A stretch of 64,000 bases of DNA, from contig NZ_JACXAJ010000004.1 in assembly GCF_014773225.1 (NCBI RefSeq), positions 248,001 through 312,000 on the forward strand, written 5' to 3'. Below the pieces are notes generated by a model, which had not been told where the DNA came from, did no database searches, and was given only the letters and a program-made list of their open reading frames with translations. Position 1 is the first letter of the stretch. Every line of letters begins with the position of its first letter. The position numbers were made by a program, and so were the translations under genes. Source of the stretch: Pontibacter aquaedesilientis. GTDB lineage: Bacteria; Bacteroidota; Bacteroidia; Cytophagales; Hymenobacteraceae. This document shows positions 1-64,000 of the stretch, piece after piece.

Positions 1-1432
1 CTCCCCGGTTTTTCAGAAGAGCGTCGTGGTCAACATCATTCTTGGCTTCCTGATCCTGTACTTCTCGCTCATATTTATATCACTGGGCTTTTTCGCCGAT
101 AAAGTCTTGCTCAAACTATACCCTGCCCAGAGCGTAGTGGACTCCCTGAACAGTTTCCTGCTGCATTATTTCCTGATTGATCTGTTTATGCGTTTCATGC
201 TGCAGGACCTGCCTGTAGTAACTGTCCAACCTTACCTGCACTTGCCTGTCAGCCGCAGCAAGCTTGTACATTTTGCGCTGCTCCGCTCCCTACCCAGCAT
301 GTTCAATCTGCTAATGCTTCTGTTATTCGTGCCGTTCATGCTTCGGGTTGTCACCCCTGCGCATGGATCAGGTATAGCGGGTGTCTGGCTGGCTTCTTTG
401 CTTCTGCTAACTTTCTTCAACAATTTCCTGCTTATTTATTTTAAGCGACAGTTGGTAAGCAAGCCGAAGCGTACCTTGCTTTTCGGACTTGCGGTTGCAG
501 GCCTTTTCCTGCTTGACTATAGTAGTGTGCTCTCGCTCCGACAAATTTCAAGGGTAGCATTCGGGAGCCTACTGCAACAACCCTGGCTGGTGAGTGTACC
601 CGCCGCTTTGCTGGCCATTGCCTATTGGTTGAATTTCCGCTTTTTGCGTGATAACCTGTACCCCGAAGAAATATCCATCAAAAAGGTGTCTTCTGTTGCA
701 GGGGGAGACATTGCCTTCCTCAATCGCTTTGGTGACACAGGCAGGCTCATCGCCCTGGAACTGAAACTCATATGGCGTCATAAGCGACCACGTTCTATTA
801 TCGTTATGTCGGCTCTCATGTTGTTTTACGGCATGATATTCTACACGAACGAGAAATACCAGGAAGGCTATGGCATGCTTATTTTCGTGGGCATTTTTGT
901 GACTGGCTCACCCATGTTCAATTATGGGCAGTTTATACCTGGCTGGCAGAGCAACCATTACGACGCTTTGCTCACCCGGCCCATTTCAACTTACCAGTAT
1001 CTGCACGCCAAATACTGGATGTTTGCCCCGGCCGTGCTCCTGGCATTTATCCTCACGTTGCCTTATGTTTTTTTTGGATATAAGATACTGCTCATCAACC
1101 TGGCTGCCTGCCTTTTCAACATCGGCGTAAACAGCTTTATGATCTTTTATTTTGCCGTTTTCAATAAAGACCGGCTTGACCTAAGCAGTGGCTCCGCCTT
1201 TAACTGGCAAGGAGTTGGCGCCTCTAAGTTTGTGATGATGCTGCCGATGATTCTGCTTCCTATCCTACTCTATTTGCCCTTTAGTTTTTTGGATTTACCG
1301 GAGTGGGGCATCTTTGCCATCGGTTTGGCGGGGCTTCTGGGCATTGCGTTTCATAAGCACTTGCTGGCCTTGACTACCCGCCGCTTTGTTTCACACAAAT
1401 ACAAACTGGCCAGTGGCTTCCGGCAAGGCTAG
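1..1432 (+). CDS. DUF5687-family ABC-exporter-like membrane protein (5' end outside window)
   Basis: The frame is open to the left edge, so the GTG at 26 is probably internal and the true start lies outside. The visible 477 codons are a polytopic membrane protein: hydrophobic segments begin at once and recur in pairs, with a charged cytoplasmic stretch near codons 225-265 and a final membrane bundle. Length and pattern match DUF5687 proteins of Bacteroidetes, which resemble ABC-2 type permeases. The next gene is an ABC ATPase about 60 bases downstream, so the two are likely one exporter. Substrate unknown. The family call is from memory of the sequence pattern. Confidence 0.8.
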   Translation, partial: SPVFQKSVVVNIILGFLILYFSLIFISLGFFADKVLLKLYPAQSVVDSLNSFLLHYFLIDLFMRFMLQDLPVVTVQPYLHLPVSRSKLVHFALLRSLPSMFNLLMLLLFVPFMLRVVTPAHGSGIAGVWLASLLLLTFFNNFLLIYFKRQLVSKPKRTLLFGLAVAGLFLLDYSSVLSLRQISRVAFGSLLQQPWLVSVPAALLAIAYWLNFRFLRDNLYPEEISIKKVSSVAGGDIAFLNRFGDTGRLIALELKLIWRHKRPRSIIVMSALMLFYGMIFYTNEKYQEGYGMLIFVGIFVTGSPMFNYGQFIPGWQSNHYDALLTRPISTYQYLHAKYWMFAPAVLLAFILTLPYVFFGYKILLINLAACLFNIGVNSFMIFYFAVFNKDRLDLSSGSAFNWQGVGASKFVMMLPMILLPILLYLPFSFLDLPEWGIFAIGLAGLLGIAFHKHLLALTTRRFVSHKYKLASGFRQG

Positions 1433-1490
1433 CAGCGACCTCCTATACCTGTACCATTGAATGAGATCAAAAGAAGACTTACAAAATAGA

Positions 1491-2186
1491 ATGATAGAAG
1501 TAAAGAACCTAGAGAAGTCCTACAGCGGCACTACTGTCGTAAAAATAAACGCCCTGCAGGTTACAAGCGGAGAATCCGTGGGATTGGTGGGCAACAACGG
1601 GGCAGGCAAAACCACTCTTTTCCGGATGATGCTCGACCTGGTGCGGCCTACCGGAGGCGAAGTGTTTTCTAAAGGTATAGCAGTGGCTGAAACAGATGCC
1701 TGGAAGTATTACACTGGTTCGCACCTGGATGAAGGTTTCCTGATTGACTACCTGACGCCGGAAGAATACTTTAAGTTTATCGGTGAGCTGCACGGACTTT
1801 CGCAAGGCGATGTACAGGAGCGGCTTTTACCTTTCATGGATTTTTTCAACGGAGAGGTCTTGCAGCAGCGTAAGTACATCCGCGATTTCTCGAAGGGCAA
1901 CCAAAAGAAGATAGGTATAGCTGCAGCAGCCCTCTCTCACCCGGAACTGCTGGTGCTCGACGAGCCCTTCGCCAACCTGGACCCGACCTCCCAGATTCGG
2001 CTGAAGAATTTGCTGAAATACCTGCACGCACAGCACAACATGACCATGCTGATTTCCAGCCACGACCTCAACCACGTGATAGAAGTCTGCGAGCGCATAG
2101 TTATCCTGGAGAAAGGACAGATCGTGCAGGACATGCAAACCACTGAGAATACCCTGCAGGCATTGGAAGCGTACTTTACGGTGTAA
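1491..2186 (+). CDS. ABC transporter ATP-binding protein
   Basis: Cytoplasmic ATPase subunit that would energise the membrane protein just upstream. It has a Walker A motif GNNGAGKTT (residues 34-42 from this start), a signature loop in the divergent form FSKGNQKK, Walker B LLVLDEP, a D-loop (ANLDPTS) and an H-loop (ISSHD). At 231 residues it is a single nucleotide-binding domain of normal size. An in-frame ATG lies 30 bases upstream at 1461, but ATG 1491 gives the typical MIEVKNLEKSY beginning, so it is preferred. The divergent signature loop is common in exporters of the NatA/YxlF type. Substrate cannot be told from sequence. Confidence 0.9.
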   Translation: MIEVKNLEKSYSGTTVVKINALQVTSGESVGLVGNNGAGKTTLFRMMLDLVRPTGGEVFSKGIAVAETDAWKYYTGSHLDEGFLIDYLTPEEYFKFIGELHGLSQGDVQERLLPFMDFFNGEVLQQRKYIRDFSKGNQKKIGIAAAALSHPELLVLDEPFANLDPTSQIRLKNLLKYLHAQHNMTMLISSHDLNHVIEVCERIVILEKGQIVQDMQTTENTLQALEAYFTV

Positions 2187-2218
2187 CGCACTAGAATTAT
2201 ACCTCCTTATACCTGAAC

Positions 2219-2249
2219 AAAGCCGCCCGTCAGTTAGCTGGTGGCTTTT
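2219..2249 (+). terminator. Possible terminator after the ABC operon
   Basis: The arms AAAGCCGCC (2219-2227) and GGTGGCTTT (2240-2248) pair with one G-U wobble and are followed by a short T run. It lies about 30 bases after the ATPase stop codon. Confidence 0.5.
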
Positions 2250-2539
2250 GCGTTGCCACTTTCCAGCTTGATTTACGTTGAGTAAATCGTGTCCTTCAGC
2301 AAACCCTTTGGCCTCGGCTAAGGAGCCATACCGGTCCTTCTTGAACTTTTGGCCGTAAAGACATGGAGCAGGCACCGCACCTGGAAGGTATGCGGGCTGG
2401 GGACACTTACTTGCACACAGCTTACATTTTGCACGAACTTAAAAAACTGAAAAAACCGCTGCGATAGAAATGCTGAACCTAAGGACCCTTTGCCTGTTAG
2501 GTGTGCATTATACCTTAATCTGACCAAAACTCTTACAAC
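2250..2539. other. Intergenic stretch, no gene supported
   Basis: Between the ABC operon and the metallo-hydrolase gene. Frames on both strands are short or run antisense into the ATPase gene. No clear promoter or RNA structure was recognised beyond the terminator-like hairpin at its left edge. Confidence 0.5.
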
Positions 2540-3307
2540 ATGAAATTAAAAGCTCTCCTGACATTTGCCGGCATGCTGGCGATTCTTTTTGCCACAGCCC
2601 AGAAAAACCACCCAGACCAGATCAAGACAGACAAAGGCCCACTCACTATACAGCCTGTCCTGCACGGCACGGTTGCCCTCACCTGGGACAACAAAACCAT
2701 TTACGTTGACCCTTACGGCGGCGCAGCGGCCTTTGCTGGTATAGCCGCCCCAGACCTTATCCTCATCACCGACATCCACGGCGACCACCTGGACCTGAAA
2801 ACCCTGGATGCCATCAACACAGACAAAGCGCGATTGGTGGTACCGCAGGCCGTTGCGGATAAGCTGCCGGAGCCCTTGAGGCAAAAGGCTGTTGTGATCG
2901 GAAATGATGAGCACACCGAGCAGCTGGGAATAGCCATCAAAGCAATACCAATGTATAACCTGCCCGAGAGCGAAGACTCCCGCCATACCAAGGGCCGCGG
3001 CAATGGGTACGTTTTAACGATGGGTGGCAAGACCGTATACCTGTCCGGCGACACAGAGGACATACCTGAAATGCGTGCGCTGCGCCACATCGATGTGGCC
3101 TTTGTGTGCATGAACCTTCCCTATACCATGGACATTGACCAAGCCGCATCTGCTGTGCTGGCGTTCAAGCCCGCCATCGTGTATCCTTACCACTACAGAG
3201 GTCAGGGCGGTCTGAGCGATGTAGAAGCTTTTAAGCAGAAGGTGAATGCCGGCAACAAGCGTATCGACGTGCGCCTGCGCAACTGGTACCCCGAAAACTC
3301 GCGTTAA
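2540..3307 (+). CDS. Exported metallo-beta-lactamase-fold hydrolase (UlaG-like)
   Basis: A 255-residue protein with a signal peptide (about residues 1-20, ending ATAQ), so it acts in the periplasm. The metal site reads DIHGDH (H80, D82, H83): the first position of the usual HxHxDH is Asp. Later ligands are visible in LSGDTED and in YPYHYRG near the C terminus. This layout matches the UlaG-like branch of the superfamily (Lactamase_B_2), whose Bacteroidetes members have no firmly assigned substrate. It appears monocistronic: the preceding gap is over 350 bases and the next gene starts about 100 bases on. Fold call is strong, substrate unknown. Confidence 0.85.
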   Translation: MKLKALLTFAGMLAILFATAQKNHPDQIKTDKGPLTIQPVLHGTVALTWDNKTIYVDPYGGAAAFAGIAAPDLILITDIHGDHLDLKTLDAINTDKARLVVPQAVADKLPEPLRQKAVVIGNDEHTEQLGIAIKAIPMYNLPESEDSRHTKGRGNGYVLTMGGKTVYLSGDTEDIPEMRALRHIDVAFVCMNLPYTMDIDQAASAVLAFKPAIVYPYHYRGQGGLSDVEAFKQKVNAGNKRIDVRLRNWYPENSR

Positions 3308-3408
3308 CTCGGCTATGCAGGTATGGCGTCATCCTGACAGGCAGATTTTACGTTAACCCAGGGATAGTACATTTCGGAGTTTACGTAAAAATTGCCTAAC
3401 GCCAAACT

Positions 3409-3768
3409 ATGCACGATTTCAGGCTATACATAGAGTACATTGCACGCGTCATCGAAGCCATTGGCGTCCTGATTATAGCAGTCGGAGCCGCCATCGCCCT
3501 GTTCAGATTTATATTCCCGCTGCAAGGCAACACGCACAGATCCTACAGAAAGCTGCGCCATGACCTCGGCAAAGCAATCCTGCTTGGCCTCGAGATATTG
3601 GTGGCTGCCGACATCATTGCCACGGTCGTGACCGAGCCCACCATGGACCGTGTGCTGACACTCGGGCTTATCGTACTTATCCGTACCTTTCTGAGCATCT
3701 CCCTTCAGGTGGAGTTAGAGGGGCGTTTACCCTGGCAGCAAAAGCAAAATACCGAAATTCCGGAGTGA
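3409..3768 (+). CDS. DUF1622 small membrane protein
   Basis: A 119-residue inner-membrane protein with about three hydrophobic segments (residues 12-35, 55-75 and 84-102), separated by a basic loop (HRSYRKLRHDLGK). The loop followed by the GLEILVAADII segment is characteristic of DUF1622 proteins. Function of the family is unknown to me. It precedes the channel-like fusion gene by 115 bases on the same strand, so co-transcription is possible but not shown. Confidence 0.8.
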   Translation: MHDFRLYIEYIARVIEAIGVLIIAVGAAIALFRFIFPLQGNTHRSYRKLRHDLGKAILLGLEILVAADIIATVVTEPTMDRVLTLGLIVLIRTFLSISLQVELEGRLPWQQKQNTEIPE

Positions 3769-3883
3769 TGTCAGCTTTTGCCGCTGATGCGTATACAGAG
3801 TAAGCCCCGTTATACGCCCCCACCGCCCATGGCCGCACAGGCCATGCTATCGTTCGCTGCTATACCTGACTCCGATTGACTCC

Positions 3884-6007
3884 TTGAAGACGCGCACCAA
3901 AACTATACATATAGTACAAACTGCCATTCTCGTTCTCGCCTTATTTTTGGTAGCATTTATTTTGTACAGGCACTTCTATGCTTATACCCGGTTAAGTGGT
4001 CATTATACCATCGGTGTGATTTTGAACAACATCGAGCTTAGCCCAAGCGACATGGAGGTGGTAAAGTCCATTATAAGCAAGCGCCTGGAGCAAATAAACC
4101 AACAGGGCGGTATCAACGGCAAAGAACTTCGCGTAACATACCTCGATGACCAGGGCAGCCCCGAAACTGCCCAACAAGTCGTAAGGGAGACCATGAACGA
4201 CAAACACCTGATCGGGTACATCGGCTGTTGGAGCTCCACCAGATCCAAAGCCGTCTCTACCCTGATAGGCCCTGCCCGGATTCCATTTATAGGAGGCTAT
4301 GCCCTGACTAACCTCTTCGAACAATACCCAAACATGTACACAGCTGAGCAGGGTATCAGGAATGTAGCGGCCAACTTCGAGAAGCTTTTGCTGTCAGGCT
4401 ACCTACGGCCCTCGTTCGTCGGGAAGAAAGATGACCTTTACTCCATTGCCATACTGGAGAAGATGTATGAACTGGAAAGAAAAAACCCCTCCTTTAGGGT
4501 GGTTCATGAGAAATGGTTTCCGGGTGAACATACCTATATCCAAGCCGACTTCGACTCGCTCAACAAAGTCCTGAAGGCAGAGAAATCTGACTTCCTGGTC
4601 CTTTCCTTCGAAAGTCTGACAACGTCCGCACTCATCAAGGAAATCAGGAAAGCTGGAATTGACGTCCCGGTTTTCACAGCACTCGGGGATCTGGGCTTTG
4701 TGGCATCCATCATCGACAAGAGACTGGCTGGTGAGCTGTATGACCTGAATGTAGTGGGTATACCCGGCACCTTCAACCTGAGATTGCAGGAGCAGATTCC
4801 CGCTTTTCGCAGGGAGATTAGGCATAGCGAAACGCTGGAACTGCAACTGAGCTTCGGTGCCCGGTTGGCAGACAGTATTGGTATTATAGCAGAGGCTGCC
4901 AAGTCTGGTAACGCAGATCCAGCCGATAACATAAGAGAGCGGATTAACAGAAACATGATGCGCTATATTGGCGGTAGCCGCATTTACAGAGGCTGGTTCA
5001 ATGACTGGTATTTCACGCCGGAAAGGGCGATTGCCGGGGATGTGCTGCTTGCCTGGAAACCATCCACTTCACGACAGCTCATCCTGGCCCCCAAACAGTA
5101 TATGCCTATAAACGACACGCTGCGCCAGGTACCGGTACTTTATACCCATATGGACATGGTGCAGCTAAACCGGGTAAGCGACACCGAGGGCAGCTTCTAT
5201 GCTTCTTTCTACCTCGAAATTACCTCGTCAAACCCTTTTTCGATGCAGCAGCTCGATTTTACGAACGCGGCACGCAGCGAAACCAGCCACGAGTACCTGC
5301 TCGACATCAAAAAAATAAGGGAGAGAAGGCAGCTCCACGATATGCACCTTTACAACTACATGTATAAAATTTCCGGCAAGTTTCTGTTTGAGCCGGATTT
5401 ACGCAACTACCCCTTCGACCGGCAGCGGTTCTCGATCTCTTTCCAACCTTCGAGTGCCCTATACCCCTTCCTGGTACAGCCCTCCCCTCCCGAAACGCGC
5501 GACACCGTGTTTCAGGTAAGAGGCTGGGAATACAGCAGTCACTACGTAGGCTTCGACCATGACATCATTAGCTTTGTCAACACTTTCCGGCAGACACAGC
5601 AAACCGTGCCGTTCTACAAATTCAGCTATACCTTTGTGCTGGAGCGGGCCCGCATCGATTTCTTCCTGAAAGTGCTCACGCCCCTGCTCGTCATCCTGAC
5701 CATCACCTATTTTTCGGTCTATATTCCGCTGTACCGTTTCGAGACGCTGGAGGCCATACAGGTCACGTCACTTTTGGCATCCATTGCCCTGTACTTCTCC
5801 GCCTACAAACCCCAGATGGAGTATGCCACCATCTCCGATAAGATTTTCATATTCACCTACATCATGATCACATCCCTGATCGGCACCTCTATACTTCAGT
5901 TTGTGAAACGCAAGAAACACAACACTGAGAGCCACCTCGCCAAGGCGTACCAGCGCTATGTATTTCCCATTATTGTCCTGACTTTCACGCTCCTGATCGT
6001 CTGGTAG
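3884..6007 (+). CDS. Periplasmic-binding-protein / Cys-loop (pentameric ligand-gated) channel fusion
   Basis: A 707-residue protein. In order: an N-terminal membrane anchor (13-28); a type I periplasmic binding domain of the branched-chain amino acid receptor kind (about 41-398; opening YTIGVILNN, then QINQQGGINGKEL); a beta-rich domain (about 410-590) holding the Cys-loop family hallmark YPFDRQ at 509-514; and four membrane helices (593-614, 622-642, 653-674, 692-707), the second a plausible pore helix (IQVTSLLASIALYF). The loop cysteines are absent, as in known prokaryotic channels. Predicted role: an inner-membrane, metabolite-gated ion channel. The start is TTG; no in-frame ATG occurs before codon 57, which would delete the anchor. 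The alternative, a non-conducting receptor, cannot be excluded. Confidence 0.85.
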   Translation: MKTRTKTIHIVQTAILVLALFLVAFILYRHFYAYTRLSGHYTIGVILNNIELSPSDMEVVKSIISKRLEQINQQGGINGKELRVTYLDDQGSPETAQQVVRETMNDKHLIGYIGCWSSTRSKAVSTLIGPARIPFIGGYALTNLFEQYPNMYTAEQGIRNVAANFEKLLLSGYLRPSFVGKKDDLYSIAILEKMYELERKNPSFRVVHEKWFPGEHTYIQADFDSLNKVLKAEKSDFLVLSFESLTTSALIKEIRKAGIDVPVFTALGDLGFVASIIDKRLAGELYDLNVVGIPGTFNLRLQEQIPAFRREIRHSETLELQLSFGARLADSIGIIAEAAKSGNADPADNIRERINRNMMRYIGGSRIYRGWFNDWYFTPERAIAGDVLLAWKPSTSRQLILAPKQYMPINDTLRQVPVLYTHMDMVQLNRVSDTEGSFYASFYLEITSSNPFSMQQLDFTNAARSETSHEYLLDIKKIRERRQLHDMHLYNYMYKISGKFLFEPDLRNYPFDRQRFSISFQPSSALYPFLVQPSPPETRDTVFQVRGWEYSSHYVGFDHDIISFVNTFRQTQQTVPFYKFSYTFVLERARIDFFLKVLTPLLVILTITYFSVYIPLYRFETLEAIQVTSLLASIALYFSAYKPQMEYATISDKIFIFTYIMITSLIGTSILQFVKRKKHNTESHLAKAYQRYVFPIIVLTFTLLIVW

Positions 6008-6303
6008 CCCTGGTGTTGGCCTCCAATTCAGAGGCAACCGGCGACCTGATGTAGAACTAATTGGCCCAACCCGCTGTTCAGCCTTGATGTGACGGACGGG
6101 CTGTTTGAGAGGGGGCAGCATCCAAGGCGTGTATACCTCCCGCCAATTCCTTTATGGCCGGACGACACAATAAAAAAGGGAATATTAAAGTTAGGGTAAA
6201 AAGGTTCTTGAATTAACGGCATAAAATACGCCTTCCTACTTTCTTCAAAAAATATTATTTTTATATTTACCGCAGTACAAATTTCATTCTTATTCAATTC
6301 AAC

Positions 6304-6975
6304 ATGAGAGCATTCTTTCTTTCCTTATTGATTGTGCTGACATTCGCAGCACCACTGGTTCAGGCACAGGGAACAGCTACAGAAGACAACAAACTTTCAG
6401 GTCAGTTCAACGACCTCAAGACCAATTCCAATTCTTACAGCGAGGGCAACAGAGAGTACAAAGTTGTGAACGTAAGTCTGCTCAATGCCTTCTGGCAAAG
6501 CGTGCAGGCCACCATCAAGCAAACAGAGCAGAAGCAGATCAAAGATTTGAATGCGACCAAGGCCGATCTTGCCACGGCACGCGCCAAAATAAACGAGCAG
6601 GAGAAGCAGCTACAGGCCCTGAAACTGGACAACGCCGCCAAGGAGGCTGCAGTGCAGCAGAGCGAGGATGCCGTAAACAACATATCGGTGCTCGGCATTG
6701 GCATACACAAGCAGGTATACGTGATCATCAACACGGCTATTATCGCCTTGCTGCTGATTGCCCTGGGCGTCATCTACACGCAGTATAAGAGCAGCAAGAA
6801 GGTGACAGACGAGAAAAGAAAGGAATTCGAAAGCATCGACCAGGAGTACAACGACTTCAAGAAGAACGCCCGCGAGCGTGAAATCAAAATAAAAAGAGAA
6901 CTACAGACAGAAATGAACCTGGTGGCTGAGTTAAACGATCAGATCGCTTCTTTGCAGAAAAAGGTGCACGCTTAG
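6304..6975 (+). CDS. Membrane protein with signal peptide and two coiled coils
   Basis: A 223-residue protein with a cleavable-looking signal peptide (1-22, ending VQAQ), a periplasmic heptad-rich helix (about 70-125; many K/E/Q/A), one membrane span (about 138-160) and a charged cytoplasmic helix (about 165-223). I recall homologues in Cytophagales labelled tRNA (guanine-N1)-methyltransferase; nothing here supports a methyltransferase, and that label should not be copied. A structural or envelope role is more likely. A strong terminator follows 47 bases later, so transcription ends here. Confidence 0.75.
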   Translation: MRAFFLSLLIVLTFAAPLVQAQGTATEDNKLSGQFNDLKTNSNSYSEGNREYKVVNVSLLNAFWQSVQATIKQTEQKQIKDLNATKADLATARAKINEQEKQLQALKLDNAAKEAAVQQSEDAVNNISVLGIGIHKQVYVIINTAIIALLLIALGVIYTQYKSSKKVTDEKRKEFESIDQEYNDFKKNAREREIKIKRELQTEMNLVAELNDQIASLQKKVHA

Positions 6976-7022
6976 CCTGTCTGTTCACAATTCCTATACC
7001 TGCGCACCAACCAGGTAGAGAC

Positions 7023-7059
7023 ATGCCGCTCCTTTCTGTGGAAAGGAGCGGCATTTTTT
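7023..7059 (+). terminator. Rho-independent terminator after the coiled-coil gene
   Basis: Perfect 14-bp stem (7023-7036 with 7041-7054), four-base loop TGTG, then a run of T. It may also serve the small minus-strand ORF that ends at 7089. Confidence 0.9.
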
Positions 7060-7088
7060 CGTTAACCCATAAAACCTATACCTGAGAT

Positions 7089-7214
7089 TCAAGGCCAGAA
7101 ATGGTCATAGAATCTTCGCCTTCTCTTGCTATTGCTATCTTTGGCGTACATGTAATACACAAAGTATCCCACAGCATACAGGGCCAATACGGAGGTGATG
7201 ATGATAATTTCCAT
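7089..7214 (-). CDS. Small single-span membrane protein (41 aa)
   Basis: The minus strand encodes a 41-residue protein: an ATG at 7214, a hydrophobic first half (EIIIITSVLALYAVGYFVYY), a basic patch of four arginines after KDSNSK, then a short aromatic tail. It resembles small inner-membrane peptides with an N-out, basic-in layout. The gap around it holds no other gene and a terminator follows. Function unknown; the composition suggests it is real, but only conservation in relatives would settle it. Confidence 0.5.
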   Translation of the reverse strand: MEIIIITSVLALYAVGYFVYYMYAKDSNSKRRRRFYDHFWP

Positions 7215-7335
7215 GAATATCTATACGTAAATCTGTAACAACGGACATATACAGGTATAGGCCAACCTATTGCGTCTGGTATTTTATTCTTGGCCAACCA
7301 ATCGGCATATACACATAAAATTTAGGTATCAGCTA

Positions 7336-7599
7336 TCAGAACTCAAACCGCAGGGCCAGCCCCGGGTGTGACGCTATTTTACAGATGATAAAAGGCGCAT
7401 ACACGCCATTGGCACAACTTGGCAGCTCAACCTGCTCTAAAGGCTCCCCTTTATGGGTAAACTTCGCCAGAAGAATTTTAGCCGAGGGATCGAAGCACCT
7501 GTTGTGCAGCAGCAAGTCACGCAGCGAATTTGACAAGCCATAACATACCCAGTAAGTGGGGTTTTGAAAATCGGTTTGAAGAATCAGCGCATATTTCAT
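7336..7599 (-). CDS. Hypothetical small protein (87 aa)
   Basis: An 87-residue ORF with an ATG start, balanced amino-acid composition and no signal or membrane segment. It contains two Cys-bearing motifs (CYGL, CFDPS) and ends RFEF. No family recognised. It stands alone between the 41-residue membrane ORF and the long AT-rich gap ahead of susC. Support is composition and isolation only. Confidence 0.5.
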   Translation of the reverse strand: MKYALILQTDFQNPTYWVCYGLSNSLRDLLLHNRCFDPSAKILLAKFTHKGEPLEQVELPSCANGVYAPFIICKIASHPGLALRFEF

Positions 7600-8136
7600 A
7601 ATACCAAATCTTTACACCTTTTTTAGTACGAAATTAACCTCCATTGGTATTATACAAATCCTAAACTGTTGAGGCACCTATTACTGCAAACGGAAGACTT
7701 TATCTTGACATCCTGCTTTAGGTCATGTTGCAGTTTGTCCGTCCCTGTTCTTTTCACCCCTAATTGCCTGACTCTGTCAACGTAGCCGTAAATGGCGCAG
7801 ATTCAAGCAGATATAGGACATCTCCTCCCGTTTTTTTGCGTTTATAACTGTCAAAAGACAACTATTTTCAATTTATTTCATATATAAACATATTTTAATC
7901 GTTTGACAAGCAAGATGATAAGTGTTATCTTTTTGATTCAAATTGATGAAACAAAATATACACCGACCATAACGAAACCAGACAAACCTAAAATATTTGA
8001 ATCAGGTATAGAAACCGAAGCAAACCTATGCGAATCACCGATTTTCAATATATTAAAACTACGTACCCATGATCTAAAGCCTGCCTTTTAAAAGTTTACA
8101 CATCATATTCTTTCACCTTGAAACATTGCGAGTCCT
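7600..8136. other. AT-rich gap upstream of susC
   Basis: A 537-base stretch with falling GC content and no convincing gene; a 62-codon ORF at 7903-8091 has poor composition. It should hold the promoter of the SusC/SusD operon, but I could not pick out a clear Bacteroidetes -33/-7 pair. No sigma/anti-sigma gene is next to the operon. Confidence 0.5.
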
Positions 8137-11100
8137 ATGAAAAACACATTTACTTTAATCATGTTATTCCTCCTTACCTGCTGGTCCACCAGCGTTGCGG
8201 CACAGCAACGGGAGGTTAGCGGCCGTGTGACAGCAGCCGACACCGGCACAGGTATGCCGGGGGTGAGCGTGGCCGTAAAAGGCACCACCACTGGTGTGGC
8301 CACCGACACCGACGGCAACTACCAGATCCGGGTACCCGACAACAACGCTATACTGGTGTTCCGTTTTCTGGGCTATCAAACCCGCGAAGTACCGGTGGGC
8401 GGCCAATCGACCATTAATGTGAGTCTCGCCACCGATGCTAAACAGCTGGGGGAAGTGATGGTAACAGCCATGGGCATTACCCGCGAAAAGAAAGCGTTGG
8501 GCTATGCTGCGCAGGGCGTAGAGTCGCAGGAATTGGTGCAGCACCGCCAACCCAACGTACTCAACGCCATGCAGGGCAAAGTGGCCGGTGCCGTTATCTC
8601 CAGCACAGGCGGTGCGCCGGGCCAGGGCACCAGCATTCAGATCCGGGGTATCAACTCCATCGATCCTACCCGACCTAGTCAGCCTCTTTTTGTGATCGAC
8701 GGCGTGCTGATGGACAACTCTACCTCCACTTTCGGCCAAAGCGCCGAGCTAAGAGGTATGAGTAACCGACTGGCCGACATCAACCCCGACGACATTGAGT
8801 CGATAAATGTGCTGAAAGGCGGTGCCGCCACAGCCCTCTATGGTCTGCGCGGTGCCAATGGTGTGGTGGTGATCACGACCAAACGAGGACAGCAAGGCGC
8901 ACTCAGCGTGAACTTTACCAGCACTGCCGGTATAGAGGAAGTCAATAAATTTCCGGATGTGCAGGACAAGTATACGCAAGGGTATAGAGGAGTATATGAT
9001 CCTGCCAGCTTCTGGCCATCCTGGGGACCAACCGTGGAAGCGGCTCGACAAATTGATCCTACTCACCCTGCAGAACTCTACAATCACTTCCGGGACGCCT
9101 ACGAAACGGGCAATCAGTTCAGAAACTCGCTTTCGGTTTCGGGCGGTAACGAGACCATCACGTTTCTCAGCTCCCTTTCTCACCTCAAGCACGAGGGCGT
9201 GCTGCCCTTCACCGATTTCGAGAACTTCTCGGCCCGCCTGAACACGGATGTGAAGCTAAGCGAGAAGTTCAAAACCGGGGCCAACTTCAACTATTCCAAG
9301 TCGGGGGGCAAGCGCTACAACGCCGACCGCTTTAACGAGAGTTTGAGTTACTGGTCGCCCCGCTGGGATGTGCGTGATTTCCGCAAACCGGACGGCACCA
9401 TGCAAACCTACCGCAACAACAACCCGATTTACGGGGCTGCCACAAACCAAATGGAAGACGACGTGAACCGCTTCATTGGCAGTGTGCACTTTGGCTATGC
9501 GCCGCTTAAATGGCTAGACCTGAACTATCGAGTTGGTGTGGACTCGTATACCGACGACAGAACCCGTACCGCCCCCGGCCCGCGAGGCCTGGCGGGTGAG
9601 CAGGTATACGAAGACAACGGCCAGGGCTTTGTGTATGAGTACACCACCAAATTCAGAAGTGTCAACTCCACCTTCGTGGCCACGGCCAACTCCAGCTTCG
9701 GGGAGAACTTCAACGCTACTTTCCGTCTCGGGCACGAACTTTACGACGAGAACATCAATAGCTTCGGGGTGGAAGGCAACGAGCTGACCGTGTTCGACTA
9801 CTTTGACCTGCGCAATGCCAAACAGCTCAACGCCCGGGATGACCAGTCGAAATATCGCCTGATGGGCTTTTTCGGAGAAGCTTCCGTTGACTACCGCAAC
9901 TTCCTGTTCCTGACCCTGACCGGCCGAAACGATATTACCTCTACCCTCCGGGAAGATAATAACTCTTTCTTTTACCCTTCGGCCAGTTTGAGCTATGTGT
10001 TCTCCGAGCACCTCGACCTGCCTTCTTTCATCAACCAAAGCAAGCTGCGACTGTCTTATGCCCAAATAGGAAAAGACGCTCCCCGCTATTCGACTTCGTT
10101 TGGTTTCTCGCCTTACTCCGGCTTTCCGACAGGCTTTACGGGCTTCACACGGTCGGCCTTGCTAGGCGATGTTAACCTGCGCCCGGAGTTTACCGACACG
10201 TATGAGGCCGGCCTGGAAATGTCTTTCCTGGATGATCGTTTGGGCTTTGACTTTACCTACTACTATTCGCTGAGCAAAGACCAAATCATCCCGATCGATG
10301 TAGCCGCCTCCACGGGCTATGTGCGGGCAGCCGTAAATTCGGGCAGTATGCGCAACAGGGGTGTCGAGATCATTCTCAATGCCACGCCAGTACGCTCACA
10401 GGACTTCAGCTGGGACTCCAAGATCATCTTCTCTGCGAACCGCAACAAGATCGTGAGTATACGTGAAGGCCTCGAGGAAATTCCCTACGCCGCGCAGTTC
10501 GGTTATGTAGGATCTACCGTGACCATGAAGCTTATTCCGGGGCAGCCTTATGGCAACATCTACGGGTCGCATTGGCAGCGTTACTATGGTCCGGGTGAGG
10601 AAGAGGATCCGTTGTTCCTGGATAAGGATCGACCAATTGTTATCGGAGCCAATGGCTTCCCGGTGCGGGCACCGCTCTCCAGCCAGAAGATTCTGGGCAA
10701 CTCACAGCCTGACTGGATCGGAGGCTTCACCAACACTTTCACCTACAAAAACCTGAGCCTGACCAGCTTGCTAGACGCTCGTGTGGGCCACGAGAAGTAT
10801 AACCAGATGGGTAACTTTTTTGCGGCTTTTGGTATAGCCGAGTATACCGAGGACCGGGAGGATTTCAGGGTGTTTGAAGGGGTATTGGCCGACGGCACTC
10901 CAAATACGAAACAAGTATGGCTGGGACAAGGCATGGGACCAGACGGTGTAGACTACGGCGATGGTTACTACCGCCGCTTCTTCCGGGGCGTTTCTGAAAA
11001 TTTTGTGGAAGATGCCTCCTGGGTGCGCCTCCGTTCCCTTACCCTGAGCTATAACTTGCCAAGCCGCTGGTTTGAGAACAACTTTATCCGCAGCAGCTCT

Positions 11101-11259
11101 GTCTCGCTCACCGGAAACAACCTCTGGCTATCCACCGATTTCTCCGGCTATGACCCCGAAAACAGCTCTACACCAAGTGGCAGTAACGTGGACGGATTTG
11201 CCGGTTTTACCTACCCTGCTGTGAGAAGTTACCTGTTTACCCTGAATGTTGGATTCTAA
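8137..11259 (+). CDS. SusC/RagA-family TonB-linked outer-membrane transporter
   Basis: A 1040-residue outer-membrane beta barrel that imports a ligand captured by its SusD partner, powered by TonB. Visible in order: signal peptide (1-22), a carboxypeptidase-regulatory-like beta domain (about 25-108), a plug domain with the motif set LQGKVAGV-like (MQGKVAGAVIS), IQIRGINSI, PLFVIDGV, and ALYGLRGANGVVVITTKRG, then a long barrel ending in an aromatic residue (LNVGF). The next gene encodes SusD, 15 bases on. No glycosidase or peptidase is clustered here, so the substrate (glycan or peptide) is open. Confidence 0.97.
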   Translation: MKNTFTLIMLFLLTCWSTSVAAQQREVSGRVTAADTGTGMPGVSVAVKGTTTGVATDTDGNYQIRVPDNNAILVFRFLGYQTREVPVGGQSTINVSLATDAKQLGEVMVTAMGITREKKALGYAAQGVESQELVQHRQPNVLNAMQGKVAGAVISSTGGAPGQGTSIQIRGINSIDPTRPSQPLFVIDGVLMDNSTSTFGQSAELRGMSNRLADINPDDIESINVLKGGAATALYGLRGANGVVVITTKRGQQGALSVNFTSTAGIEEVNKFPDVQDKYTQGYRGVYDPASFWPSWGPTVEAARQIDPTHPAELYNHFRDAYETGNQFRNSLSVSGGNETITFLSSLSHLKHEGVLPFTDFENFSARLNTDVKLSEKFKTGANFNYSKSGGKRYNADRFNESLSYWSPRWDVRDFRKPDGTMQTYRNNNPIYGAATNQMEDDVNRFIGSVHFGYAPLKWLDLNYRVGVDSYTDDRTRTAPGPRGLAGEQVYEDNGQGFVYEYTTKFRSVNSTFVATANSSFGENFNATFRLGHELYDENINSFGVEGNELTVFDYFDLRNAKQLNARDDQSKYRLMGFFGEASVDYRNFLFLTLTGRNDITSTLREDNNSFFYPSASLSYVFSEHLDLPSFINQSKLRLSYAQIGKDAPRYSTSFGFSPYSGFPTGFTGFTRSALLGDVNLRPEFTDTYEAGLEMSFLDDRLGFDFTYYYSLSKDQIIPIDVAASTGYVRAAVNSGSMRNRGVEIILNATPVRSQDFSWDSKIIFSANRNKIVSIREGLEEIPYAAQFGYVGSTVTMKLIPGQPYGNIYGSHWQRYYGPGEEEDPLFLDKDRPIVIGANGFPVRAPLSSQKILGNSQPDWIGGFTNTFTYKNLSLTSLLDARVGHEKYNQMGNFFAAFGIAEYTEDREDFRVFEGVLADGTPNTKQVWLGQGMGPDGVDYGDGYYRRFFRGVSENFVEDASWVRLRSLTLSYNLPSRWFENNFIRSSSVSLTGNNLWLSTDFSGYDPENSSTPSGSNVDGFAGFTYPAVRSYLFTLNVGF

Positions 11260-11274
11260 AAAAGAAACATCCCT

Positions 11275-12693
11275 ATGAGAAAGATATATAGATACGCGAT
11301 GGCCTTTATGCTGATGGGAGCATCGCTGTGCTTGCAAAGCTGCGAAGATTATTTTGACCTGAACGAAAACCCGAACCTCGTCTCGAGCCCGCCGCTGAGA
11401 GCCATGCTGTCGACTGCTACCCATAAGACGGGCCTGAACAGCCAGCGGGTGGCCGCCACCACTTCCTTTTTTGTGCAGTACGTGGCCAGCCCTGTTGCCG
11501 GCAATGGTACTGACACCTACCAGGTGACCGACTACACCAGCACCTGGGATGCCCTATACCTGGCCATGGCCGACATTTACGACATGAAACAGAAAGGGAT
11601 AGAGGAAGGTGCTTCGGACTATGTTGGCGTGGCCAACATCATGATGTCCTACCACCTGAGTCTGGTGTCTGACCTGTGGGGAGATGCGCCTTATTCCCAG
11701 GCCTTTGACAACAGCACCCTCACACCGGCATTCGACTCGCAGCAGGACTTATATGCAGAATCGCTCCGGCTCCTTGACCAAGGTATAGCCGAACTCAACA
11801 AAACCGATTCTAAGGTTGCCCTGAGCGCCGATAATGACCTGATTCATGGAGGCGACAAAAGTAAGTGGATAAAAACCGCCAATGCTTTCAAGGCCCGCCT
11901 GCTCAACAAAATCAGCAAGCAGTCATCTTACAATCCTGCGGCTGTCCTGACAGCTGTTGAGAATTCGTACCAGTCTAATGCAGATGACGCCGAGATGAAA
12001 GTGTTTGCGAACCGCAACCCTTGGGCACAGATCGCGCTCAACAACCAGAACCTGGTGCTGGGCGGCTGGCTTTCCAGGCAGTTGGTCAATCAACTGAACG
12101 GCACAACCTACGGGGTGGTTGATCCTCGCCTTACGCGGATTACCGACCCAACCGTTACGGGCACTTTTGTGGGCACCCCGAATGGTACCGGAAACGTTGG
12201 CCCAGCCAACAACACGGTACGCGACGAGGTGTACATTTCACGCAATTCTCCTTTGACAGGTGACCTTTCGCCGATCATCATCGCCTCGTATGCCGAAATG
12301 AAGTTTATAGAGGCAGAGGCCGCCTTTCGGGCTGGCAATCGCGACAGAGCCTACACCGCCTACCTGACAGGTATACGGGCCCATATGGACAAGCTGGGTG
12401 TGCCGCCTAATGAGCGTGACGCCTACCTGAACAACCCGGCTGTGGCCGTGGGAGCCGCCAACCTGACGCTTGCCCTTATCTTCAAGGAAAAGTATGTCGT
12501 GACTTATCTGAACCCTGAGGCCTGGAACGATGCCCGCCGCTTCGACTACCAGTACGCTGGTTTCACGCTACCTGTGGGAGCCGACCTGCCTACCTTCATC
12601 CGTAGGGTAGCCTACCCGCAAGGCGAGTCCAGCAAGAACCCAAACACACCTAATTCTCCTGTTCTTTCCGATAAACTTTGGTGGGACAGGTAG
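11275..12693 (+). CDS. SusD/RagB-family outer-membrane lipoprotein
   Basis: A 472-residue surface lipoprotein that caps the SusC barrel and binds the substrate. The signal sequence ends in a lipobox (CLQSC, lipid on Cys23), followed by the short motif EDYFDLNENPN typical of the SusD_2 branch. The C terminus has the familiar pattern of a late WNDARRFDY motif and a closing WWDR. It is co-transcribed with susC (15-base gap), and a terminator follows. A SusD_2 type partner often goes with small operons lacking glycoside hydrolases. Confidence 0.95.
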   Translation: MRKIYRYAMAFMLMGASLCLQSCEDYFDLNENPNLVSSPPLRAMLSTATHKTGLNSQRVAATTSFFVQYVASPVAGNGTDTYQVTDYTSTWDALYLAMADIYDMKQKGIEEGASDYVGVANIMMSYHLSLVSDLWGDAPYSQAFDNSTLTPAFDSQQDLYAESLRLLDQGIAELNKTDSKVALSADNDLIHGGDKSKWIKTANAFKARLLNKISKQSSYNPAAVLTAVENSYQSNADDAEMKVFANRNPWAQIALNNQNLVLGGWLSRQLVNQLNGTTYGVVDPRLTRITDPTVTGTFVGTPNGTGNVGPANNTVRDEVYISRNSPLTGDLSPIIIASYAEMKFIEAEAAFRAGNRDRAYTAYLTGIRAHMDKLGVPPNERDAYLNNPAVAVGAANLTLALIFKEKYVVTYLNPEAWNDARRFDYQYAGFTLPVGADLPTFIRRVAYPQGESSKNPNTPNSPVLSDKLWWDR

Positions 12694-12730
12694 GAGTTAG
12701 AAAGTTAGAAAGTTTAGGAGTTAGAAAGTT
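12694..12730. repeat. Intergenic GTTAGAAAGTT repeat tract
   Basis: Starting right after the susD stop codon, the unit GTTAGAAAGTT recurs in overlapping copies. The same unit is found on both sides of the aceB-aceA spacer near 56.9 and 57.0 kb. Confidence 0.7.
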
Positions 12731-12745
12731 AAAACTCCATATAAG

Positions 12746-12786
12746 ACAAAGAAGCCGGTCTGCTTGCGCAGCCGGCTTCTTTGTTT
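12746..12786 (+). terminator. Terminator after the susCD operon
   Basis: Perfect 13-bp stem (12746-12758 with 12772-12784), 13-base loop, then a short T-rich tail. Its symmetrical A/T flanks could also serve the convergent serine hydrolase gene. Confidence 0.85.
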
Positions 12787-12832
12787 GGTGCTCATACATT
12801 CGTCTGGAATCAGACAGCAAGGTATAGGTCGA

Positions 12833-14116
12833 TTAATACTTTATTCTGAACTTGTCGAGATTGGGTAGGTGCTTTCTTTTTCGCTTCAGTTCGTGCTCGT
12901 AAATGGTCCGGCCCAGGTTCTTCATGAAGGGGTACCCTACGGTATCGTAATCATATTTGCCATCGTTGAATATTTCGTCTTCGTTTGCCAGGATGACGGC
13001 CGTGACTAGGAACTCTACGTTCTTGTCGAAATCCACGATGTAGGCATTGTCGATCAGGAAGCCGTAAGCGTTGCCGACTTTGTTAAAAATCCGGATGTTG
13101 TCAGGTATAGACTTTTCGGATTTGCCATACATCAGGAACTTCACGTACCCGTCTGGGTACTCCTGCGGGTCGTAGCTTGGGTAATTACTCTCGCGAGGCA
13201 GCATGCTCATGTATTTGTAAAGGAAGGCATAGTCCTCGTCTGTCAGGTTGAAACGCTGCTGAGCCGGCACCGCCTCCGGAAACAGCACACTTCGGAGTAT
13301 CCCTTGCAGCGTCTCGATCGAGATATAGTTTTTGGCCCTGAAGTCCATCGGCCCGTTCACCAGTTCATCGCCTTTCATGTACCCTCTACCCAGCATGCCG
13401 TCGAACCTGGCTTGGTTAAATAAGATCGGGTTATTGACCAGAGGCTGCTCATAAATCACTTGTCCGTTTTTGTAAAACCGGAAAGGGTTGGTATGGCGGT
13501 TTTCGTCCGGGGTGAGAAAAATATCCAAACGGTGCACCAGTTGTACATCTTTAAATCCTTTCTGGTGGAGCGAGTGATTGAGTCGCTGCTGGCCCACAAA
13601 CTCATAGAGCCGGTTGTAGGCGTCGTTGTCACTCACTAGCAGCACCTTTTTGATGTAATGCGCAATAGAAGCCTGCCCATCAGCCGAGGTGCTGTCGCCT
13701 GTCACCGGACTTTGGCCCGCATAGGCGCTGTCTGCCTGCAAAGGCGTGTACTTGTCTAGTCCAGGTATAGCCAGTTCGTTGAGTTTTTCGAGTGCCACAA
13801 GCGCTCCGGGGAATTTCACGGTACTGGCCGGGTAGAAATACTCCTGCGGGTTTAGGCGGTAGGTATGGGAAGTGAAGTGCGGCTGGTTGTTCTCGTCGCG
13901 GTCTATCTGCGTGTACAAGATCTGCACCCTGTACTTCTCCGGGTTGTCGAGTATAGCCTTGAAATGCGCAGGCTCTGCTTGCAGGAGTTTCTCTATCATA
14001 TTCGTTTGCTTGCTTCCCCCCTGCTGACTGCCAGCACAGGATGACAGGGCGATTCCAGAGATCAACCCCAGGTATAGTGACAGTCTGCGCCGCTGTTGGT
14101 GTAACGTTCTTTTCAT
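12833..14116 (-). CDS. Secreted class A beta-lactamase-like serine hydrolase (lipoprotein)
   Basis: From ATG 14116 the protein has a basic N terminus, a hydrophobic run and a lipobox (ALSSC), so it is probably an outer-membrane lipoprotein. The serine-hydrolase motifs appear in order: SxxK as STVK (in PASTVKFPG), SDN (LLVSDNDAYN) and a KTG-like KVG (FNKVGNAYGF). This is the class A beta-lactamase / penicillin-binding fold, but the protein is much longer (about 427 residues) than a class A enzyme. It is annotated as a serine hydrolase; true beta-lactam hydrolysis is not shown. A longer frame starts at 14167, but it would bury the signal sequence. Confidence 0.85.
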   Translation of the reverse strand: MKRTLHQQRRRLSLYLGLISGIALSSCAGSQQGGSKQTNMIEKLLQAEPAHFKAILDNPEKYRVQILYTQIDRDENNQPHFTSHTYRLNPQEYFYPASTVKFPGALVALEKLNELAIPGLDKYTPLQADSAYAGQSPVTGDSTSADGQASIAHYIKKVLLVSDNDAYNRLYEFVGQQRLNHSLHQKGFKDVQLVHRLDIFLTPDENRHTNPFRFYKNGQVIYEQPLVNNPILFNQARFDGMLGRGYMKGDELVNGPMDFRAKNYISIETLQGILRSVLFPEAVPAQQRFNLTDEDYAFLYKYMSMLPRESNYPSYDPQEYPDGYVKFLMYGKSEKSIPDNIRIFNKVGNAYGFLIDNAYIVDFDKNVEFLVTAVILANEDEIFNDGKYDYDTVGYPFMKNLGRTIYEHELKRKRKHLPNLDKFRIKY

Positions 14117-14342
14117 GTCAGGCAGGTATGGTGTGAGTGAAGTTAAGAAGCTTTTTTGGGTTTGCAAGGAGGAAATGAGGAGCAGTTTTTAAGCAATAAG
14201 TTTGAGTTAAAGATTAGATAGGAAATTGCTATATTTAGAAGAATTATGGTCTTTCAAGGCGGTAGTTGTAGTAGATATAAGGCTGATAAACGTCATAGTG
14301 ACGTTTACACAGTCGTTAGGCTTTATAAACATTATGAATTAG

Positions 14343-15092
14343 ATGTATAGAATTGTTCTTCTTGTGTTCATAATGTTTTCAGCTTTTGCGTCTAAGGCTC
14401 AAGACAAAGCAAGGTTCTTCTCGGACTCAATTAACGGTGTCTATATACCTAAGAATTTAGAAGAAAGCCTTAAGCAAATTGACACCTTCTGGAATGATTC
14501 TACAAAACAGGAAGTAGCCAAATGGACAGAAGATGAATTTATTGGAAAAGCTCATCATGGGTTTGGCACATGGATTAGAAACAACTGGGGATTATGGGGC
14601 GGTTCACGGCTCTCGGAGTACTTCCACAAAATGGGAGTAAATCACCCAGATGACATATCGGGTATAATACTTACATCCTACCATAGAAAAATAACTGGGA
14701 AGCCACTAGAAGTTCAGTCACAGATTCAACATATCAAGCAGTACTGGGAGAAGGCAGAAATGGAAGAAAAAGAGCTAAAGCAAAAAGCTTTCAAAGAATT
14801 TTTTAAGGGCGATACTGTAGAGTTCTCTTACTATTACGAGTTCATTAGCCCTGAACAAGAAGCTTCTTATATGAATGATTCATGTGAAGCTTATGGTATA
14901 GTAATCGATAAAAACGAAAAGGATTTAACCCTTCTTGTTAAGCTACTCAGAGCTTGTGACGAGAAAGGGATCGTAGTTGACAGATATGCTAGAACTGACA
15001 ATTCTGGAAAGCAGGTTAGGGAAGAGCACATCGAAGTAATGCTAGAAGGAGAAAAGAAGTGGCTTGGATATAATCTGTGGCATGTTAAATAA
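14343..15092 (+). CDS. Exported DUF6794-like hypothetical protein
   Basis: A 249-residue protein with a signal peptide (1-19, ending SKAQ). Its middle holds the block HHGFGTWIRNNWGLWGGSRL followed by HPDDISGIIL, which I recognise as the DUF6794 core found in Bacteroidetes, usually in small accessory genes. The C-terminal half is charged and may bind a partner. GC content is clearly lower than that of neighbouring operons. Function unknown. It opens the accessory stretch that runs to about 19.5 kb. Confidence 0.7.
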   Translation: MYRIVLLVFIMFSAFASKAQDKARFFSDSINGVYIPKNLEESLKQIDTFWNDSTKQEVAKWTEDEFIGKAHHGFGTWIRNNWGLWGGSRLSEYFHKMGVNHPDDISGIILTSYHRKITGKPLEVQSQIQHIKQYWEKAEMEEKELKQKAFKEFFKGDTVEFSYYYEFISPEQEASYMNDSCEAYGIVIDKNEKDLTLLVKLLRACDEKGIVVDRYARTDNSGKQVREEHIEVMLEGEKKWLGYNLWHVK

Positions 15093-15221
15093 AGAAATAC
15101 ATAGCCTAACCCTATGTATAGCGCATTAAAATGCACCATACATTAACCGTTATGCCTCGCCCACCAGCCGCGCTTACAATCCGCCAGCACTAAATTGAGC
15201 AATCATTAAAATTTTAAGTTT

Positions 15222-15947
15222 ATGTTAGGAATAATAATAGCTCTGATCGTTTCCTGGATAGTACTATACCTGTTTGAGAAAGAATCCATCCTTTGCTTAG
15301 GCTTCCTACCGATCTCAAAAAGAGCGAAGCAGTTGATCATCGGATTCTGTATTACAGCAGTCCTATGCGTTTTCACTCAAATTTCCGTGATGTTACTAAA
15401 AGGCTCAAGTTTCCACTTAAGCACTAACTACAGCCTAAATTTACTCGCCAGCATGTTCTGGTGGGACCTAAGATCAGTGCTAACCGAAGAGTTGGTTTTC
15501 AGGGGAGCACTGTTATTCGTCCTGATAGAACGATTGGGGATGAAGACAGGGGTTCTGATTTCAGCAGCAGCATTCGGAATCTATCACTGGTTTTCGATGG
15601 GAGTATTCGGAAATATCTTCCCCATGATCATCGTCTTCATTGGTACCGGCCTGATGGGATATGCCTGGGCCTTAGCCTTTGCTAAAACTAATTCCATCTT
15701 TTTACCCATCGGATTGCACCTCGGATGGAATTTTACTTTCAACACCATTTTTTCGAAAGGACCGCTTGGTCAAGGCTTATTAACGGAAACAGGGGGCAGC
15801 CTCATAAGCGATTGGTTTTCTTTGATTGGACTTTGGGTCGTTCCCCTTGTTGTTCTGCTCATCATCAAATACTGGATTCCAACCGAGTTGACTGAGCAGT
15901 TAAACTTAAAAACCAACACCTCTGCCAACACATCCAATGTCCATTAA
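15222..15947 (+). CDS. CPBP-family intramembrane glutamic endopeptidase (CAAX protease homologue)
   Basis: A 241-residue polytopic membrane protein. The active-site signature is present: EE at 89-90 followed by R94 (TEELVFRGALLF), His122 (FGIYHWFS), and a later His in PIGLHLGWNF. These match the CPBP/Abi family, whose members process prenylated proteins or bacteriocin-like peptides and act inside the membrane. The gene overlaps the next (GNAT) by 11 bases, so the pair is translated together. The substrate is unknown; a self-immunity or stress role is possible for this family but is not shown here. Confidence 0.85.
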   Translation: MLGIIIALIVSWIVLYLFEKESILCLGFLPISKRAKQLIIGFCITAVLCVFTQISVMLLKGSSFHLSTNYSLNLLASMFWWDLRSVLTEELVFRGALLFVLIERLGMKTGVLISAAAFGIYHWFSMGVFGNIFPMIIVFIGTGLMGYAWALAFAKTNSIFLPIGLHLGWNFTFNTIFSKGPLGQGLLTETGGSLISDWFSLIGLWVVPLVVLLIIKYWIPTELTEQLNLKTNTSANTSNVH

Positions 15948-16467
15948 TATCAGACAAGAGCAACCCACGGACTATCCCTTTGTCTTCAGCCTGATCGAAG
16001 CGGCTTTCAGGCAGGAGTCGATGAGCGACCATACGGAGCAACACCTGGTGGAGCGCCTACGGCAATCGGCTGCGTTTATACCTGAGCTCTCGCTGGTGGC
16101 TGTTGATGGGGAAAAGGTCGTGGGGCACATCCTGCTGACGAAGTTAAAAATAAAGCGTGGAGAGCAAGAGTTCGATTCGCTCTCGCTGGCCCCGGTGGCC
16201 GTGCTGCCTGCCTATCAGCACCAAGGTATAGGCGGCATGCTGATCAGAGAGGCGCATGAGATCGCCCGACAGTTAGGCCACAGGTCTGTTCTCCTCGTTG
16301 GTCACGAAAATTACTATCCTCGTTTTGGCTATAAGCGGGCTTCTTCCTTCGGTATAAATTTCCCTTTCGAGGCTCCGGATGAAAACTGTATGGCAATTGA
16401 GTTGACTGAGAACGGACTGGCCGGGGTTAGTGGCACGGTGGTTTACCCCAAAGGATTTTTCGAGTAG
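15937..16467 (+). CDS. GNAT N-acetyltransferase (YhbS-like)
   Basis: A 176-residue cytoplasmic acetyltransferase. The acetyl-CoA binding motif A is seen in LPAYQHQGIGGMLIREA, followed by the motif YYPRFGYKRA typical of the YhbS branch. The start ATG lies inside the end of the CAAX-protease-like gene (11-base overlap). The acceptor could be a small molecule or a protein N terminus; the sequence does not say. Confidence 0.85.
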   Translation: MSINIRQEQPTDYPFVFSLIEAAFRQESMSDHTEQHLVERLRQSAAFIPELSLVAVDGEKVVGHILLTKLKIKRGEQEFDSLSLAPVAVLPAYQHQGIGGMLIREAHEIARQLGHRSVLLVGHENYYPRFGYKRASSFGINFPFEAPDENCMAIELTENGLAGVSGTVVYPKGFFE

Positions 16468-16542
16468 CGCCACCCCGCTTGCAACGCCTGTTATGGAATC
16501 TGGCTCTTACCAGTAGCGGCTATACCTGTAGCCCTCAGCTCC

Positions 16543-17157
16543 ATGACACACAACACACTTTGTATTTTCTTATTCCTGTTATTCCTGATCAGCTGCCACA
16601 GTACAACATTAGCGCAAGGGTCTCAAGCGTCCTCCAGACAGGTGTTACAATTGTCGGGGCAGGTTGTGAGCAACGACAGTCTGTTGGGGCTGGAAGGTGT
16701 CGCAGTATATGTGTCGGGCACGACAAGGGGCACGCATACCCGCAAAAGCGGCTATTTCTCTCTGCCGGTTGTGGCAGGCGACACGGTTGTATTTGCCGCG
16801 TTGGGTCATGAAACAATATACCATAGCGTACCCGCCAGTACGACAAAAAGCAGTATTACCTTGTATGTTAAATTGAAAGAAAAGAGCAGCACACTGCCAA
16901 CTGTGGATGTGATGCCTTGGGCCACCGAACATGACCTGAAGCAGGCTGTTTTAAGAACGAAACTACCTAAAGATACACAGGACCTCCTGGCACCTATTCC
17001 GCCACCAGTCGTTTATAAATCGGTTACAGATATGCCCGCCATGGATGCCGACGCCAACTTTAAACACGGTCTCCAACAGCAGAAACAATCGCGAGATGCA
17101 CGCATCAGAGTACCTGACATCATAAAGATCTTCTCCATCCCGATTAAGTATTATTAG
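16543..17157 (+). CDS. Exported carboxypeptidase-regulatory-like domain protein
   Basis: A 204-residue protein with a signal sequence that contains a possible lipobox (LISC) and a second processing site (TLAQ). Residues about 37-112 form a CarboxypepD_reg-like beta sandwich (LSGQVVSNDSLLGLEGVAVY, then GTTRGTHTRKSGYFSLPV), the same fold as at the N terminus of SusC proteins. The remaining part is Pro/Asp-rich and ends in IPIKYY. Function unknown; probably an envelope protein. The hairpin at 17169 may end its transcript. Confidence 0.75.
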   Translation: MTHNTLCIFLFLLFLISCHSTTLAQGSQASSRQVLQLSGQVVSNDSLLGLEGVAVYVSGTTRGTHTRKSGYFSLPVVAGDTVVFAALGHETIYHSVPASTTKSSITLYVKLKEKSSTLPTVDVMPWATEHDLKQAVLRTKLPKDTQDLLAPIPPPVVYKSVTDMPAMDADANFKHGLQQQKQSRDARIRVPDIIKIFSIPIKYY

Positions 17158-17168
17158 TGCTGCTTCAG

Positions 17169-17194
17169 CCAAAAGGAAAGTCCTCTCCTTTTGG
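17169..17194 (+). terminator. Weak hairpin after the carboxypeptidase-like gene
   Basis: The arms CCAAAAGGA (17169-17177) and TCCTTTTGG (17186-17194) are perfectly paired. No T run follows, so termination is only possible. Confidence 0.4.
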
Positions 17195-17257
17195 GTAAGA
17201 TTTTGCTTTCACCGATTAGGAAGGCACATAAATTCGAAGCAGCTGTATGGGCTAGAT

Positions 17258-17509
17258 TTGAGTAAGTACACACTGTCTGTCAACGTGGCTATACCTGCCG
17301 TAGTCCATCCCAAGCCAGCCACCGATGTGAAAGCCAATGGCTATACCCTGGTGTCGCAGAGCCGCACCGTGCTGTTAGAACAGACCCAGCATGTGCTGGC
17401 CAGCATGATGGGCGACGTCCCCATCTGCAACGTCTGCGGCCACATCACCCTACGCTCGGGCACGTGCTACAAGTGTCTGAACTGTGGGAATAGTTTGGGG
17501 TGTAGTTAA
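17258..17509 (+). pseudogene. nrdJ: 3' remnant of adenosylcobalamin-dependent ribonucleotide reductase
   Basis: The last ~80 codons match the C-terminal tail of B12-dependent ribonucleotide reductase: a linker, then MMGDVPICNVCGHI, and the zinc-ribbon-like end CYKCLNCGNSLGCS. In the full enzyme these cysteines shuttle electrons to the active site. Here the catalytic body (700 or more residues) is missing; only a TTG could start the frame. The piece is therefore a truncation remnant, left by deletion or a partial duplication. A very strong terminator follows, as expected for the original gene end. Whether an intact copy exists elsewhere cannot be seen. Confidence 0.85.
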
Positions 17510-17520
17510 GGGAGTTGAGT

Positions 17521-17568
17521 GGAAATGAAACAGGAGCGCCTGGGTATAGGCGCTCCTGTTTCATTTCC
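17521..17568 (+). terminator. Long palindromic terminator after the nrdJ remnant
   Basis: Perfect 21-bp stem (17521-17541 with 17548-17568) around a six-base loop. The loop and right arm contain a copy of the GGTATAG motif. Confidence 0.85.
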
Positions 17569-17696
17569 TCTAAACTCATATTAAATATATTAAATGTAAA
17601 ATACATATTATTATAGTTACTTTTTTTAATAATATTCTTTTACTTATATATATTTAATGTTTATTATTGTAATACTACACATCATACGAAATATTT

Positions 17697-18392
17697 ATGA
17701 AACAAATTTGCTTTACAATCATTCTCGCAACAGTACTCTTTTATCAAACGGCATTCGCTCAGGACCAACCCAGTAAGACTGTATTCAGGAATAATATCGC
17801 CATCAATACGCTTGTGGTGCTTGATGGCAATTTCTTTCCGTTCGCAGACGGGAACATGCCACTTCAGCTTATTTATAAACGGGTAAAAAATGAGAGTGAA
17901 GCCATGAGGTTAGGATTAACATTCCAAGGCAGACTTCAGAACTATAATAATCAACGCTCCTACCTTATTGCTGATTCAATTGATTACACGGTCGCGTTGC
18001 GTGCTGGCTATGAGTGGAATCGACCTATAAAAGGCAGATTTAGTGCAGTTTACGGAGTAGACCTAATCCCTTCTTTTACTAAAAAAAGCTTTGAGACGAG
18101 AACCGATGAACAAGATTTCTTTACGCACGGCTTTACTGAAAGAAAAACCTATTCTATAAAAGGAAGACCATTTGCAGGTATAAATTTTTCGATTACCGAT
18201 AGGCTACAGGTTTACTTGGAAGCAGGAATTGAAGGGTGGTATTCACTTTACAATAAAAAAGATGATTTGTGGTATGTTAATAAAGAAACAGGTGCTATAG
18301 ACAATCCTCCAGGCTATAACTGGTGGAAGTATCAGACAGTAGGTTTCAGGTACGTACCGGTTTCAGGTGTTTACTTTAATTATGCTTTCTAA
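17697..18392 (+). CDS. Exported hypothetical protein, probable small outer-membrane beta barrel
   Basis: A 231-residue protein with a signal peptide (1-21, ending AFAQ). The mature part alternates polar and aromatic residues in strand-like runs (QLIYKRV, LGLTFQGRL, VALRAGYEW, LQVYLEAGIEGWYSLY) and ends YVPVSGVYFNYAF, with a terminal Phe as in outer-membrane barrels. No family recognised. It is AT-rich compared with the flanking operons. Barrel assignment is inference from pattern only. Confidence 0.65.
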   Translation: MKQICFTIILATVLFYQTAFAQDQPSKTVFRNNIAINTLVVLDGNFFPFADGNMPLQLIYKRVKNESEAMRLGLTFQGRLQNYNNQRSYLIADSIDYTVALRAGYEWNRPIKGRFSAVYGVDLIPSFTKKSFETRTDEQDFFTHGFTERKTYSIKGRPFAGINFSITDRLQVYLEAGIEGWYSLYNKKDDLWYVNKETGAIDNPPGYNWWKYQTVGFRYVPVSGVYFNYAF

Positions 18393-18421
18393 ATATTTCC
18401 AATAACTATAAACAAACTTTT

Positions 18422-18490
18422 ATGAAAAAATTCTACTTCTTAATCCAGTTAATACTTATTACCCTATCAGTAAATGCGGCTGACATATAA
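18422..18490 (+). pseudogene. Signal-peptide stub (22 codons)
   Basis: An ATG, a textbook signal peptide (MKKFYFLIQ then LILITLSVNA) and a stop two codons after the expected cleavage site. Either the rest of a secreted protein has been lost or this is a very small secreted peptide. It lies 30 bases after the barrel-like gene and 57 bases before a 60-bp palindrome. Confidence 0.45.
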
Positions 18491-18816
18491 TTTTACAGGA
18501 CAGATTGCTTAACCAGCAAGTTATTATAAAACGCAAGGAAGTACATTGCAATAGCCCACAAGAAAGGGAAGCATTTAAATGCTTCCCTTTCTTGTGGGCT
18601 ATTGCATATTAAATTCATTGTAAAATATCCCACTCACCTCCAACCTAAACAGCATGGATATATTCGCACAGAACATCTGCCAAAACGAAAGCACATAAAT
18701 ACAATATTTCCGTACAGTTAAGGCGCAGCTATTTTTAACTTCCTGGATTATTTAAAAATGTCATACAAAAGTGGAGACGTTATTTAGTTGAATAGTATAA
18801 AAAAATGTGAAAAACT
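18491..18816. other. Gap with large palindrome
   Basis: Noncoding. Apart from the palindrome at 18547-18606 no feature is seen; the right part is AT-rich and should hold the promoter of the gene at 18817. Confidence 0.5.
18547..18606. terminator. 60-bp perfect palindrome, strong terminator-like hairpin
   Basis: Thirty bases pair exactly with the next thirty (18547-18576 with 18577-18606), with no spacer beyond the turn at the centre. The run of T is weak, so besides termination it could be a recombination or protein-binding site. Confidence 0.75.
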
Positions 18817-19449
18817 ATGGGCATAAAAAAAATAGTCGATAAAGTAAAAGAAGAATTGAATGTCCTGAAAGGCGATGAGCCCAAAGACAAGATATACCAG
18901 AACGAACAGCACTACCCGGATCTTGGCAGCGCAAGGACAGCGTTTGAAGAGTCGAAAAAGAAGCTTTTCAATGTGAACCTATGGTCAAAGCTAGAGGGAA
19001 TTAACTCTACTTTTGAGTTGCACGACGATCAAGGAAGGAAGACGACAGCGGAGGTTCCAGAAGTAGGGTACTATGTAAAAGTTACGCTTCCGGGGGCTGA
19101 AGTCGAAAACTGGGTGCAGGTAAGTGACATTAAACAAACCGAAAACATGGCCGAATTCACGGTTCACCCCAGTCACAAACCCAACTCTACGACCGACGAG
19201 AAGAAAGTTACGCAGCATTTTTTCACCAGCGAAGCCACCAGTACATTCCGGGTAGCGCTGCAAGGCACTTTGCTGATTGGTTCTGAGATCGGGAAGAACG
19301 AGTACATCAACAACCAGGGAGAAGAGTCGGGTGACCGCTCTATGCTGAATACCCTGATTGCCGAAGGTGGCTGGGCTGGTTTTCAGGGGCTGCAATGGGA
19401 CAAACTAACCGGTTACCTCGTGAACCAGGCTGAGGCCAAAGCCGAGTAG
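18817..19449 (+). CDS. Hypothetical soluble protein (210 aa)
   Basis: A 210-residue protein without signal peptide or membrane segment. It opens with a lysine-rich amphipathic helix (MGIKKIVDKVKEELNVLKGD) and continues with mixed alpha/beta sequence rich in charged residues, including HFFTSEATSTFRVALQG near the middle. No family recognised. The next small gene starts 32 bases downstream. Confidence 0.7.
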   Translation: MGIKKIVDKVKEELNVLKGDEPKDKIYQNEQHYPDLGSARTAFEESKKKLFNVNLWSKLEGINSTFELHDDQGRKTTAEVPEVGYYVKVTLPGAEVENWVQVSDIKQTENMAEFTVHPSHKPNSTTDEKKVTQHFFTSEATSTFRVALQGTLLIGSEIGKNEYINNQGEESGDRSMLNTLIAEGGWAGFQGLQWDKLTGYLVNQAEAKAE

Positions 19450-19481
19450 ATCAGCCATCCTTTCACAATTTAAAGTCCGAC

Positions 19482-19577
19482 ATGAAGATTCTGAGCCTGA
19501 TTCTTTTCCTGATGTTTCTCACGGCACTGACCTTTGTTTTGAGAAGAATAGAACGGCGTAGAAACCGCAGAACTTGA
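19482..19577 (+). CDS. Small membrane peptide with arginine-rich tail (31 aa)
   Basis: ATG at 19482 opens a 31-residue ORF: one hydrophobic span (ILSLILFLMFLTALTFVL) followed by a very basic tail (RRIERRRNRRT). The layout is that of a single-pass inner-membrane peptide with its tail in the cytoplasm. It sits 32 bases behind the 210-residue hypothetical gene. No known family. Coding status rests on this amphipathic composition alone. Confidence 0.5.
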   Translation: MKILSLILFLMFLTALTFVLRRIERRRNRRT

Positions 19578-19579
19578 GC

Positions 19580-19634
19580 CTATACCTGTCCAGGCTATAC
19601 CTTACCTACAGGTATAGCTTGGGCACTATACCTG
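19580..19634. repeat. Cluster of four CTATACC/GGTATAG motifs
   Basis: Copies at 19580-19588, 19595-19601, 19609-19617 (inverted) and 19626-19634, filling most of the gap before the M28 peptidase gene. CTATACCTG and its complement are the extended form. Confidence 0.85.
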
Positions 19635-19673
19635 TTTTCACCTATCTTTGGTAAAACAACTAATCTGATCTGA

Positions 19674-21317
19674 ATGAAACGCTTTCTGTTTATGGCTCTG
19701 AGCTGTGGTATTTTGCTGCAAGGAAGTGCCGCTGCCCAGTCGCTGACACTCGACAAACCCGTTGAGAAATCACTTAAAAAAGTGCAGCCAAACGATATAA
19801 AAGCCCATATTAAGTACTTGGCCGACGACCGACTGATGGGCCGTAAACCCGGCACCGAAGGCTACCAGATGGCCGTGGACTATGTGGTGGAGCATTACCG
19901 GAAGGCAGGTATAGAACCTGGCGGTGAGAACGGCACCTACCTGCAACTGGTGCGCTTACGCCAGTCGTTCCCTGGCAAAGAAGCCAGCATGGCGCTCACC
20001 GACTCGATGGGCAGCGAACTGCAGCTGACCTATAACAAAGACTTCTCCATCTATCCGCACGCCGAAGAGCCTGAAGTCACCGTGGAGGCTCCGCTGGTAT
20101 TTGCAGGCTATGGCATCAGTGCGCCTGACCTGGGGTATGATGACTATGCAGGTATAGACGCTAAAGGTAAAATCGTGGTGGTGATGCGCGGTGCCCCGAC
20201 CAGCTTCCCTTCTACCGTTTCGGCTTACAGTCGCGACATGATGACGGTGCTGAAGACAGCCGCAGAAAAAGGTGCTGTGGGTGTGCTCGTGGCAACCGAC
20301 AATCCGAAGGCAGGCGTTGGCAATCTGCAGAACGGCACTTATAGTGTGATGGACCCGAACGGCAAAGTAGCCGTATCCCGCAACTACGTTTCCGACAAAA
20401 TCCGGGTGCTGGCCAATATCAACGCCACTACATTCGAGCAGATTTTAAGCGGCACAGGTATAAACATGTCGAAAATCGGGGAACAGCTGAAGCAGGGTAA
20501 GCCCGCCTCTACCCCACTCGCCTATACCCTGCGCACCAGCTATACCTCCAACTACAAAGATTTTGAGAGCCACAACGTGGTCGGTAAAATAACAGGAGCT
20601 GACCCGCAACTGCAAAACGAATACGTCGTGCACAGCGCCCACCTCGACCACGTAGGTATAGGCAAAGCCATCAACGGCGACTCCATCTACAACGGTGCCC
20701 ACGACAACGCCTCCGGTGTGGCCAGTGTGCTCGAAATCGCCAAGATCTACTCCAGACTAAATGAAAAGCCGAAGCGTTCCGTGCTGTTTGTGATGGTAAC
20801 CGCCGAAGAGATGGGCCTGCTGGGCTCCGCCTATTTTGCTCGCTACCCCACCGTGCCTGTAGAGCAGATCGTGGCTAACATCAACACCGATATGCCGACC
20901 ATCATCGCGCCGCTTTTGTCGGTAGTAGGTCTAGGGGCCAACCACTCGACCCTGGAAAGCGAAGTAGCCGCTGCCGCCAATTACCTGGGCCTGACAGTAG
21001 AGGAAGACCCGGAACCAGATCAGATGCGCTTTATCCGCAGCGACCAGTACAGCTTTGTGATGCAGGGTATACCTGCACTGCACATCAAGTATGGCAATAA
21101 GACCAAAGACGGCCTGAATAACCTGAACAAGCAAGTGGAGCAATGGCGTGCCGTTCACTACCACAAGCCGCAGGACAACTTCAACAACACCTTCGATTAC
21201 AATGCGGGGAAAAAGTATGTGCAACTCAATTTCCTGATCAGCTACCAGGTGGCCAATGCAACGGAACGGCCAAGCTGGAAACAGGGTGATTTTTTCGGTA
21301 GCCGCTTCGGCAGATAA
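19674..21317 (+). CDS. Exported M28-family zinc aminopeptidase with PA domain
   Basis: A 547-residue exported peptidase. After a signal peptide (1-22, ending AAAQ) comes an N-terminal helper region, a protease-associated insert (about 130-290) and the M28 catalytic core. Zinc ligands are visible: HSAHLDHVG (His, with the catalytic Asp), GAHDNASG (Asp), TAEEMGLLGS (catalytic and ligand Glu), NINTDM (Asp) and VHYHKPQDNF (His). The likely role is release of N-terminal amino acids from peptides in the periplasm or outside the cell. It is monocistronic and ends at a clear terminator. Confidence 0.93.
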   Translation: MKRFLFMALSCGILLQGSAAAQSLTLDKPVEKSLKKVQPNDIKAHIKYLADDRLMGRKPGTEGYQMAVDYVVEHYRKAGIEPGGENGTYLQLVRLRQSFPGKEASMALTDSMGSELQLTYNKDFSIYPHAEEPEVTVEAPLVFAGYGISAPDLGYDDYAGIDAKGKIVVVMRGAPTSFPSTVSAYSRDMMTVLKTAAEKGAVGVLVATDNPKAGVGNLQNGTYSVMDPNGKVAVSRNYVSDKIRVLANINATTFEQILSGTGINMSKIGEQLKQGKPASTPLAYTLRTSYTSNYKDFESHNVVGKITGADPQLQNEYVVHSAHLDHVGIGKAINGDSIYNGAHDNASGVASVLEIAKIYSRLNEKPKRSVLFVMVTAEEMGLLGSAYFARYPTVPVEQIVANINTDMPTIIAPLLSVVGLGANHSTLESEVAAAANYLGLTVEEDPEPDQMRFIRSDQYSFVMQGIPALHIKYGNKTKDGLNNLNKQVEQWRAVHYHKPQDNFNNTFDYNAGKKYVQLNFLISYQVANATERPSWKQGDFFGSRFGR

Positions 21318-21337
21318 TTGTACCCGACCATCCCATA

Positions 21338-21373
21338 AAAAAGACCAGTCCTGTTGCCAGGGCTGGTCTTTTT
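21338..21373. terminator. Bidirectional terminator
   Basis: Perfect 11-bp stem AAAAAGACCAG with CTGGTCTTTTT around a 14-base loop. It lies between the convergent M28 peptidase and phosphorylase genes and has a T run on each strand. Confidence 0.9.
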
Positions 21374-21411
21374 GGTTTGAGCCTTTCGTCAGAAATTCCT
21401 CGGCCCTATAC

Positions 21412-23058
21412 CTAATACATTATCTCATAATACTGGTGCGCCATGCGGTCGGACTCAAAGAAAGGCAACACGTCGCGCATTCCTTGTTTCACAATGTTCA
21501 TCCATTTCCCGCGGTCCTGGTAGTAGGTCGGGATGATCTCGTTTTCCAGAATAGCCATCAGGTTTTTGTGGTCAATCTCGTCCTGCATGGAGTCCGGCAG
21601 GTTGTTATCCACCACGGGCAGCACAAAACTGTTCTCGCCGTGGCGGGCAAACTCAGGCAACCACCCGTCCAGCACCGAAAGGTTGACAGCCCCGTTCATG
21701 GCAGCCGTCATGCCGCTGGTGCCCGAGGCCTCCCGCGGACGGCGCGGCGTGTTGAGCCATACATCGGCCCCGTGTTTCAGCTTCTTCGAAAGTCCGATCT
21801 CGTAACCTGTCAGCACGGCAAAGTTTTTACGCTGGTAAGACAGACTCACCAAGCTGTTGAACACGCTCACGGCACCTTCATCGAACGGATAGGGTTTGCC
21901 CGCCCAGATTACCTGCACCGGCTGGTCTTTGTTCGAAATCATCTCAAAGAAGCGCTCAATGTCATGCACCAACAGGTCGGCTCGTTTGTAGGCTGCAAAG
22001 CGACGGGCCCACACAACGGTCAGCACATCCTTGCGGAACAGCTTGCCGGTTTGGTCGGCCACGATTTCAAACAGTTCCTGCTTCATTTCGGCCTTGCGTT
22101 GGCTCAGCGCCTGGCTGTCATCCCGATCCAGTGCCTGGCGCATGGTGCCGTCCATCCAGAAGCGGGCGTTCTGCGCATTGGTAATAGCTTTTATTTCGCA
22201 CACGTTGTCGTTCTCGTACCACATGCGGCGGGCTACCTCACCGTGCAACTGCGACACGCCATTGGCTAGCTTGGCGATGCGAAGCGCGGCAAGCGTGTAG
22301 TCAAAAAAATTGCCATGCATCCCTGTCATCCTGCGGGCTTCTTCCAAAGGCATGGAGTTGAAGAAAGACATTTTATGAAGCAAGTGGATGTCATGTACCT
22401 CATTGCCTGCTTTTTCAGGGGTGTGGGTCGTAAAGACAATGCGTTTTCTCATTTCCTCCACGCTTCCAAACTTTTCATGCAGGTGGAATGCCAGCGGCAA
22501 GGCGTGTCCCTCGTTCATGTGGTAAATATCAGCGCCACCCAGTTCCTCCACCACTTTGGCACCGGCTATACCGAGCACAATGCTTTGCGCGATGCGGGTT
22601 GAGGGCTCTTTGTCGTACAGGTGATAGGTAATGGTACGCGCCAGGTGATCGTTCTCCGGGATGTTGGTCGTGAGGAAGTACATCGGAATCGTACCGAAAA
22701 TCTCAGGCCGCAGCACGAGTGCCTTCACTTTCACCGGATGCCCGTTCACCATCACGGTCACGGTTATACCTGAGTCCTCCAGGTAAGTATAGTATTTCTT
22801 CTGAAACTGCACCCGCATGGTCTGGTCGTCGTTGCGCACCTGGTCGTAGTAGCCGTACTTCCAAAGTATGCCAATGCCGATCATGTTTTGCCGCAGGTCG
22901 TGGGCGCTGCGCATGTGCGAGCCCGCCAGGAAGCCCAGTCCGCCAGAGTAAGTTTTGAGGGCCTGATGGATGCCGAACTCCATACTGAAGTAAGCCACGC
23001 GCTTCTGATACTTCTCGTTAATCTCGTAAGGATGATACCACTTGCTATATACTGTCAT
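21412..23058 (-). CDS. Alpha-glucan phosphorylase homologue (GT35-like) lacking the PLP lysine
   Basis: A 548-residue GT-B protein of the short alpha-glucan phosphorylase branch. It shows YFSMEFGIHQALKTYSGGLG at the N terminus, HMNEGHA, TTHTPEKAGNE, VWARRFAAYKRADLL and EASGTSGM. Phosphorylases release glucose-1-phosphate from glycogen with a pyridoxal phosphate bound to the Lys of GTGNMK/GTSGMK. Here that codon (21706-21708) is ACG, so residue 451 is Thr. The motif reads GTSGMTAAMNG. Without a Schiff-base lysine the usual mechanism is doubtful; a glycosyltransferase or hydrolysing role is possible. The neighbouring residues are otherwise well kept. Confidence 0.85.
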   Translation of the reverse strand: MTVYSKWYHPYEINEKYQKRVAYFSMEFGIHQALKTYSGGLGFLAGSHMRSAHDLRQNMIGIGILWKYGYYDQVRNDDQTMRVQFQKKYYTYLEDSGITVTVMVNGHPVKVKALVLRPEIFGTIPMYFLTTNIPENDHLARTITYHLYDKEPSTRIAQSIVLGIAGAKVVEELGGADIYHMNEGHALPLAFHLHEKFGSVEEMRKRIVFTTHTPEKAGNEVHDIHLLHKMSFFNSMPLEEARRMTGMHGNFFDYTLAALRIAKLANGVSQLHGEVARRMWYENDNVCEIKAITNAQNARFWMDGTMRQALDRDDSQALSQRKAEMKQELFEIVADQTGKLFRKDVLTVVWARRFAAYKRADLLVHDIERFFEMISNKDQPVQVIWAGKPYPFDEGAVSVFNSLVSLSYQRKNFAVLTGYEIGLSKKLKHGADVWLNTPRRPREASGTSGMTAAMNGAVNLSVLDGWLPEFARHGENSFVLPVVDNNLPDSMQDEIDHKNLMAILENEIIPTYYQDRGKWMNIVKQGMRDVLPFFESDRMAHQYYEIMY

Positions 23059-23352
23059 AGATTAAATACTAATTGTAAATGTAGAGGCAACCCCTGTTAG
23101 GTATAGCTAACTATTGTTCTGCTCACCTGTTAAGGTACCGCTCCTTCCTGCAAAGTACAACCAATCACGAAACATTCTACCATCCTTCGTGTTATCATAC
23201 AAATCACAGCAATCAAAGGATTTTATCTCTTCTGTTGTACCTGCCACCCAGTTGAAGCAGAGCTGCCTCATTTAAACAGGTTTAAGTACCATATACTCGT
23301 AACATCCCCAAAGTGATACAGTTAATTTAGATTCTGACCTATAGGCATAAAA
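23059..23352. other. Promoter region of the phosphorylase homologue
   Basis: Noncoding. It carries one GGTATAG motif framed by a small inverted repeat (GTTAG/CTAAC, 23096-23111). Nothing else recognised. Confidence 0.45.
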
Positions 23353-23380
23353 AAAGGCTCCCGCTATCGCGGGAGCCTTT
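23353..23380 (-). terminator. Terminator of the S8 peptidase gene
   Basis: Twelve-bp perfect stem (23353-23364 with 23369-23380), four-base loop, and a T run on the minus strand directly after. Confidence 0.9.
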
Positions 23381-23398
23381 CATATTAGCCAATGACAA

Positions 23399-26140
23399 TT
23401 ATTTCGTCAGCAGCATTCTGTTGGAGTATACTTTACTGCCTGCCTCCACTCTGTAGATATAAGTTCCTGACGGCAGATTTTCCGCCCGGAAGTCTACGCT
23501 GTGGTCGCCAGCCGCTTTGCTCTCCGATACCAGTGTTCGTACTTTTTTGCCCAGAACATCATATACCTCTACCAAAACTGGTCCGGCCTGCTCCACGCTG
23601 TAGCGGATGGTAGTTTTTTCTGAGAATGGGTTCGGGTAGCTGACCAATCTGCCTTCTTCTGAAATCGCCAGGTTAGAGGTACTCTCAGCGGCCAATGGCT
23701 GCTGTCCGCTGTTCCACAGGCCATGCGTACGGGTAATGATCACGGCAAAGTCTGCACGGGTCAGGTCCTGCAATGGCTTAAAGGTTGCATGCAGTACAGG
23801 CTGCAGATCGTATGGTCCCTGGGTTACGCTAAAGAAGGCATTGATTATGTTCAGCTCGAGCGCCACGCTCACGTAGCCTTCCAATCCGGCAGGTATAGTG
23901 GCTGCATCCTCTATTGGGTAGCTGGTGCCATTTAACTCCACGGTCGGTGTCTTGCCGTTGCGCTGCAGGGCGAATTCCTGTAAACCCAGCGCCTGCACCA
24001 GCGAGTACGCTACGTCAGCCCGGCTCACTTTGCCGTTAGGAGAGAATTTGCCGGAAGAGGTTGCCAGCATAATGCCATTCTGCTGATGGCCTTTATCACG
24101 CTGTGCGGCACCGCGGGCCGTTACCGACTCTGCGATCAAGTTGCGATCCTTTACATCGGTCAGGGTATAGGAGCCGTCAACCGGCAGGTATTGGCGAATC
24201 GCCTCCCCCATTACCAGGTAATCGGCCATGTCGATGCGCTTCAGCAGTTCATTTGGCTTGAAACCACCGCCGTTCAAACCATCCATCAGACGGGCGCTTA
24301 CCGCCATTTTGATGGAAGCCTCGGCCGGATGACCAGCTATGTCAGCCAATCCTGTAGTTCCGGCGGCGGTCATCATGTTGATCACACCGTTTATCTGCTC
24401 CGGAAATGCCACTCCGTTCAGACCGGAGATACGCACGGTCCAGGTGCCTGCCTGCGGGGAGGCCACCGCCACCCCACGGTCGTAGCTCAGGGCAAACAGC
24501 GCCGGTATACCGGAGCGGGTTTCGGCTCCCGATGGCGAGACCAGCGATAGGCTGACAGGGTTGCCCGTCTCACCATTCAAACCTGTGGTTCTGATTTTGG
24601 CTTCGATCGATGTGGTGCCTGCTGCTACGTTGAAGGTATAGGTATTGGTAGCCGTGGTGGCTGGGTTGTAGTTGATGACGAAGTTCTCTGTCAAGGTGTT
24701 GGCATTTACTCCGCTGTTGAATACGCGGTTCATGTTCAGCGTCGAGCCGTATGGAGCGGTTGCACGGTAGGCTCTGTCTACGGCAGCAAAGGCGTTTACG
24801 TAACCGGCACCTACTTCCCACTTCTCACGGTTAGGTATGTTGGTGGCTGTCTGCTGCAGAATTGCTTTTACTTGGTAAGGGGTCAGGGTTGGGTTCGCCT
24901 CCAGCAGAAGCGCTACGATACCGGCCACGTGTGGTGCCGCCATAGACGTCCCGCTCATGTGGGTATAATATGGCACATGCGCCGGCTCCAGTTCTGCCGC
25001 GTCTTTCTGAGCCGAAAGTGAGGACACAGGCGCGATCACCCGGGCGGCAATGATATCCACACCCGGAGAGGTAACGGTAGGTCTGTCTTCCCAGGTAAAG
25101 GCCTGGCCATCGAGCGTAAAGGAGCCTCCTTTGCCTTTTATCCCTCTGGATGAGAAACTAGCTAATCTGCCGGATTTGTCGCCGGCCGCCACTGCAATTA
25201 CCCAAGGGGCTTTTTTATACTGGCCGGTCATGGTGCCGGAGCCCGGGCCGGAGTTGCCTGCCGAGAACACCACCACAATGTTGCGGTCAACGCAGCGCTT
25301 GGTGGCTAGTGTGATCGGGTCGGCTGGGTTTACTTCCGTACCGGTGTCGCTGGTTGTTCCAAAAGAGTTGGTGATGACACGAATGTTGTAACGCGCCTGG
25401 TTGGTTATGGCATAGTCGAAGCCAGAGAGCACGTCCAGCAACAGCAAAGCTGCTCCTGAGCCATAGCCTACCAGCCCAGCACCTGGCGCCACGCCTTCGT
25501 ACAACCCCTTCGATGCTTGTCCTGTTCCGCCTACTATACCTGCCACGTGCGTGCCATGACCACCGGTAGCATCAGTGTTCGGCACATTTTCGATAGGTGT
25601 GTAGGGCAGAATTCCAGAAATCGAATTCAAGTTAGTCGCTGCGGTCACGTTCTGCTTTAAGTTTTTGCCGAACTGCAGGTCAGGATGGGTACCATCCACG
25701 CCGCTGTCGTTCACCAGCACGCCGATGCCTTTGCCAGAAACCGGAAAACCGCCGTTACGACTGGTAAACAGCGGCTCTTTGCGCAATTTGTCAACTCCTG
25801 TGAGTGCCGTACCGGTGTTGTTCTCATACTGAAGCGATTCGTTCAGGTAGAGTGATAGCACACGGGAACTTTTGGCCAGAGCCTCCACTTGCAGCCCTGT
25901 GGCTAACACACCGGCAATCGGAAGCGATTTGAGAGTAAGGCCTTTTGTGATGCCAGCCTGGGTGAGTGCGGTGAGGTCGAGCAGCGAGGGAGCACCTTCC
26001 CCTTTAAAAGTAACGACCACCTGCACGAGTTTGGTCTTGTCGGTTATAGCAGACTGGAGTTTGCTGTCTACAAAGGCTTGCGCATAAATCTGGCTAACAG
26101 CCAACAGGCAGAAAGCAAAGACAGTTAAAATTTTTCTCAT
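23399..26140 (-). CDS. Secreted S8 subtilase with three SLH repeats and type IX sorting domain
   Basis: A 913-residue secreted protease. Signal peptide 1-20; inhibitor-like propeptide about 25-105; subtilase core about 130-460 with the triad Asp145 (VNDSGVDG), His195 (GGHGTHVAG) and Ser399 (SGTSMAAPH), plus oxyanion Asn296. A beta domain follows (480-590). Three S-layer homology repeats are then recognisable (about 598-655, 660-720, 743-810), each with the pattern F.Pn..l.R.d.A. The C terminus (830-913) is a T9SS type A sorting domain (SYPNPFS ... LPSGTYIYRVE). Expected to be exported through SecYEG and the type IX system, then fixed at the surface. SLH in a Bacteroidetes protease is unusual. 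Confidence 0.93.
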   Translation of the reverse strand: MRKILTVFAFCLLAVSQIYAQAFVDSKLQSAITDKTKLVQVVVTFKGEGAPSLLDLTALTQAGITKGLTLKSLPIAGVLATGLQVEALAKSSRVLSLYLNESLQYENNTGTALTGVDKLRKEPLFTSRNGGFPVSGKGIGVLVNDSGVDGTHPDLQFGKNLKQNVTAATNLNSISGILPYTPIENVPNTDATGGHGTHVAGIVGGTGQASKGLYEGVAPGAGLVGYGSGAALLLLDVLSGFDYAITNQARYNIRVITNSFGTTSDTGTEVNPADPITLATKRCVDRNIVVVFSAGNSGPGSGTMTGQYKKAPWVIAVAAGDKSGRLASFSSRGIKGKGGSFTLDGQAFTWEDRPTVTSPGVDIIAARVIAPVSSLSAQKDAAELEPAHVPYYTHMSGTSMAAPHVAGIVALLLEANPTLTPYQVKAILQQTATNIPNREKWEVGAGYVNAFAAVDRAYRATAPYGSTLNMNRVFNSGVNANTLTENFVINYNPATTATNTYTFNVAAGTTSIEAKIRTTGLNGETGNPVSLSLVSPSGAETRSGIPALFALSYDRGVAVASPQAGTWTVRISGLNGVAFPEQINGVINMMTAAGTTGLADIAGHPAEASIKMAVSARLMDGLNGGGFKPNELLKRIDMADYLVMGEAIRQYLPVDGSYTLTDVKDRNLIAESVTARGAAQRDKGHQQNGIMLATSSGKFSPNGKVSRADVAYSLVQALGLQEFALQRNGKTPTVELNGTSYPIEDAATIPAGLEGYVSVALELNIINAFFSVTQGPYDLQPVLHATFKPLQDLTRADFAVIITRTHGLWNSGQQPLAAESTSNLAISEEGRLVSYPNPFSEKTTIRYSVEQAGPVLVEVYDVLGKKVRTLVSESKAAGDHSVDFRAENLPSGTYIYRVEAGSKVYSNRMLLTK

Positions 26141-26481
26141 AAATCAGAATAGTTAAAGGTGTTACATAAAATTCTTAAAGGGGTAAGCAAACGTAAATAA
26201 CAATTACCTGAAATGCGACGGAAAGCTCACGGCGAAATCAGGTGCTCATAATCAGAGTTGTACGAAATGATCTCCTCAAAAAAAGTAGATTATTAAGACA
26301 AAGATTGGCACCTCAAAAAGAAAAAAAGCACATTTCCGGGTAACCAATCTGCTATGAATTGTTATATTCGAAAGGTGTTATAACATTGGATTCTTGAAAA
26401 GAAATATTCCCTGAGATGCGGTAAAATCCGGGGGCGGAAAAGAGGAAGGGTATCAGCAGTTGGAGCGGGGCTGCCTTCGGG
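26141..26481. other. Promoter region of the S8 peptidase
   Basis: Noncoding, AT-rich near 26260-26400. No terminator was recognised for the pirin gene that ends at its right side. Confidence 0.4.
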
Positions 26482-27351
26482 TTACTCGATCAATATACCC
26501 ATTTTGCCAATCTGATAGTCACGCATGGCCTGCATGATCTCCGATTGGGTGTTCATCACAAAGGGGCCGTGCATGGCCAGCGGTTCTTCCAGCAGCTTGC
26601 CTGCCATCAGCAAAACCCGTGTGTCTTCTTTGGCCGTGAAAGTGCAGCCTTCGCCATCGCGGTTCAGAAGCACCAGGTGCAGTCCGTCCACCAGGCCAAA
26701 TCCCTCCAGCGTTATCTGACCATCCAGCAGGTATAGAAAAGCGTTGTAGTCGGCAGGTATAGGTATAGCGCAGGTGCCGCCTGCCTTCAGTGTCAGCCTG
26801 ATCGCCAGTATCGGGCTCGATGTCTGGATGGGGCCTTTAAGATCCCGGTATTGACCGGCCACCACGGCCAGTTGTACGCGGCCCGCGTCTTCAGTCACGG
26901 TCGGGGTATCGTTGGCCTGCAGGGGGAAGTAAGCGGGTTGGTCCATTTTGTGAGCTCTCGGCGTATTGACCCAAAGTTGTATGATCTCCTGCACGCCGCC
27001 ATGCTCCTGTATATCTTGGGGTGGGCGCTCGCTGTGCACAATTCCCATACCGGCATTCATCCACTGTGTGCCTCCGGCATACACCACGCTATCGTTGCCA
27101 CGCGAGTCGCGGTGGTGCACCCCACCCTGGTAAACAAAAGTAACAGGTGAAAAACCCCGATGCGGGTGCGGTCCCACCCCTGATTTATGCGGTATAGCCG
27201 TGGCTGGTATAGTGGCAAGGTGGTGATGAAGCAACAGAAAGGGGTCGTGCTGCTCCACCTGGCTGGTAGGCAGCGGCTGCCGCACCGGCAGACCGCCCAT
27301 GTCTACTTCTTCGGCGTATAGAAGCCGCGCTACTGTCCGGTTGTGCTGCAT
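26482..27351 (-). CDS. Pirin family protein
   Basis: A 289-residue cupin of the pirin family. The metal site is in the N-terminal cupin: HPHRGFSPVTFVYQGGVHHR supplies His ligands and IVHSE the later His/Glu pair. Pirins bind iron; some oxidise quercetin, others act with transcription factors, so the role stays open. ATG 27351 is preferred, since the longer frame opens with TTG. It is not obviously part of an operon: the response regulator on the same strand ends 100 bases upstream. Confidence 0.9.
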   Translation of the reverse strand: MQHNRTVARLLYAEEVDMGGLPVRQPLPTSQVEQHDPFLLLHHHLATIPATAIPHKSGVGPHPHRGFSPVTFVYQGGVHHRDSRGNDSVVYAGGTQWMNAGMGIVHSERPPQDIQEHGGVQEIIQLWVNTPRAHKMDQPAYFPLQANDTPTVTEDAGRVQLAVVAGQYRDLKGPIQTSSPILAIRLTLKAGGTCAIPIPADYNAFLYLLDGQITLEGFGLVDGLHLVLLNRDGEGCTFTAKEDTRVLLMAGKLLEEPLAMHGPFVMNTQSEIMQAMRDYQIGKMGILIE

Positions 27352-27451
27352 TTTCGGGTTTACCAATGGATGTTTCCCTTAAGATACGTTTCATACGATC
27401 AAAAATGCATTCCGGGTATACCTGCAAACCTGACAGACCTTTCCCGATGAA

Positions 27452-28111
27452 TCAGGAGATCAGCCCTCGTTGCAGCGCGTATTTGATGAGTGTGGCGGTA
27501 TTTCGGGCTTTGGTTTTGTCGAGCAGGTTCTGGCGGTGTGTTTCGATGGTCCGCTTGCTGGTGAAAAGTTTATCGGCTATCTCGGCATTGGTGTATCCCT
27601 CGCCGATCAGGTTAAGCACCTCCAGCTCCCTTTTCGAAAGATCCCGGTTTTCCTCCCGGCTACCATTAATGTGCTGTACTGCAGGCAGGCTCTGCACTTT
27701 GCGCAGCAGGTCCATGGTCACATCCGGGCTAATGTAGCGGCAGCCTTGGGCGATGAGTTGAAGGGCGCAGTAAAGCTCATCTTTTCCGGCGTTCTTGAGG
27801 ATATAACCTGACACGCCCAGGTCTATCATCCGGTTCACGTATTTCTCGTGGCGCAGCATAGAGAGCACTACGACTTTCAGATCAGGATATTGCTCCAGCA
27901 CATAGGCCGCTGTTTCAAAGCCATCCATTCCGCCAGGCATGCTGATGTCCATCAGCACGATGTCGGCACACAGCTTGGGCAGCAGCTCAATCAATTCACT
28001 CCCACTGGCAGCCTCCCCCACCACCTGAAAAGTATGGTGGTGATCCTGCAGGAGCGCTTTTAGTCCGTCGCGCACTATCTTGTGGTCATCTGTGATTATT
28101 ATGTCTATCAT
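27452..28111 (-). CDS. NarL/LuxR-family response regulator
   Basis: A 219-residue regulator: receiver domain (1-125) with acidic pair DD at 8-9 and phospho-acceptor Asp55 (VLMDISMPGG), and a C-terminal LuxR helix-turn-helix (about 150-210; LSKRELEVLNLIGEGYTNAE). ATG 28111 starts the conserved MIDIIITDDHK; the frame upstream is not part of the protein. It has no sensor kinase beside it, so it is an orphan whose partner is encoded elsewhere. The receiver loop has an extra residue (PGGMDG). Confidence 0.93.
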   Translation of the reverse strand: MIDIIITDDHKIVRDGLKALLQDHHHTFQVVGEAASGSELIELLPKLCADIVLMDISMPGGMDGFETAAYVLEQYPDLKVVVLSMLRHEKYVNRMIDLGVSGYILKNAGKDELYCALQLIAQGCRYISPDVTMDLLRKVQSLPAVQHINGSREENRDLSKRELEVLNLIGEGYTNAEIADKLFTSKRTIETHRQNLLDKTKARNTATLIKYALQRGLIS

Positions 28112-28697
28112 GATAAAAAATGCGTGGAAGATCGCGGCATTTGTCCAGGGCGATTCAAATAAAACGTGCCAGGTATCAACACCGAGCAGTAGCAGGAACA
28201 ATCGGAACGGAAATCCTCAACATGAAGCCAATCAATGTCAGAACTTGCATTCAGGCCCACTCCTAACAAAGACAATTTTCACAATAAATAACCTAATGTC
28301 CAATCACAGGGGGGATAGAACCACAGCAATTTTCGATTTCTTAGCTATAATTAAGTATTTCAAACAAGCATCTATACGTATTTATAGCATAGTGTCAACC
28401 ATTCTTAGGGAGTATTTTTAATTGCGCCTGTGCGATGTTTCTTATACCTGTTGTTGTGGCCTCAGATCGCCTGGAGGCTAACCACAAATTGGCCATATAT
28501 GCCATACTTTCGTATCTTGCCACTATAGCCCCTGGTTTTAGCCCACAGAGGTAAAGGCTGGGGTAGAATCAGGAGTAACCGGAGAAAAACAGGCGGAAAG
28601 GAATTGTAGGGGCAAAAGCTACGCAGTCGGCAGTAAATATAAGGAGAACTGCTGTACGCTCTGGTTAAGAATTTAATGATGTGAGGAGCTTAATTTT
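28112..28697. other. Divergent promoter region, no gene supported
   Basis: A 586-base gap between the response regulator (minus) and the STAS gene (plus). ORFs here start inside the regulator region or have poor composition. It holds both promoters by position; none could be pinned to a base. No RNA gene was recognised. Confidence 0.4.
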
Positions 28698-29045
28698 ATG
28701 AAAACTTTCAGTGTGACGACAGACACTCTAGGGGAGGGCACGATACTCAGATTCAACGGCGAACTAGACGCCAGTTCGTCCCTGTATGCCGACAATGCCC
28801 TGGAGGAGGCCATTGCCTTGTCTTCGGGCTTTGTGCTGATCGACTGCAGCCAACTGATCTATATCTCTTCAGCAGGACTGGGTGTGCTGCTGGCTGCGTT
28901 TCAGGCATGCAACATGAAGGAAATCCAATTGATTATGGTAGACATGCAGCCGAAGATCCGTAACGTGTTTGAGATCTTGGGACTGGATCGCCTGATCAAG
29001 ACGGCCGACACGGTGGAGGATGCCATGCATATGGTGGCGAAATGA
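28698..29045 (+). CDS. STAS-domain anti-sigma factor antagonist
   Basis: A 115-residue single-domain protein of the SpoIIAA/RsbV type. The conserved loop DCSQLIYISSAGLGVLLA holds the phosphorylatable serine (Ser57 or Ser58). Such proteins capture anti-sigma kinases when unphosphorylated, releasing a sigma factor or, in Bacteroidetes, adjusting other two-component outputs. No RsbW-like kinase or PP2C phosphatase gene lies nearby. A terminator follows directly. Confidence 0.92.
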   Translation: MKTFSVTTDTLGEGTILRFNGELDASSSLYADNALEEAIALSSGFVLIDCSQLIYISSAGLGVLLAAFQACNMKEIQLIMVDMQPKIRNVFEILGLDRLIKTADTVEDAMHMVAK

Positions 29046-29054
29046 TAATTCAAC

Positions 29055-29085
29055 AAAAAGGACCGCTTGCTTGCGGCCCTTTTTG
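29055..29085. terminator. Bidirectional terminator between STAS and the low-complexity gene
   Basis: The arms AAAAAGGACCGC and GCGGCCCTTTTT pair with a single mismatch and are flanked by A and T runs, so it can serve both convergent genes. Confidence 0.85.
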
Positions 29086-29095
29086 CTTTTGTATC

Positions 29096-30184
29096 TTACC
29101 AGTTGTAATCGCTGTCATACCTGTCCCTCGATGAGGAGCCGCGTCTGCCTTCGTCTCTATCTGAAGAGCGGTAGCTGCCGCCGCGATTGGAAGAGGAGCC
29201 ATAGTCGGAGCTGCCGTAGTGGCCTGTTCTGCCCATCGAACTGCTGCTTCCAGCCTGAGAACTGCCTCTGCCCTGTCCTCCATAGCCTGACGCACGACTG
29301 CCATACCGGTCCTGCGATTCGCTTTGTGACCTGTAGCCACTGCCTCCGGTATCGCTGAACTGCCCCCCACTGAAAGGACCACCGCCGCTACCGAAGTAAC
29401 CGCCTCCCATAGAGCCGGAGCCGCCGCTGCCATAGTCTGAACCTCTCGGATAGCCCATGGAGCTGCTACCATAGTTTTCTGACGATTTCCCGTAGCCCGA
29501 CTGTTCGTAGCTGCCGCTGGTACCAGAGCCATACCTACTATCGGAGCCTTGTCCGCCGCTTCTGCCATAACTGCCTTCTGAGGTACCGTAGCGGCTTTGT
29601 GAGCCTCTGCCCGATGCCCCATACCCGGAACTTCTTGAACCTGTACCATAATCGGAGCTGCTGCTTCCGTAGCCGCCCTGGGAGGGCGAGCCGTATCCTG
29701 AATAGCTGCCATAACTGCTTCCTGGGGAACCTGGGCCATACCCTCGGCTGGAAGAACTGCCGCTTTGTCCGGAACTGTAGTCTCCCCTGCCTGAGCTGCT
29801 GCCCTGGGCGCTATACCTGCCTAAGTGTGACGGACCATAGCCGGTGTCTTCGCCATAGGAGCTGCTGCCACTGCCATACGAAGAGCCTCTGTTGTAACCG
29901 CCACTGCCTGAAACGCCGTATCCAGATCCCGAAGAACGGTAGCCTCCTCTGTCATAATCGCCCGAGCCCGAACGGTACGACGAGCTGCCCCCATAACCTC
30001 TGTAAGAACGTTCCCTTCTTTCTCTATCTTCGTCTTCGTCCTCATGCCCTGTCACACGCTCCCACACATTGCTGATTTTTTCGCCAATGCGATCAAGAAA
30101 ACCTTGATCTTCGTGGTGTGAGCGGTGGTGGCCATAGGAGCGATAATCCCCTTCATCGTAATTGCCCTGATAGTCTCTTGCCAT
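29096..30184 (-). CDS. Prion-like Gly/Ser/Tyr-rich low-complexity protein
   Basis: From ATG 30184, 362 residues. An ordered-looking N terminus (about 1-60) has an amphipathic helix (DQGFLDRIGEKISNVWERV) and a very acidic/basic stretch (EDEDEDRERRERS). The remaining ~300 residues are almost only Gly, Ser, Tyr, Arg, Asp and Gln with tyrosines in [GS]Y[GS] settings repeated dozens of times, ending RDRYDSDYNW. This composition is like the assembly-prone regions of eukaryotic FUS-type proteins, and related N termini occur in stress-associated Bacteroidetes proteins (recalled, not searched). No signal peptide, so cytoplasmic. A role in condensate formation or desiccation tolerance is inference. Confidence 0.8.
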   Translation of the reverse strand: MARDYQGNYDEGDYRSYGHHRSHHEDQGFLDRIGEKISNVWERVTGHEDEDEDRERRERSYRGYGGSSSYRSGSGDYDRGGYRSSGSGYGVSGSGGYNRGSSYGSGSSSYGEDTGYGPSHLGRYSAQGSSSGRGDYSSGQSGSSSSRGYGPGSPGSSYGSYSGYGSPSQGGYGSSSSDYGTGSRSSGYGASGRGSQSRYGTSEGSYGRSGGQGSDSRYGSGTSGSYEQSGYGKSSENYGSSSMGYPRGSDYGSGGSGSMGGGYFGSGGGPFSGGQFSDTGGSGYRSQSESQDRYGSRASGYGGQGRGSSQAGSSSSMGRTGHYGSSDYGSSSNRGGSYRSSDRDEGRRGSSSRDRYDSDYNW

Positions 30185-30607
30185 AGCTGTATGAATTATT
30201 AGTTTATTAATTGAACAAAACACATGCTCCTTTAACGGTCCATTAAAGATCAGGTTTTGAATTTATACGGTCGCTTTGCTGCCCACACAACCGGCAATCA
30301 AACCCACAAATACAAGAGCAACAAGACTTTATAGTTCGCATTAAAAATCCTGACAGAAAAAGCATACGGTCTTGCGCAATCGAAAGCCTGATGGGCTACG
30401 CAAAAACCCTTTTGGTGAGACCAATTGTTTTTTTACTAAAATTAAGCCCTAAATCTGCTGCTAAACTTCCCCTATTGGCTTGGCTTGTCCGTAAAATCAT
30501 CAGTGCAGTTTCCGATATAGCCTGCTGAGAACTTTAGGCTCTCTTCCTGGTAAATGCCCCGAGTGCAGTGCCCTAGAGGTAAGAGCGTTTGTAAATCATG
30601 AAAGCAA
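30185..30607. other. Divergent promoter region of the low-complexity protein and cphA
   Basis: Noncoding, 423 bases, moderately AT-rich. Nothing recognised besides its position between divergent genes. Confidence 0.4.
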
Positions 30608-33250
30608 ATGAAAATACTTGAATTAAGGATTATGCGCGGACCTAACTATTGGTCTATCAAGCATCCGAAAATAATTGTGTTGAAGCTCCACCTGGAAAAT
30701 TTGCAGGATGTGCTCACCAACGAAGTTCCTCAGTTTGCCGAGCGACTCGAAAAACTGTTCCCAAGCATGTACGAGCACCGCTCATCGGCCGGTTCGCCGG
30801 GAGGGTTCTTCAAACTCGTGCGCGAAGGCACCACCTTCAGCAAAGTGGTGCAGCACATCGCCCTCGAGCTGCAAACCCTCGCAGGTATGGACAGCGGCTA
30901 TGGCCGTCGCTACGCTGGTCCGGAGCCGGGGGTTGATTTCATCGTGTTCTCTTACCAACAGGAACGGGCCGGCGAGTATGCCGCCCATGCCGCCGTGCGC
31001 ATAACCGAGCTGCTTGCCAAAGGCAAAAAGGCCAGCGTGGTGCAGGATGTCGCCAAACTGCACCAGATCCGCGAGGATGAGTATTTCGGACCAAGCACCG
31101 AAGCCATCGTGTCAGAGGCGGTCAGTCGCGGCATACCTTATATCAATAACCACCGCAGCGGATTGATCCAACTGGGCTATGGCGTGCATCAAAAGCACAT
31201 TCAGGCCGCCATGACCTCCCGCACCTCCTGCTTCGGGGTGGAGAACGCCGGCAACAAAAACGCCACCAAGCTGATTCTGGAGGATGCCGGAGTGCCTGTA
31301 CCCACAGGCAGCATCGTAACTGATGCCGAGGAGCTGGAAGCAGCCATAGAGGAGCTGGGTTACCCAATTGTCATCAAACCGCTGGACGGCAACCAAGGCA
31401 AAGGCGCTACCATCAACATCACAAGCTGGAAGGAGGCTCACCGGGCGCTCGGGGATGCGCAGCGGTATTCAAAACAGGTCATGGTGGAGCAATTCATTGT
31501 AGGGGCCGATTTTCGTCTGCTGGTTATCAACGGCAAATTTACAGCTGCAGCCAAACGCACTCCTGCTATGGTAGTCGGAAACGGCATCTCCAGTATACAG
31601 CAGCTTGTGAAGGAAGTCAACAAAGACCCCAGGCGAGGCATTGGCCACGAAAAGGCGCTTACCCATATAAAAATAGACAAACACACCCGCAGCCTGCTCA
31701 AAGAGCAGGGACTTTCCCTGCAGTCGGTGCTGCCGGAAGGCGAAGTGCTATACCTGAAAAGCACGGCCAACCTGAGCACGGGCGGCACTGCGACCGACGT
31801 CACCGACCTCGTGCATCCTTACAACGTGCTTATGGCCGAGCGCATAGCCGGCATTATCGGGCTGGACGTGTGCGGGGTCGATGTGATGACCACCGACATT
31901 GCCATCCCTTTGCCCGAAACACGAGGGGCTGTGATTGAGGTGAATGCTGCACCGGGTCTGCGCATGCACATCTCCCCTACCGAGGGGCTTCCACGCAACG
32001 TAGCTGAGCCGATCATCAACATGCTCTTCCCCTATGGCAACCCTACCCGTATCCCTATCGTGGCTGTAACGGGCACCAACGGCAAAACGACCACTACCCG
32101 GCTGGTAGCGCACATGCTCAAGTTCAAAGGCTACCAGGTTGGTTACACCACTACCGACGGCATCTATATCCAGGACAAAAAAATCATAAAAGGCGACACG
32201 ACCGGGGCCTACAGCAGTGAGTTTGTATTGAAAGACCCCACGGTGAACTATGCCGTGCTGGAGTGTGCCCGGGGCGGCATGCTGCGCTCCGGACTGGCAT
32301 TCAGGCAGTGCGACATCGGCATCGTCACCAATGTGTCAGCTGACCATTTGGGATTGGGCGACATCAACACAGTGGAGGAAATGGCCGAAGTGAAAGCCGT
32401 TATACCCCGTACCGTGTGCCAGGACGGCTACGCGGTGCTCAATGCCGACGACGACCTCGTATTCGAAATGGCCACGGGGCTTTCCTGCAAAGTGGCATTC
32501 TTTAGCCTGGACGAGGAGAACCCCCGCATACTCAAGCACATCAGCAAGGGCGGACTGGCAGCAGTACTCGAAAACGGCTACATTTCCATCTTCAAAAACA
32601 CTTATAAGATTCGGGTAGACCGGGTGGCTGACATTCCGTTAACCTTTGGGGGCCGGGCCCGCTTTAACGTGCAGAACGTGCTGGCCGCCACGTTGGCGGG
32701 CTACATCAGCCATTTCGAGATAGCCGAGATCAGGACCGCTCTGCGCACCTTTATACCTTCTGCCGAAACCACGCCAGGCCGCATGAACCTTTTCAAACTG
32801 CCCCGGTACGAGGTACTCATCGACTACGCCCACAACATTGCCAGCATGGAGGCCATCGCTGACTTCATAGACAACGTGCATGCCACCTATAAGATCGGCA
32901 TTGTGGCAGGTATAGGCGACCGCCTGGCAGAAGATACCGTAGAGATTGGCAGGATAGCAGCCGAGACCTTTGATGAGATCATTATCCGGCAGGACAAAGA
33001 CCTGCGCGGCAAATCCGGGCATGAGATCAACAGCCTGATCAAACAGGGTATTATGTCGGTGAAACCCAATATGAAACTCACCGAGATCAATCAGGAAACC
33101 CGCGCCCTTGCCCATGCCCTGGAGTATGCCCCGGAAGGTGCTTTCATTGCGCTCTTTTCTGAGGATATTCCGGAGTCAGTCAAGCTGGTGGAGAGTTTCC
33201 GTATTATCGAGCACAGGCAAATTTCGTCGCTGGAGCAGGACTCCCTTTAA
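30608..33250 (+). CDS. cphA: Cyanophycin synthetase
   Basis: An 880-residue enzyme that builds the storage polymer multi-L-arginyl-poly-L-aspartate from Asp and Arg with ATP. Three parts are visible: the N-terminal domain (1-160, opening MKILELRIMRGPNYWSIKHP), an ATP-grasp domain (about 210-470; IVIKPLDGNQGKG, later IEVNAAPGLRMH) that adds aspartate, and a Mur-ligase-like domain with the P-loop GTNGKT at 489-494 and LIDYAHN that adds arginine. Length is normal for CphA. Cyanophycinase lies 13 kb away on the other strand instead of next to it. It ends at a hairpin and is monocistronic. Confidence 0.95.
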   Translation: MKILELRIMRGPNYWSIKHPKIIVLKLHLENLQDVLTNEVPQFAERLEKLFPSMYEHRSSAGSPGGFFKLVREGTTFSKVVQHIALELQTLAGMDSGYGRRYAGPEPGVDFIVFSYQQERAGEYAAHAAVRITELLAKGKKASVVQDVAKLHQIREDEYFGPSTEAIVSEAVSRGIPYINNHRSGLIQLGYGVHQKHIQAAMTSRTSCFGVENAGNKNATKLILEDAGVPVPTGSIVTDAEELEAAIEELGYPIVIKPLDGNQGKGATINITSWKEAHRALGDAQRYSKQVMVEQFIVGADFRLLVINGKFTAAAKRTPAMVVGNGISSIQQLVKEVNKDPRRGIGHEKALTHIKIDKHTRSLLKEQGLSLQSVLPEGEVLYLKSTANLSTGGTATDVTDLVHPYNVLMAERIAGIIGLDVCGVDVMTTDIAIPLPETRGAVIEVNAAPGLRMHISPTEGLPRNVAEPIINMLFPYGNPTRIPIVAVTGTNGKTTTTRLVAHMLKFKGYQVGYTTTDGIYIQDKKIIKGDTTGAYSSEFVLKDPTVNYAVLECARGGMLRSGLAFRQCDIGIVTNVSADHLGLGDINTVEEMAEVKAVIPRTVCQDGYAVLNADDDLVFEMATGLSCKVAFFSLDEENPRILKHISKGGLAAVLENGYISIFKNTYKIRVDRVADIPLTFGGRARFNVQNVLAATLAGYISHFEIAEIRTALRTFIPSAETTPGRMNLFKLPRYEVLIDYAHNIASMEAIADFIDNVHATYKIGIVAGIGDRLAEDTVEIGRIAAETFDEIIIRQDKDLRGKSGHEINSLIKQGIMSVKPNMKLTEINQETRALAHALEYAPEGAFIALFSEDIPESVKLVESFRIIEHRQISSLEQDSL

Positions 33251-33259
33251 ATGATTCAG

Positions 33260-33308
33260 AACCGTACCGCTCTTTTCGCTACAAAAGGCAGGGAGAAGTA
33301 CGGTTTTT
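33260..33308 (+). terminator. Terminator after cphA
   Basis: The arms AACCGTAC (33260-33267) and GTACGGTT (33298-33305) pair, followed by a T run. The loop is long, about 30 bases. Confidence 0.6.
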
Positions 33309-33526
33309 CCCAACGCCTGGCAATTGCTTCAGGTTTAGGCTACTGCTATGCTCGCGAGTTGTTTGCAGCTACTCCAAAGTCGTTGCAATTCCTACTGTGT
33401 GTTCGGGTGGATTAGGTATGACTTCTTCGCCTGTGAGCAGCAGGAAAACCGAATATTGTTATGTAAGCCGACTGAAGGGCTGTATCTTTACTAAAGCGGA
33501 AGCACCGAACCAAAACGCTGAATTAA

Positions 33527-34540
33527 ATGGAAAAGATAACAACCGATATATGCATTGTGGGCGCAGGCCCGGTGGGCCTGTTTGCCGTATTTGAGGCCGG
33601 CTTGCTCAAAATGCGCTGCCATGTGGTGGACGCACTGCCTGTAGTGGGCGGACAGCTAGCTGAGATATACCCTAAAAAACCGATCTACGATATACCTGGG
33701 TTCCCGTCGATACTGGCTGGTGAGCTGGTAGAAAACCTAATGAAACAGATCGAGCCTTTCCACCCTTCTTTTACCCTGGGCGAGCGGGTCGAAAAACTGG
33801 ACAAACAGGAGGATGGTTCCTTTATTGTGCATACCTCTGAGGGCACTGCAATTGCCTGCAAAGTGGTCGTGATAGCGGGTGGACTGGGATCGTTTGAACC
33901 CCGCAAACCGGCCATCGCCAGCCTGGAGAGTTACGAGGGCAAAGGCGTCACCTACATGGTGCGCGATCCGGAGCAGTTCCGCAGCAAAAGGGTTGTATTA
34001 GCCGGCGGCGGCGACTCCGCCCTTGACTGGGCCATCTACCTGGCTGGTATAGCCGAAGAATTAACACTTATTCACCGTGGCTCTACCTTCAGGGGAGCGC
34101 CGGAATCGGCGGAGAAAGTGCTTTCCATGGCCGAAGAAGGCCAAATCAAGCTATTGCTCAAGTCCACCGTAACCGACGTGCAAGGCGATGGCAAACTCGA
34201 CGCTGTGACCGTGCTGATTGACAATGAAACCGAGTACCAGATCGAAACCGATTATTTCATTCCACTTTTCGGGCTGGTGCCGAAACTGGGTCCGCTTGAG
34301 CATTGGGACCTGGAACTGGAGAAGGGTGCCATTGTGGTCAATACACTCGACTACTCCACCAACATACCAGGGGTATACGCAATCGGCGACATCAACACCT
34401 ATCCGGGCAAACTCAAACTGATTCTGTGTGGTTTCCATGAGTCGGCCCTGATGGCCCAAAGCGCCTATAACATCATCTACCCGGATAAGAAATTCGTATT
34501 GAAGTACACCACCGTGAACGGCATTCAGGAGTTAAGCTAA
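33527..34540 (+). CDS. Thioredoxin-reductase-like ferredoxin-NADP+ reductase
   Basis: A 337-residue flavoprotein that passes electrons between NADPH and ferredoxin. FAD site: GAGPVG at 12-17; the block VVGGQLAEIYPKKPIYDIPG is characteristic of this reductase; NADPH site GGGDSA at 160-165; a second FAD motif (VYAIGDINTY) near the end. The CxxC pair of true thioredoxin reductases is absent. Its stop overlaps the start of the ferredoxin gene by one base, so reductase and ferredoxin form one redox pair. Confidence 0.95.
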   Translation: MEKITTDICIVGAGPVGLFAVFEAGLLKMRCHVVDALPVVGGQLAEIYPKKPIYDIPGFPSILAGELVENLMKQIEPFHPSFTLGERVEKLDKQEDGSFIVHTSEGTAIACKVVVIAGGLGSFEPRKPAIASLESYEGKGVTYMVRDPEQFRSKRVVLAGGGDSALDWAIYLAGIAEELTLIHRGSTFRGAPESAEKVLSMAEEGQIKLLLKSTVTDVQGDGKLDAVTVLIDNETEYQIETDYFIPLFGLVPKLGPLEHWDLELEKGAIVVNTLDYSTNIPGVYAIGDINTYPGKLKLILCGFHESALMAQSAYNIIYPDKKFVLKYTTVNGIQELS

Positions 34541-34863
34541 TGGAAGAGATGATCAACCTACAGGTGGAGCTGCCGGATGGCAGCCGCGTGACACTGGAAG
34601 CACCAACCGACATGGGACTTTCTGTGATGGAAGTACTGAAAGCCAACGAACTCGAGGTGCCTGCCATTTGCGGGGGTATGGCCATCTGCGCCACCTGCCA
34701 TGTGGAGGTGCTGCAAAGCGGCGAGTTGCCTGAGCTGGGTGACGACGAGGCCTACATGCTGGAGACCTTGCCTCACGCCACTGCCACCAGCCGCCTTTCC
34801 TGCCAGTTGCGGGTAACACCAGCCCTGGACGGACTTGTGGTAAGACTAATGCCCGAAGCCTGA
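34540..34863 (+). CDS. 2Fe-2S ferredoxin (adrenodoxin type)
   Basis: A 107-residue electron carrier. Cysteines 44, 50, 53 (CGGMAICATC) and 88 form the C-x5-C-x2-C ... C set of plant/adrenodoxin-type 2Fe-2S proteins. It is translationally coupled to the ferredoxin reductase just upstream (TAATG overlap) and a terminator follows, so the two are the whole operon. Confidence 0.95.
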   Translation: MEEMINLQVELPDGSRVTLEAPTDMGLSVMEVLKANELEVPAICGGMAICATCHVEVLQSGELPELGDDEAYMLETLPHATATSRLSCQLRVTPALDGLVVRLMPEA

Positions 34864-34883
34864 ATAACGGATACCTTATTACC

Positions 34884-34918
34884 AAAAAGCCATACCCTTT
34901 GTAGGTATGGCTTTTTTT
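34884..34918. terminator. Bidirectional terminator
   Basis: A 13-bp stem, AAAAAGCCATACC with GGTATGGCTTTTT, between the ferredoxin gene and the convergent surface protein. Confidence 0.9.
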
Positions 34919-34939
34919 ATGGCGCAAAGTTCTAACGTA

Positions 34940-37900
34940 CTACCTGATCACTTCCACCCAACCTTTTAGCAGGTGAGCTTTCACCTTGGTGCTGAGTTGG
35001 TAAAAATATACGCCTCCCTGTAGGTTAGCAGCATCCCAATCACCTTTGTAATCGCTCGATGAGTACACTTCTTTCCCCCACCTGTTAAATATCCTGAGCT
35101 GAGAGCCTGGGTAGAATTGCAGGTTGATAATCTCAAACCTATCGTTTTTACCATCCCCATTTGGCGTGATGATGTTAGGAATGGATAGCGCGTTCTCCAG
35201 ATCGAAACAGATACTGTTGGACCAACTTTCCTTAGTGCCTGCAATGGCCCTGACTCTGTAACACAGCGTGAAACCCTCTACAGGCAGCGTTAAGCTAACC
35301 GTGCTCGAGGCGGAATTGACGCTTTGGTCAAGTTTGTAAGCAGTCGCATTATCAACCTGTTTCCATAACTCATAGCGAACAGGCTCCTGTGACCAACCGT
35401 TGTAAGCGTTCCATTGTAGCTGAATGTTGCTATTTTGGCCCTCGTTATGTTTGCCACTAAGCAATATGCTGCTATGTACCGGCGACACCAACACCGAATC
35501 ACAGGTATTTGTGCCCGTCAGTCGGTATTCATAACTTGATTGACTTGTTTGCAGATTTACGTCTACAAATTGGTTGCTCGCCAAAGGTACAGCCGCAATG
35601 GTGGCCCAAGTCATATCTGTGGGTAGCTTGCGCTGCAAATCGAATGTCTTGTCAGCCGGATAGGTATCGCTCGTTACTATGTTATACTTCACCAAAATGT
35701 TCTTCTCATTCGTGAGTTCTGTTCCGATAGAGGTCATGGCCAAAGAGGTTGTATTCGGAACCAAATTGAAGAACAGGGTATCAGAAGTTCCGAAGCATCT
35801 ATCAGTGGCCGTTATACTGGTCTCGTTTATCCATAGCTTCCCTTTTCCGCTATCGTTCCAACTCACTTTCACCTGGTTTGTGCCTTGCCCACTTACAATC
35901 CGACCACCACTGATATTCCAGGTATAGACAGATCCGTTTGTAAGCTGGACTTTGTACGTCACATCATTCTTATCCTGACGGCAAAGCAACTCTGGCCCTT
36001 TAGGGGTTTCTGGTGTTAAAAGCTGATTGATCACTACCTTAAATTTAACCGTATCGCCTACACAACCCAATTTGCTGGTTGGCACAGCATACACAAGGGC
36101 ATTCGCATTAGTCTCACCCCAATCAACGGTTATATCACTATTCGCATTCGAAGCGATCTGGCCCCCTTTCACGCCCCATTTAAATGTGATATCCTGTGGA
36201 TGCTCAATCTGATAACTTACGCCTGTAATATTGGGACACACCGATGGGCTGCCCATGATCCTGGCTGCTGGCAACGGATTGACGGTAACAACTACTTTGT
36301 CTGTTTTGATACAACCGTTTGCATCGGTCACGGTAACTGTGTAAGTGGTAGTGGCTGTCGGCGAAGCGACTGGCTTGGCCACGTTGGTAGCCGACAAACC
36401 CGCAGCCGGTGACCACAAGTAGCTAACGCCACCGGTGGCTGACAATACAGTGGCGGAACCTGCACAGATCGCCACATCAGGGCTGATATCAACAACTGGC
36501 AAAGGATTTACCTTTACGATAACCTCATCGGTAGACGAGCAGCCATTCAGTGTTGTGGTTACTTTGTAGGTATAGCTTACCGGAACCGCAGTAAGATTAG
36601 ATAACGTGACAGTAGGATTGGCGGCTGTAGCACTTGATAGGCCTGTTGCAGGAAACCAACTGTAGGTATAACCTGTAACGGCACTCTTACCAAGGGTGGC
36701 GCTGCTGCCAGAGCAAAGCGTCACATCAGCACCAGCATTTGAGAGGGGCAAGGGCTTAACTGTTACAGCAACTGCTGAAGATGTAGCTGAGCACCCTTTA
36801 GCATCTGTTACTGTAACGGAATAATTACCTGAGGCTGAAACAACAATAGATTTGGAAGTAGCCCCGTTGCTCCACTTATAAGACGCTCCATCTGTCGCGC
36901 TTAATGTCACACTTTCTCCTGCACAAAAAGTAGTTACACCAGAGACTGTAATGGCTGCGGTGGGTAGCGGGTTGACAGTGACCACAACCTGATCAGTACT
37001 TACACACCCGTTTCCATCGGTTACAGTAACTGTGTAAGTAGTAGTGACTGTTGGCGAAGCGACTGGCTTGGCCACGTTGGTAGCCGACAAACCCGCAGCC
37101 GGTGACCACAAGTAGCTAACGCCACCAGTGGCTGACAACGTAGTGGAAGCGCCAGCACATATACTCACATCAGGGCCTGCATCGGCTAAAGGCAATGGAT
37201 TAACAGTCACCACCACCTGACTTGTAGCCACACAACCATCAAGCGTAGCTGTTAAGGTATAGGTTTGAGAAATTGGCAACTGTGTCGTATTGGTTAAGGT
37301 TACAGTCGGGTTAGCTATAGTGGTAGAAGATAGCCCAGTAGCAGGTGACCACTCATACGTATGATTCGCCTGGCTCTGTGAACCAATTGATACAGTAGTA
37401 CCGCTACATACGGTTTTGTTTGAACCCGCTTGTGCAATTGGAGCTGGTTTAACGGTAACTATAACCGTATCTGATACAGTACAACTGTTAAAAGTGGCTG
37501 ACCGGATATACTGGTGTCTGACTAATTTGCCAGTAGTGTTTGTCAGCTGAACGGTAGTTTGAGCAGCATTGGCAGTAGAAAGGCCGGTTGCAGGGCTCCA
37601 GGAATAAGCATAACCACTTAAGGCGGGCAATCCAATGGTGGTTTTATCTCCGCTGCAAACCGTTACATCTGGTCCTGCATCTCTTGTTAAGGCCGGCTTT
37701 ATGGTGATAACAACCGAGTCACGCGCTGCACATTTTGTAGTTGCATTAACAGCATCGAAATATAGCTTCTGGGTGATATTGGAGCTTCCGGTGTTGATCA
37801 ACTGGAAAGTAGGGTTGGCGATGTTGGTAGCTGATAAACCCACGGCCGGAGACCAGGTATAAGTTATACCTGTAACCGCAGTCTGGCCCAATGTTACTTT

Positions 37901-39517
37901 ATCTCCTGAGCACAGTACCAGATCAGGACCTGCATCGGCAGTTACAGCAGGGTTCACCACAATTTCAAATGAGGTAGAGTCTTTTGACTCGCAATCTATA
38001 TTGTTGGGCTTGGTAGTGACAAGAGATGCCGTATACTTACCAGGGTTTGTAAATGTCTTGGAGGGGTTGGTTTGCGTAGAGGTAGTGTTATCACTGAAAT
38101 ACCATTTCAGGCTGGTTGGGGTATAGGTGAGGTTGGCTTTGAAATTAACAGTTCCAGGTCCGCAGAAATTGCTTTGGTCTGCCGATATGTACTGTTCTAA
38201 GCTCTTTATATTAGCACCAGCCGAGTAACCATAAGATTCTACGTTTCCGAAGCCATAGGCAATGGCATTGAAGCCAGCAGAAGCCGTTAGCCTGTGATTA
38301 CCCGCACTAACAGTTACCTGCGCATAAGAGTATACCGGATTTGCACTGACTGGGATAAAGGTAACCGGCATACCATCCAACCTAAATCCAGGCGTGTCCG
38401 CGGTTTTCATGACGATGTTTATGTAATGGCCGGTTATCTGAAAAAACGGCGAAGAGTATAGCGTGATATCCTCCAGCGTTTGCTCAATTGGGTTAACCAA
38501 AATCATCTCTGGATCACCCGTTACATTATCACAGTTCTGCGTTCGTGCATATTGCGCCAAGGTGATGGGTTTATCAGATGTTATAAAGTTGGCAGTAGCA
38601 CTTGTAAACTCATAAAACTGCCCAGCGTTGAGTTGGATGTCAGAACCGTTAATTGTTACCGTGGTATTATCGGAAGCCGCCAGCACCCGGAACACATCCC
38701 CTCCTAACCTGGTTTTGAAGGGGGCAGTTATAAAATTCCTGCCCCATGTACTTAAAGGGTACAGCTGCTGATACAGGTTGTCCTTACTCCCCGCATTTGT
38801 ACAACCGATACCGGCAAACGAACTGCCCGAAAACACCGCAATTTTTTTGCACGAAGGGCCATTGTCACTCACAGAGATAACTTTACTACCCGTCAGGTCC
38901 ACGCTTGACTGCACCTGATAAACTTCCCCTTTGTTTAGCGTTACCCTAAAAGGAACATTAGCCGGTCGCCCCAAGCGTGTGGTCGACTTCGGTGTAATCT
39001 CAACTTCTGTATTATCCTCGGTGCCAATCACCATAAACTCAGAGAATTGATTGGCAACGTCCTGCTTATAGCTTGCTGCGTAATATTCTTTGCCTAACGT
39101 ATTGGTGGGCAGAACAAGCGTTGCAGCAGACCGTGCAGAGGCGTAAATATGAGCATACACGACTATTGGCTGCTCAGACACGACCTGTATCCCTTTGTTT
39201 TCTATCATTTCTGATGAGCCGACATAGGCAGCACTGGAAATAGGTGCAATCGTCACGGTATTAGCAATGATGGCATAAGTCGTGGAGATACCTAGTTTCG
39301 GTATCGAAACTGTAGCTGTCGTGTTTACATCTGATGTCAGGTATAAACTCATTTTAGAGCCTGTGCCGTCGATGTGTGCCGTGTAACCTACCCAGAAATT
39401 GGTTCCTCTATTGGAGGTGCTTTGAGCTTCTACGGCTTGTATAAGCCCTATCAGGGTATACAGTACCACACAGAAAAATAAATTTCTCCGTAAAATCTTA
39501 TTCATAAGTGTATGCAA
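34940..39517 (-). CDS. Giant secreted adhesin-like protein with PKD/Ig repeats and type B sorting domain
   Basis: A 1525-residue surface protein. N terminus: signal peptide ending VEAQ, then a domain like the N-terminal part of IgGFc-binding proteins (GTNFWVGYT, QPIVVYAHI, about 30-430). A PKD domain (about 440-525) and a tandem array of about seven Ig-like modules follow; each has a DAGPDVxxCxG start, a WSPAxGLSxTNxAxP core, and a VTVxPLP end. The last 85 residues are a gliding-motility-associated (type B) T9SS domain (IPNIITPNGDGKNDRFEI). Expected role: adhesion or surface coat after type IX export. Two modules are nearly identical at DNA level. Confidence 0.93.
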   Translation of the reverse strand: MHTLMNKILRRNLFFCVVLYTLIGLIQAVEAQSTSNRGTNFWVGYTAHIDGTGSKMSLYLTSDVNTTATVSIPKLGISTTYAIIANTVTIAPISSAAYVGSSEMIENKGIQVVSEQPIVVYAHIYASARSAATLVLPTNTLGKEYYAASYKQDVANQFSEFMVIGTEDNTEVEITPKSTTRLGRPANVPFRVTLNKGEVYQVQSSVDLTGSKVISVSDNGPSCKKIAVFSGSSFAGIGCTNAGSKDNLYQQLYPLSTWGRNFITAPFKTRLGGDVFRVLAASDNTTVTINGSDIQLNAGQFYEFTSATANFITSDKPITLAQYARTQNCDNVTGDPEMILVNPIEQTLEDITLYSSPFFQITGHYINIVMKTADTPGFRLDGMPVTFIPVSANPVYSYAQVTVSAGNHRLTASAGFNAIAYGFGNVESYGYSAGANIKSLEQYISADQSNFCGPGTVNFKANLTYTPTSLKWYFSDNTTSTQTNPSKTFTNPGKYTASLVTTKPNNIDCESKDSTSFEIVVNPAVTADAGPDLVLCSGDKVTLGQTAVTGITYTWSPAVGLSATNIANPTFQLINTGSSNITQKLYFDAVNATTKCAARDSVVITIKPALTRDAGPDVTVCSGDKTTIGLPALSGYAYSWSPATGLSTANAAQTTVQLTNTTGKLVRHQYIRSATFNSCTVSDTVIVTVKPAPIAQAGSNKTVCSGTTVSIGSQSQANHTYEWSPATGLSSTTIANPTVTLTNTTQLPISQTYTLTATLDGCVATSQVVVTVNPLPLADAGPDVSICAGASTTLSATGGVSYLWSPAAGLSATNVAKPVASPTVTTTYTVTVTDGNGCVSTDQVVVTVNPLPTAAITVSGVTTFCAGESVTLSATDGASYKWSNGATSKSIVVSASGNYSVTVTDAKGCSATSSAVAVTVKPLPLSNAGADVTLCSGSSATLGKSAVTGYTYSWFPATGLSSATAANPTVTLSNLTAVPVSYTYKVTTTLNGCSSTDEVIVKVNPLPVVDISPDVAICAGSATVLSATGGVSYLWSPAAGLSATNVAKPVASPTATTTYTVTVTDANGCIKTDKVVVTVNPLPAARIMGSPSVCPNITGVSYQIEHPQDITFKWGVKGGQIASNANSDITVDWGETNANALVYAVPTSKLGCVGDTVKFKVVINQLLTPETPKGPELLCRQDKNDVTYKVQLTNGSVYTWNISGGRIVSGQGTNQVKVSWNDSGKGKLWINETSITATDRCFGTSDTLFFNLVPNTTSLAMTSIGTELTNEKNILVKYNIVTSDTYPADKTFDLQRKLPTDMTWATIAAVPLASNQFVDVNLQTSQSSYEYRLTGTNTCDSVLVSPVHSSILLSGKHNEGQNSNIQLQWNAYNGWSQEPVRYELWKQVDNATAYKLDQSVNSASSTVSLTLPVEGFTLCYRVRAIAGTKESWSNSICFDLENALSIPNIITPNGDGKNDRFEIINLQFYPGSQLRIFNRWGKEVYSSSDYKGDWDAANLQGGVYFYQLSTKVKAHLLKGWVEVIR
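36360..36433. repeat. 74-bp exact repeat, copy 1 (inside the adhesin gene)
   Basis: Identical to 37053-37126; similarity continues on both sides. It covers the WSPAAGLSATN core of an Ig-like module. Confidence 0.9.
37053..37126. repeat. 74-bp exact repeat, copy 2 (inside the adhesin gene)
   Basis: Identical to 36360-36433, with the same reading frame and module position. The distance between copies is 693 bases, i.e. 231 codons. Confidence 0.9.
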
Positions 39518-39909
39518 TTTGAATACAAGGGCAATTGAAAGTGCGCAGAAAATGGCTTAGACCCCAAACGCCAACCTAAGTTTAATACTTATTATATAAA
39601 ATACAATTTATATATATAAAATGAAGTATAATAAGCTGTTTGGGTTATGATTCTTCACCACACTGTATCGGTAAAACTTTGTAGCAAACCGTTGCCGGCG
39701 GCATTCAAATTAACCTCCTGAACAGCGTTGAGACCAAAGTGCAGAGCCTTGTCAAGTTCTTTAAAACAGCAAAGCCATACCTGGGCAGATATGGCTTTGC
39801 TGTTGGCTATACCTGGGAATGCTCTTCCCTATCAGGGTTCCCGGTATAGTGAGCATCACGTGAGACGTGCTGGTTGTAGAAGGCACTTCAAGTTTTGCCC
39901 CTCAACTCA
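39518..39909. other. Gap between adhesin and sensor kinase genes
   Basis: Contains a very AT-rich tract (about 39580-39622), likely part of the adhesin promoter, a hairpin, and two GGTATAG-type motifs. No gene supported. Confidence 0.45.
39765..39804. terminator. Hairpin, possible terminator of the sensor kinase gene
   Basis: Perfect 15-bp stem (39765-39779 with 39790-39804), 10-base loop. A T run is weak on either strand; it lies about 105 bases beyond the kinase stop codon. Confidence 0.5.
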
Positions 39910-42900
39910 TTACTTATTCAGGTAGATCCGGAACGTCGTGCCTACGTCAACTTGGGTTTCCACCTCTATGCGCCCTCCAGCGTTCTCAACGATTTTCTTT
40001 ACCATGTAAAGCCCGATCCCGGTACCTTCCACATGGTCGTGGAAACGCTTGAACATAGAAAAGAGCTTGTCGATTCGATTACTGCTTATACCCAAACCGT
40101 TGTCCTTGATGGCTAGCACCTGGTGTTCATCGGTACTGGAGCAGGTAATGTGTACTTGCGGTATGCGATCCGGAGAGCGGTATTTGAGGGCATTGGAAAG
40201 TAGATTGTAAATTACGCTTCGGAGGTTCTTCTCAGAAAACCGGATGGTGGGGCAAGACTTTACATCAATCTTTAGCTCTACGCCGGCTGCATCAAGCTCA
40301 GGCCTCAGGTCCAGAGTGACATCCTGTATCACTTCCTGCAAATCCACCTTCACGATATCCAGGTTTTCCTCCTGTTGCAACTTCACAATGTCTGTCAGGT
40401 TGGTAATCGTCTTCTTAAACCGGTTTACCGAGCCCTGCATCAACGTCAGGATGTGATTGATATCCTCCTGATTCGGAGAAGCCTCTTCCAAATCCTCTGA
40501 AAGCAACGTTAACAGTCCTTCGATGTTAGAAATAGGAGCCTTCAGATCGTGCGAGGCGGTATAAATAAAATTATCCAGGTCGTTGTTGATGCGAATGAGC
40601 TGCTTATTTTTCGATAAAAGCTCCTCCTCCGCCGATTTGCGGTCTGTTATATCGCGGGCAACTCCAAACATATGGGGTTTGCCCTCCAGCGTGATGCCCG
40701 TCAGACTAACTTCAACCGGGTATATGGTACCGTCTTTTCGCTTATGCAAGGTTTCGAAAGGGGGAATGCTTTGTTGTTGCGTAGTCCTGAAAACTTCCTC
40801 AAACTCTTTTTCCTGGTAAATAGGGTCCACATCCGGCACCCGTATGTGCAAGGACTCCTCTCGGGTGTATCCCCAACGCTCCAGTGCCAAATCATTGAGG
40901 TAAGCGAATGTGCCGTCTTCCCGCATCAAAATGAAGGCATCGAGGGCGTGGTCACTGATGTGCTTGAATTTTTTTAGCTCTTCCGCGAAATTGCGCTGGG
41001 CTGTCACATCCTGGATCATGCCGATCACCTTCGCCGGTTTGCCATCCTCGTCAAAGAAGAACCTGCCCTTCAGCTTAATCCAACGCACTTCTCCTGTAGA
41101 ATCAATAATTCTGGACTCGAAGTCCAGTATACCTGTTTCAAGACCAGCTTGGATGGCTTTGTCCTTTGTCTCCAGATCATCGGGGTGTATTGTATCGTAA
41201 TACTGATCGATGCTATGGATCTCTTCAAACCCAGATATTTCCGTAAACCGACTGTCCGCTATCACCTGGTTGGTAGCTAGGTTAATCTCAAACAGGCCCA
41301 AATCCCCGGCCTCTATGGCCATCTTAGCTCTTTCCTGTTCTTCCTCCAGCTTTCGCAAAGCCTGCACTTGCCTGGTCACGTCGTGGCAGAGAATCATGAC
41401 ACCCTCTATGTGGCCCTCCAAATCTTTGTAAGGCTGGTATACCAGGTTCAGGAAGCCTTCTTTCTTTTTGCCGCCCACATATACAAAATATGGCATGTCA
41501 TACAGGTATAGCGGCTCTCCTGTGCTCCTTACCTGATCAATAATAGGCCTGAACACAGGCTCTGCCTCTGGTATGATGGAAAACAGGGGCTTATCGTTCA
41601 GCTCCTCGCTTTTGCGGTCTATCAGTTGCGCATAGGCATCATTTACAATATCAACCCGCATCTCTTCGCCTGTGAGCACAATGATACCCACCGATGCGTC
41701 TCGCACGAGGTTTCGAAACCGCGCCTCACTTTCCTGAAGCTGAATTTGAGAGAGAACTTCTTCCGTTACATCAATGGCGGTGTGATGGATACCGTATACC
41801 TCCCCATCCTCGTCCATCAAAGGTTTCAGCGTGTAGTTATAGTAACAGGTCTGCTGAGAACCATTTATGGCTAGCTGCATTTTCTCTTTATGGGCAGTGT
41901 ATGTATTCCCGGTCTTGTAAACTTCCTGTAACAGTTCGCTAAATGACTGATGTTCCGGGAAAGCCTCCCGGAAAGATTTACCTGCAACAGCGTTGCTCTT
42001 CGCCCAGTAGTCCAGCATAATGTCGTTGGCATACTGGATGGTCTGCTCGCTGCCCATGTAAAGAGCGGCGGCAACAGGGGCCTCTTCGATAAGGGTTCTG
42101 AAACGGGCCTCGCTCTCGACCAATTGCTGCTTGGTGGCGACCTGCTCGGTTACGTCCTTGGCCACTATGATAACTCCTGTAATGCGACCATCGGCCTCAC
42201 GGTAAGGCTGGTAGCCGAAATTGAAATAAATGGTTTCTTCCACCCCGTTTTTTCGCCTGAAAACAGCAGGTATCTCATAGCCATACTCAGGTTCTCCTGT
42301 ATGGAGTACTTTCATGAGCATTTCGAGAAAGCCTTGCCCCCTAATTTCCGGCATGACCGTTTCGAAAGGCTTGCCCAGCACATCCGAGTTTCGTTGCCAA
42401 AGTTCCAAAACCGCTTTGTTGGCGACTTCTACCACTAAGTCCTCCCCTTTGAAGATGGCGATCAAATCCGATACCTGCTCGACCACATTCTGGAACTTCT
42501 GCTCTTGCCGCAGTCGATCGGTTGCGTCGTTGAAGTACCAGGCCCAACCATAATAATGGCCACTTTCTGAAACCACGGGAGATCCGTTCCGCTCAATGAT
42601 AACACCGTTTTTGAATACAATTCTGTCACGAACAGGCCCACTCGTTCTGGAGTAAGCTGCTGTCACGGTGTCGATAAAGCCTTGCTCGTCTGCCACCTGC
42701 TGCCTGGCATACGCTAATGCCAAGGCGTCGTCTTTGCTATCGATGATGTGCTGAGGCATATTCCAGATTTCGACGAAGCGTCTGTTGTGCAGCAATATCT
42801 TGCCCGATGCATCCACGATCAGCATACCGTCAGGCGTCGCTTCTTTATGCGCCTCAAACAATGCATTGCGTAAGTCCAGCTGCTCCTTTACCTCCTCCAC

Positions 42901-43749
42901 TTTCTTTCTGGCCAGCACTTGCTCGGTTACGTCATGCGCCACAATGAATACCCCGTGGGGCGTAAGGTCGCCTTCGTTTTGATAGTAGGGCTGGTATATG
43001 TAGTTATAATACCGAAGCTCCATCTGACCATCAATTAAAAGCTGGGCAGGAAATTCAGCAGCGTGAAAAGGGTTTCCTGATTTGCGCACCTGTTCAAGCA
43101 ACTCAGGTATACCCTGATCCAGGGCCTCAGGCACAGAATCGAATAGCGGCTTGCCCACAATTTCAGCACTGCGGCCTATAATTCGGAGCATCTCCTCGTT
43201 GGCCAACTCCACAATATGCTCAGGGCCCACCAAAATGCAAACTGCCACAGGTGCCTGCATAAAAAGGCTGTATGCTTTCTCAACTTTTTGCAGGGAGGCT
43301 GTTGCTTTGTCCTTCCTGACCTGCGCCGTTACATCGGAAGTAGTATGTACGATGTAAAGAACCTCTCCACTTTGGCTTAAAACAGGTTTACTATGGGCAG
43401 ACCAATACCTTGTCTCGAATTCGCCGCCCGGATTCGTTATATCGTAACGTACCAGCGGCATATAATCTGCCTTTTTATGCAGGATCGCATTTTGTAGAGA
43501 AATCCTGAGCTGAGAAGCGCCTGATGCACTAGTCACCTCTGGATTTTCGGGGTATACCTCAAACACCCCTTTTCCTATTATATCCTTTCTTGAACGGGCT
43601 GTGATTTGCAACAGCTCATCACTGATAGCCAAAATAGTATAGAGCGGTGGATTGGGCTGCAGCACTACAAAGCAGCCCGGCATTTGGTTGAAAATCTCCA
43701 GATAATCCAATGATGGATTGTTATCCAGAGTAGAAGAAAGGTGCGCCAT
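39910..43749 (-). CDS. Soluble sensor histidine kinase with eight PAS domains
   Basis: A 1279-residue kinase with no membrane segment or signal peptide, so it senses cytoplasmic cues. Eight PAS/PAC units are recognisable (about residues 15-135, 155-280, 295-410, 425-545, 550-670, 680-795, 810-925, 930-1050). The transmitter has the H-box ASHDLKAPISNIE (His1067), N-box NLLSNALKY, and G-boxes DNGLGIS and GTGIGLYM. It has no receiver domain and no response regulator next door. PAS ligands cannot be told; some units carry QPYYQ/YQPY motifs typical of PAS_4-like folds. Confidence 0.93.
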   Translation of the reverse strand: MAHLSSTLDNNPSLDYLEIFNQMPGCFVVLQPNPPLYTILAISDELLQITARSRKDIIGKGVFEVYPENPEVTSASGASQLRISLQNAILHKKADYMPLVRYDITNPGGEFETRYWSAHSKPVLSQSGEVLYIVHTTSDVTAQVRKDKATASLQKVEKAYSLFMQAPVAVCILVGPEHIVELANEEMLRIIGRSAEIVGKPLFDSVPEALDQGIPELLEQVRKSGNPFHAAEFPAQLLIDGQMELRYYNYIYQPYYQNEGDLTPHGVFIVAHDVTEQVLARKKVEEVKEQLDLRNALFEAHKEATPDGMLIVDASGKILLHNRRFVEIWNMPQHIIDSKDDALALAYARQQVADEQGFIDTVTAAYSRTSGPVRDRIVFKNGVIIERNGSPVVSESGHYYGWAWYFNDATDRLRQEQKFQNVVEQVSDLIAIFKGEDLVVEVANKAVLELWQRNSDVLGKPFETVMPEIRGQGFLEMLMKVLHTGEPEYGYEIPAVFRRKNGVEETIYFNFGYQPYREADGRITGVIIVAKDVTEQVATKQQLVESEARFRTLIEEAPVAAALYMGSEQTIQYANDIMLDYWAKSNAVAGKSFREAFPEHQSFSELLQEVYKTGNTYTAHKEKMQLAINGSQQTCYYNYTLKPLMDEDGEVYGIHHTAIDVTEEVLSQIQLQESEARFRNLVRDASVGIIVLTGEEMRVDIVNDAYAQLIDRKSEELNDKPLFSIIPEAEPVFRPIIDQVRSTGEPLYLYDMPYFVYVGGKKKEGFLNLVYQPYKDLEGHIEGVMILCHDVTRQVQALRKLEEEQERAKMAIEAGDLGLFEINLATNQVIADSRFTEISGFEEIHSIDQYYDTIHPDDLETKDKAIQAGLETGILDFESRIIDSTGEVRWIKLKGRFFFDEDGKPAKVIGMIQDVTAQRNFAEELKKFKHISDHALDAFILMREDGTFAYLNDLALERWGYTREESLHIRVPDVDPIYQEKEFEEVFRTTQQQSIPPFETLHKRKDGTIYPVEVSLTGITLEGKPHMFGVARDITDRKSAEEELLSKNKQLIRINNDLDNFIYTASHDLKAPISNIEGLLTLLSEDLEEASPNQEDINHILTLMQGSVNRFKKTITNLTDIVKLQQEENLDIVKVDLQEVIQDVTLDLRPELDAAGVELKIDVKSCPTIRFSEKNLRSVIYNLLSNALKYRSPDRIPQVHITCSSTDEHQVLAIKDNGLGISSNRIDKLFSMFKRFHDHVEGTGIGLYMVKKIVENAGGRIEVETQVDVGTTFRIYLNK

Positions 43750-44072
43750 AATTAAAGGTAGTACATCGCTAAACCTTATCCTAAAAAAATCGGGCGCTGC
43801 CGTTTTTTTAGGATAAGGTTATATTGCTCAAAATATCGTTTTAATATCCGAAAAATGCTTATTCTAAATTAGCGCTTGGTCCGTTAGGTACTATTAAAAG
43901 TAGCACAATGTTCAATCATATAGAAAATTTTTTTAGTCAGCAATTCTTTGCAAAGCACATGAGTATGAGATGCTGCTGCTTTACATTACATTTGCACCCA
44001 TGTTTTACTCAAATTGCATTTAAGTGAAGCACAGATACTTGACACAGTTCCTAGTCCCTTACATTCGATAGC
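43750..44072. other. Divergent gap with large hairpin
   Basis: Lies between the kinase (minus) and the RluA-associated module gene (plus). It contains the 18-bp-stem hairpin at 43772-43820 and an AT-rich tract near 43900-43940. Confidence 0.5.
43772..43820. promoter_or_regulatory. 18-bp-stem inverted repeat in the kinase leader
   Basis: The arms at 43772-43789 and 43803-43820 are exact complements, each ending in seven A or T at the loop side; the loop is GC-rich. It is 22 bases before the kinase start codon, a position for a protein-binding site or a leader hairpin rather than a normal terminator. Confidence 0.6.
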
Positions 44073-44885
44073 TTGCCAGAATCACTTTCCCCAGACAACT
44101 TCTTTATCCCTTTCGATAGATCCGCAACGGCTTATTCCCTGCCCGAAAAATTCTCCTACCCCTTCGCATACAAGCCACATGCGCTAGCTTTAGTAGCATC
44201 TGAAAAACTGCAGGTATACCTGCAACGGCAGCAAGAATGGGAGCATAATTTTGGGTTGGTAGAAGGGCAACAAGGCACTGTCATCGGGAAGATGTTCGGG
44301 GTGTTGGTGGTGGAAACCGCCCAGAACGAACTAGGCTATCTGGCCGCTTTTTCCGGTAAGTTGGCAGGTAGCTACCACCACCTCAAGTTCGTTCCTCCGG
44401 TTTACGACAGCCTGGCGGAAGGAAGTTTTCTGAACACAGGTATGCGCGAACTGACTCGCATCAACCAGGAAATCGGAGCATTGGAAAAACAACCTACAGG
44501 CGAGAGCAAAACGCAAATCGAGCTGCTACGGAAAATGCGCAAAACGAACTCTGTTGCGCTTCAGGAAAAGCTCTTTGACCAGTACCATTTCCGGAACCAG
44601 GCCGGTGAGGAAAAGAGTTTACGGGCATTGTTTCATAATTCTTCAAACGGCAACCCGCCGGCGGGAGCAGGCGATTGTGCCGCCCCCAAACTTTTTCAGT
44701 ATGCCTTTCAGCATAACATGAAGCCCATCGCCCTGGCAGAGTTCTGGTGGGGCTTATCCCCTAAATCAGCCCACTGGAAACACGGCCACTTCTACCCTGC
44801 TTGCCAGGAAAAGTGCCAGCCGATTTTGGCGCACATGCTCCAAGGTATAGCCATGGACGAAAAACCACAAGAGCAGCCCCACTAA
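44073..44885 (+). CDS. Stand-alone N-terminal module of RluA-type pseudouridine synthases
   Basis: A 270-residue protein. Its blocks YLQRQQEWEHNFGLVEGQQG, GKMFGVLVVE, LGYLAAFSGKLAGSYHH, NPPAGAGDCAAPKLFQYAF and ALAEFWWG are those I know from the N-terminal half of large (about 550 residue) RluA-family pseudouridine synthases in Bacteroidetes. In those, a catalytic domain follows the HGHFYPACQEKC ... HML segment; here the frame stops at that point and the catalytic half is absent. Either a partner-less remnant or an independent RNA-binding module. The start is TTG: a stop lies a few codons upstream and no ATG occurs before codon 73. Confidence 0.75.
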   Translation: MPESLSPDNFFIPFDRSATAYSLPEKFSYPFAYKPHALALVASEKLQVYLQRQQEWEHNFGLVEGQQGTVIGKMFGVLVVETAQNELGYLAAFSGKLAGSYHHLKFVPPVYDSLAEGSFLNTGMRELTRINQEIGALEKQPTGESKTQIELLRKMRKTNSVALQEKLFDQYHFRNQAGEEKSLRALFHNSSNGNPPAGAGDCAAPKLFQYAFQHNMKPIALAEFWWGLSPKSAHWKHGHFYPACQEKCQPILAHMLQGIAMDEKPQEQPH

Positions 44886-44910
44886 GGCGCAAATTTCGTA
44901 AGTTGCAGCT

Positions 44911-45711
44911 ATGAATCACAGACCACCAGAGATCAGAACCGTCCACGTAACCCGTTACATCACGCCTTTGCGCGAGGGCGGTTCGCTTCCTGCCATCGTG
45001 GAGGCCGACGACGAGTTCCTTTATGTGCTCAAGTTCAGGGGTGCGGGACAGGGCGTAAAAGTGCTCATCGCCGAGCTCATTGTCGGCGAGATGGCACGGG
45101 CACTGGGTTTCCTGGTGCCCGAAATTGTGTTCATGCATCTTGACGAGGCATTTGGCCGCACCGAGCCCGACGAGGAGATTCAGGACTTGTTGCGCGCCAG
45201 CGAGGGCCTTAACCTGGGCTCCCATTACCTGTCGGGTGCCATTACGTTCGATTCGGTGGTCACGACCATCGATGCAGAACTTGCCTCGCGCATTGTGTGG
45301 CTCGACGCTCTGGTCACCAACGTGGACCGCACCGCCCGAAACACCAACATGCTCATGTGGAAGAAAGAACTCTGGCTGATTGACCACGGCGCCACCCTTT
45401 TTTTTCACCACTCCTGGGACAACTGGGAAGAACTTGCCAAGCGCCCTTTTGCCCAGATAAAAGACCATGTGCTACTGCCCCAGGCTACCGCGCTTGAAGC
45501 CGCCGACAAATCCGGCAAGGCGATCCTGACCTCCGAGCGCATCCGGGAAATTCTGCACCTTATACCTGACGAGTGGCTCACCGGTGTTGAGTCGCCGTTT
45601 GAAACTGCAGAAGAACACCGCCAGGCGTACGCCCATTTCCTGGAAACACGTTTAGCTCATTCTGAAATTTTTGTGAAAGCCGCCCAACATGCAAGAGAGA
45701 CACTTATTTGA
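44911..45711 (+). CDS. HipA-like serine/threonine kinase
   Basis: A 266-residue kinase of the HipA fold, shorter than E. coli HipA (440 residues). The ATP-lobe lysine is likely Lys41 (YVLKFRG); the catalytic loop reads TNVDRTARNTN (Asp139, Asn144), and the metal-binding Asp is Asp158 in LIDHG. HipA kinases phosphorylate glutamyl-tRNA synthetase or similar targets. There is no HipB-type DNA-binding antitoxin; instead the 3' end overlaps a DUF3037 gene by 23 bases. Gene order HipA-like then DUF3037 is, as I recall, seen in other bacteria. Confidence 0.85.
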   Translation: MNHRPPEIRTVHVTRYITPLREGGSLPAIVEADDEFLYVLKFRGAGQGVKVLIAELIVGEMARALGFLVPEIVFMHLDEAFGRTEPDEEIQDLLRASEGLNLGSHYLSGAITFDSVVTTIDAELASRIVWLDALVTNVDRTARNTNMLMWKKELWLIDHGATLFFHHSWDNWEELAKRPFAQIKDHVLLPQATALEAADKSGKAILTSERIREILHLIPDEWLTGVESPFETAEEHRQAYAHFLETRLAHSEIFVKAAQHARETLI

Positions 45712-46072
45712 GTACGCCGTGATTCGGGTGGTGCCACGGGTGGAGCGTGAAGAGTTTCTAAATGTGGGCGTCATCTTGTTGTGTTCCGCGCAGGGTTTTC
45801 TACAGATCCGCTATACCTTGAATGAAGAGCGTCTCCGCGCCGTGTTCGGCAACCTGGACATGGAAGAATTGCCGGCCCGCCTGCGTGCCTTCGAGAAGGT
45901 ATGTGCTGGCCGCAGAGAAGGCGGCCCAATCGGACAGTTAGGTATAGCATCGCGTTTCCGATGGCTCACGGCCAACCGCAGCACCATTGTGCAGATATCG
46001 GCCGTGCACCCAGGTATGTGCATTGATGCAAAAGAGACACTTGAGAAACTGCACCGAGACCTGGTATTGTAA
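45689..46072 (+). CDS. DUF3037 protein, partner of the HipA-like kinase
   Basis: A 127-residue cytoplasmic protein. The opening FEYAVIRVVPRVEREEFLNVGVILLC is the DUF3037 hallmark. Function of this domain is not known to me. It overlaps the kinase gene by 23 bases in another frame, so the two are translated together and probably work together, perhaps as toxin and antitoxin or as enzyme and specificity factor. That link is inference from gene order. Confidence 0.85.
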   Translation: MQERHLFEYAVIRVVPRVEREEFLNVGVILLCSAQGFLQIRYTLNEERLRAVFGNLDMEELPARLRAFEKVCAGRREGGPIGQLGIASRFRWLTANRSTIVQISAVHPGMCIDAKETLEKLHRDLVL

Positions 46073-46157
46073 ACATGATTTGAACCGATAAAACCAGCTT
46101 CTCTGCAACCCAACCAGCCAGACTGATTGTTATAACCGCACAGACCCGCAAAGCACT

Positions 46158-46718
46158 ATGAACATCTCCCGCATCATCACGATCGTTTTGACTATAGCAG
46201 GCATCTCGTTCCTGGTGATTATCCTGTCTGATCCTTACTTTTTTACTGATACCAAAAAGATCCAGAAAACGGCCGAAGCGAAACTGGAGGAAGGTATACT
46301 GGGCAACAAAAATGCATTTAAGGAGGCCAGCTATTACTTAAACTCCTTGATCGAACAGGGCAAGGACGACCGACAAACCCATGAGCTGCTTTACTGGAGC
46401 TACCGCTACGACAAAAACTTCGAACGGGCCGAAAAGGCGCTGGACGAAGCACTGGAAATTTACCCGGAAGATCCTGCTTTCCTGTATCACCGCGCTGAGA
46501 TGCGGCTGGAGTTGGGCAAGTACGAACAGGCGCTACAGGACTATGACGCTGTGATTCCACATATCGAAAAACAGTCCTATTACTATGATGCACTTTATAG
46601 TCGTGGTGCCGCCAGGTATAAGCTTGGCCTGAAGGCCGAAGCTGAAGCGGATTTCCGGAAGGCGCAATCGTTGACAAAGGATACCTTGCAAGCTTACACA
46701 GTGTATTTTAAAGAGTAG
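46158..46718 (+). CDS. Membrane-anchored TPR protein
   Basis: A 186-residue protein with an N-terminal membrane anchor (about 5-25) and helical repeats. Two clear TPR units are seen (ERAEKALDEALEIYPEDP and EQALQDYDAVI), with a further one at ALYSRGAARYKLGLKAEAE. It should act as a scaffold on the periplasmic or cytoplasmic face. It lies alone between the HipA/DUF3037 pair and the cyanophycinase operon. Confidence 0.8.
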   Translation: MNISRIITIVLTIAGISFLVIILSDPYFFTDTKKIQKTAEAKLEEGILGNKNAFKEASYYLNSLIEQGKDDRQTHELLYWSYRYDKNFERAEKALDEALEIYPEDPAFLYHRAEMRLELGKYEQALQDYDAVIPHIEKQSYYYDALYSRGAARYKLGLKAEAEADFRKAQSLTKDTLQAYTVYFKE

Positions 46719-46719
46719 G

Positions 46720-46749
46720 CTATACCTGTAGGTTGAAGCTATACCTGTA
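46720..46749. repeat. Two direct copies of CTATACCTGTA
   Basis: At 46720-46730 and 46739-46749, spaced 19 bases start to start, just after the TPR gene stop codon. Confidence 0.85.
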
Positions 46750-46905
46750 TCGTTCATGAACAACCAGTAACCTCTTGTCTTTCACGCACAATAGTGGCAC
46801 AGGAAGCTATCAAAACCTGGCCATAACCAAACGCAAGTCTGCTTATGGATGTTCATAAACTGAATACTGTTTAATGTTTAATGTTTACTGTTTATTGTTG
46901 ACTGA

Positions 46906-47793
46906 TCAAATGTGTAGTTGGTCGTATGTTGGCAACTCAAAGGTTTCTTTGTCGGAGAGCAGATCCACGCGCAGGTCACATACCGTGAAAGCCTCTCCAG
47001 TTTTGATCTGATGAATAGTTGATTTCGTGATGCCCGTTCCGTCCACCACCGTAACCAGCCCGCTGCCAATCACCTCGACCATTTTTCCTTTCGATACCAG
47101 GATGGCTGTGTCCTCTTCTATCCCTATACCTATGCAACCGGGATTGGTGGAAATTGCCTGGGCCATGCGGACAATTCGGCCTCGGGCTATAAAATGCGTA
47201 TCAATGGCCACGTCCTTCACAAACTCCAGTCCGGTAGTAATCCGCACATCCCCCTTCAGCATACCGCCCTGGGTTTCTCCTTCGTAGATCATGGGCGTTG
47301 ATAGGGCAGAAGCACCGGCGCTGGTTCCGGCAATGATGAACTCCTCGTAGGTATAGCGCTCTTTCAACAGCTGAACCAGGGGGGTGCCTCCCAGAATGGC
47401 TGTCAACCGGAGCTGGTCGCCGCCTGTAAACATCACGCCAGCCGCCTTCTCCAGTATTTTGAGGTAGGCAGGGTCACTGGCCTCTGTTCTCGACTTGATA
47501 TTGATCACTTCGATATTTTTGACGCCTAGTTTTGCAAACAGCTTTTCATAGTCTTTGGCAGCCCCAACCGGATCGTTCGATGCCGTCGGAATTACGGCGA
47601 TCAGCGGATTTTCACCTTTAAGCTCCTCCACAAAGCGCTTTTGTATTTCCTCTGCTATGAAGTTGACGTTCTGCTCTTGAACCTCGGTTTCCTCCTCAGT
47701 CGTTTTGCTTTCTTTTCCGCCGATGGCCAATACCTTTCCTTTCGGAACAGCCGGACGTTTGTGATGTGCGTGTTTGTCAGAGACTGTTTTCAT
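46906..47793 (-). CDS. cphB: Cyanophycinase
   Basis: A 295-residue serine peptidase (family S51) that cuts cyanophycin to beta-Asp-Arg dipeptides. The nucleophile elbow reads GTSAGASAL (Ser158); the catalytic His is in IDTHFIARGRIVRM (His200); GGDQLRL at 124-130 is also conserved. An N-terminal extension of about 45 residues, including a run of Glu/Thr (TTEEETEVQEQ), is inserted before the usual core. No signal peptide, so cytoplasmic. It is the last gene of a minus-strand group with TIGR02588, TIGR02587 and an outer-membrane transporter, and pairs functionally with cphA at 30.6 kb. Confidence 0.93.
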   Translation of the reverse strand: MKTVSDKHAHHKRPAVPKGKVLAIGGKESKTTEEETEVQEQNVNFIAEEIQKRFVEELKGENPLIAVIPTASNDPVGAAKDYEKLFAKLGVKNIEVINIKSRTEASDPAYLKILEKAAGVMFTGGDQLRLTAILGGTPLVQLLKERYTYEEFIIAGTSAGASALSTPMIYEGETQGGMLKGDVRITTGLEFVKDVAIDTHFIARGRIVRMAQAISTNPGCIGIGIEEDTAILVSKGKMVEVIGSGLVTVVDGTGITKSTIHQIKTGEAFTVCDLRVDLLSDKETFELPTYDQLHI

Positions 47794-47805
47794 AGTAAAG
47801 CTGGA

Positions 47806-48228
47806 TCAAGGTCTTTTATAGCTCACTACCCTGGCCATCAGCGTATCCGCCTCTGCAGGGCTTTCTTTGAAATTCACCCAACCCTCTCTTTTTGACTCTT
47901 TGGGTGCGTATGCAATACTCAATTCGGCCTTTTCGAGTTGCTCCCCCCCTTTTTCCAACGACAGCTCTATCTGAACTTCTTCCGCTGTTTCGCCGCCTTG
48001 GTTAAGCACGACCACCCGGTAGCGCTGTGGCGCATGGGCCGATGGGTCATGAAAGTACTGCACCACCAGGTCGGGCGTAGCGGGTTTCTCGGTGTATGTC
48101 TGGTAACTGAGGTACCCCAGTATGCATAGCACCATCATTAAACTCACGCCGAACACGATCCATTCCAGTGCGTTTTTATCGTCATCGCCCGAGCCCTTGG
48201 CTTTGTATGCTCCTTTTTCTTCGGTCAT
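47806..48228 (-). CDS. TIGR02588-family membrane protein
   Basis: A 140-residue protein: charged N terminus, one membrane span (about 23-44), and a periplasmic beta domain (RYRVVVLNQGGETAEEVQIEL) of Ig-like look. This matches TIGR02588 (assigned from memory). Its gene sits 18 bases after the TIGR02587 gene and 12 bases before cyanophycinase, so the three are one operon. Function unknown; the constant pairing with TIGR02587 points to a two-part membrane complex. Confidence 0.8.
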   Translation of the reverse strand: MTEEKGAYKAKGSGDDDKNALEWIVFGVSLMMVLCILGYLSYQTYTEKPATPDLVVQYFHDPSAHAPQRYRVVVLNQGGETAEEVQIELSLEKGGEQLEKAELSIAYAPKESKREGWVNFKESPAEADTLMARVVSYKRP

Positions 48229-48246
48229 CTATTTCTAATTCGTTAT

Positions 48247-49119
48247 CTATTTAATCAATAATCTGCCCGCCGATGCCCCCAGGCTGGACAGCACACCAAG
48301 CACAATGCACTGCGCAAAGGCAACTTCAAAGCTCACACCATCGAAACGGCCGAAAAACCAGAGCAGGAAAGCCGATGCGGCCAGGGCCGTCAGATAACTC
48401 AGGCAGGTATCGAGGGTAATGGCAAAGGCTAGGTTGCCCGGCGCAAGCTTCCCGGTGCCCCTGAAGTCACTAAAGTATACCACCACGACACTCAACCCAA
48501 TCGAGAGTAACGCCATGAGCAGTATGTGGTATGCATGGGCACCTACTGCCAATTGAATCACCTCCTCGGTTGGTGCCACGTTTCCACCCACGATCACGCT
48601 TCCGCACAAGGCCAGCACCACAAGACTCACCTTGCTCTTCAGCCCATTACGCCAACCTGCCTCTTTGGCCTCCGCCTTCACCTCGCTCTCCTCTTCCTCA
48701 TCTCCTTCTGTTCCGAGCTGTGCCGTCCCGATTGACACGCCGATGGAAACGGCCATCGCCTCTATGATGATTTTGCCCATGATCTCATCCATCGACATAT
48801 CACCGAACTGTATGAGGTTGAGCACAAACAGCACCCCAAACGAGAGCAGCAGTCCCAGGCCCATTTCCTCTATTGAGTCGATGAAGACGCTGCGCCAACT
48901 GGCACCGGGATGCATTCCGGCATAGCGGTTATAACCCAATAGTAACAGGTAGGTCATCGTCACCATTATGAGCAGTTGAAAAGGAGATGCAATGAATCCT
49001 GCCCACCATACCTCCATGGTATAGAGCAGCGGCAAACTGAATAGCAGTCCGCCAGCTATACCCCGGGCATACTCTTGCAGCGATTTACGGATGGGTCTTT
49101 TGTTTGTGTCTGGGTTCAT
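48247..49119 (-). CDS. TIGR02587-family polytopic membrane protein
   Basis: A 290-residue inner-membrane protein with about seven to eight hydrophobic spans and a charged loop (EGDEEEESEVKAEAKEAGW) in the middle. The pattern fits TIGR02587 (assigned from memory), known only as a neighbour of TIGR02588. It is placed 14 bases after the outer-membrane transporter gene. Together the operon would provide an inner-membrane and an outer-membrane route, and cyanophycinase; a link to uptake or release of arginine/aspartate dipeptides is speculation. Confidence 0.8.
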   Translation of the reverse strand: MNPDTNKRPIRKSLQEYARGIAGGLLFSLPLLYTMEVWWAGFIASPFQLLIMVTMTYLLLLGYNRYAGMHPGASWRSVFIDSIEEMGLGLLLSFGVLFVLNLIQFGDMSMDEIMGKIIIEAMAVSIGVSIGTAQLGTEGDEEEESEVKAEAKEAGWRNGLKSKVSLVVLALCGSVIVGGNVAPTEEVIQLAVGAHAYHILLMALLSIGLSVVVVYFSDFRGTGKLAPGNLAFAITLDTCLSYLTALAASAFLLWFFGRFDGVSFEVAFAQCIVLGVLSSLGASAGRLLIK

Positions 49120-49133
49120 AGGGTTTAGGCTTT

Positions 49134-49904
49134 TTATCGGGGCAACCTGACGGACAGGCCACTCGCCAGAAAGCTATGAGGCGCGGATTTGTTCAGCCTT
49201 CTGCCGGCCGCCACATCAAGCTGTAAGTTGGGCAGCAGCAGGTATAGCAGGCCCAGGTCGCCTTGGTGCGCGGCAGATTCACCCTTCGCTTTACTGCCAA
49301 ACACTTCTACATACATCGTCAGTTTTTGAGTCAGCGCACGGGCCATGGTGGCGCTGTAAGAAGCGGAGGAGGTGCCGTCGGCCCGGCCATACCCCAGGTT
49401 ATAGGTCAGGTCCGTTTTCCAGGGCAGCTCGTTGGCCAGGCTTAAAATAATCTGCGGCTCCGGGTTGTCAGGTCTGAAGGCCCGGCTGCCAACGGGTAGC
49501 ACTACCATAGCCAGCACGGCCGCCTCCGGACGCCAGCCGCTCGCTTCCCATAAATGTACCTTGGTGCCGATACTGAGCGGACCGAATCCTTTCGTCTTTC
49601 GCTCGGCACCAGAAGCATCTACAGAGTCTTTCCATGCACTCTGCAGGCGCAGTTCCATCCCTTTTACCAAGCCAATACGCAATAAAGCGGTGGGATAGGC
49701 ATGTGTTTTAACCTGACTATTCTGCTTCTGGTAAAAGTAACCTGCTTCCAACTGAAAGGTTTTCGCGGGCACTACAACTGGTCCTTGCGACTGGTCGGGG
49801 CGGTCAGTGGAAATTTTCTCCCCCTCCTCCTGTGCCTGCGCTATACCTGGCAGGGCAATCAGAATAGACAGAAAATATAAATATCCTGTAAAAGTTGAAT
49901 TCAT
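49134..49904 (-). CDS. Outer-membrane transporter-like protein (MetA-pathway phenol-degradation family)
   Basis: A 256-residue protein with a signal peptide (1-24, ending IAQAQ). The mature part begins STDRPDQSQGPVVVPAKTFQLEAGY, typical of the Phenol_MetA_deg family of barrel proteins, and alternates strands to the end (LASGLSVRLPR). It is the first gene of the operon that ends with cyanophycinase. The family name is historical; substrates are not known. Confidence 0.8.
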   Translation of the reverse strand: MNSTFTGYLYFLSILIALPGIAQAQEEGEKISTDRPDQSQGPVVVPAKTFQLEAGYFYQKQNSQVKTHAYPTALLRIGLVKGMELRLQSAWKDSVDASGAERKTKGFGPLSIGTKVHLWEASGWRPEAAVLAMVVLPVGSRAFRPDNPEPQIILSLANELPWKTDLTYNLGYGRADGTSSASYSATMARALTQKLTMYVEVFGSKAKGESAAHQGDLGLLYLLLPNLQLDVAAGRRLNKSAPHSFLASGLSVRLPR

Positions 49905-50464
49905 CGCACGAGCCGAATAAAGCGTTTTATAAACTAATGCGCTTTATACGCTACTGTGAGCGGTAGGGAGCGATTATGACAGATAAATGTCATTTTAGTT
50001 GCCGCTGCGTGCCGGCCATTGCATGTAGTATGCCCCTTATACCTGTGGTATTGATCGGAGTTAGTGGATAAAGAAAAGCAATGATTTGGCCAAATAGACA
50101 GGGCCAGTAGAAGGAGAGGAATAAATGTTGAGGGGTAAAGGGAGCCGGTTCCAACCGCCTGCTTTTTTTAAATAACAGAGACCGACTCCCCTCTATAAAC
50201 ATGGCAACCCGCTAAACGCACCCCAGATAGCGGCATCACCATGGTTCAGTTAAAAACAACGTATTGCAAAGCAGCAGGTCTCAGGAGACCAGAAAGCAGC
50301 GATTCAACCAACCTAAAATCAAAGCTCCAAAGCTGTCTTGCGCGTGTTCCGTCCTCCTTATACGAAGTATACTCCGGAGGGTAAACCTAAAAAGTACCAA
50401 ATGGCTATTCGCCGCCAATTTTAAGTATAAGCCCGTATAAATTAAGTGTTTATACGTTATCGAA
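49905..50464. other. Large noncoding gap
   Basis: 560 bases that should hold the promoter of the cyanophycinase operon on the left. ORFs present have poor composition. A hairpin near 50434-50456 may end the LutA-like gene. Confidence 0.45.
50434..50456 (-). terminator. Weak hairpin downstream of the LutA-like gene
   Basis: The arms CGTATAAA (50434-50441) and TTTATACG (50449-50456) pair exactly around seven bases. It lies within 10 bases of the stop codon. Confidence 0.35.
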
Positions 50465-51205
50465 CTACCAGCCACTCGCCAGCACGTCGGCTATGTGCAG
50501 GGTCTTGATCGGCTTTTTGTTCTTTTGGATATAGCCGTTGAGGTGCATCAGGCAGCTGCTGTCTGTGGAGATGATGTAGTCGGCGCCGGTGGCCAAAGCA
50601 TTTTCTACTTTTTGCTCGGCCATCGCCACCGAAATCGACTCGAACTTCACGGCGAAGGTGCCGCCAAAGCCACAGCAGGTTTCGGTGTCCTCCATCTCGA
50701 TCATCTCCAGCCCCTGCACACCTTGCAACAGCGCACGCGGCCCTTCCTTGATGTGGCACTCGCGCAAGGCGCTGCAAGAGTCGTGGTAGGTCGCCTTGCC
50801 ATTCAGCCGGGCTCCCGGAACTTCAGTCACCCTGAGCACATCGGTCAGGAACTCTGTCAGTTCATAAACCTTCTTCTGCATGGCGCGGTACTTCACCAGC
50901 TTAGAGGATTTGACGAAGATATCCTGATAGGCGTTGCGCACCATGCCCACGCAAGAAGCCGATGGCGCTACAATGTAATGCGAGGTCTCGTTAGAGAAAT
51001 CATCCAGAAACTTGTTCGCTACCTCGCGGGCCTCGTCGAAAAAGCCGGCATTAAAGGCGGGCTGTCCGCAACAGGTCTGGTTGGGGTTGTAGTTCACCTC
51101 GCAGCCAAGCCGCTCGAGCACTTTCACCATGCTCATACCGGTCTCTGGGTGCAACTGGTCTACAAAGCAGGGTATAAAAATATCAACGATAATTCTTCTT
51201 GCCAT
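50465..51205 (-). CDS. LutA/GlcF-like Fe-S binding protein with two CCG domains
   Basis: A 246-residue protein with two cysteine-rich CCG domains: TCCGQPAFNAG and TCCGFGGTFAVK. It matches LutA, a subunit of the LutABC lactate oxidase, also related to GlcF and HdrB. In its usual operon LutB and LutC follow; here neither is present, and it sits two bases after HMG-CoA lyase. It may act with partners elsewhere, or with a different dehydrogenase. Family call strong, substrate open. Confidence 0.88.
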   Translation of the reverse strand: MARRIIVDIFIPCFVDQLHPETGMSMVKVLERLGCEVNYNPNQTCCGQPAFNAGFFDEAREVANKFLDDFSNETSHYIVAPSASCVGMVRNAYQDIFVKSSKLVKYRAMQKKVYELTEFLTDVLRVTEVPGARLNGKATYHDSCSALRECHIKEGPRALLQGVQGLEMIEMEDTETCCGFGGTFAVKFESISVAMAEQKVENALATGADYIISTDSSCLMHLNGYIQKNKKPIKTLHIADVLASGW

Positions 51206-51207
51206 AA

Positions 51208-52053
51208 TCAGGAAAAAACGGAGCTCGAGGCCGCCAGGGCAGCGGCAAAGGCTTGCTTGTTCAGGCCCAAATTTAAACCATTATTTTCGAAGTAGTCGAC
51301 CAAATTTTCAGTCGCCATATTGCCTACCAGTTCGTCCTTGGCCATTGGGCAACCGCCATATCCTCTTAGGGCGCCATCAAAACGACGGCAACCAGCCTTG
51401 TAGGCAGCGTCCACTTTCTCTTGCCAGGTCGTGGGCGTGGTATGCAGGTGCGCCCCGAACTCGATGTGCCCGAAGGCAGGGATCAATTCACTGAACAGGT
51501 AGGTGATGTTCTCTGGATTAGATACCCCAATGGTATCGGAAAGCGAGATAACTTTTACGCCTAATTTGTCGAGGTCCTGCACAAACCGGATAACCGTCTC
51601 AGCATCCCAGGGATCTCCGTATGGGTTACCGAAGCCCATGGAAATGTAAGTGACCAATGCTTTGCCCTGCTTGCCGCAGATGTCCTGTATATGGGCCAAT
51701 TGATCCATGGCCTCCGCAATGCTTTTATTCGTGTTGCGCTGCTGAAACGTCTCGGAAACAGAGAGTGGGAAACCCAGGTAATCGATCTCCCGATGCGAGG
51801 CAGCCTCTTCTGCACCGCGCACGTTGGCGATAATGGCCAGCAGCTTGGACTTCGTGTTTTTCAGGTCCAGGTTAGCCAGCACTTCCGCTGTGTCTGCCAT
51901 CTGAGGTATCGCCTTCGGTGAAACAAAACTACCGAAGTCGATGGTATCAAAACCCACATTCAGCAACATGTTGATGTAATCGATCTTCACCTCAGTAGGT
52001 ATAAACTTCTTCAGCCCCTGCATAGCATCGCGTGGGCACTCAATTATTTTCAT
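51208..52053 (-). CDS. Hydroxymethylglutaryl-CoA lyase
   Basis: A 281-residue TIM-barrel enzyme that splits 3-hydroxy-3-methylglutaryl-CoA to acetyl-CoA and acetoacetate, the last step of leucine breakdown. The N terminus has IECPRDAMQG in the place of the common ECPRDGLQ; the active-site loop GALRGYGGCPMAKDELVGN with the catalytic Cys is intact; HLHTTP supplies metal ligands. It is transcribed together with the LutA-like gene (two bases apart). Confidence 0.92.
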   Translation of the reverse strand: MKIIECPRDAMQGLKKFIPTEVKIDYINMLLNVGFDTIDFGSFVSPKAIPQMADTAEVLANLDLKNTKSKLLAIIANVRGAEEAASHREIDYLGFPLSVSETFQQRNTNKSIAEAMDQLAHIQDICGKQGKALVTYISMGFGNPYGDPWDAETVIRFVQDLDKLGVKVISLSDTIGVSNPENITYLFSELIPAFGHIEFGAHLHTTPTTWQEKVDAAYKAGCRRFDGALRGYGGCPMAKDELVGNMATENLVDYFENNGLNLGLNKQAFAAALAASSSVFS

Positions 52054-52421
52054 GGAATTATCTTTCGTTTAGCAATAGGTTGTGTCGCCTCCCCAAATAT
52101 ACAAATTAGAATCAACTCAAATTATTACATTTTATAACTAAAAATTTTTATATCTGACTTCATTCTTATATATTTTGCTTGTCAAAACCGGTGTGCAAAC
52201 TATAATATAACATTGTTTAAACACTCCCAGAAATATGGCAATAACCCAGAAGCAGCTGGTACAGATTGTTTGGGTTGTAACCGGAACGTTATATCCGGTA
52301 GCCAATAAGTTTCTGAGGAAGGTTTACCGGTTAAGTTTAAAAGTAAAATATATACCAGACACTTTTAATTTGGAAAGTGCTGGCCTCCTGATACTACACC
52401 ACTCTTACATATTCACCCGCT
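52054..52421. other. AT-rich divergent promoter region
   Basis: Between HMG-CoA lyase and aldehyde dehydrogenase. A 75-codon ORF (52235-52462) overlaps the dehydrogenase start by 41 bases and is considered spurious. No other feature seen. Confidence 0.45.
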
Positions 52422-53852
52422 ATGAATTCATTCAATACTTTTACAAACCAACACCCGCCTGAACAAGAGACAGGCCCGGTAGCCATAAAGGAACTGCTCC
52501 AGCGGCAACGTGATTTTTTCGCCGGAGGCCATACCGTGGATCTGGCTTTCCGGAAATCTCAATTGCGCTTGCTCTTGCAGGCGATCAAGTCGCACGAGCA
52601 GGAACTGATGGATGCCATGTATGCAGACTTCCGCAAACCGGCCTTCGAGACATATACCACCGAGGTAGGTTTCGTGGAAATGGAATTACAGCTCGTTCTG
52701 AAAAAATTGGAGAAGTGGTCCAGACCCCGGCGTGTCAGCGAAACTTGGCTCAACTTCCCGGCTAGTAGCCACATCTATTCCCAACCGTATGGTGTAGCGC
52801 TCATCATTGGTCCCTGGAACTACCCGCTGCAGTTGGTTCTCAATCCGCTTATCGGAGCCATGGCTGCCGGCAACTGCGCCATCGTTAAACCGTCCGAGTT
52901 GGCACCTGCCACCTCTGCCGTAATTAGCAGGCTGATCAATACCACTTTCAACCCGGCCTATGTGGCGGCTTTGGAAGGAGGCGTTTCTACTACCAGGAAT
53001 TTACTGGCCCAACGGTTCGATTACATTTTTTTCACGGGCAGTACACAGGTCGGGCGACTGGTCATGAAAGCTGCCGCCGAGCACCTCACTCCCGTCACGC
53101 TGGAGCTGGGCGGCAAGAGCCCTGCCATCGTGGCCGAAGACGCTGATCTAGGCCTGACTGCCCGGCGCATTGCGTGGGGCAAATTCATGAACGCCGGCCA
53201 GACCTGTGTGGCCCCGGACTACGTGCTGGTGCAGGAACAGGTGAAAGACGAACTGATCGAGCAACTGCGGATCGCCATCACCCAGTTTTATGGGCCCGAG
53301 CCGGAAGCCAGCACCGACTTTGCCCGCATCATCAACGACCGGCATTTTCAGCGGCTCAGCAATTACCTGCAAGACGGATTGGTGCGCATCGGCGGACAGA
53401 CCAACCCAGCCAGCCGCTACATATCCCCCACCGTGCTCGACCAGATAACCTGGAGCCAACCAGTCATGCAGGAAGAGATTTTTGGCCCCATTCTGCCAAT
53501 TCTCACCTATAGCAAATTGAACGAAGCCATCGAGCAGGTCAACACCGGTGAAAAACCGCTGGCACTCTATTTCTTTTCCAGTAACAAACATCAACAGGAC
53601 TGGGTACTTGAGCAGGCACATTTTGGGGGTGGCTGCATCAACGATACTATGTCGCACTTGGCCAACCCCAACCTACCATTCGGAGGAGTCGGGGAGAGCG
53701 GAATTGGCAGCTACCATGGCCAGTCGAGTTTCGATCTTTTTTCGAACCAGAAGAGCGTTGTGCGCCGTGGCACCTGGCTGGACATTCCGTTGCGCTACCC
53801 CCCATACGGCAATCGTTTGAAGCTTATCCGAAAGGTTTTCAAGTGGTTGTGA
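52422..53852 (+). CDS. Aldehyde dehydrogenase family protein (class 3 type)
   Basis: A 476-residue NAD(P)-dependent enzyme that oxidises aldehydes to acids. Motifs: GPWNYPLQL, FTGSTQVG, LELGGKSP with the catalytic Glu, NAGQTC with the catalytic Cys, EEIFGPILP, and PFGGVGESGIGSYHG. The C terminus has a basic, hydrophobic tail (LRYPPYGNRLKLIRKVFKWL) as in membrane-associated class 3 enzymes for fatty aldehydes. A fatty-aldehyde role is inference. Confidence 0.92.
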   Translation: MNSFNTFTNQHPPEQETGPVAIKELLQRQRDFFAGGHTVDLAFRKSQLRLLLQAIKSHEQELMDAMYADFRKPAFETYTTEVGFVEMELQLVLKKLEKWSRPRRVSETWLNFPASSHIYSQPYGVALIIGPWNYPLQLVLNPLIGAMAAGNCAIVKPSELAPATSAVISRLINTTFNPAYVAALEGGVSTTRNLLAQRFDYIFFTGSTQVGRLVMKAAAEHLTPVTLELGGKSPAIVAEDADLGLTARRIAWGKFMNAGQTCVAPDYVLVQEQVKDELIEQLRIAITQFYGPEPEASTDFARIINDRHFQRLSNYLQDGLVRIGGQTNPASRYISPTVLDQITWSQPVMQEEIFGPILPILTYSKLNEAIEQVNTGEKPLALYFFSSNKHQQDWVLEQAHFGGGCINDTMSHLANPNLPFGGVGESGIGSYHGQSSFDLFSNQKSVVRRGTWLDIPLRYPPYGNRLKLIRKVFKWL

Positions 53853-53969
53853 GCACACTTGCACACGGTTGATAGTTAATATGGAGCGGGTGGTTTTATA
53901 TACTGCCCGCTCCATGTATATAATTGCGCGAATGCTCCGTATATGAGGGCAGGACACTTTATACGAACT

Positions 53970-54365
53970 ATGGAAAACCTGATAGAATACCTGGACGAAT
54001 CACTCATTCCGCTGGAAGAAAAAGTAAAGGAATATCTGCACATCGAACGCGACATCCGGCTGCTGGAAGTAGAGTTGCTGTCACTGCAAAGCATCAAGCC
54101 TGACTTCAACCCGGAACAGCACGGTCTGGAGCACAGCACCGACAAAGATCAGCAAGGCAGCACACTCAACGACAAGGAGCAGAAAATGGTGGAGCTGTTG
54201 GATAAGTACAGGCAACTGCAACAGGAGGTGATTGCCATACTGCCCGAGAAGAACAAGTTTGTGGAGTTGAACCTGGGCTATGGCCCCAGTCTGGTCGGTT
54301 ATTTTACAATAGACCCCGAAACGCATATTGCGCTCGAAGAACCTGTGCTTCGCGTAGTACACTAA
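53970..54365 (+). CDS. Hypothetical coiled-coil protein (131 aa)
   Basis: From ATG 53970, 131 residues; an in-frame ATG lies nine codons upstream. The first two thirds are helical and charged, with heptad leucines (LDESLIPLEEKVKEYL, IRLLEVELLSL, MVELLDKYRQLQQEVIAIL); the end is beta-like (NLGYGPSLVGYFTID). No signal peptide. It precedes the CBS-domain transporter by about 70 bases. No family recognised. Confidence 0.65.
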   Translation: MENLIEYLDESLIPLEEKVKEYLHIERDIRLLEVELLSLQSIKPDFNPEQHGLEHSTDKDQQGSTLNDKEQKMVELLDKYRQLQQEVIAILPEKNKFVELNLGYGPSLVGYFTIDPETHIALEEPVLRVVH

Positions 54366-54433
54366 ACTCAGTTCTGATCCGGAAGGTATAGCAGACGCTA
54401 TACACCCACATTTTCTCACCAATAAATGACCTC

Positions 54434-55495
54434 ATGGGCTTACTCATTTTATACTTATCTATTGCGCTCGTCTTTTCCTTTTTATGCTCCCTGCTGGAAG
54501 CTGCTCTTCTTAGTATCACCCCTTCGCATGTGAGCATCACAGCGCAGGAAGACCCCGCGCTCGGCAAACATCTGCAGGAGTTTAAAGACAACATCGACCG
54601 TCCGCTTGCCGCCATCCTCACCGTCAACACCTTTGCGCATACCATCGGCGCGGCAGGTGTGGGTGCACAGGCGCAAATCATCTGGGGAGAAGAGTATTTA
54701 TCTATTATCTCTGCCGTCCTCACCATCATCATCCTTATTTTTTCGGAGATCATACCGAAGACACTCGGGGCTAATTACTGGAAGCAGCTTACCCCTTTCA
54801 CGGTCACCACGCTGCGCATTATGATCTACTCGCCTCTTTATCCACTTATCATTCTGTCACAGTTCATCACCAAGCGGCTGAAACGGGACAAGAACAAGAG
54901 TGTGCTGAGTCGGGCTGACTTCACCGCCATGGCAGAGATCGGCATAAAAGAAGGCATCTTCAAACGCGGTGAATCCCAGATTCTGCGCAATGTCCTCCGC
55001 TTTAACCAGATCCTGGTTCGCCATGTCATGACGCCCCGAACGGTGATATATGGTGCACAGGAAGAAATGACCATCCTCGACTTTTTCAAGCAAGCCAAAA
55101 CGCTGCGCTTCTCTCGTATACCGCTTTATAAGAACAGCTTGGATGACATACACGGCTATGTATTGAAAGATGACGTGCTGTCCAAACTCATAGACAACCA
55201 GGGTAGCCAGCCGCTCAGCAGCATCCGACGCGATATTGAAGTGGTTACCGAGTACATGCCTATACCTGAGTTGTTCAGCCGTTTGCTCAAAGAGCAGAAC
55301 CATATTGCGCTCGTAGTGGATGAGTATGGGGGCACGGCTGGTATTGTCACTATGGAGGACATCATTGAGACACTGCTCGGCATGGAGATCATGGATGAAA
55401 TGGACAACGTGGAAGACATGCAGAAATGGGCCCGCGAAAACTGGGAAAAACGGGCAAAGGGAATCGGTTTCAAAATAGAGGAAAACCCTAAATAA
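54434..55495 (+). CDS. CNNM/CorC-family protein with CBS pair
   Basis: A 353-residue membrane protein: DUF21 (CNNM) transmembrane domain (about 1-180; SEIIPKTLGA is a hallmark) and two CBS domains (about 200-330; TPRTVIYGAQ, VVDEYGGTAGIVTMEDIIETLLG). The usual C-terminal CorC/HlyC domain is missing. Homologues move Mg2+ or other divalent ions across the inner membrane. A terminator follows. Confidence 0.92.
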   Translation: MGLLILYLSIALVFSFLCSLLEAALLSITPSHVSITAQEDPALGKHLQEFKDNIDRPLAAILTVNTFAHTIGAAGVGAQAQIIWGEEYLSIISAVLTIIILIFSEIIPKTLGANYWKQLTPFTVTTLRIMIYSPLYPLIILSQFITKRLKRDKNKSVLSRADFTAMAEIGIKEGIFKRGESQILRNVLRFNQILVRHVMTPRTVIYGAQEEMTILDFFKQAKTLRFSRIPLYKNSLDDIHGYVLKDDVLSKLIDNQGSQPLSSIRRDIEVVTEYMPIPELFSRLLKEQNHIALVVDEYGGTAGIVTMEDIIETLLGMEIMDEMDNVEDMQKWARENWEKRAKGIGFKIEENPK

Positions 55496-55517
55496 GTACC
55501 CCTTGGATAGGTGAATA

Positions 55518-55564
55518 AAACAAAGCCCTGCCACTTCGATGCTTGAAGTGGCAGGGCTTTGTTT
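55518..55564. terminator. Strong terminator after the CBS transporter
   Basis: Perfect 20-bp stem (55518-55537 with 55545-55564) and seven-base loop. Convergent aceA ends 40 bases on. Confidence 0.9.
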
Positions 55565-55595
55565 CAGGTATAGTCAAGGTATAGCCAAGGTATAA
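55565..55595. repeat. Three tandem AGGTATA motifs with 11-base period
   Basis: CAGGTATAG at 55565, AAGGTATAG at 55576 and AAGGTATAA at 55587, exactly 11 bases apart, between the terminator and the aceA stop codon. Confidence 0.9.
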
Positions 55596-55607
55596 GCTCA
55601 GATTAAA

Positions 55608-56888
55608 TTAGTGAAATTGCTCTTCCTCTGTTGAGCCGACCAAAGCCGCAGTGGAAGCAGCGCCAGAAGTCACGGTATGCTGGATGGCGTCGAAATAGGC
55701 GGTTCCAACGAAAGCCTGGTGCTTCACAGCTTTAAAGCCATCCTGCACGAGACCAAACTCACGCTCCTGTAACTCTGAATAACCCGCCATACCCCGTGCC
55801 TTGTAGGCTTTGGCCAGTTCGAACATGCTGGTATTGAGTGCATGGAATCCGGCCAGCGTAATGAACTGAAACTTGTACCCCATCTGCGCCAACTCTTCTC
55901 TAAAAGTTTCCATTTCGGCTACACTCAGCTTGGCAGCCCAGTTAAAGGATGGGGAGCAGTTGTAGGCCAGCAGTTTACCTGGAAACTCTGCATGAATCGC
56001 CTCTGCAAAGTGACGGGCCTGCTCCAGGTCTGGTTTGGAGGTCTCCATCCAGATCAGGTCGGCATAGGGCGCATAGGCCAGGCCGCGGGCTATACCCTGC
56101 TCCAGGCCGCAGTTCACTTTATAAAAACCCTCACTGGTGCGCTCCCCCTTGATGATGAAAGCATGATCGCGTGGGTCAATGTCACTGGTGATCAGGTTGG
56201 CAGCGTCAGCATCTGTACGGGCTACCAGCAGGGTCGTAACACCCATGACGTCCGCTGCCAGTCGTGCAGCCACCAATTTGTTGATGGCCTCCTGGGTAGG
56301 CACCAGCACTTTGCCGCCCAAGTGTCCGCATTTCTTGGCTGATGAAAGTTGGTCTTCGAAATGCACCCCGGCAGCCCCTGCCTCAATCATCATTTTCATG
56401 AGCTCAAAGGCATTGAGGTTGCCGCCAAAGCCCGCCTCGGCATCCGCCACGATCGGCACCAGCCAGTCTACCTCCCCCTCTCCGGTCACGCTTTGGATCT
56501 GGTCGGCACGAATAAGCGCGTTATTAATCTTTTTAATGACATTCGGCACACTATCAGCCGGGTACAGGCTTTGATCCGGATACATATGCCCGGCCAGATT
56601 GGCATCTGCCGCCACCTGCCAACCGCTTAGATAGATGGCATTCAGACCAGCCTGCACCTCCTGCACCGCCTGATTGCCCGTCATAGCTCCCAGCCCTGCC
56701 ACGTACTCTTCGGAGTGTAGCAGCCGCCATAGTTTCTCGGCCCCGTTTCGGGCCAGGGTATACTCAATCTGCACAGAGCCCTGCAGTTTTACAACCTCAT
56801 CAGCGGTATACGGTCTTTTTATACCTGCCCAGCGTGGGTTCACTATCCAGTCATTCTGGATAGCCTGTATTTTTTCTGTCCTGTTCAT
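55608..56888 (-). CDS. aceA: Isocitrate lyase
   Basis: A 426-residue cytoplasmic enzyme that splits isocitrate to succinate and glyoxylate, the first step of the glyoxylate bypass. The catalytic loop KKCGHLGGK (Cys187) and the metal site [10 protein letters not shown] are intact. It belongs to the short, tetrameric bacterial type. It lies downstream of aceB on the same strand; the 131-base spacer contains facing inverted repeats, so the ratio of the two enzymes may be set there. Confidence 0.97.
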
Positions 56889-57019
56889 GATAGTTTAAAA
56901 GTTAGAAAGTTTAGAAGTTTGGAAGTTTGGAAGGTGGAGAAGTTGGGAAGCCTATAGAGCTGAAAGTGAGGAGTTATTTCCTGTAAACTTTCTAACTTTC
57001 TAACTTCCCAACTTTCTAA
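56889..57019. repeat. aceB-aceA spacer with facing GTTAGAAAGTT repeats
   Basis: About 50 bases at the aceA side (56900-56950) carry variants of AGTTAGAAAGTT, and 56986-57019 carries the complement (AACTTTCTAACTTTC). The two arms can fold on each other. Same unit as after susD. Confidence 0.75.
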
Positions 57020-58615
57020 CTAATCCATGTACTTGTAAGCCGGAAGGGTGAGGAATTCGACGAAGCAGGTCGAGAGCACCAGTTCGGAGAAGAGTTGGGA
57101 GGCACGCTCGAAGTGGCAGTTCTTGAAGCGGGCAAGGCCTACTTCTTCCTTAATGTTCTCCGTTTCCTCTTTTATGAGCCGCAGCACGCGCTCTTCTGTG
57201 ATCGGTGTTCCATCATCGGTACTGGTATTGTTGTGATGCAACCACTGCCATACCTGCGCCCGGGAAATTTCGGCAGTGGCGGCGTCTTCCATCAAGTTAT
57301 GGATAGCGGCAGCGCCTGTGCCACACAGCCAGTTGCCCAGGTATAGAATGCCCACATTGATGTTGAGTCGTAGCCCAGCCTCTGTAATCTTACCGCCTTC
57401 GATGCTAAAATTGAGCAGATCTTCAGCCTTCACGTTTACCTCTTCGCGCAGCACTTCTTTTTGATGGGGCTTGTTGCCCAGCACCTTGTCAAATGCCTCA
57501 CGCGCTACAGAAACCAAGCCAGGGTGTGCCACCCAGGTACCGTCGAAACCATTTTTAGCCTCAAAGTCCTTATCCGCTTTCACCTTCTCAAAGGCAGTTT
57601 TGTTCGCCGCCGGATCGTGCCGGTTGGGGATGAACGCTGCCATACCGCCCATGGCATGTGCACCGCGTTTGTGGCAGGTCTTGACCAGCAGATCGGTGTA
57701 GGCTTTCATAAAAGGCACCTGCATTGTAATGGCCGTGCGGTCGGGGAATAGAATATCGGGTTGGTTGCGGAACTTCTTGATGGCACTGAAAATGTAATCC
57801 CAGCGACCGGCGTTCAGTCCGACGATGTGATTCCGCAGTTCATACAGAATTTCCTCCATTTCAAAGGCCGCGGTAATCGTCTCGATCAGCACGGTTACTT
57901 TGATCGTGCCAACAGGTATACCCAAGGCTTCCTGCGCTGCAACAAACACCTCGTTCCAGAGCCTGGCCTCCAAGTGACTCTCCAGCTTAGGCAAGTAAAA
58001 GTAAGGACCAGAACCCCGGGCAATCAACTCTTTGGCATTATGGAAAAAGGACAGGCCGAAATCGAACAGGGATGCTGAAATTGGCTTCCCCTCCACCAGC
58101 AAATGCTTCTCGGGCAGGTGCCAACCCCTTGGCCGCACTTTGAGCAGGGCCACTTTCTCCTTCAGTCTGTATACCTTGCCATTCTGGTATTCAATGTTTC
58201 GCCTGACAGCGTCGCGCAGGTTAATCTGACCCAGCACCACATTTTCCCAAGTGGGGGAGTTTGCATCCTCAAAGTCTGCCATAAACACATCGGCGCCGGA
58301 GTTGAGAGCGTTTATCACCATTTTTCGGTCTACCGGTCCTGTAATTTCCACGCGGCGCAGCTGCAGGTCGTCAGGTATAGCCCCGATCCCCCAACTTCCT
58401 TCCCTAATCGCTGCTGTTTCCGGTAAAAATTGTGGAAACTCCCCGGAATCTATCCGCTTTTGGCGTTCGGCCCTATCCCGTAGCCGTTCTTCCCGGGTAG
58501 CATTAAACCGCTGGTGCAGCGTCTCCAAAAACTCAATGGTTTCCGGTGTCAGGATTTCTTCCATACCTTTCACTGGTTTTCCTACAACTTGGGCAGAGGT
58601 GGTCTCTAATATCAT
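57020..58615 (-). CDS. aceB: Malate synthase A
   Basis: A 531-residue enzyme that joins glyoxylate and acetyl-CoA to malate. Seen: [44 protein letters not shown] and HPGLVSVA, all typical of isoform A; the catalytic Asp/Arg residues lie in these blocks. The first gene of aceB-aceA. A regulator gene diverges upstream across a 152-base gap with a palindrome. Confidence 0.97.
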
Positions 58616-58674
58616 AACTATAATTTTACTGTGTTAAACTATAACTTTTGATTTTATACGCGAACATTTATATT

Positions 58675-58692
58675 TTGGCGAATTTTCGCTAA
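58675..58692. promoter_or_regulatory. Putative operator between aceB and its regulator
   Basis: TTGGCGAATTTTCGCTAA is an imperfect 18-bp palindrome (7 of 9 pairs match; core GCGAA/TTCGC at 58678-58682 and 58685-58689). A further GCGAA half-site lies at 58660-58664, exactly 18 bases from the first. It is in the shared promoter region of aceB and the regulator. Confidence 0.6.
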
Positions 58693-58767
58693 TTTAATTT
58701 TAGATGTTTTTAGGAAATAATCGCAAAAGACCGTTTATTGGTATTATATCCAGCAAAAACACTGAAA

Positions 58768-60249
58768 ATGAGGCTGCAAGAAGATGTTATCCGGCTCATA
58801 CTTGGCCTAAAAATCAAGCAATTAAGGACAGATAAAAATATTTCGCTGACAGACCTGGCTAACAAGACAGGAATATCTGTCTCTTACCTGAATGAGATCG
58901 AGAAGGGGAAAAAGCACCCCAAGCCGAGTAAGATCGCCGTTATAGCCGATGTGTTGGGCGTAAACTACGATTACCTGGTTTCCCTTCAGCTCAGCAAACG
59001 CCTGCAGCCCGTAGGGGAACTGCTACGCTCCAATATTCTCTCGGAGCTGCCGCTGGAGCATTTCGGACTGGACATCAGTCGCCTGCTGGACTTGTTTGCC
59101 ACTGCGCCTGCCAAGCTGAGTGCCTTCGTGAACACACTGCTGGAAATTTCACGCGCCTTTGACTTGCGGGTAGAGCAATTCTATTTCTCGGCGCTCCGCT
59201 CCTACCAGGAACTGCACGACAATTACTTTGAGGAGTTGGAACTGGAGGTAGAGCGTTTTCTGGAGCATTACCAGCTTAGCCCGGATCAAACACCTTCTTA
59301 CGAACAGCTGGCAGGTATACTCTCTACGGTATTTAACATAAATATCGAAACGGAGACATGGAGTCAATATCCTGAATTGACTCCGCTGCGCTCCGTGTTC
59401 ATACCGGGGGTGCAGCCGAGGTTGCTGCTCAACCCCAACCTAACAGAGCAGCAGCGCAGTTTTGCGGTGGCTCGCGAGATCGGGTTTCAGGCACTGCAGC
59501 TACAACCCAGACCTTATACCTCTACCTGGGTGCGGGTGGGCTCTTTCGAAGAAGTACTCAATAACCTGAAAGCCTCTTACTTTGCGGGAGCCCTGTTGCT
59601 GAACCGCGATCGTCTGGTGCAGGACCTGGAGGCGTTTTTTGAACAGCCAACCTGGCAGCCAAAGCTTTTGCTGCAGATTATGGAGAACTATCAGACCTCT
59701 CCCGAAACGTTCCTGCACCGGCTCACCTCGCTACTCCCCCGCTTCTTCAACATCAAACAGTTGTTTTTCCTGCGCTTTCACCACGATGCGGGGTCAGACA
59801 ATTACTCCCTGACCAAAGAATTGCACCTGGCTGGTCTGCACAATCCGCATGCCTCATTCCTGAATGAGCATTACTGCCGCCGCTGGGTTTCGCTGACCCT
59901 CTTTCAGGAGTTGGAGCAGCAGAAGCTGTCCGGCAACCTGCGCCAACCCCTAGTAGGTATACAGCGCTCCTCTTACATCAACTCTACCAACGAGTACCTG
60001 GTACTGGCACTGGCACAGCCCACCGAAAGTATGAACGGCACCATCAGCATTGGCCTGCTGATCAACGAGAACCTTCGCCGCAAGGTCCGGTTTCTGAACG
60101 ACCCGGCCATTTTGCAACGCCTCGTAAACGAGACCTGCGAGCGCTGCCCCGCCCTCGACTGCCTGGAGCGCGCCTCGCCCCCCTTGATTTTGGAGAAGCA
60201 GCAATGGCAAGAGAAAGTGGTGCAGACACTGGAGGTATTGAAGGACTAA
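58768..60249 (+). CDS. XRE-family regulator of the RamB/ScfR (short-chain acyl) type
   Basis: A 493-residue DNA-binding regulator. N terminus: XRE helix-turn-helix (about 10-70; LTDLANKTGISVSYLNEIEKG). Then an IrrE-like domain whose zinc motif is degenerate (VAREIGFQAL where HExxH would be), a large C-terminal effector domain, and a Cys cluster CERCPALDC near the end, as in RamB and ScfR. Those regulators control glyoxylate and propionate genes according to acyl-CoA level. It diverges from aceB-aceA, so it likely controls them. ATG 58768 is preferred to the TTG ten codons upstream. Confidence 0.88.
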   Translation: MRLQEDVIRLILGLKIKQLRTDKNISLTDLANKTGISVSYLNEIEKGKKHPKPSKIAVIADVLGVNYDYLVSLQLSKRLQPVGELLRSNILSELPLEHFGLDISRLLDLFATAPAKLSAFVNTLLEISRAFDLRVEQFYFSALRSYQELHDNYFEELELEVERFLEHYQLSPDQTPSYEQLAGILSTVFNINIETETWSQYPELTPLRSVFIPGVQPRLLLNPNLTEQQRSFAVAREIGFQALQLQPRPYTSTWVRVGSFEEVLNNLKASYFAGALLLNRDRLVQDLEAFFEQPTWQPKLLLQIMENYQTSPETFLHRLTSLLPRFFNIKQLFFLRFHHDAGSDNYSLTKELHLAGLHNPHASFLNEHYCRRWVSLTLFQELEQQKLSGNLRQPLVGIQRSSYINSTNEYLVLALAQPTESMNGTISIGLLINENLRRKVRFLNDPAILQRLVNETCERCPALDCLERASPPLILEKQQWQEKVVQTLEVLKD

Positions 60250-60318
60250 AATCCTTCACTCCGGCTACACCTTTCGCTAAAAAGTCCTATCTTCGGGATT
60301 ACATTCTTCACCCTGCCC

Positions 60319-61884
60319 ATGGCTCAGTTTAATTTCCGCCAGACAAGCGCCCAACAGGAGTTTCAGGCTCCGCTTTCGCTCTTCGAGCTGCACCAGCAGA
60401 TTCGGGAGGAACTTGAAATGGCGTTTCCGGAAAGCTATTGGGTGGTGGCGGAAATCTCGCAGGTATCGCCGGACAGGCGCAAAGGCCACTGCTACCTCAA
60501 CCTGGTGGACAAAGGCGACGACCCGCGCGGCGCTTTGCAGGCGCAGGCCCGGGCCACCATCTGGAGTGCCCGCTACCAAATGCTGGGGCGCTATTTTGAG
60601 GAGAAAACGGGGCAACCGCTCAAAGCCGGGCTCAAGATTCTTTTCCAGGCCAATGTGCGCTTCCATGAGCTGTATGGCATGAGCCTCGACATCGTGAACA
60701 TCGATGCCAACTATACCATCGGCGACCTGGCCCGGCAACGGCAGGAAACCCTGAAGCGACTCGAGGCAGAAGGACTGTTGATAGCCAACAAAGCACTGCA
60801 ACTGCCAATGGCACCGCAACGGCTGGCCATCGTTTCTTCCGCCTCAGCCGCCGGCTACCAGGATTTTATCCACCAACTGGGCAACAACGCCTATGGCTAT
60901 ACCTTCAGCACCACGCTGTTCCCCGCCATCGTGCAGGGCAACGAGGCCCCAGCTTCCATTGCCAAAGCCATGGTACTGATTGCCAGGTATAGCCACCTGT
61001 TCGATGCCGTTGTGGTGATACGCGGAGGAGGCTCACAGACGGATCTGGGTTGTTTCGATGACTACAGGGTAGCAGCTGCCATTGGCCACTCGCCCCTGCC
61101 AGTGATAACAGGTATAGGCCACGAGCGCGATGAAAGCATTGCCGACCTGGTGGCGCATACCCGCCAGAAAACCCCGACCGCTGTTGCCAATTTCCTGATC
61201 GACCTGTGCCGGGAAGTGGAGGTAGAGGTCGTGAGTCTTTATGACAGCATCTACATGCTCTCGGCCCAATCGCTGCGTTTGTCCACGGACAGGCTGGAGC
61301 GGCAAAGCCTGAAGCTCTCGAACCTGACCAATGGCTACCTGCAAAAAGGCCGCGAACGGCTGGAGCATTTTTCCAAAAGCCTGCTGCTCAAGCCCAAGAA
61401 TTTCCTAGATAGCCAGAAACACCTGCTGCGTGACAAAGAACAGCTGATCAGGGCCTATACCAAAGACCTGCTGCACCTGCGCGGCAAGGAACTCGGTGAG
61501 CTGACCCTTTGTGTGGAAGGTATAGGGCAACGCTGGCTGCACCTAAAGGAGCAAGACCTCATCAAATTGGTGCACTGCGTGGAGACCGAGGCTAAGGGCA
61601 AACTCAAGCGCAGCCAGATGGCTTTTGTAAAGCACAGCGACCGGATACAGTATGGCGCCCAAAGAAGTTTAACCACAGACAAGCACCGGCTTGATATGCT
61701 GGAAGCACGCATTCAGGCCAACGACCCGGAAAAGCTGCTGCTGCGTGGCTATACCCTGACACTCATCAACGGGAAGATCATCAAGTACATGAACCAGGTG
61801 AAGGAGGGAGATGTAATGGAGACACGCCTGCAGGATGGCAGGGTGCATAGTTTGGTTGTAAACAAAGACAATAATGACGAATAA
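60319..61884 (+). CDS. xseA: Exodeoxyribonuclease VII large subunit
   Basis: A 521-residue subunit of the single-strand nuclease ExoVII. It opens with an OB-fold (about 20-120; SYWVVAEISQVSPDRRKGHCYLNLVD), followed by the catalytic domain (about 125-330; AIVSSASAAGYQDF, VVIRGGGSQTDLGCFDDY, GIGHERDESIADLVAHTRQKTPTAVA) and a long helical tail. The tail is a coiled coil that binds several XseB copies. xseB overlaps its end by 11 bases. Confidence 0.96.
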   Translation: MAQFNFRQTSAQQEFQAPLSLFELHQQIREELEMAFPESYWVVAEISQVSPDRRKGHCYLNLVDKGDDPRGALQAQARATIWSARYQMLGRYFEEKTGQPLKAGLKILFQANVRFHELYGMSLDIVNIDANYTIGDLARQRQETLKRLEAEGLLIANKALQLPMAPQRLAIVSSASAAGYQDFIHQLGNNAYGYTFSTTLFPAIVQGNEAPASIAKAMVLIARYSHLFDAVVVIRGGGSQTDLGCFDDYRVAAAIGHSPLPVITGIGHERDESIADLVAHTRQKTPTAVANFLIDLCREVEVEVVSLYDSIYMLSAQSLRLSTDRLERQSLKLSNLTNGYLQKGRERLEHFSKSLLLKPKNFLDSQKHLLRDKEQLIRAYTKDLLHLRGKELGELTLCVEGIGQRWLHLKEQDLIKLVHCVETEAKGKLKRSQMAFVKHSDRIQYGAQRSLTTDKHRLDMLEARIQANDPEKLLLRGYTLTLINGKIIKYMNQVKEGDVMETRLQDGRVHSLVVNKDNNDE

Positions 61885-62137
61885 AGACATAAACAAAATG
61901 ACTTACCGCGAAGCCACCCAGGAACTGGAGGAGATTCTGCGGGCTATTGAAAGCGACGCCGTAGACGTGGATGAACTAACCCAAAAGGTCCAGCGTTCCT
62001 CCCTGCTGATAAAATTTTGCAAGGATAAACTGCGCAGCGCCGAAAACGCCATCAACCAGGTGTTCAATGAGGAGAACTGCGAAGAGCCTGCCTCGAAGCC
62101 TGAGAAAGGCAGCAGTGGGAACGGAACTTTGTTTTAA
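61874..62137 (+). CDS. xseB: Exodeoxyribonuclease VII small subunit
   Basis: An 87-residue helical protein; the core TYREATQELEEILRAIE and the ALESDAVDVDELTQKVQRS-like second helix match XseB. It overlaps xseA by 11 bases, as usual. An alternative ATG at 61898 would trim the first eight residues. The C-terminal tail (ASKPEKGSSGNGTLF) is disordered. Confidence 0.93.
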   Translation: MTNKDINKMTYREATQELEEILRAIESDAVDVDELTQKVQRSSLLIKFCKDKLRSAENAINQVFNEENCEEPASKPEKGSSGNGTLF

Positions 62138-62149
62138 TAAGGTATAGCA

Positions 62150-62341
62150 ATGAAAAAAATATACCCCTTTCTGATTGTGGCTGCCTTTGGGTTAATGATC
62201 TTCAACATAGCCCGCATCGACTATACTGCCCTGCCTTCACAGGAGAACCTTATGGTATACATTGCCCTGGCGAGCAATGCCCTTATTCTGGCTTCCTTAT
62301 CAATTTCCTATTATAGGTATAGAAAGTATAACAGACTTTAG
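62150..62341 (+). CDS. Small two-span membrane protein (63 aa)
   Basis: A 63-residue protein with two hydrophobic segments (about 5-22 and 35-54) and a basic C-terminal tail (YYRYRKYNRL). The start ATG is 12 bases after xseB, so it is co-transcribed. Function unknown; short genes of this kind often follow xseB in related bacteria as far as I recall. Confidence 0.6.
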   Translation: MKKIYPFLIVAAFGLMIFNIARIDYTALPSQENLMVYIALASNALILASLSISYYRYRKYNRL

Positions 62342-62377
62342 CTAAGCCCCTCAAAACTACTCTGTAGACGACAAAAA

Positions 62378-62416
62378 AAAAACTCCCCAGCCTGCTGAGC
62401 AGGCTGGGGAGTTTTT
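62378..62416. terminator. Bidirectional terminator
   Basis: Perfect 16-bp stem (62378-62393 with 62401-62416), seven-base loop, with A and T runs on either side. It separates the xse operon from the convergent trehalose gene. Confidence 0.92.
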
Positions 62417-62430
62417 GTGCAATTAACCGA

Positions 62431-64000
62431 TTACTGAAGCTCTTTGGGCGTCTTTTTCTGTTTGAGATGCACCAGGCGAGAAAGCAATCTGCGGGCTTCT
62501 TCGCAGGTATCGATATGGTACTTGGCCACCGAGTGCGAATTACCGATTTTGACGGTGTAGGCCTCGCGTGGCATTGCCTTGAAGATGTCCTCATCGCCCC
62601 AGTCGTCGCCGATGGCCAGCACGAAGTCATGCGGGTACATGTTCAGCCAGTAACTGGTCGCCTTGCCTTTGCTGACCTCTTGCGCTTTGATTTCCACAGC
62701 CATCTGTCCATCCAAAACCTGCAGGTTGCTGTTGGTAGCCAAAAAGTTGAGGTGGCTCACCAGTTCACGGGCACGCAACTCGCCCAAGCCTGTCTCCACT
62801 CGGCGGTAGTGCCAAACCAGGGAGTATTCTTTCTCTTCAATAAAGGAACCGGGGGTACGGTCTACGTACAGGTCGAGTATCAGCCTGATATCGGTTTTCC
62901 AGTCGTCTATGAGGCTGGTCATAGTCTGCCATCCTGTACCGCGCTGCTTTATCCAGACACCGTGCTCTGCTATCAGGTCGATGTTGAGGTGGCCCAGCCA
63001 TCGTTGCATGTTGTCCTTCTCGCGGCTGCTGATCACGATGACCCTGTTCTTCGGGTTGCTGCTCAGCACCTGCAAGAGCTCCAGCAGATCCTCGTCCGGC
63101 GCTGCCATTAGCGGCCGGTTATGGTAATCGACCAGCGCTCCGTCATACTCCAGGAAGAACAGGCGAGAACTGGCCTCCTCATAGGAGTTGCTGAGTTCCT
63201 GGTAGGTGGCTTCGTCCAGGTAAGTAGTCGCCATAGACAGCTGCTTGATCTTGACATAGGACAGGCGGTCCATGAACATGCTCACCCAGTGATGGATGTT
63301 ATACCTGCGCAGCGAATCCTGCATATGCTGCATGTGCTGTTTCTGCATGTCTTCGGGCATGGTGAGGGCCGTGTGCAGTGTTTCTACCAGTTGGTTGATG
63401 TCGTTGGGGTTGATGAGCAACGCCTCAGAAAGTTCTTTAGATGCCCCGGCCATTTCGCTCAATATCAGCACCCCGGTCTGGTCCAATTTGCTGGCCACGT
63501 ATTCTTTGCACACCAGGTTCATCCCATCGCGCATTGGGGTTACCAGCGCCACATCGGCCATGCGGTAAAAGGCGGATAAAGTCTCGAGCGGGTAAGAGCG
63601 GTAGAAATACTGGATCGGGTTCCAGTTCATGTGGCTGTATTCGCCATTGATACGGCCCACCAGTTCGTCCACCTCCTCTTTCAACTCCTTGTACTTCTCC
63701 ACAGCATCCCGCGACGGCACAACCAGCATCACCAGCGTTACCTTCTCATGAAACTCAGGGTAGCGTTTCAGGAAAAGCTCAAAAGCCTGTAAGCGCTGCG
63801 GTATACCTTTGGAGTAGTCCAGGCGGTCGATGGAGAGGATGATCTTCTTGGAATGCAGGTTGTTGCGGTACATTTTCTCCCGCTTTTTCACTTCCTCGCT
63901 GTCGGCTGTCTGCTCATACTTCTCATAGTCAATGCCCATCGGGAAAGAGTCGACCAGCAAGGACCTGTTGCCGGTGTTAATCCAGCCATGGGTACTGCCG
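62431..64000 (-). CDS. Trehalose-6-phosphate synthase/phosphatase fusion, degenerate phosphatase motif (5' end outside window)
   Basis: The frame is open to the right edge (reading THGWINTG before codon TTG at 63960), so the visible 523 codons are the second part of an OtsAB fusion. First comes the end of the GT20 synthase (DYSKGIPQRLQAFE, TPMRDGMNLVCKEY, LSEMAGASKELSEAL), then a HAD phosphatase. Its nucleophile motif reads LEYDGALV where DxDGT is expected: the Asp nucleophile is Glu (codon 63148-63150) and the Thr is Ala. Motif II is ISSREK (usually SGR), and the late motif is GDDWGDED. The phosphatase may be weak or lost. Trehalose is a stress protectant in such bacteria. Confidence 0.9.
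   Translation of the reverse strand, partial: GSTHGWINTGNRSLLVDSFPMGIDYEKYEQTADSEEVKKREKMYRNNLHSKKIILSIDRLDYSKGIPQRLQAFELFLKRYPEFHEKVTLVMLVVPSRDAVEKYKELKEEVDELVGRINGEYSHMNWNPIQYFYRSYPLETLSAFYRMADVALVTPMRDGMNLVCKEYVASKLDQTGVLILSEMAGASKELSEALLINPNDINQLVETLHTALTMPEDMQKQHMQHMQDSLRRYNIHHWVSMFMDRLSYVKIKQLSMATTYLDEATYQELSNSYEEASSRLFFLEYDGALVDYHNRPLMAAPDEDLLELLQVLSSNPKNRVIVISSREKDNMQRWLGHLNIDLIAEHGVWIKQRGTGWQTMTSLIDDWKTDIRLILDLYVDRTPGSFIEEKEYSLVWHYRRVETGLGELRARELVSHLNFLATNSNLQVLDGQMAVEIKAQEVSKGKATSYWLNMYPHDFVLAIGDDWGDEDIFKAMPREAYTVKIGNSHSVAKYHIDTCEEARRLLSRLVHLKQKKTPKELQ

Follow-up and report, generated by a model that had tools for sequence, protein, structure and literature searches.

The 64,000-nt stretch of the Pontibacter aquaedesilientis genome analysed here (the window) carries, at positions 3884–6007 of the plus strand, one open gene of 707 aa that begins with TTG, present as the first-pass annotation had recorded it. 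Pfam, phmmer and profile searches identify its product as a type I periplasmic binding (PBP-I) domain joined to a pLGIC module. In three related records (L002, L003, and L004), whose proteins are 72%, 72%, and 71% identical to the window protein, translation begins at an ATG located two codons downstream of this TTG. Orthologs of 71%–72% identity occur in all four named Pontibacter records (L001–L004), and their ATG starts fall one or two codons from the position matching the window start. Directly upstream, at 3409–3768 on the plus strand, is a gene for a small DUF1622 membrane protein (Pfam, 7.5e-24). Elsewhere in the window, a protein with a Beta-lactamase2 domain (PF13354, 1.4e-15), called from TTG, is encoded on the minus strand at 12833–14167.

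The sensor half occupies approximately aa 41–390 (4004–5053, plus strand). Its type I periplasmic binding domain, already named in the first-pass annotation, is upheld by Pfam matches to Peripla_BP_6 (aa 67–274; 5.9e-18; 66.1 bits, cut-off 31.7) and ANF_receptor (7e-8; 32.3 bits, cut-off 25.4), and a profile of the domain matches PDB entries 3hut (1.7e-10), 4mpt (3.9e-9), and 4gnr (1.1e-6). Judged by sequence, the domain is in the Leu/Ile/Val-type class. Residues N48, E51, W116–S118, T142, D184, S187, and D269 are invariant in alignment A1 (10 sequences) and, on our reading, would line the cleft. In Escherichia coli LivJ, residues of the amino-acid pocket include S79, A100, and T102. S118 aligns with the first-lobe serine of LivJ, but the threonine-bearing loop is shifted by one position and the alignment of the second lobe is unreliable. 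An amino-acid ligand is therefore a guess at the level of the class only, and a candidate amino-acid pocket comprising S118 and T142 was withdrawn on account of the shifted register. The description 'amino-acid-receptor-like' draws on the class of binding protein. A Peripla_BP_6 search of the same genome returned one other match, a protein of 591 aa; as this carries an extra N-terminal part, no transporter-type binding protein was seen in that search.

The C-terminal half is a divergent Bacteroidota branch of the pLGICs that the Pfam models miss: neither PF02931 nor PF02932 matched the window protein. A single-sequence phmmer search against PDB sequences gave 6fl9 (6.8e-5) and 3uq7 (7.1e-5), which we take to be sTeLIC and ELIC, respectively. 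With a profile built from 12 channel halves, 188 different PDB sequences scored at E<=0.001, and the top 60 consist entirely of pLGICs and chimeras of them. The best match is an ELIC–GLIC chimera (4yeu, 1.7e-12); DeCLIC (9ftg, 2.2e-11) and an alpha chain of a nicotinic receptor (2bg9, 2.4e-9) are also among the matches. This homology spans both the beta domain and the four-helix membrane domain. Compared profile to profile, the channel halves also match six short relatives (Prob 98.4, E=7.1e-15). Pfam scans covered three of the six, of which L017 lies above both pLGIC cut-offs, L016 lies just under the LBD cut-off, and L040 has no match. A genome-wide search with the Pfam LBD model gave no match in the window's genome and none in 14 control genomes either, and is hence uninformative. 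The layout first noted at this locus, with PBP-I domain and pLGIC module in one chain, is borne out by the Pfam and PDB sequence matches, and the window protein is almost certainly a sensor-fused pLGIC.

The beta (extracellular-type) domain, placed by homology and the channel-half model at approximately aa 416–588 (5129–5647, plus strand; boundaries approximate), contains the motif YPFDRQ at aa 509–514 (5408–5425, plus strand). Jaiteh et al. (2016) describe seven positions conserved across the superfamily, tabulated (their Table 1) as the [F/Y]PxD loop, a beta9 tryptophan, a pre-M1 arginine, an M1 proline, and an M2–M3 proline. All seven are present in the window protein (Y509, P510, D512, W548, R588, P600, and P643), and all are invariant both in A1 and in a second alignment, A6, whose 14 sequences include five from a second Bacteroidota group described below. 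The motif lacks flanking cysteines, and the channel halves of all 11 orthologs are free of cysteine; the protein is therefore a Pro-loop receptor rather than a Cys-loop receptor in the strict sense. The motif itself was correctly recognised in the first-pass annotation, but its description as a Cys-loop hallmark does not stand.

AlphaFold2 modelled the channel half with low confidence (pLDDT 50.4, pTM 0.41; support only), as strands followed by helices at aa 593–613, 621–640, 650–678, and 684–706. The full chain, modelled from five sequences, reached a pLDDT of 41.5, too poor to use beyond support, with four helices at similar places. M1 (5660–5722), with the conserved P600, is supported by alignment, model, and hydropathy; M3 (5831–5917) and M4 (5933–6001) are supported by model and hydropathy. 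The predicted pore-lining helix M2, taken together with E620 (5741–5803; all on the plus strand), is placed by alignment and model, with an uncertain register. A plain hydropathy scan flagged an N-terminal segment and the M1, M3, and M4 regions in 11/11 orthologs, two of which also show a single weak additional segment within the PBP part, but the scan flagged M2 in none of the 11, which may be an effect of an amphipathic pore helix. The four C-terminal membrane helices originally proposed are thus found in both models, albeit with M2 missed by hydropathy, and the original tally overlooked a fifth hydrophobic segment near the N-terminus. Foldseek searches with the channel-half model gave 937 matches at E<=0.001, led by DeCLIC (4.3e-9), and the best 50 are all pLGICs. 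Neither of the two outcomes named beforehand as contrary to a channel—C-terminal helices unlike the Cys-loop fold, or the lack of a pore-lining second helix—occurred, with both results resting on the two low-confidence models and on TM-scores of at most 0.49.

An HMM alignment to GLIC places E620 on the glutamate preceding M2 (presumably the -2' position) and L631 on 9'. This alignment requires a two-residue insertion before M2 and a two-residue deletion after it, whereas the ungapped register shifts M2 by two; the predicted start of the M2 helix at aa 621 speaks for the gapped one. All 10 sequences of A1 have glutamate at position 620. Tasneem et al. (2004; PMC549065) mark a glutamate at this position as the residue for cation selectivity, but Jaiteh et al. 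(2016) caution that in prokaryotes selectivity cannot in general be predicted from it. Taken together, a cation-selective channel is moderately probable.

The fifth hydrophobic segment, at aa 10–28 (3911–3967, plus strand; hydropathy 2.66), has counterparts in all 11 orthologs. Small-x-small triplets occur before or inside this stretch in some of them and after it in none, and the sole lipobox-like cysteine among the 11 lies within the stretch itself (in L018). On the basis of these motifs, the N-terminus is predicted to be an uncleaved anchor; with its N-terminus inside, such an anchor and M1–M4 would make a consistent five-helix topology. This is the least expected feature of the protein, and would keep the sensor beside the channel. 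Approximately 12 residues separate the end of the anchor (aa 28) from the first PBP strand predicted in the full-length model (aa 40–46), and so short a spacing would place the clamshell alongside the beta domain, near the membrane.

The PBP-I/pLGIC chain is under purifying selection, as read from sequence comparison. Whole-gene Ka/Ks is 0.068–0.079 in four pairs, three of which share sequences, and the values are 0.059–0.091 for the PBP part (three pairs), 0.029–0.101 for the beta domain, and 0.064–0.089 for the membrane part (four pairs each). Ks is low only in the L002–L003 pair (0.165), the window–L001 pair is near saturation (Ks 2.96), and two saturated pairs (L009–L011 and L009–L024) were left out. 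Mean pairwise identity among the 11 orthologs is 34.3% in the anchor, 60.0% in the PBP domain, and 64.5% in the beta domain, rising to 85.5% in M1, 87.6% in M2, and 90.0% in M3, with 55.4% in M4.

The search for the same fusion in other genomes, proposed with the original annotation, found a match in 14/204 genomes of the family and an intact frame in 11/204. Intact frames are carried by 10 genomes of the genus (11 copies) and by one genome of another genus (G399), which has two intact tandem copies. One genome (G016) has a broken copy, and two (G012 and G003) have gene remnants. The broken ortholog (L010/L059) differs from L004 by three in-frame stops and no indels at 92.7% DNA identity, and by the look of it is a young pseudogene. 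At the syntenic locus of three further genomes of the genus (G010, G015, and G028), no channel match was found at E<=1e-4, and MBL, DUF1622, coil protein, SusC, and SusD are retained in order. This scatter of intact, broken, and missing copies indicates a gene that has been inherited and repeatedly lost; Tasneem et al. (2004; PMC549065) and Jaiteh et al. (2016) both describe a sporadic distribution of such channels. The tandem copies in G399 (L065, 7014–9152 and 9217–11352) share 45% and 43% of their residues with the window protein and lie outside A1; W116 is replaced by lysine in one (L025) and T142 by proline in the other (L046). The pair could possibly form a heteromer.

Beyond the family, a search of the order matched 26/390 genomes. 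Seven of these belong to the window's group, one by a remnant only, 12 have frames of 708–731 aa (L027–L038), and seven have frames of 316–363 aa. A class-level search matched 15/395 genomes, which include the window's own, four with frames of 699–795 aa (L102–L105), and ten with short frames; at phylum level, 10/395 genomes matched, one being the window's. The longer frames (L027–L038 and L102–L105) make up a second Bacteroidota group of 16 loci, which resembles the window protein in length, domain order, and channel half. In profile–profile comparison based on 12 of the 16 loci (alignment A5), the channel halves of the two groups match strongly (Prob 98.8, E=5.5e-17), whereas the N-terminal halves alone show no match (Prob 0.5, E=0.11). 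The N-terminal half of the second group is PBP-like without being recognisably similar to that of the window protein: five scanned members fall under the Peripla_BP_6 cut-off (E 5.8e-4 to 3.8e-3), and a loose lipobox-like motif occurs in 9/16, in seven of which it sits where the hydrophobic stretch ends. Full-length profiles of the two groups are collinear (Prob 98.1). The channel tree is compatible both with the two groups being sisters (AU p=0.368 for a joint clade) and with other placements, and a single origin of the two fusions is one possibility, set against the mismatch of the N-terminal halves.

Several further frames came to light in these surveys. In L056 (G597), an open frame of 729 aa joins a C-terminal half resembling pLGICs to an N-terminal half that looks like a sensor, by eye of the Cache type, and two short pLGIC-like frames of 334 and 354 aa lie side by side in G1163:C36 (L108 and L116). 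A hypothetical protein on a plasmid of Streptomyces sp. HUAS 14-6 (L117, 2243–3379) is 24% identical to a second-group channel (E=3e-6) over the beta domain and pre-M1 region. A tblastn search of plasmids with the window protein matched 53 records, none spanning 80% of the query, and the best 40 match the PBP part only; no relative was confirmed in the viral contigs scanned.

The remark in the first-pass annotation that the class might not be new was well founded. Tasneem et al. (2004; PMC549065) reported pLGICs with a PBP-I domain fused at the N-terminus in two alphaproteobacteria, Bradyrhizobium japonicum and Magnetospirillum magnetotacticum, and predicted that they are homopentameric chemoreceptors. 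The class is thus already known, and the window gene is a member from another phylum. By their published description, those fusions have an N-terminal PBP-I domain and a complete pLGIC module, as here; however, the bacterial proteins of Tasneem et al. begin with a signal peptide, whereas the window protein begins with an apparent uncleaved anchor. DeCLIC (6v4a, 9ftg, and others), the top structural match, is likewise a bacterial pLGIC with an extra N-terminal domain, but its lobes are Ca2+-binding jelly rolls (PMC9897478, PMC12664993) that pack on the side of the beta domain (PMC9897478), rather than a PBP-I fold. ELIC and GLIC share the channel module, with profile matches at the 1e-11 and 1e-9 level; they have no fused sensor domain, and the window chain is about twice as long. 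The parallel first drawn with eukaryotic glutamate receptors, which carry a PBP-I domain at the N-terminus (Tasneem et al.; PMC549065), holds for the sensor fold (ANF_receptor, 7e-8) and fails for the pore, since the pore and signalling part is unrelated. The pore of ionotropic glutamate receptors lies within a PBP-II domain; the Pfam scan of the window protein found no PBP-II family, and the C-terminal half is a pLGIC. A literature search that had most subscription journals outside its reach found no paper on this Bacteroidota channel lineage, nor any joining Cys-loop and Pontibacter.

Gene neighbourhoods were compared at 13 loci that carry the gene at full length (those of the window, L001–L004, and L058–L065). 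DUF1622 is directly upstream in eight, in at least two genomic settings: the window, L001–L004, and L059 share the order DUF5687, ABC, MBL, DUF1622, channel, coil, SusC, and in L058 and L061 DUF1622 adjoins the channel in other settings. No DUF1622 match was found within the locus stretch of the other five (L060 and L062–L065). DUF1622 is present in 22/37 genomes of the genus and in 9/9 of those with a full-length channel gene (eight intact, one broken), lying elsewhere in the genome in two of these nine (hypergeometric p=0.004, kinship ignored). A specific DUF1622–channel pair was considered and is weakened: among the 28 remaining genomes of the genus, 13 also have the family and, as it persists at the three syntenic loci that lack the channel, is only a weak partner candidate.

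The reading we somewhat favour is that the protein forms a homopentameric, probably cation-selective channel whose PBP domain would bind a small molecule and thereby gate or modulate it; gating by a metabolite is plausible. The receptor would sit in the inner membrane, with five copies assembled around their M2 helices, and the N-terminal anchor and beta domain would keep each PBP domain in the periplasm, beside rather than atop the channel. Binding of a small solute, similar to the ligands of amino-acid/amide-type PBPs, would close the clamshell and so open or modulate a cation-conducting pore, changing the membrane potential or admitting ions. That ligand binding by the PBP domain is the main controlling input is likewise judged somewhat better than even. 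A more particular form, tentative and rather doubtful, is that the sensor is tethered at both ends, its clamshell lying beside the beta domain near the membrane and pulling directly on the channel; in the second Bacteroidota group, a lipobox-like motif would often take the place of the anchor. Such a geometry may possibly have been built repeatedly in Bacteroidota, on different PBP-like domains; to our knowledge it occurs in no solved pLGIC.

Control by the PBP domain has to be set against the proposal made by Tasneem et al. (2004; PMC549065) for such fusions, in which this domain would only concentrate or present a ligand to the classical agonist site between beta domains. With mean identities of 64.5% and 60.0%, respectively, the beta and PBP domains are equally well conserved, as that proposal would have it; however, the loops of the classical site could not be located in the window protein, and the short linker from predicted anchor to PBP fold suggests a fixed sensor rather than a loose presenter, leaving this alternative improbable, though not negligible. 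Were the PBP domain instead a structural or modulatory cap that no longer binds solute, the channel would answer pH or Ca2+ as GLIC and DeCLIC do. The N-terminal domains of DeCLIC bind Ca2+ and modulate gating (PMC9897478, PMC12664993), and the PBP pocket residues are off-register with LivJ. Against such a cap, the PBP part and the channel have similarly low Ka/Ks values, W116–S118, T142, and D269 are invariant in A1, and in the G399 tandem pair W116 is changed in one copy and T142 in the other; we consider it unlikely.

Ion flow itself might be dispensable if the pLGIC fold relayed its signal to another protein, for which the DUF1622 neighbour is a candidate: DUF1622 adjoins the channel in 8/13 loci and at least two settings and occurs in all nine genus genomes with a full-length channel gene. 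The same family, however, stays at its locus in G010, G015, and G028 although the channel is missing there, is found in 13/28 other genus genomes, and is not adjacent in 5/13 loci; moreover, M1–M3 are the most conserved parts of the protein, as expected for a working pore. This reading is accordingly very improbable.

According to Jaiteh et al. (2016), no pLGIC from a unicellular organism has a known biological role, and DeCLIC is described in a 2025 paper (PMC12664993) as the only pLGIC with an N-terminal domain that has been even partially characterised. In the fusion described here, the sensor domain is recognisable and could be expressed separately, which offers a direct route to a natural ligand, and the role of the channel can be approached by comparing related strains in which the gene is intact, broken, or missing.
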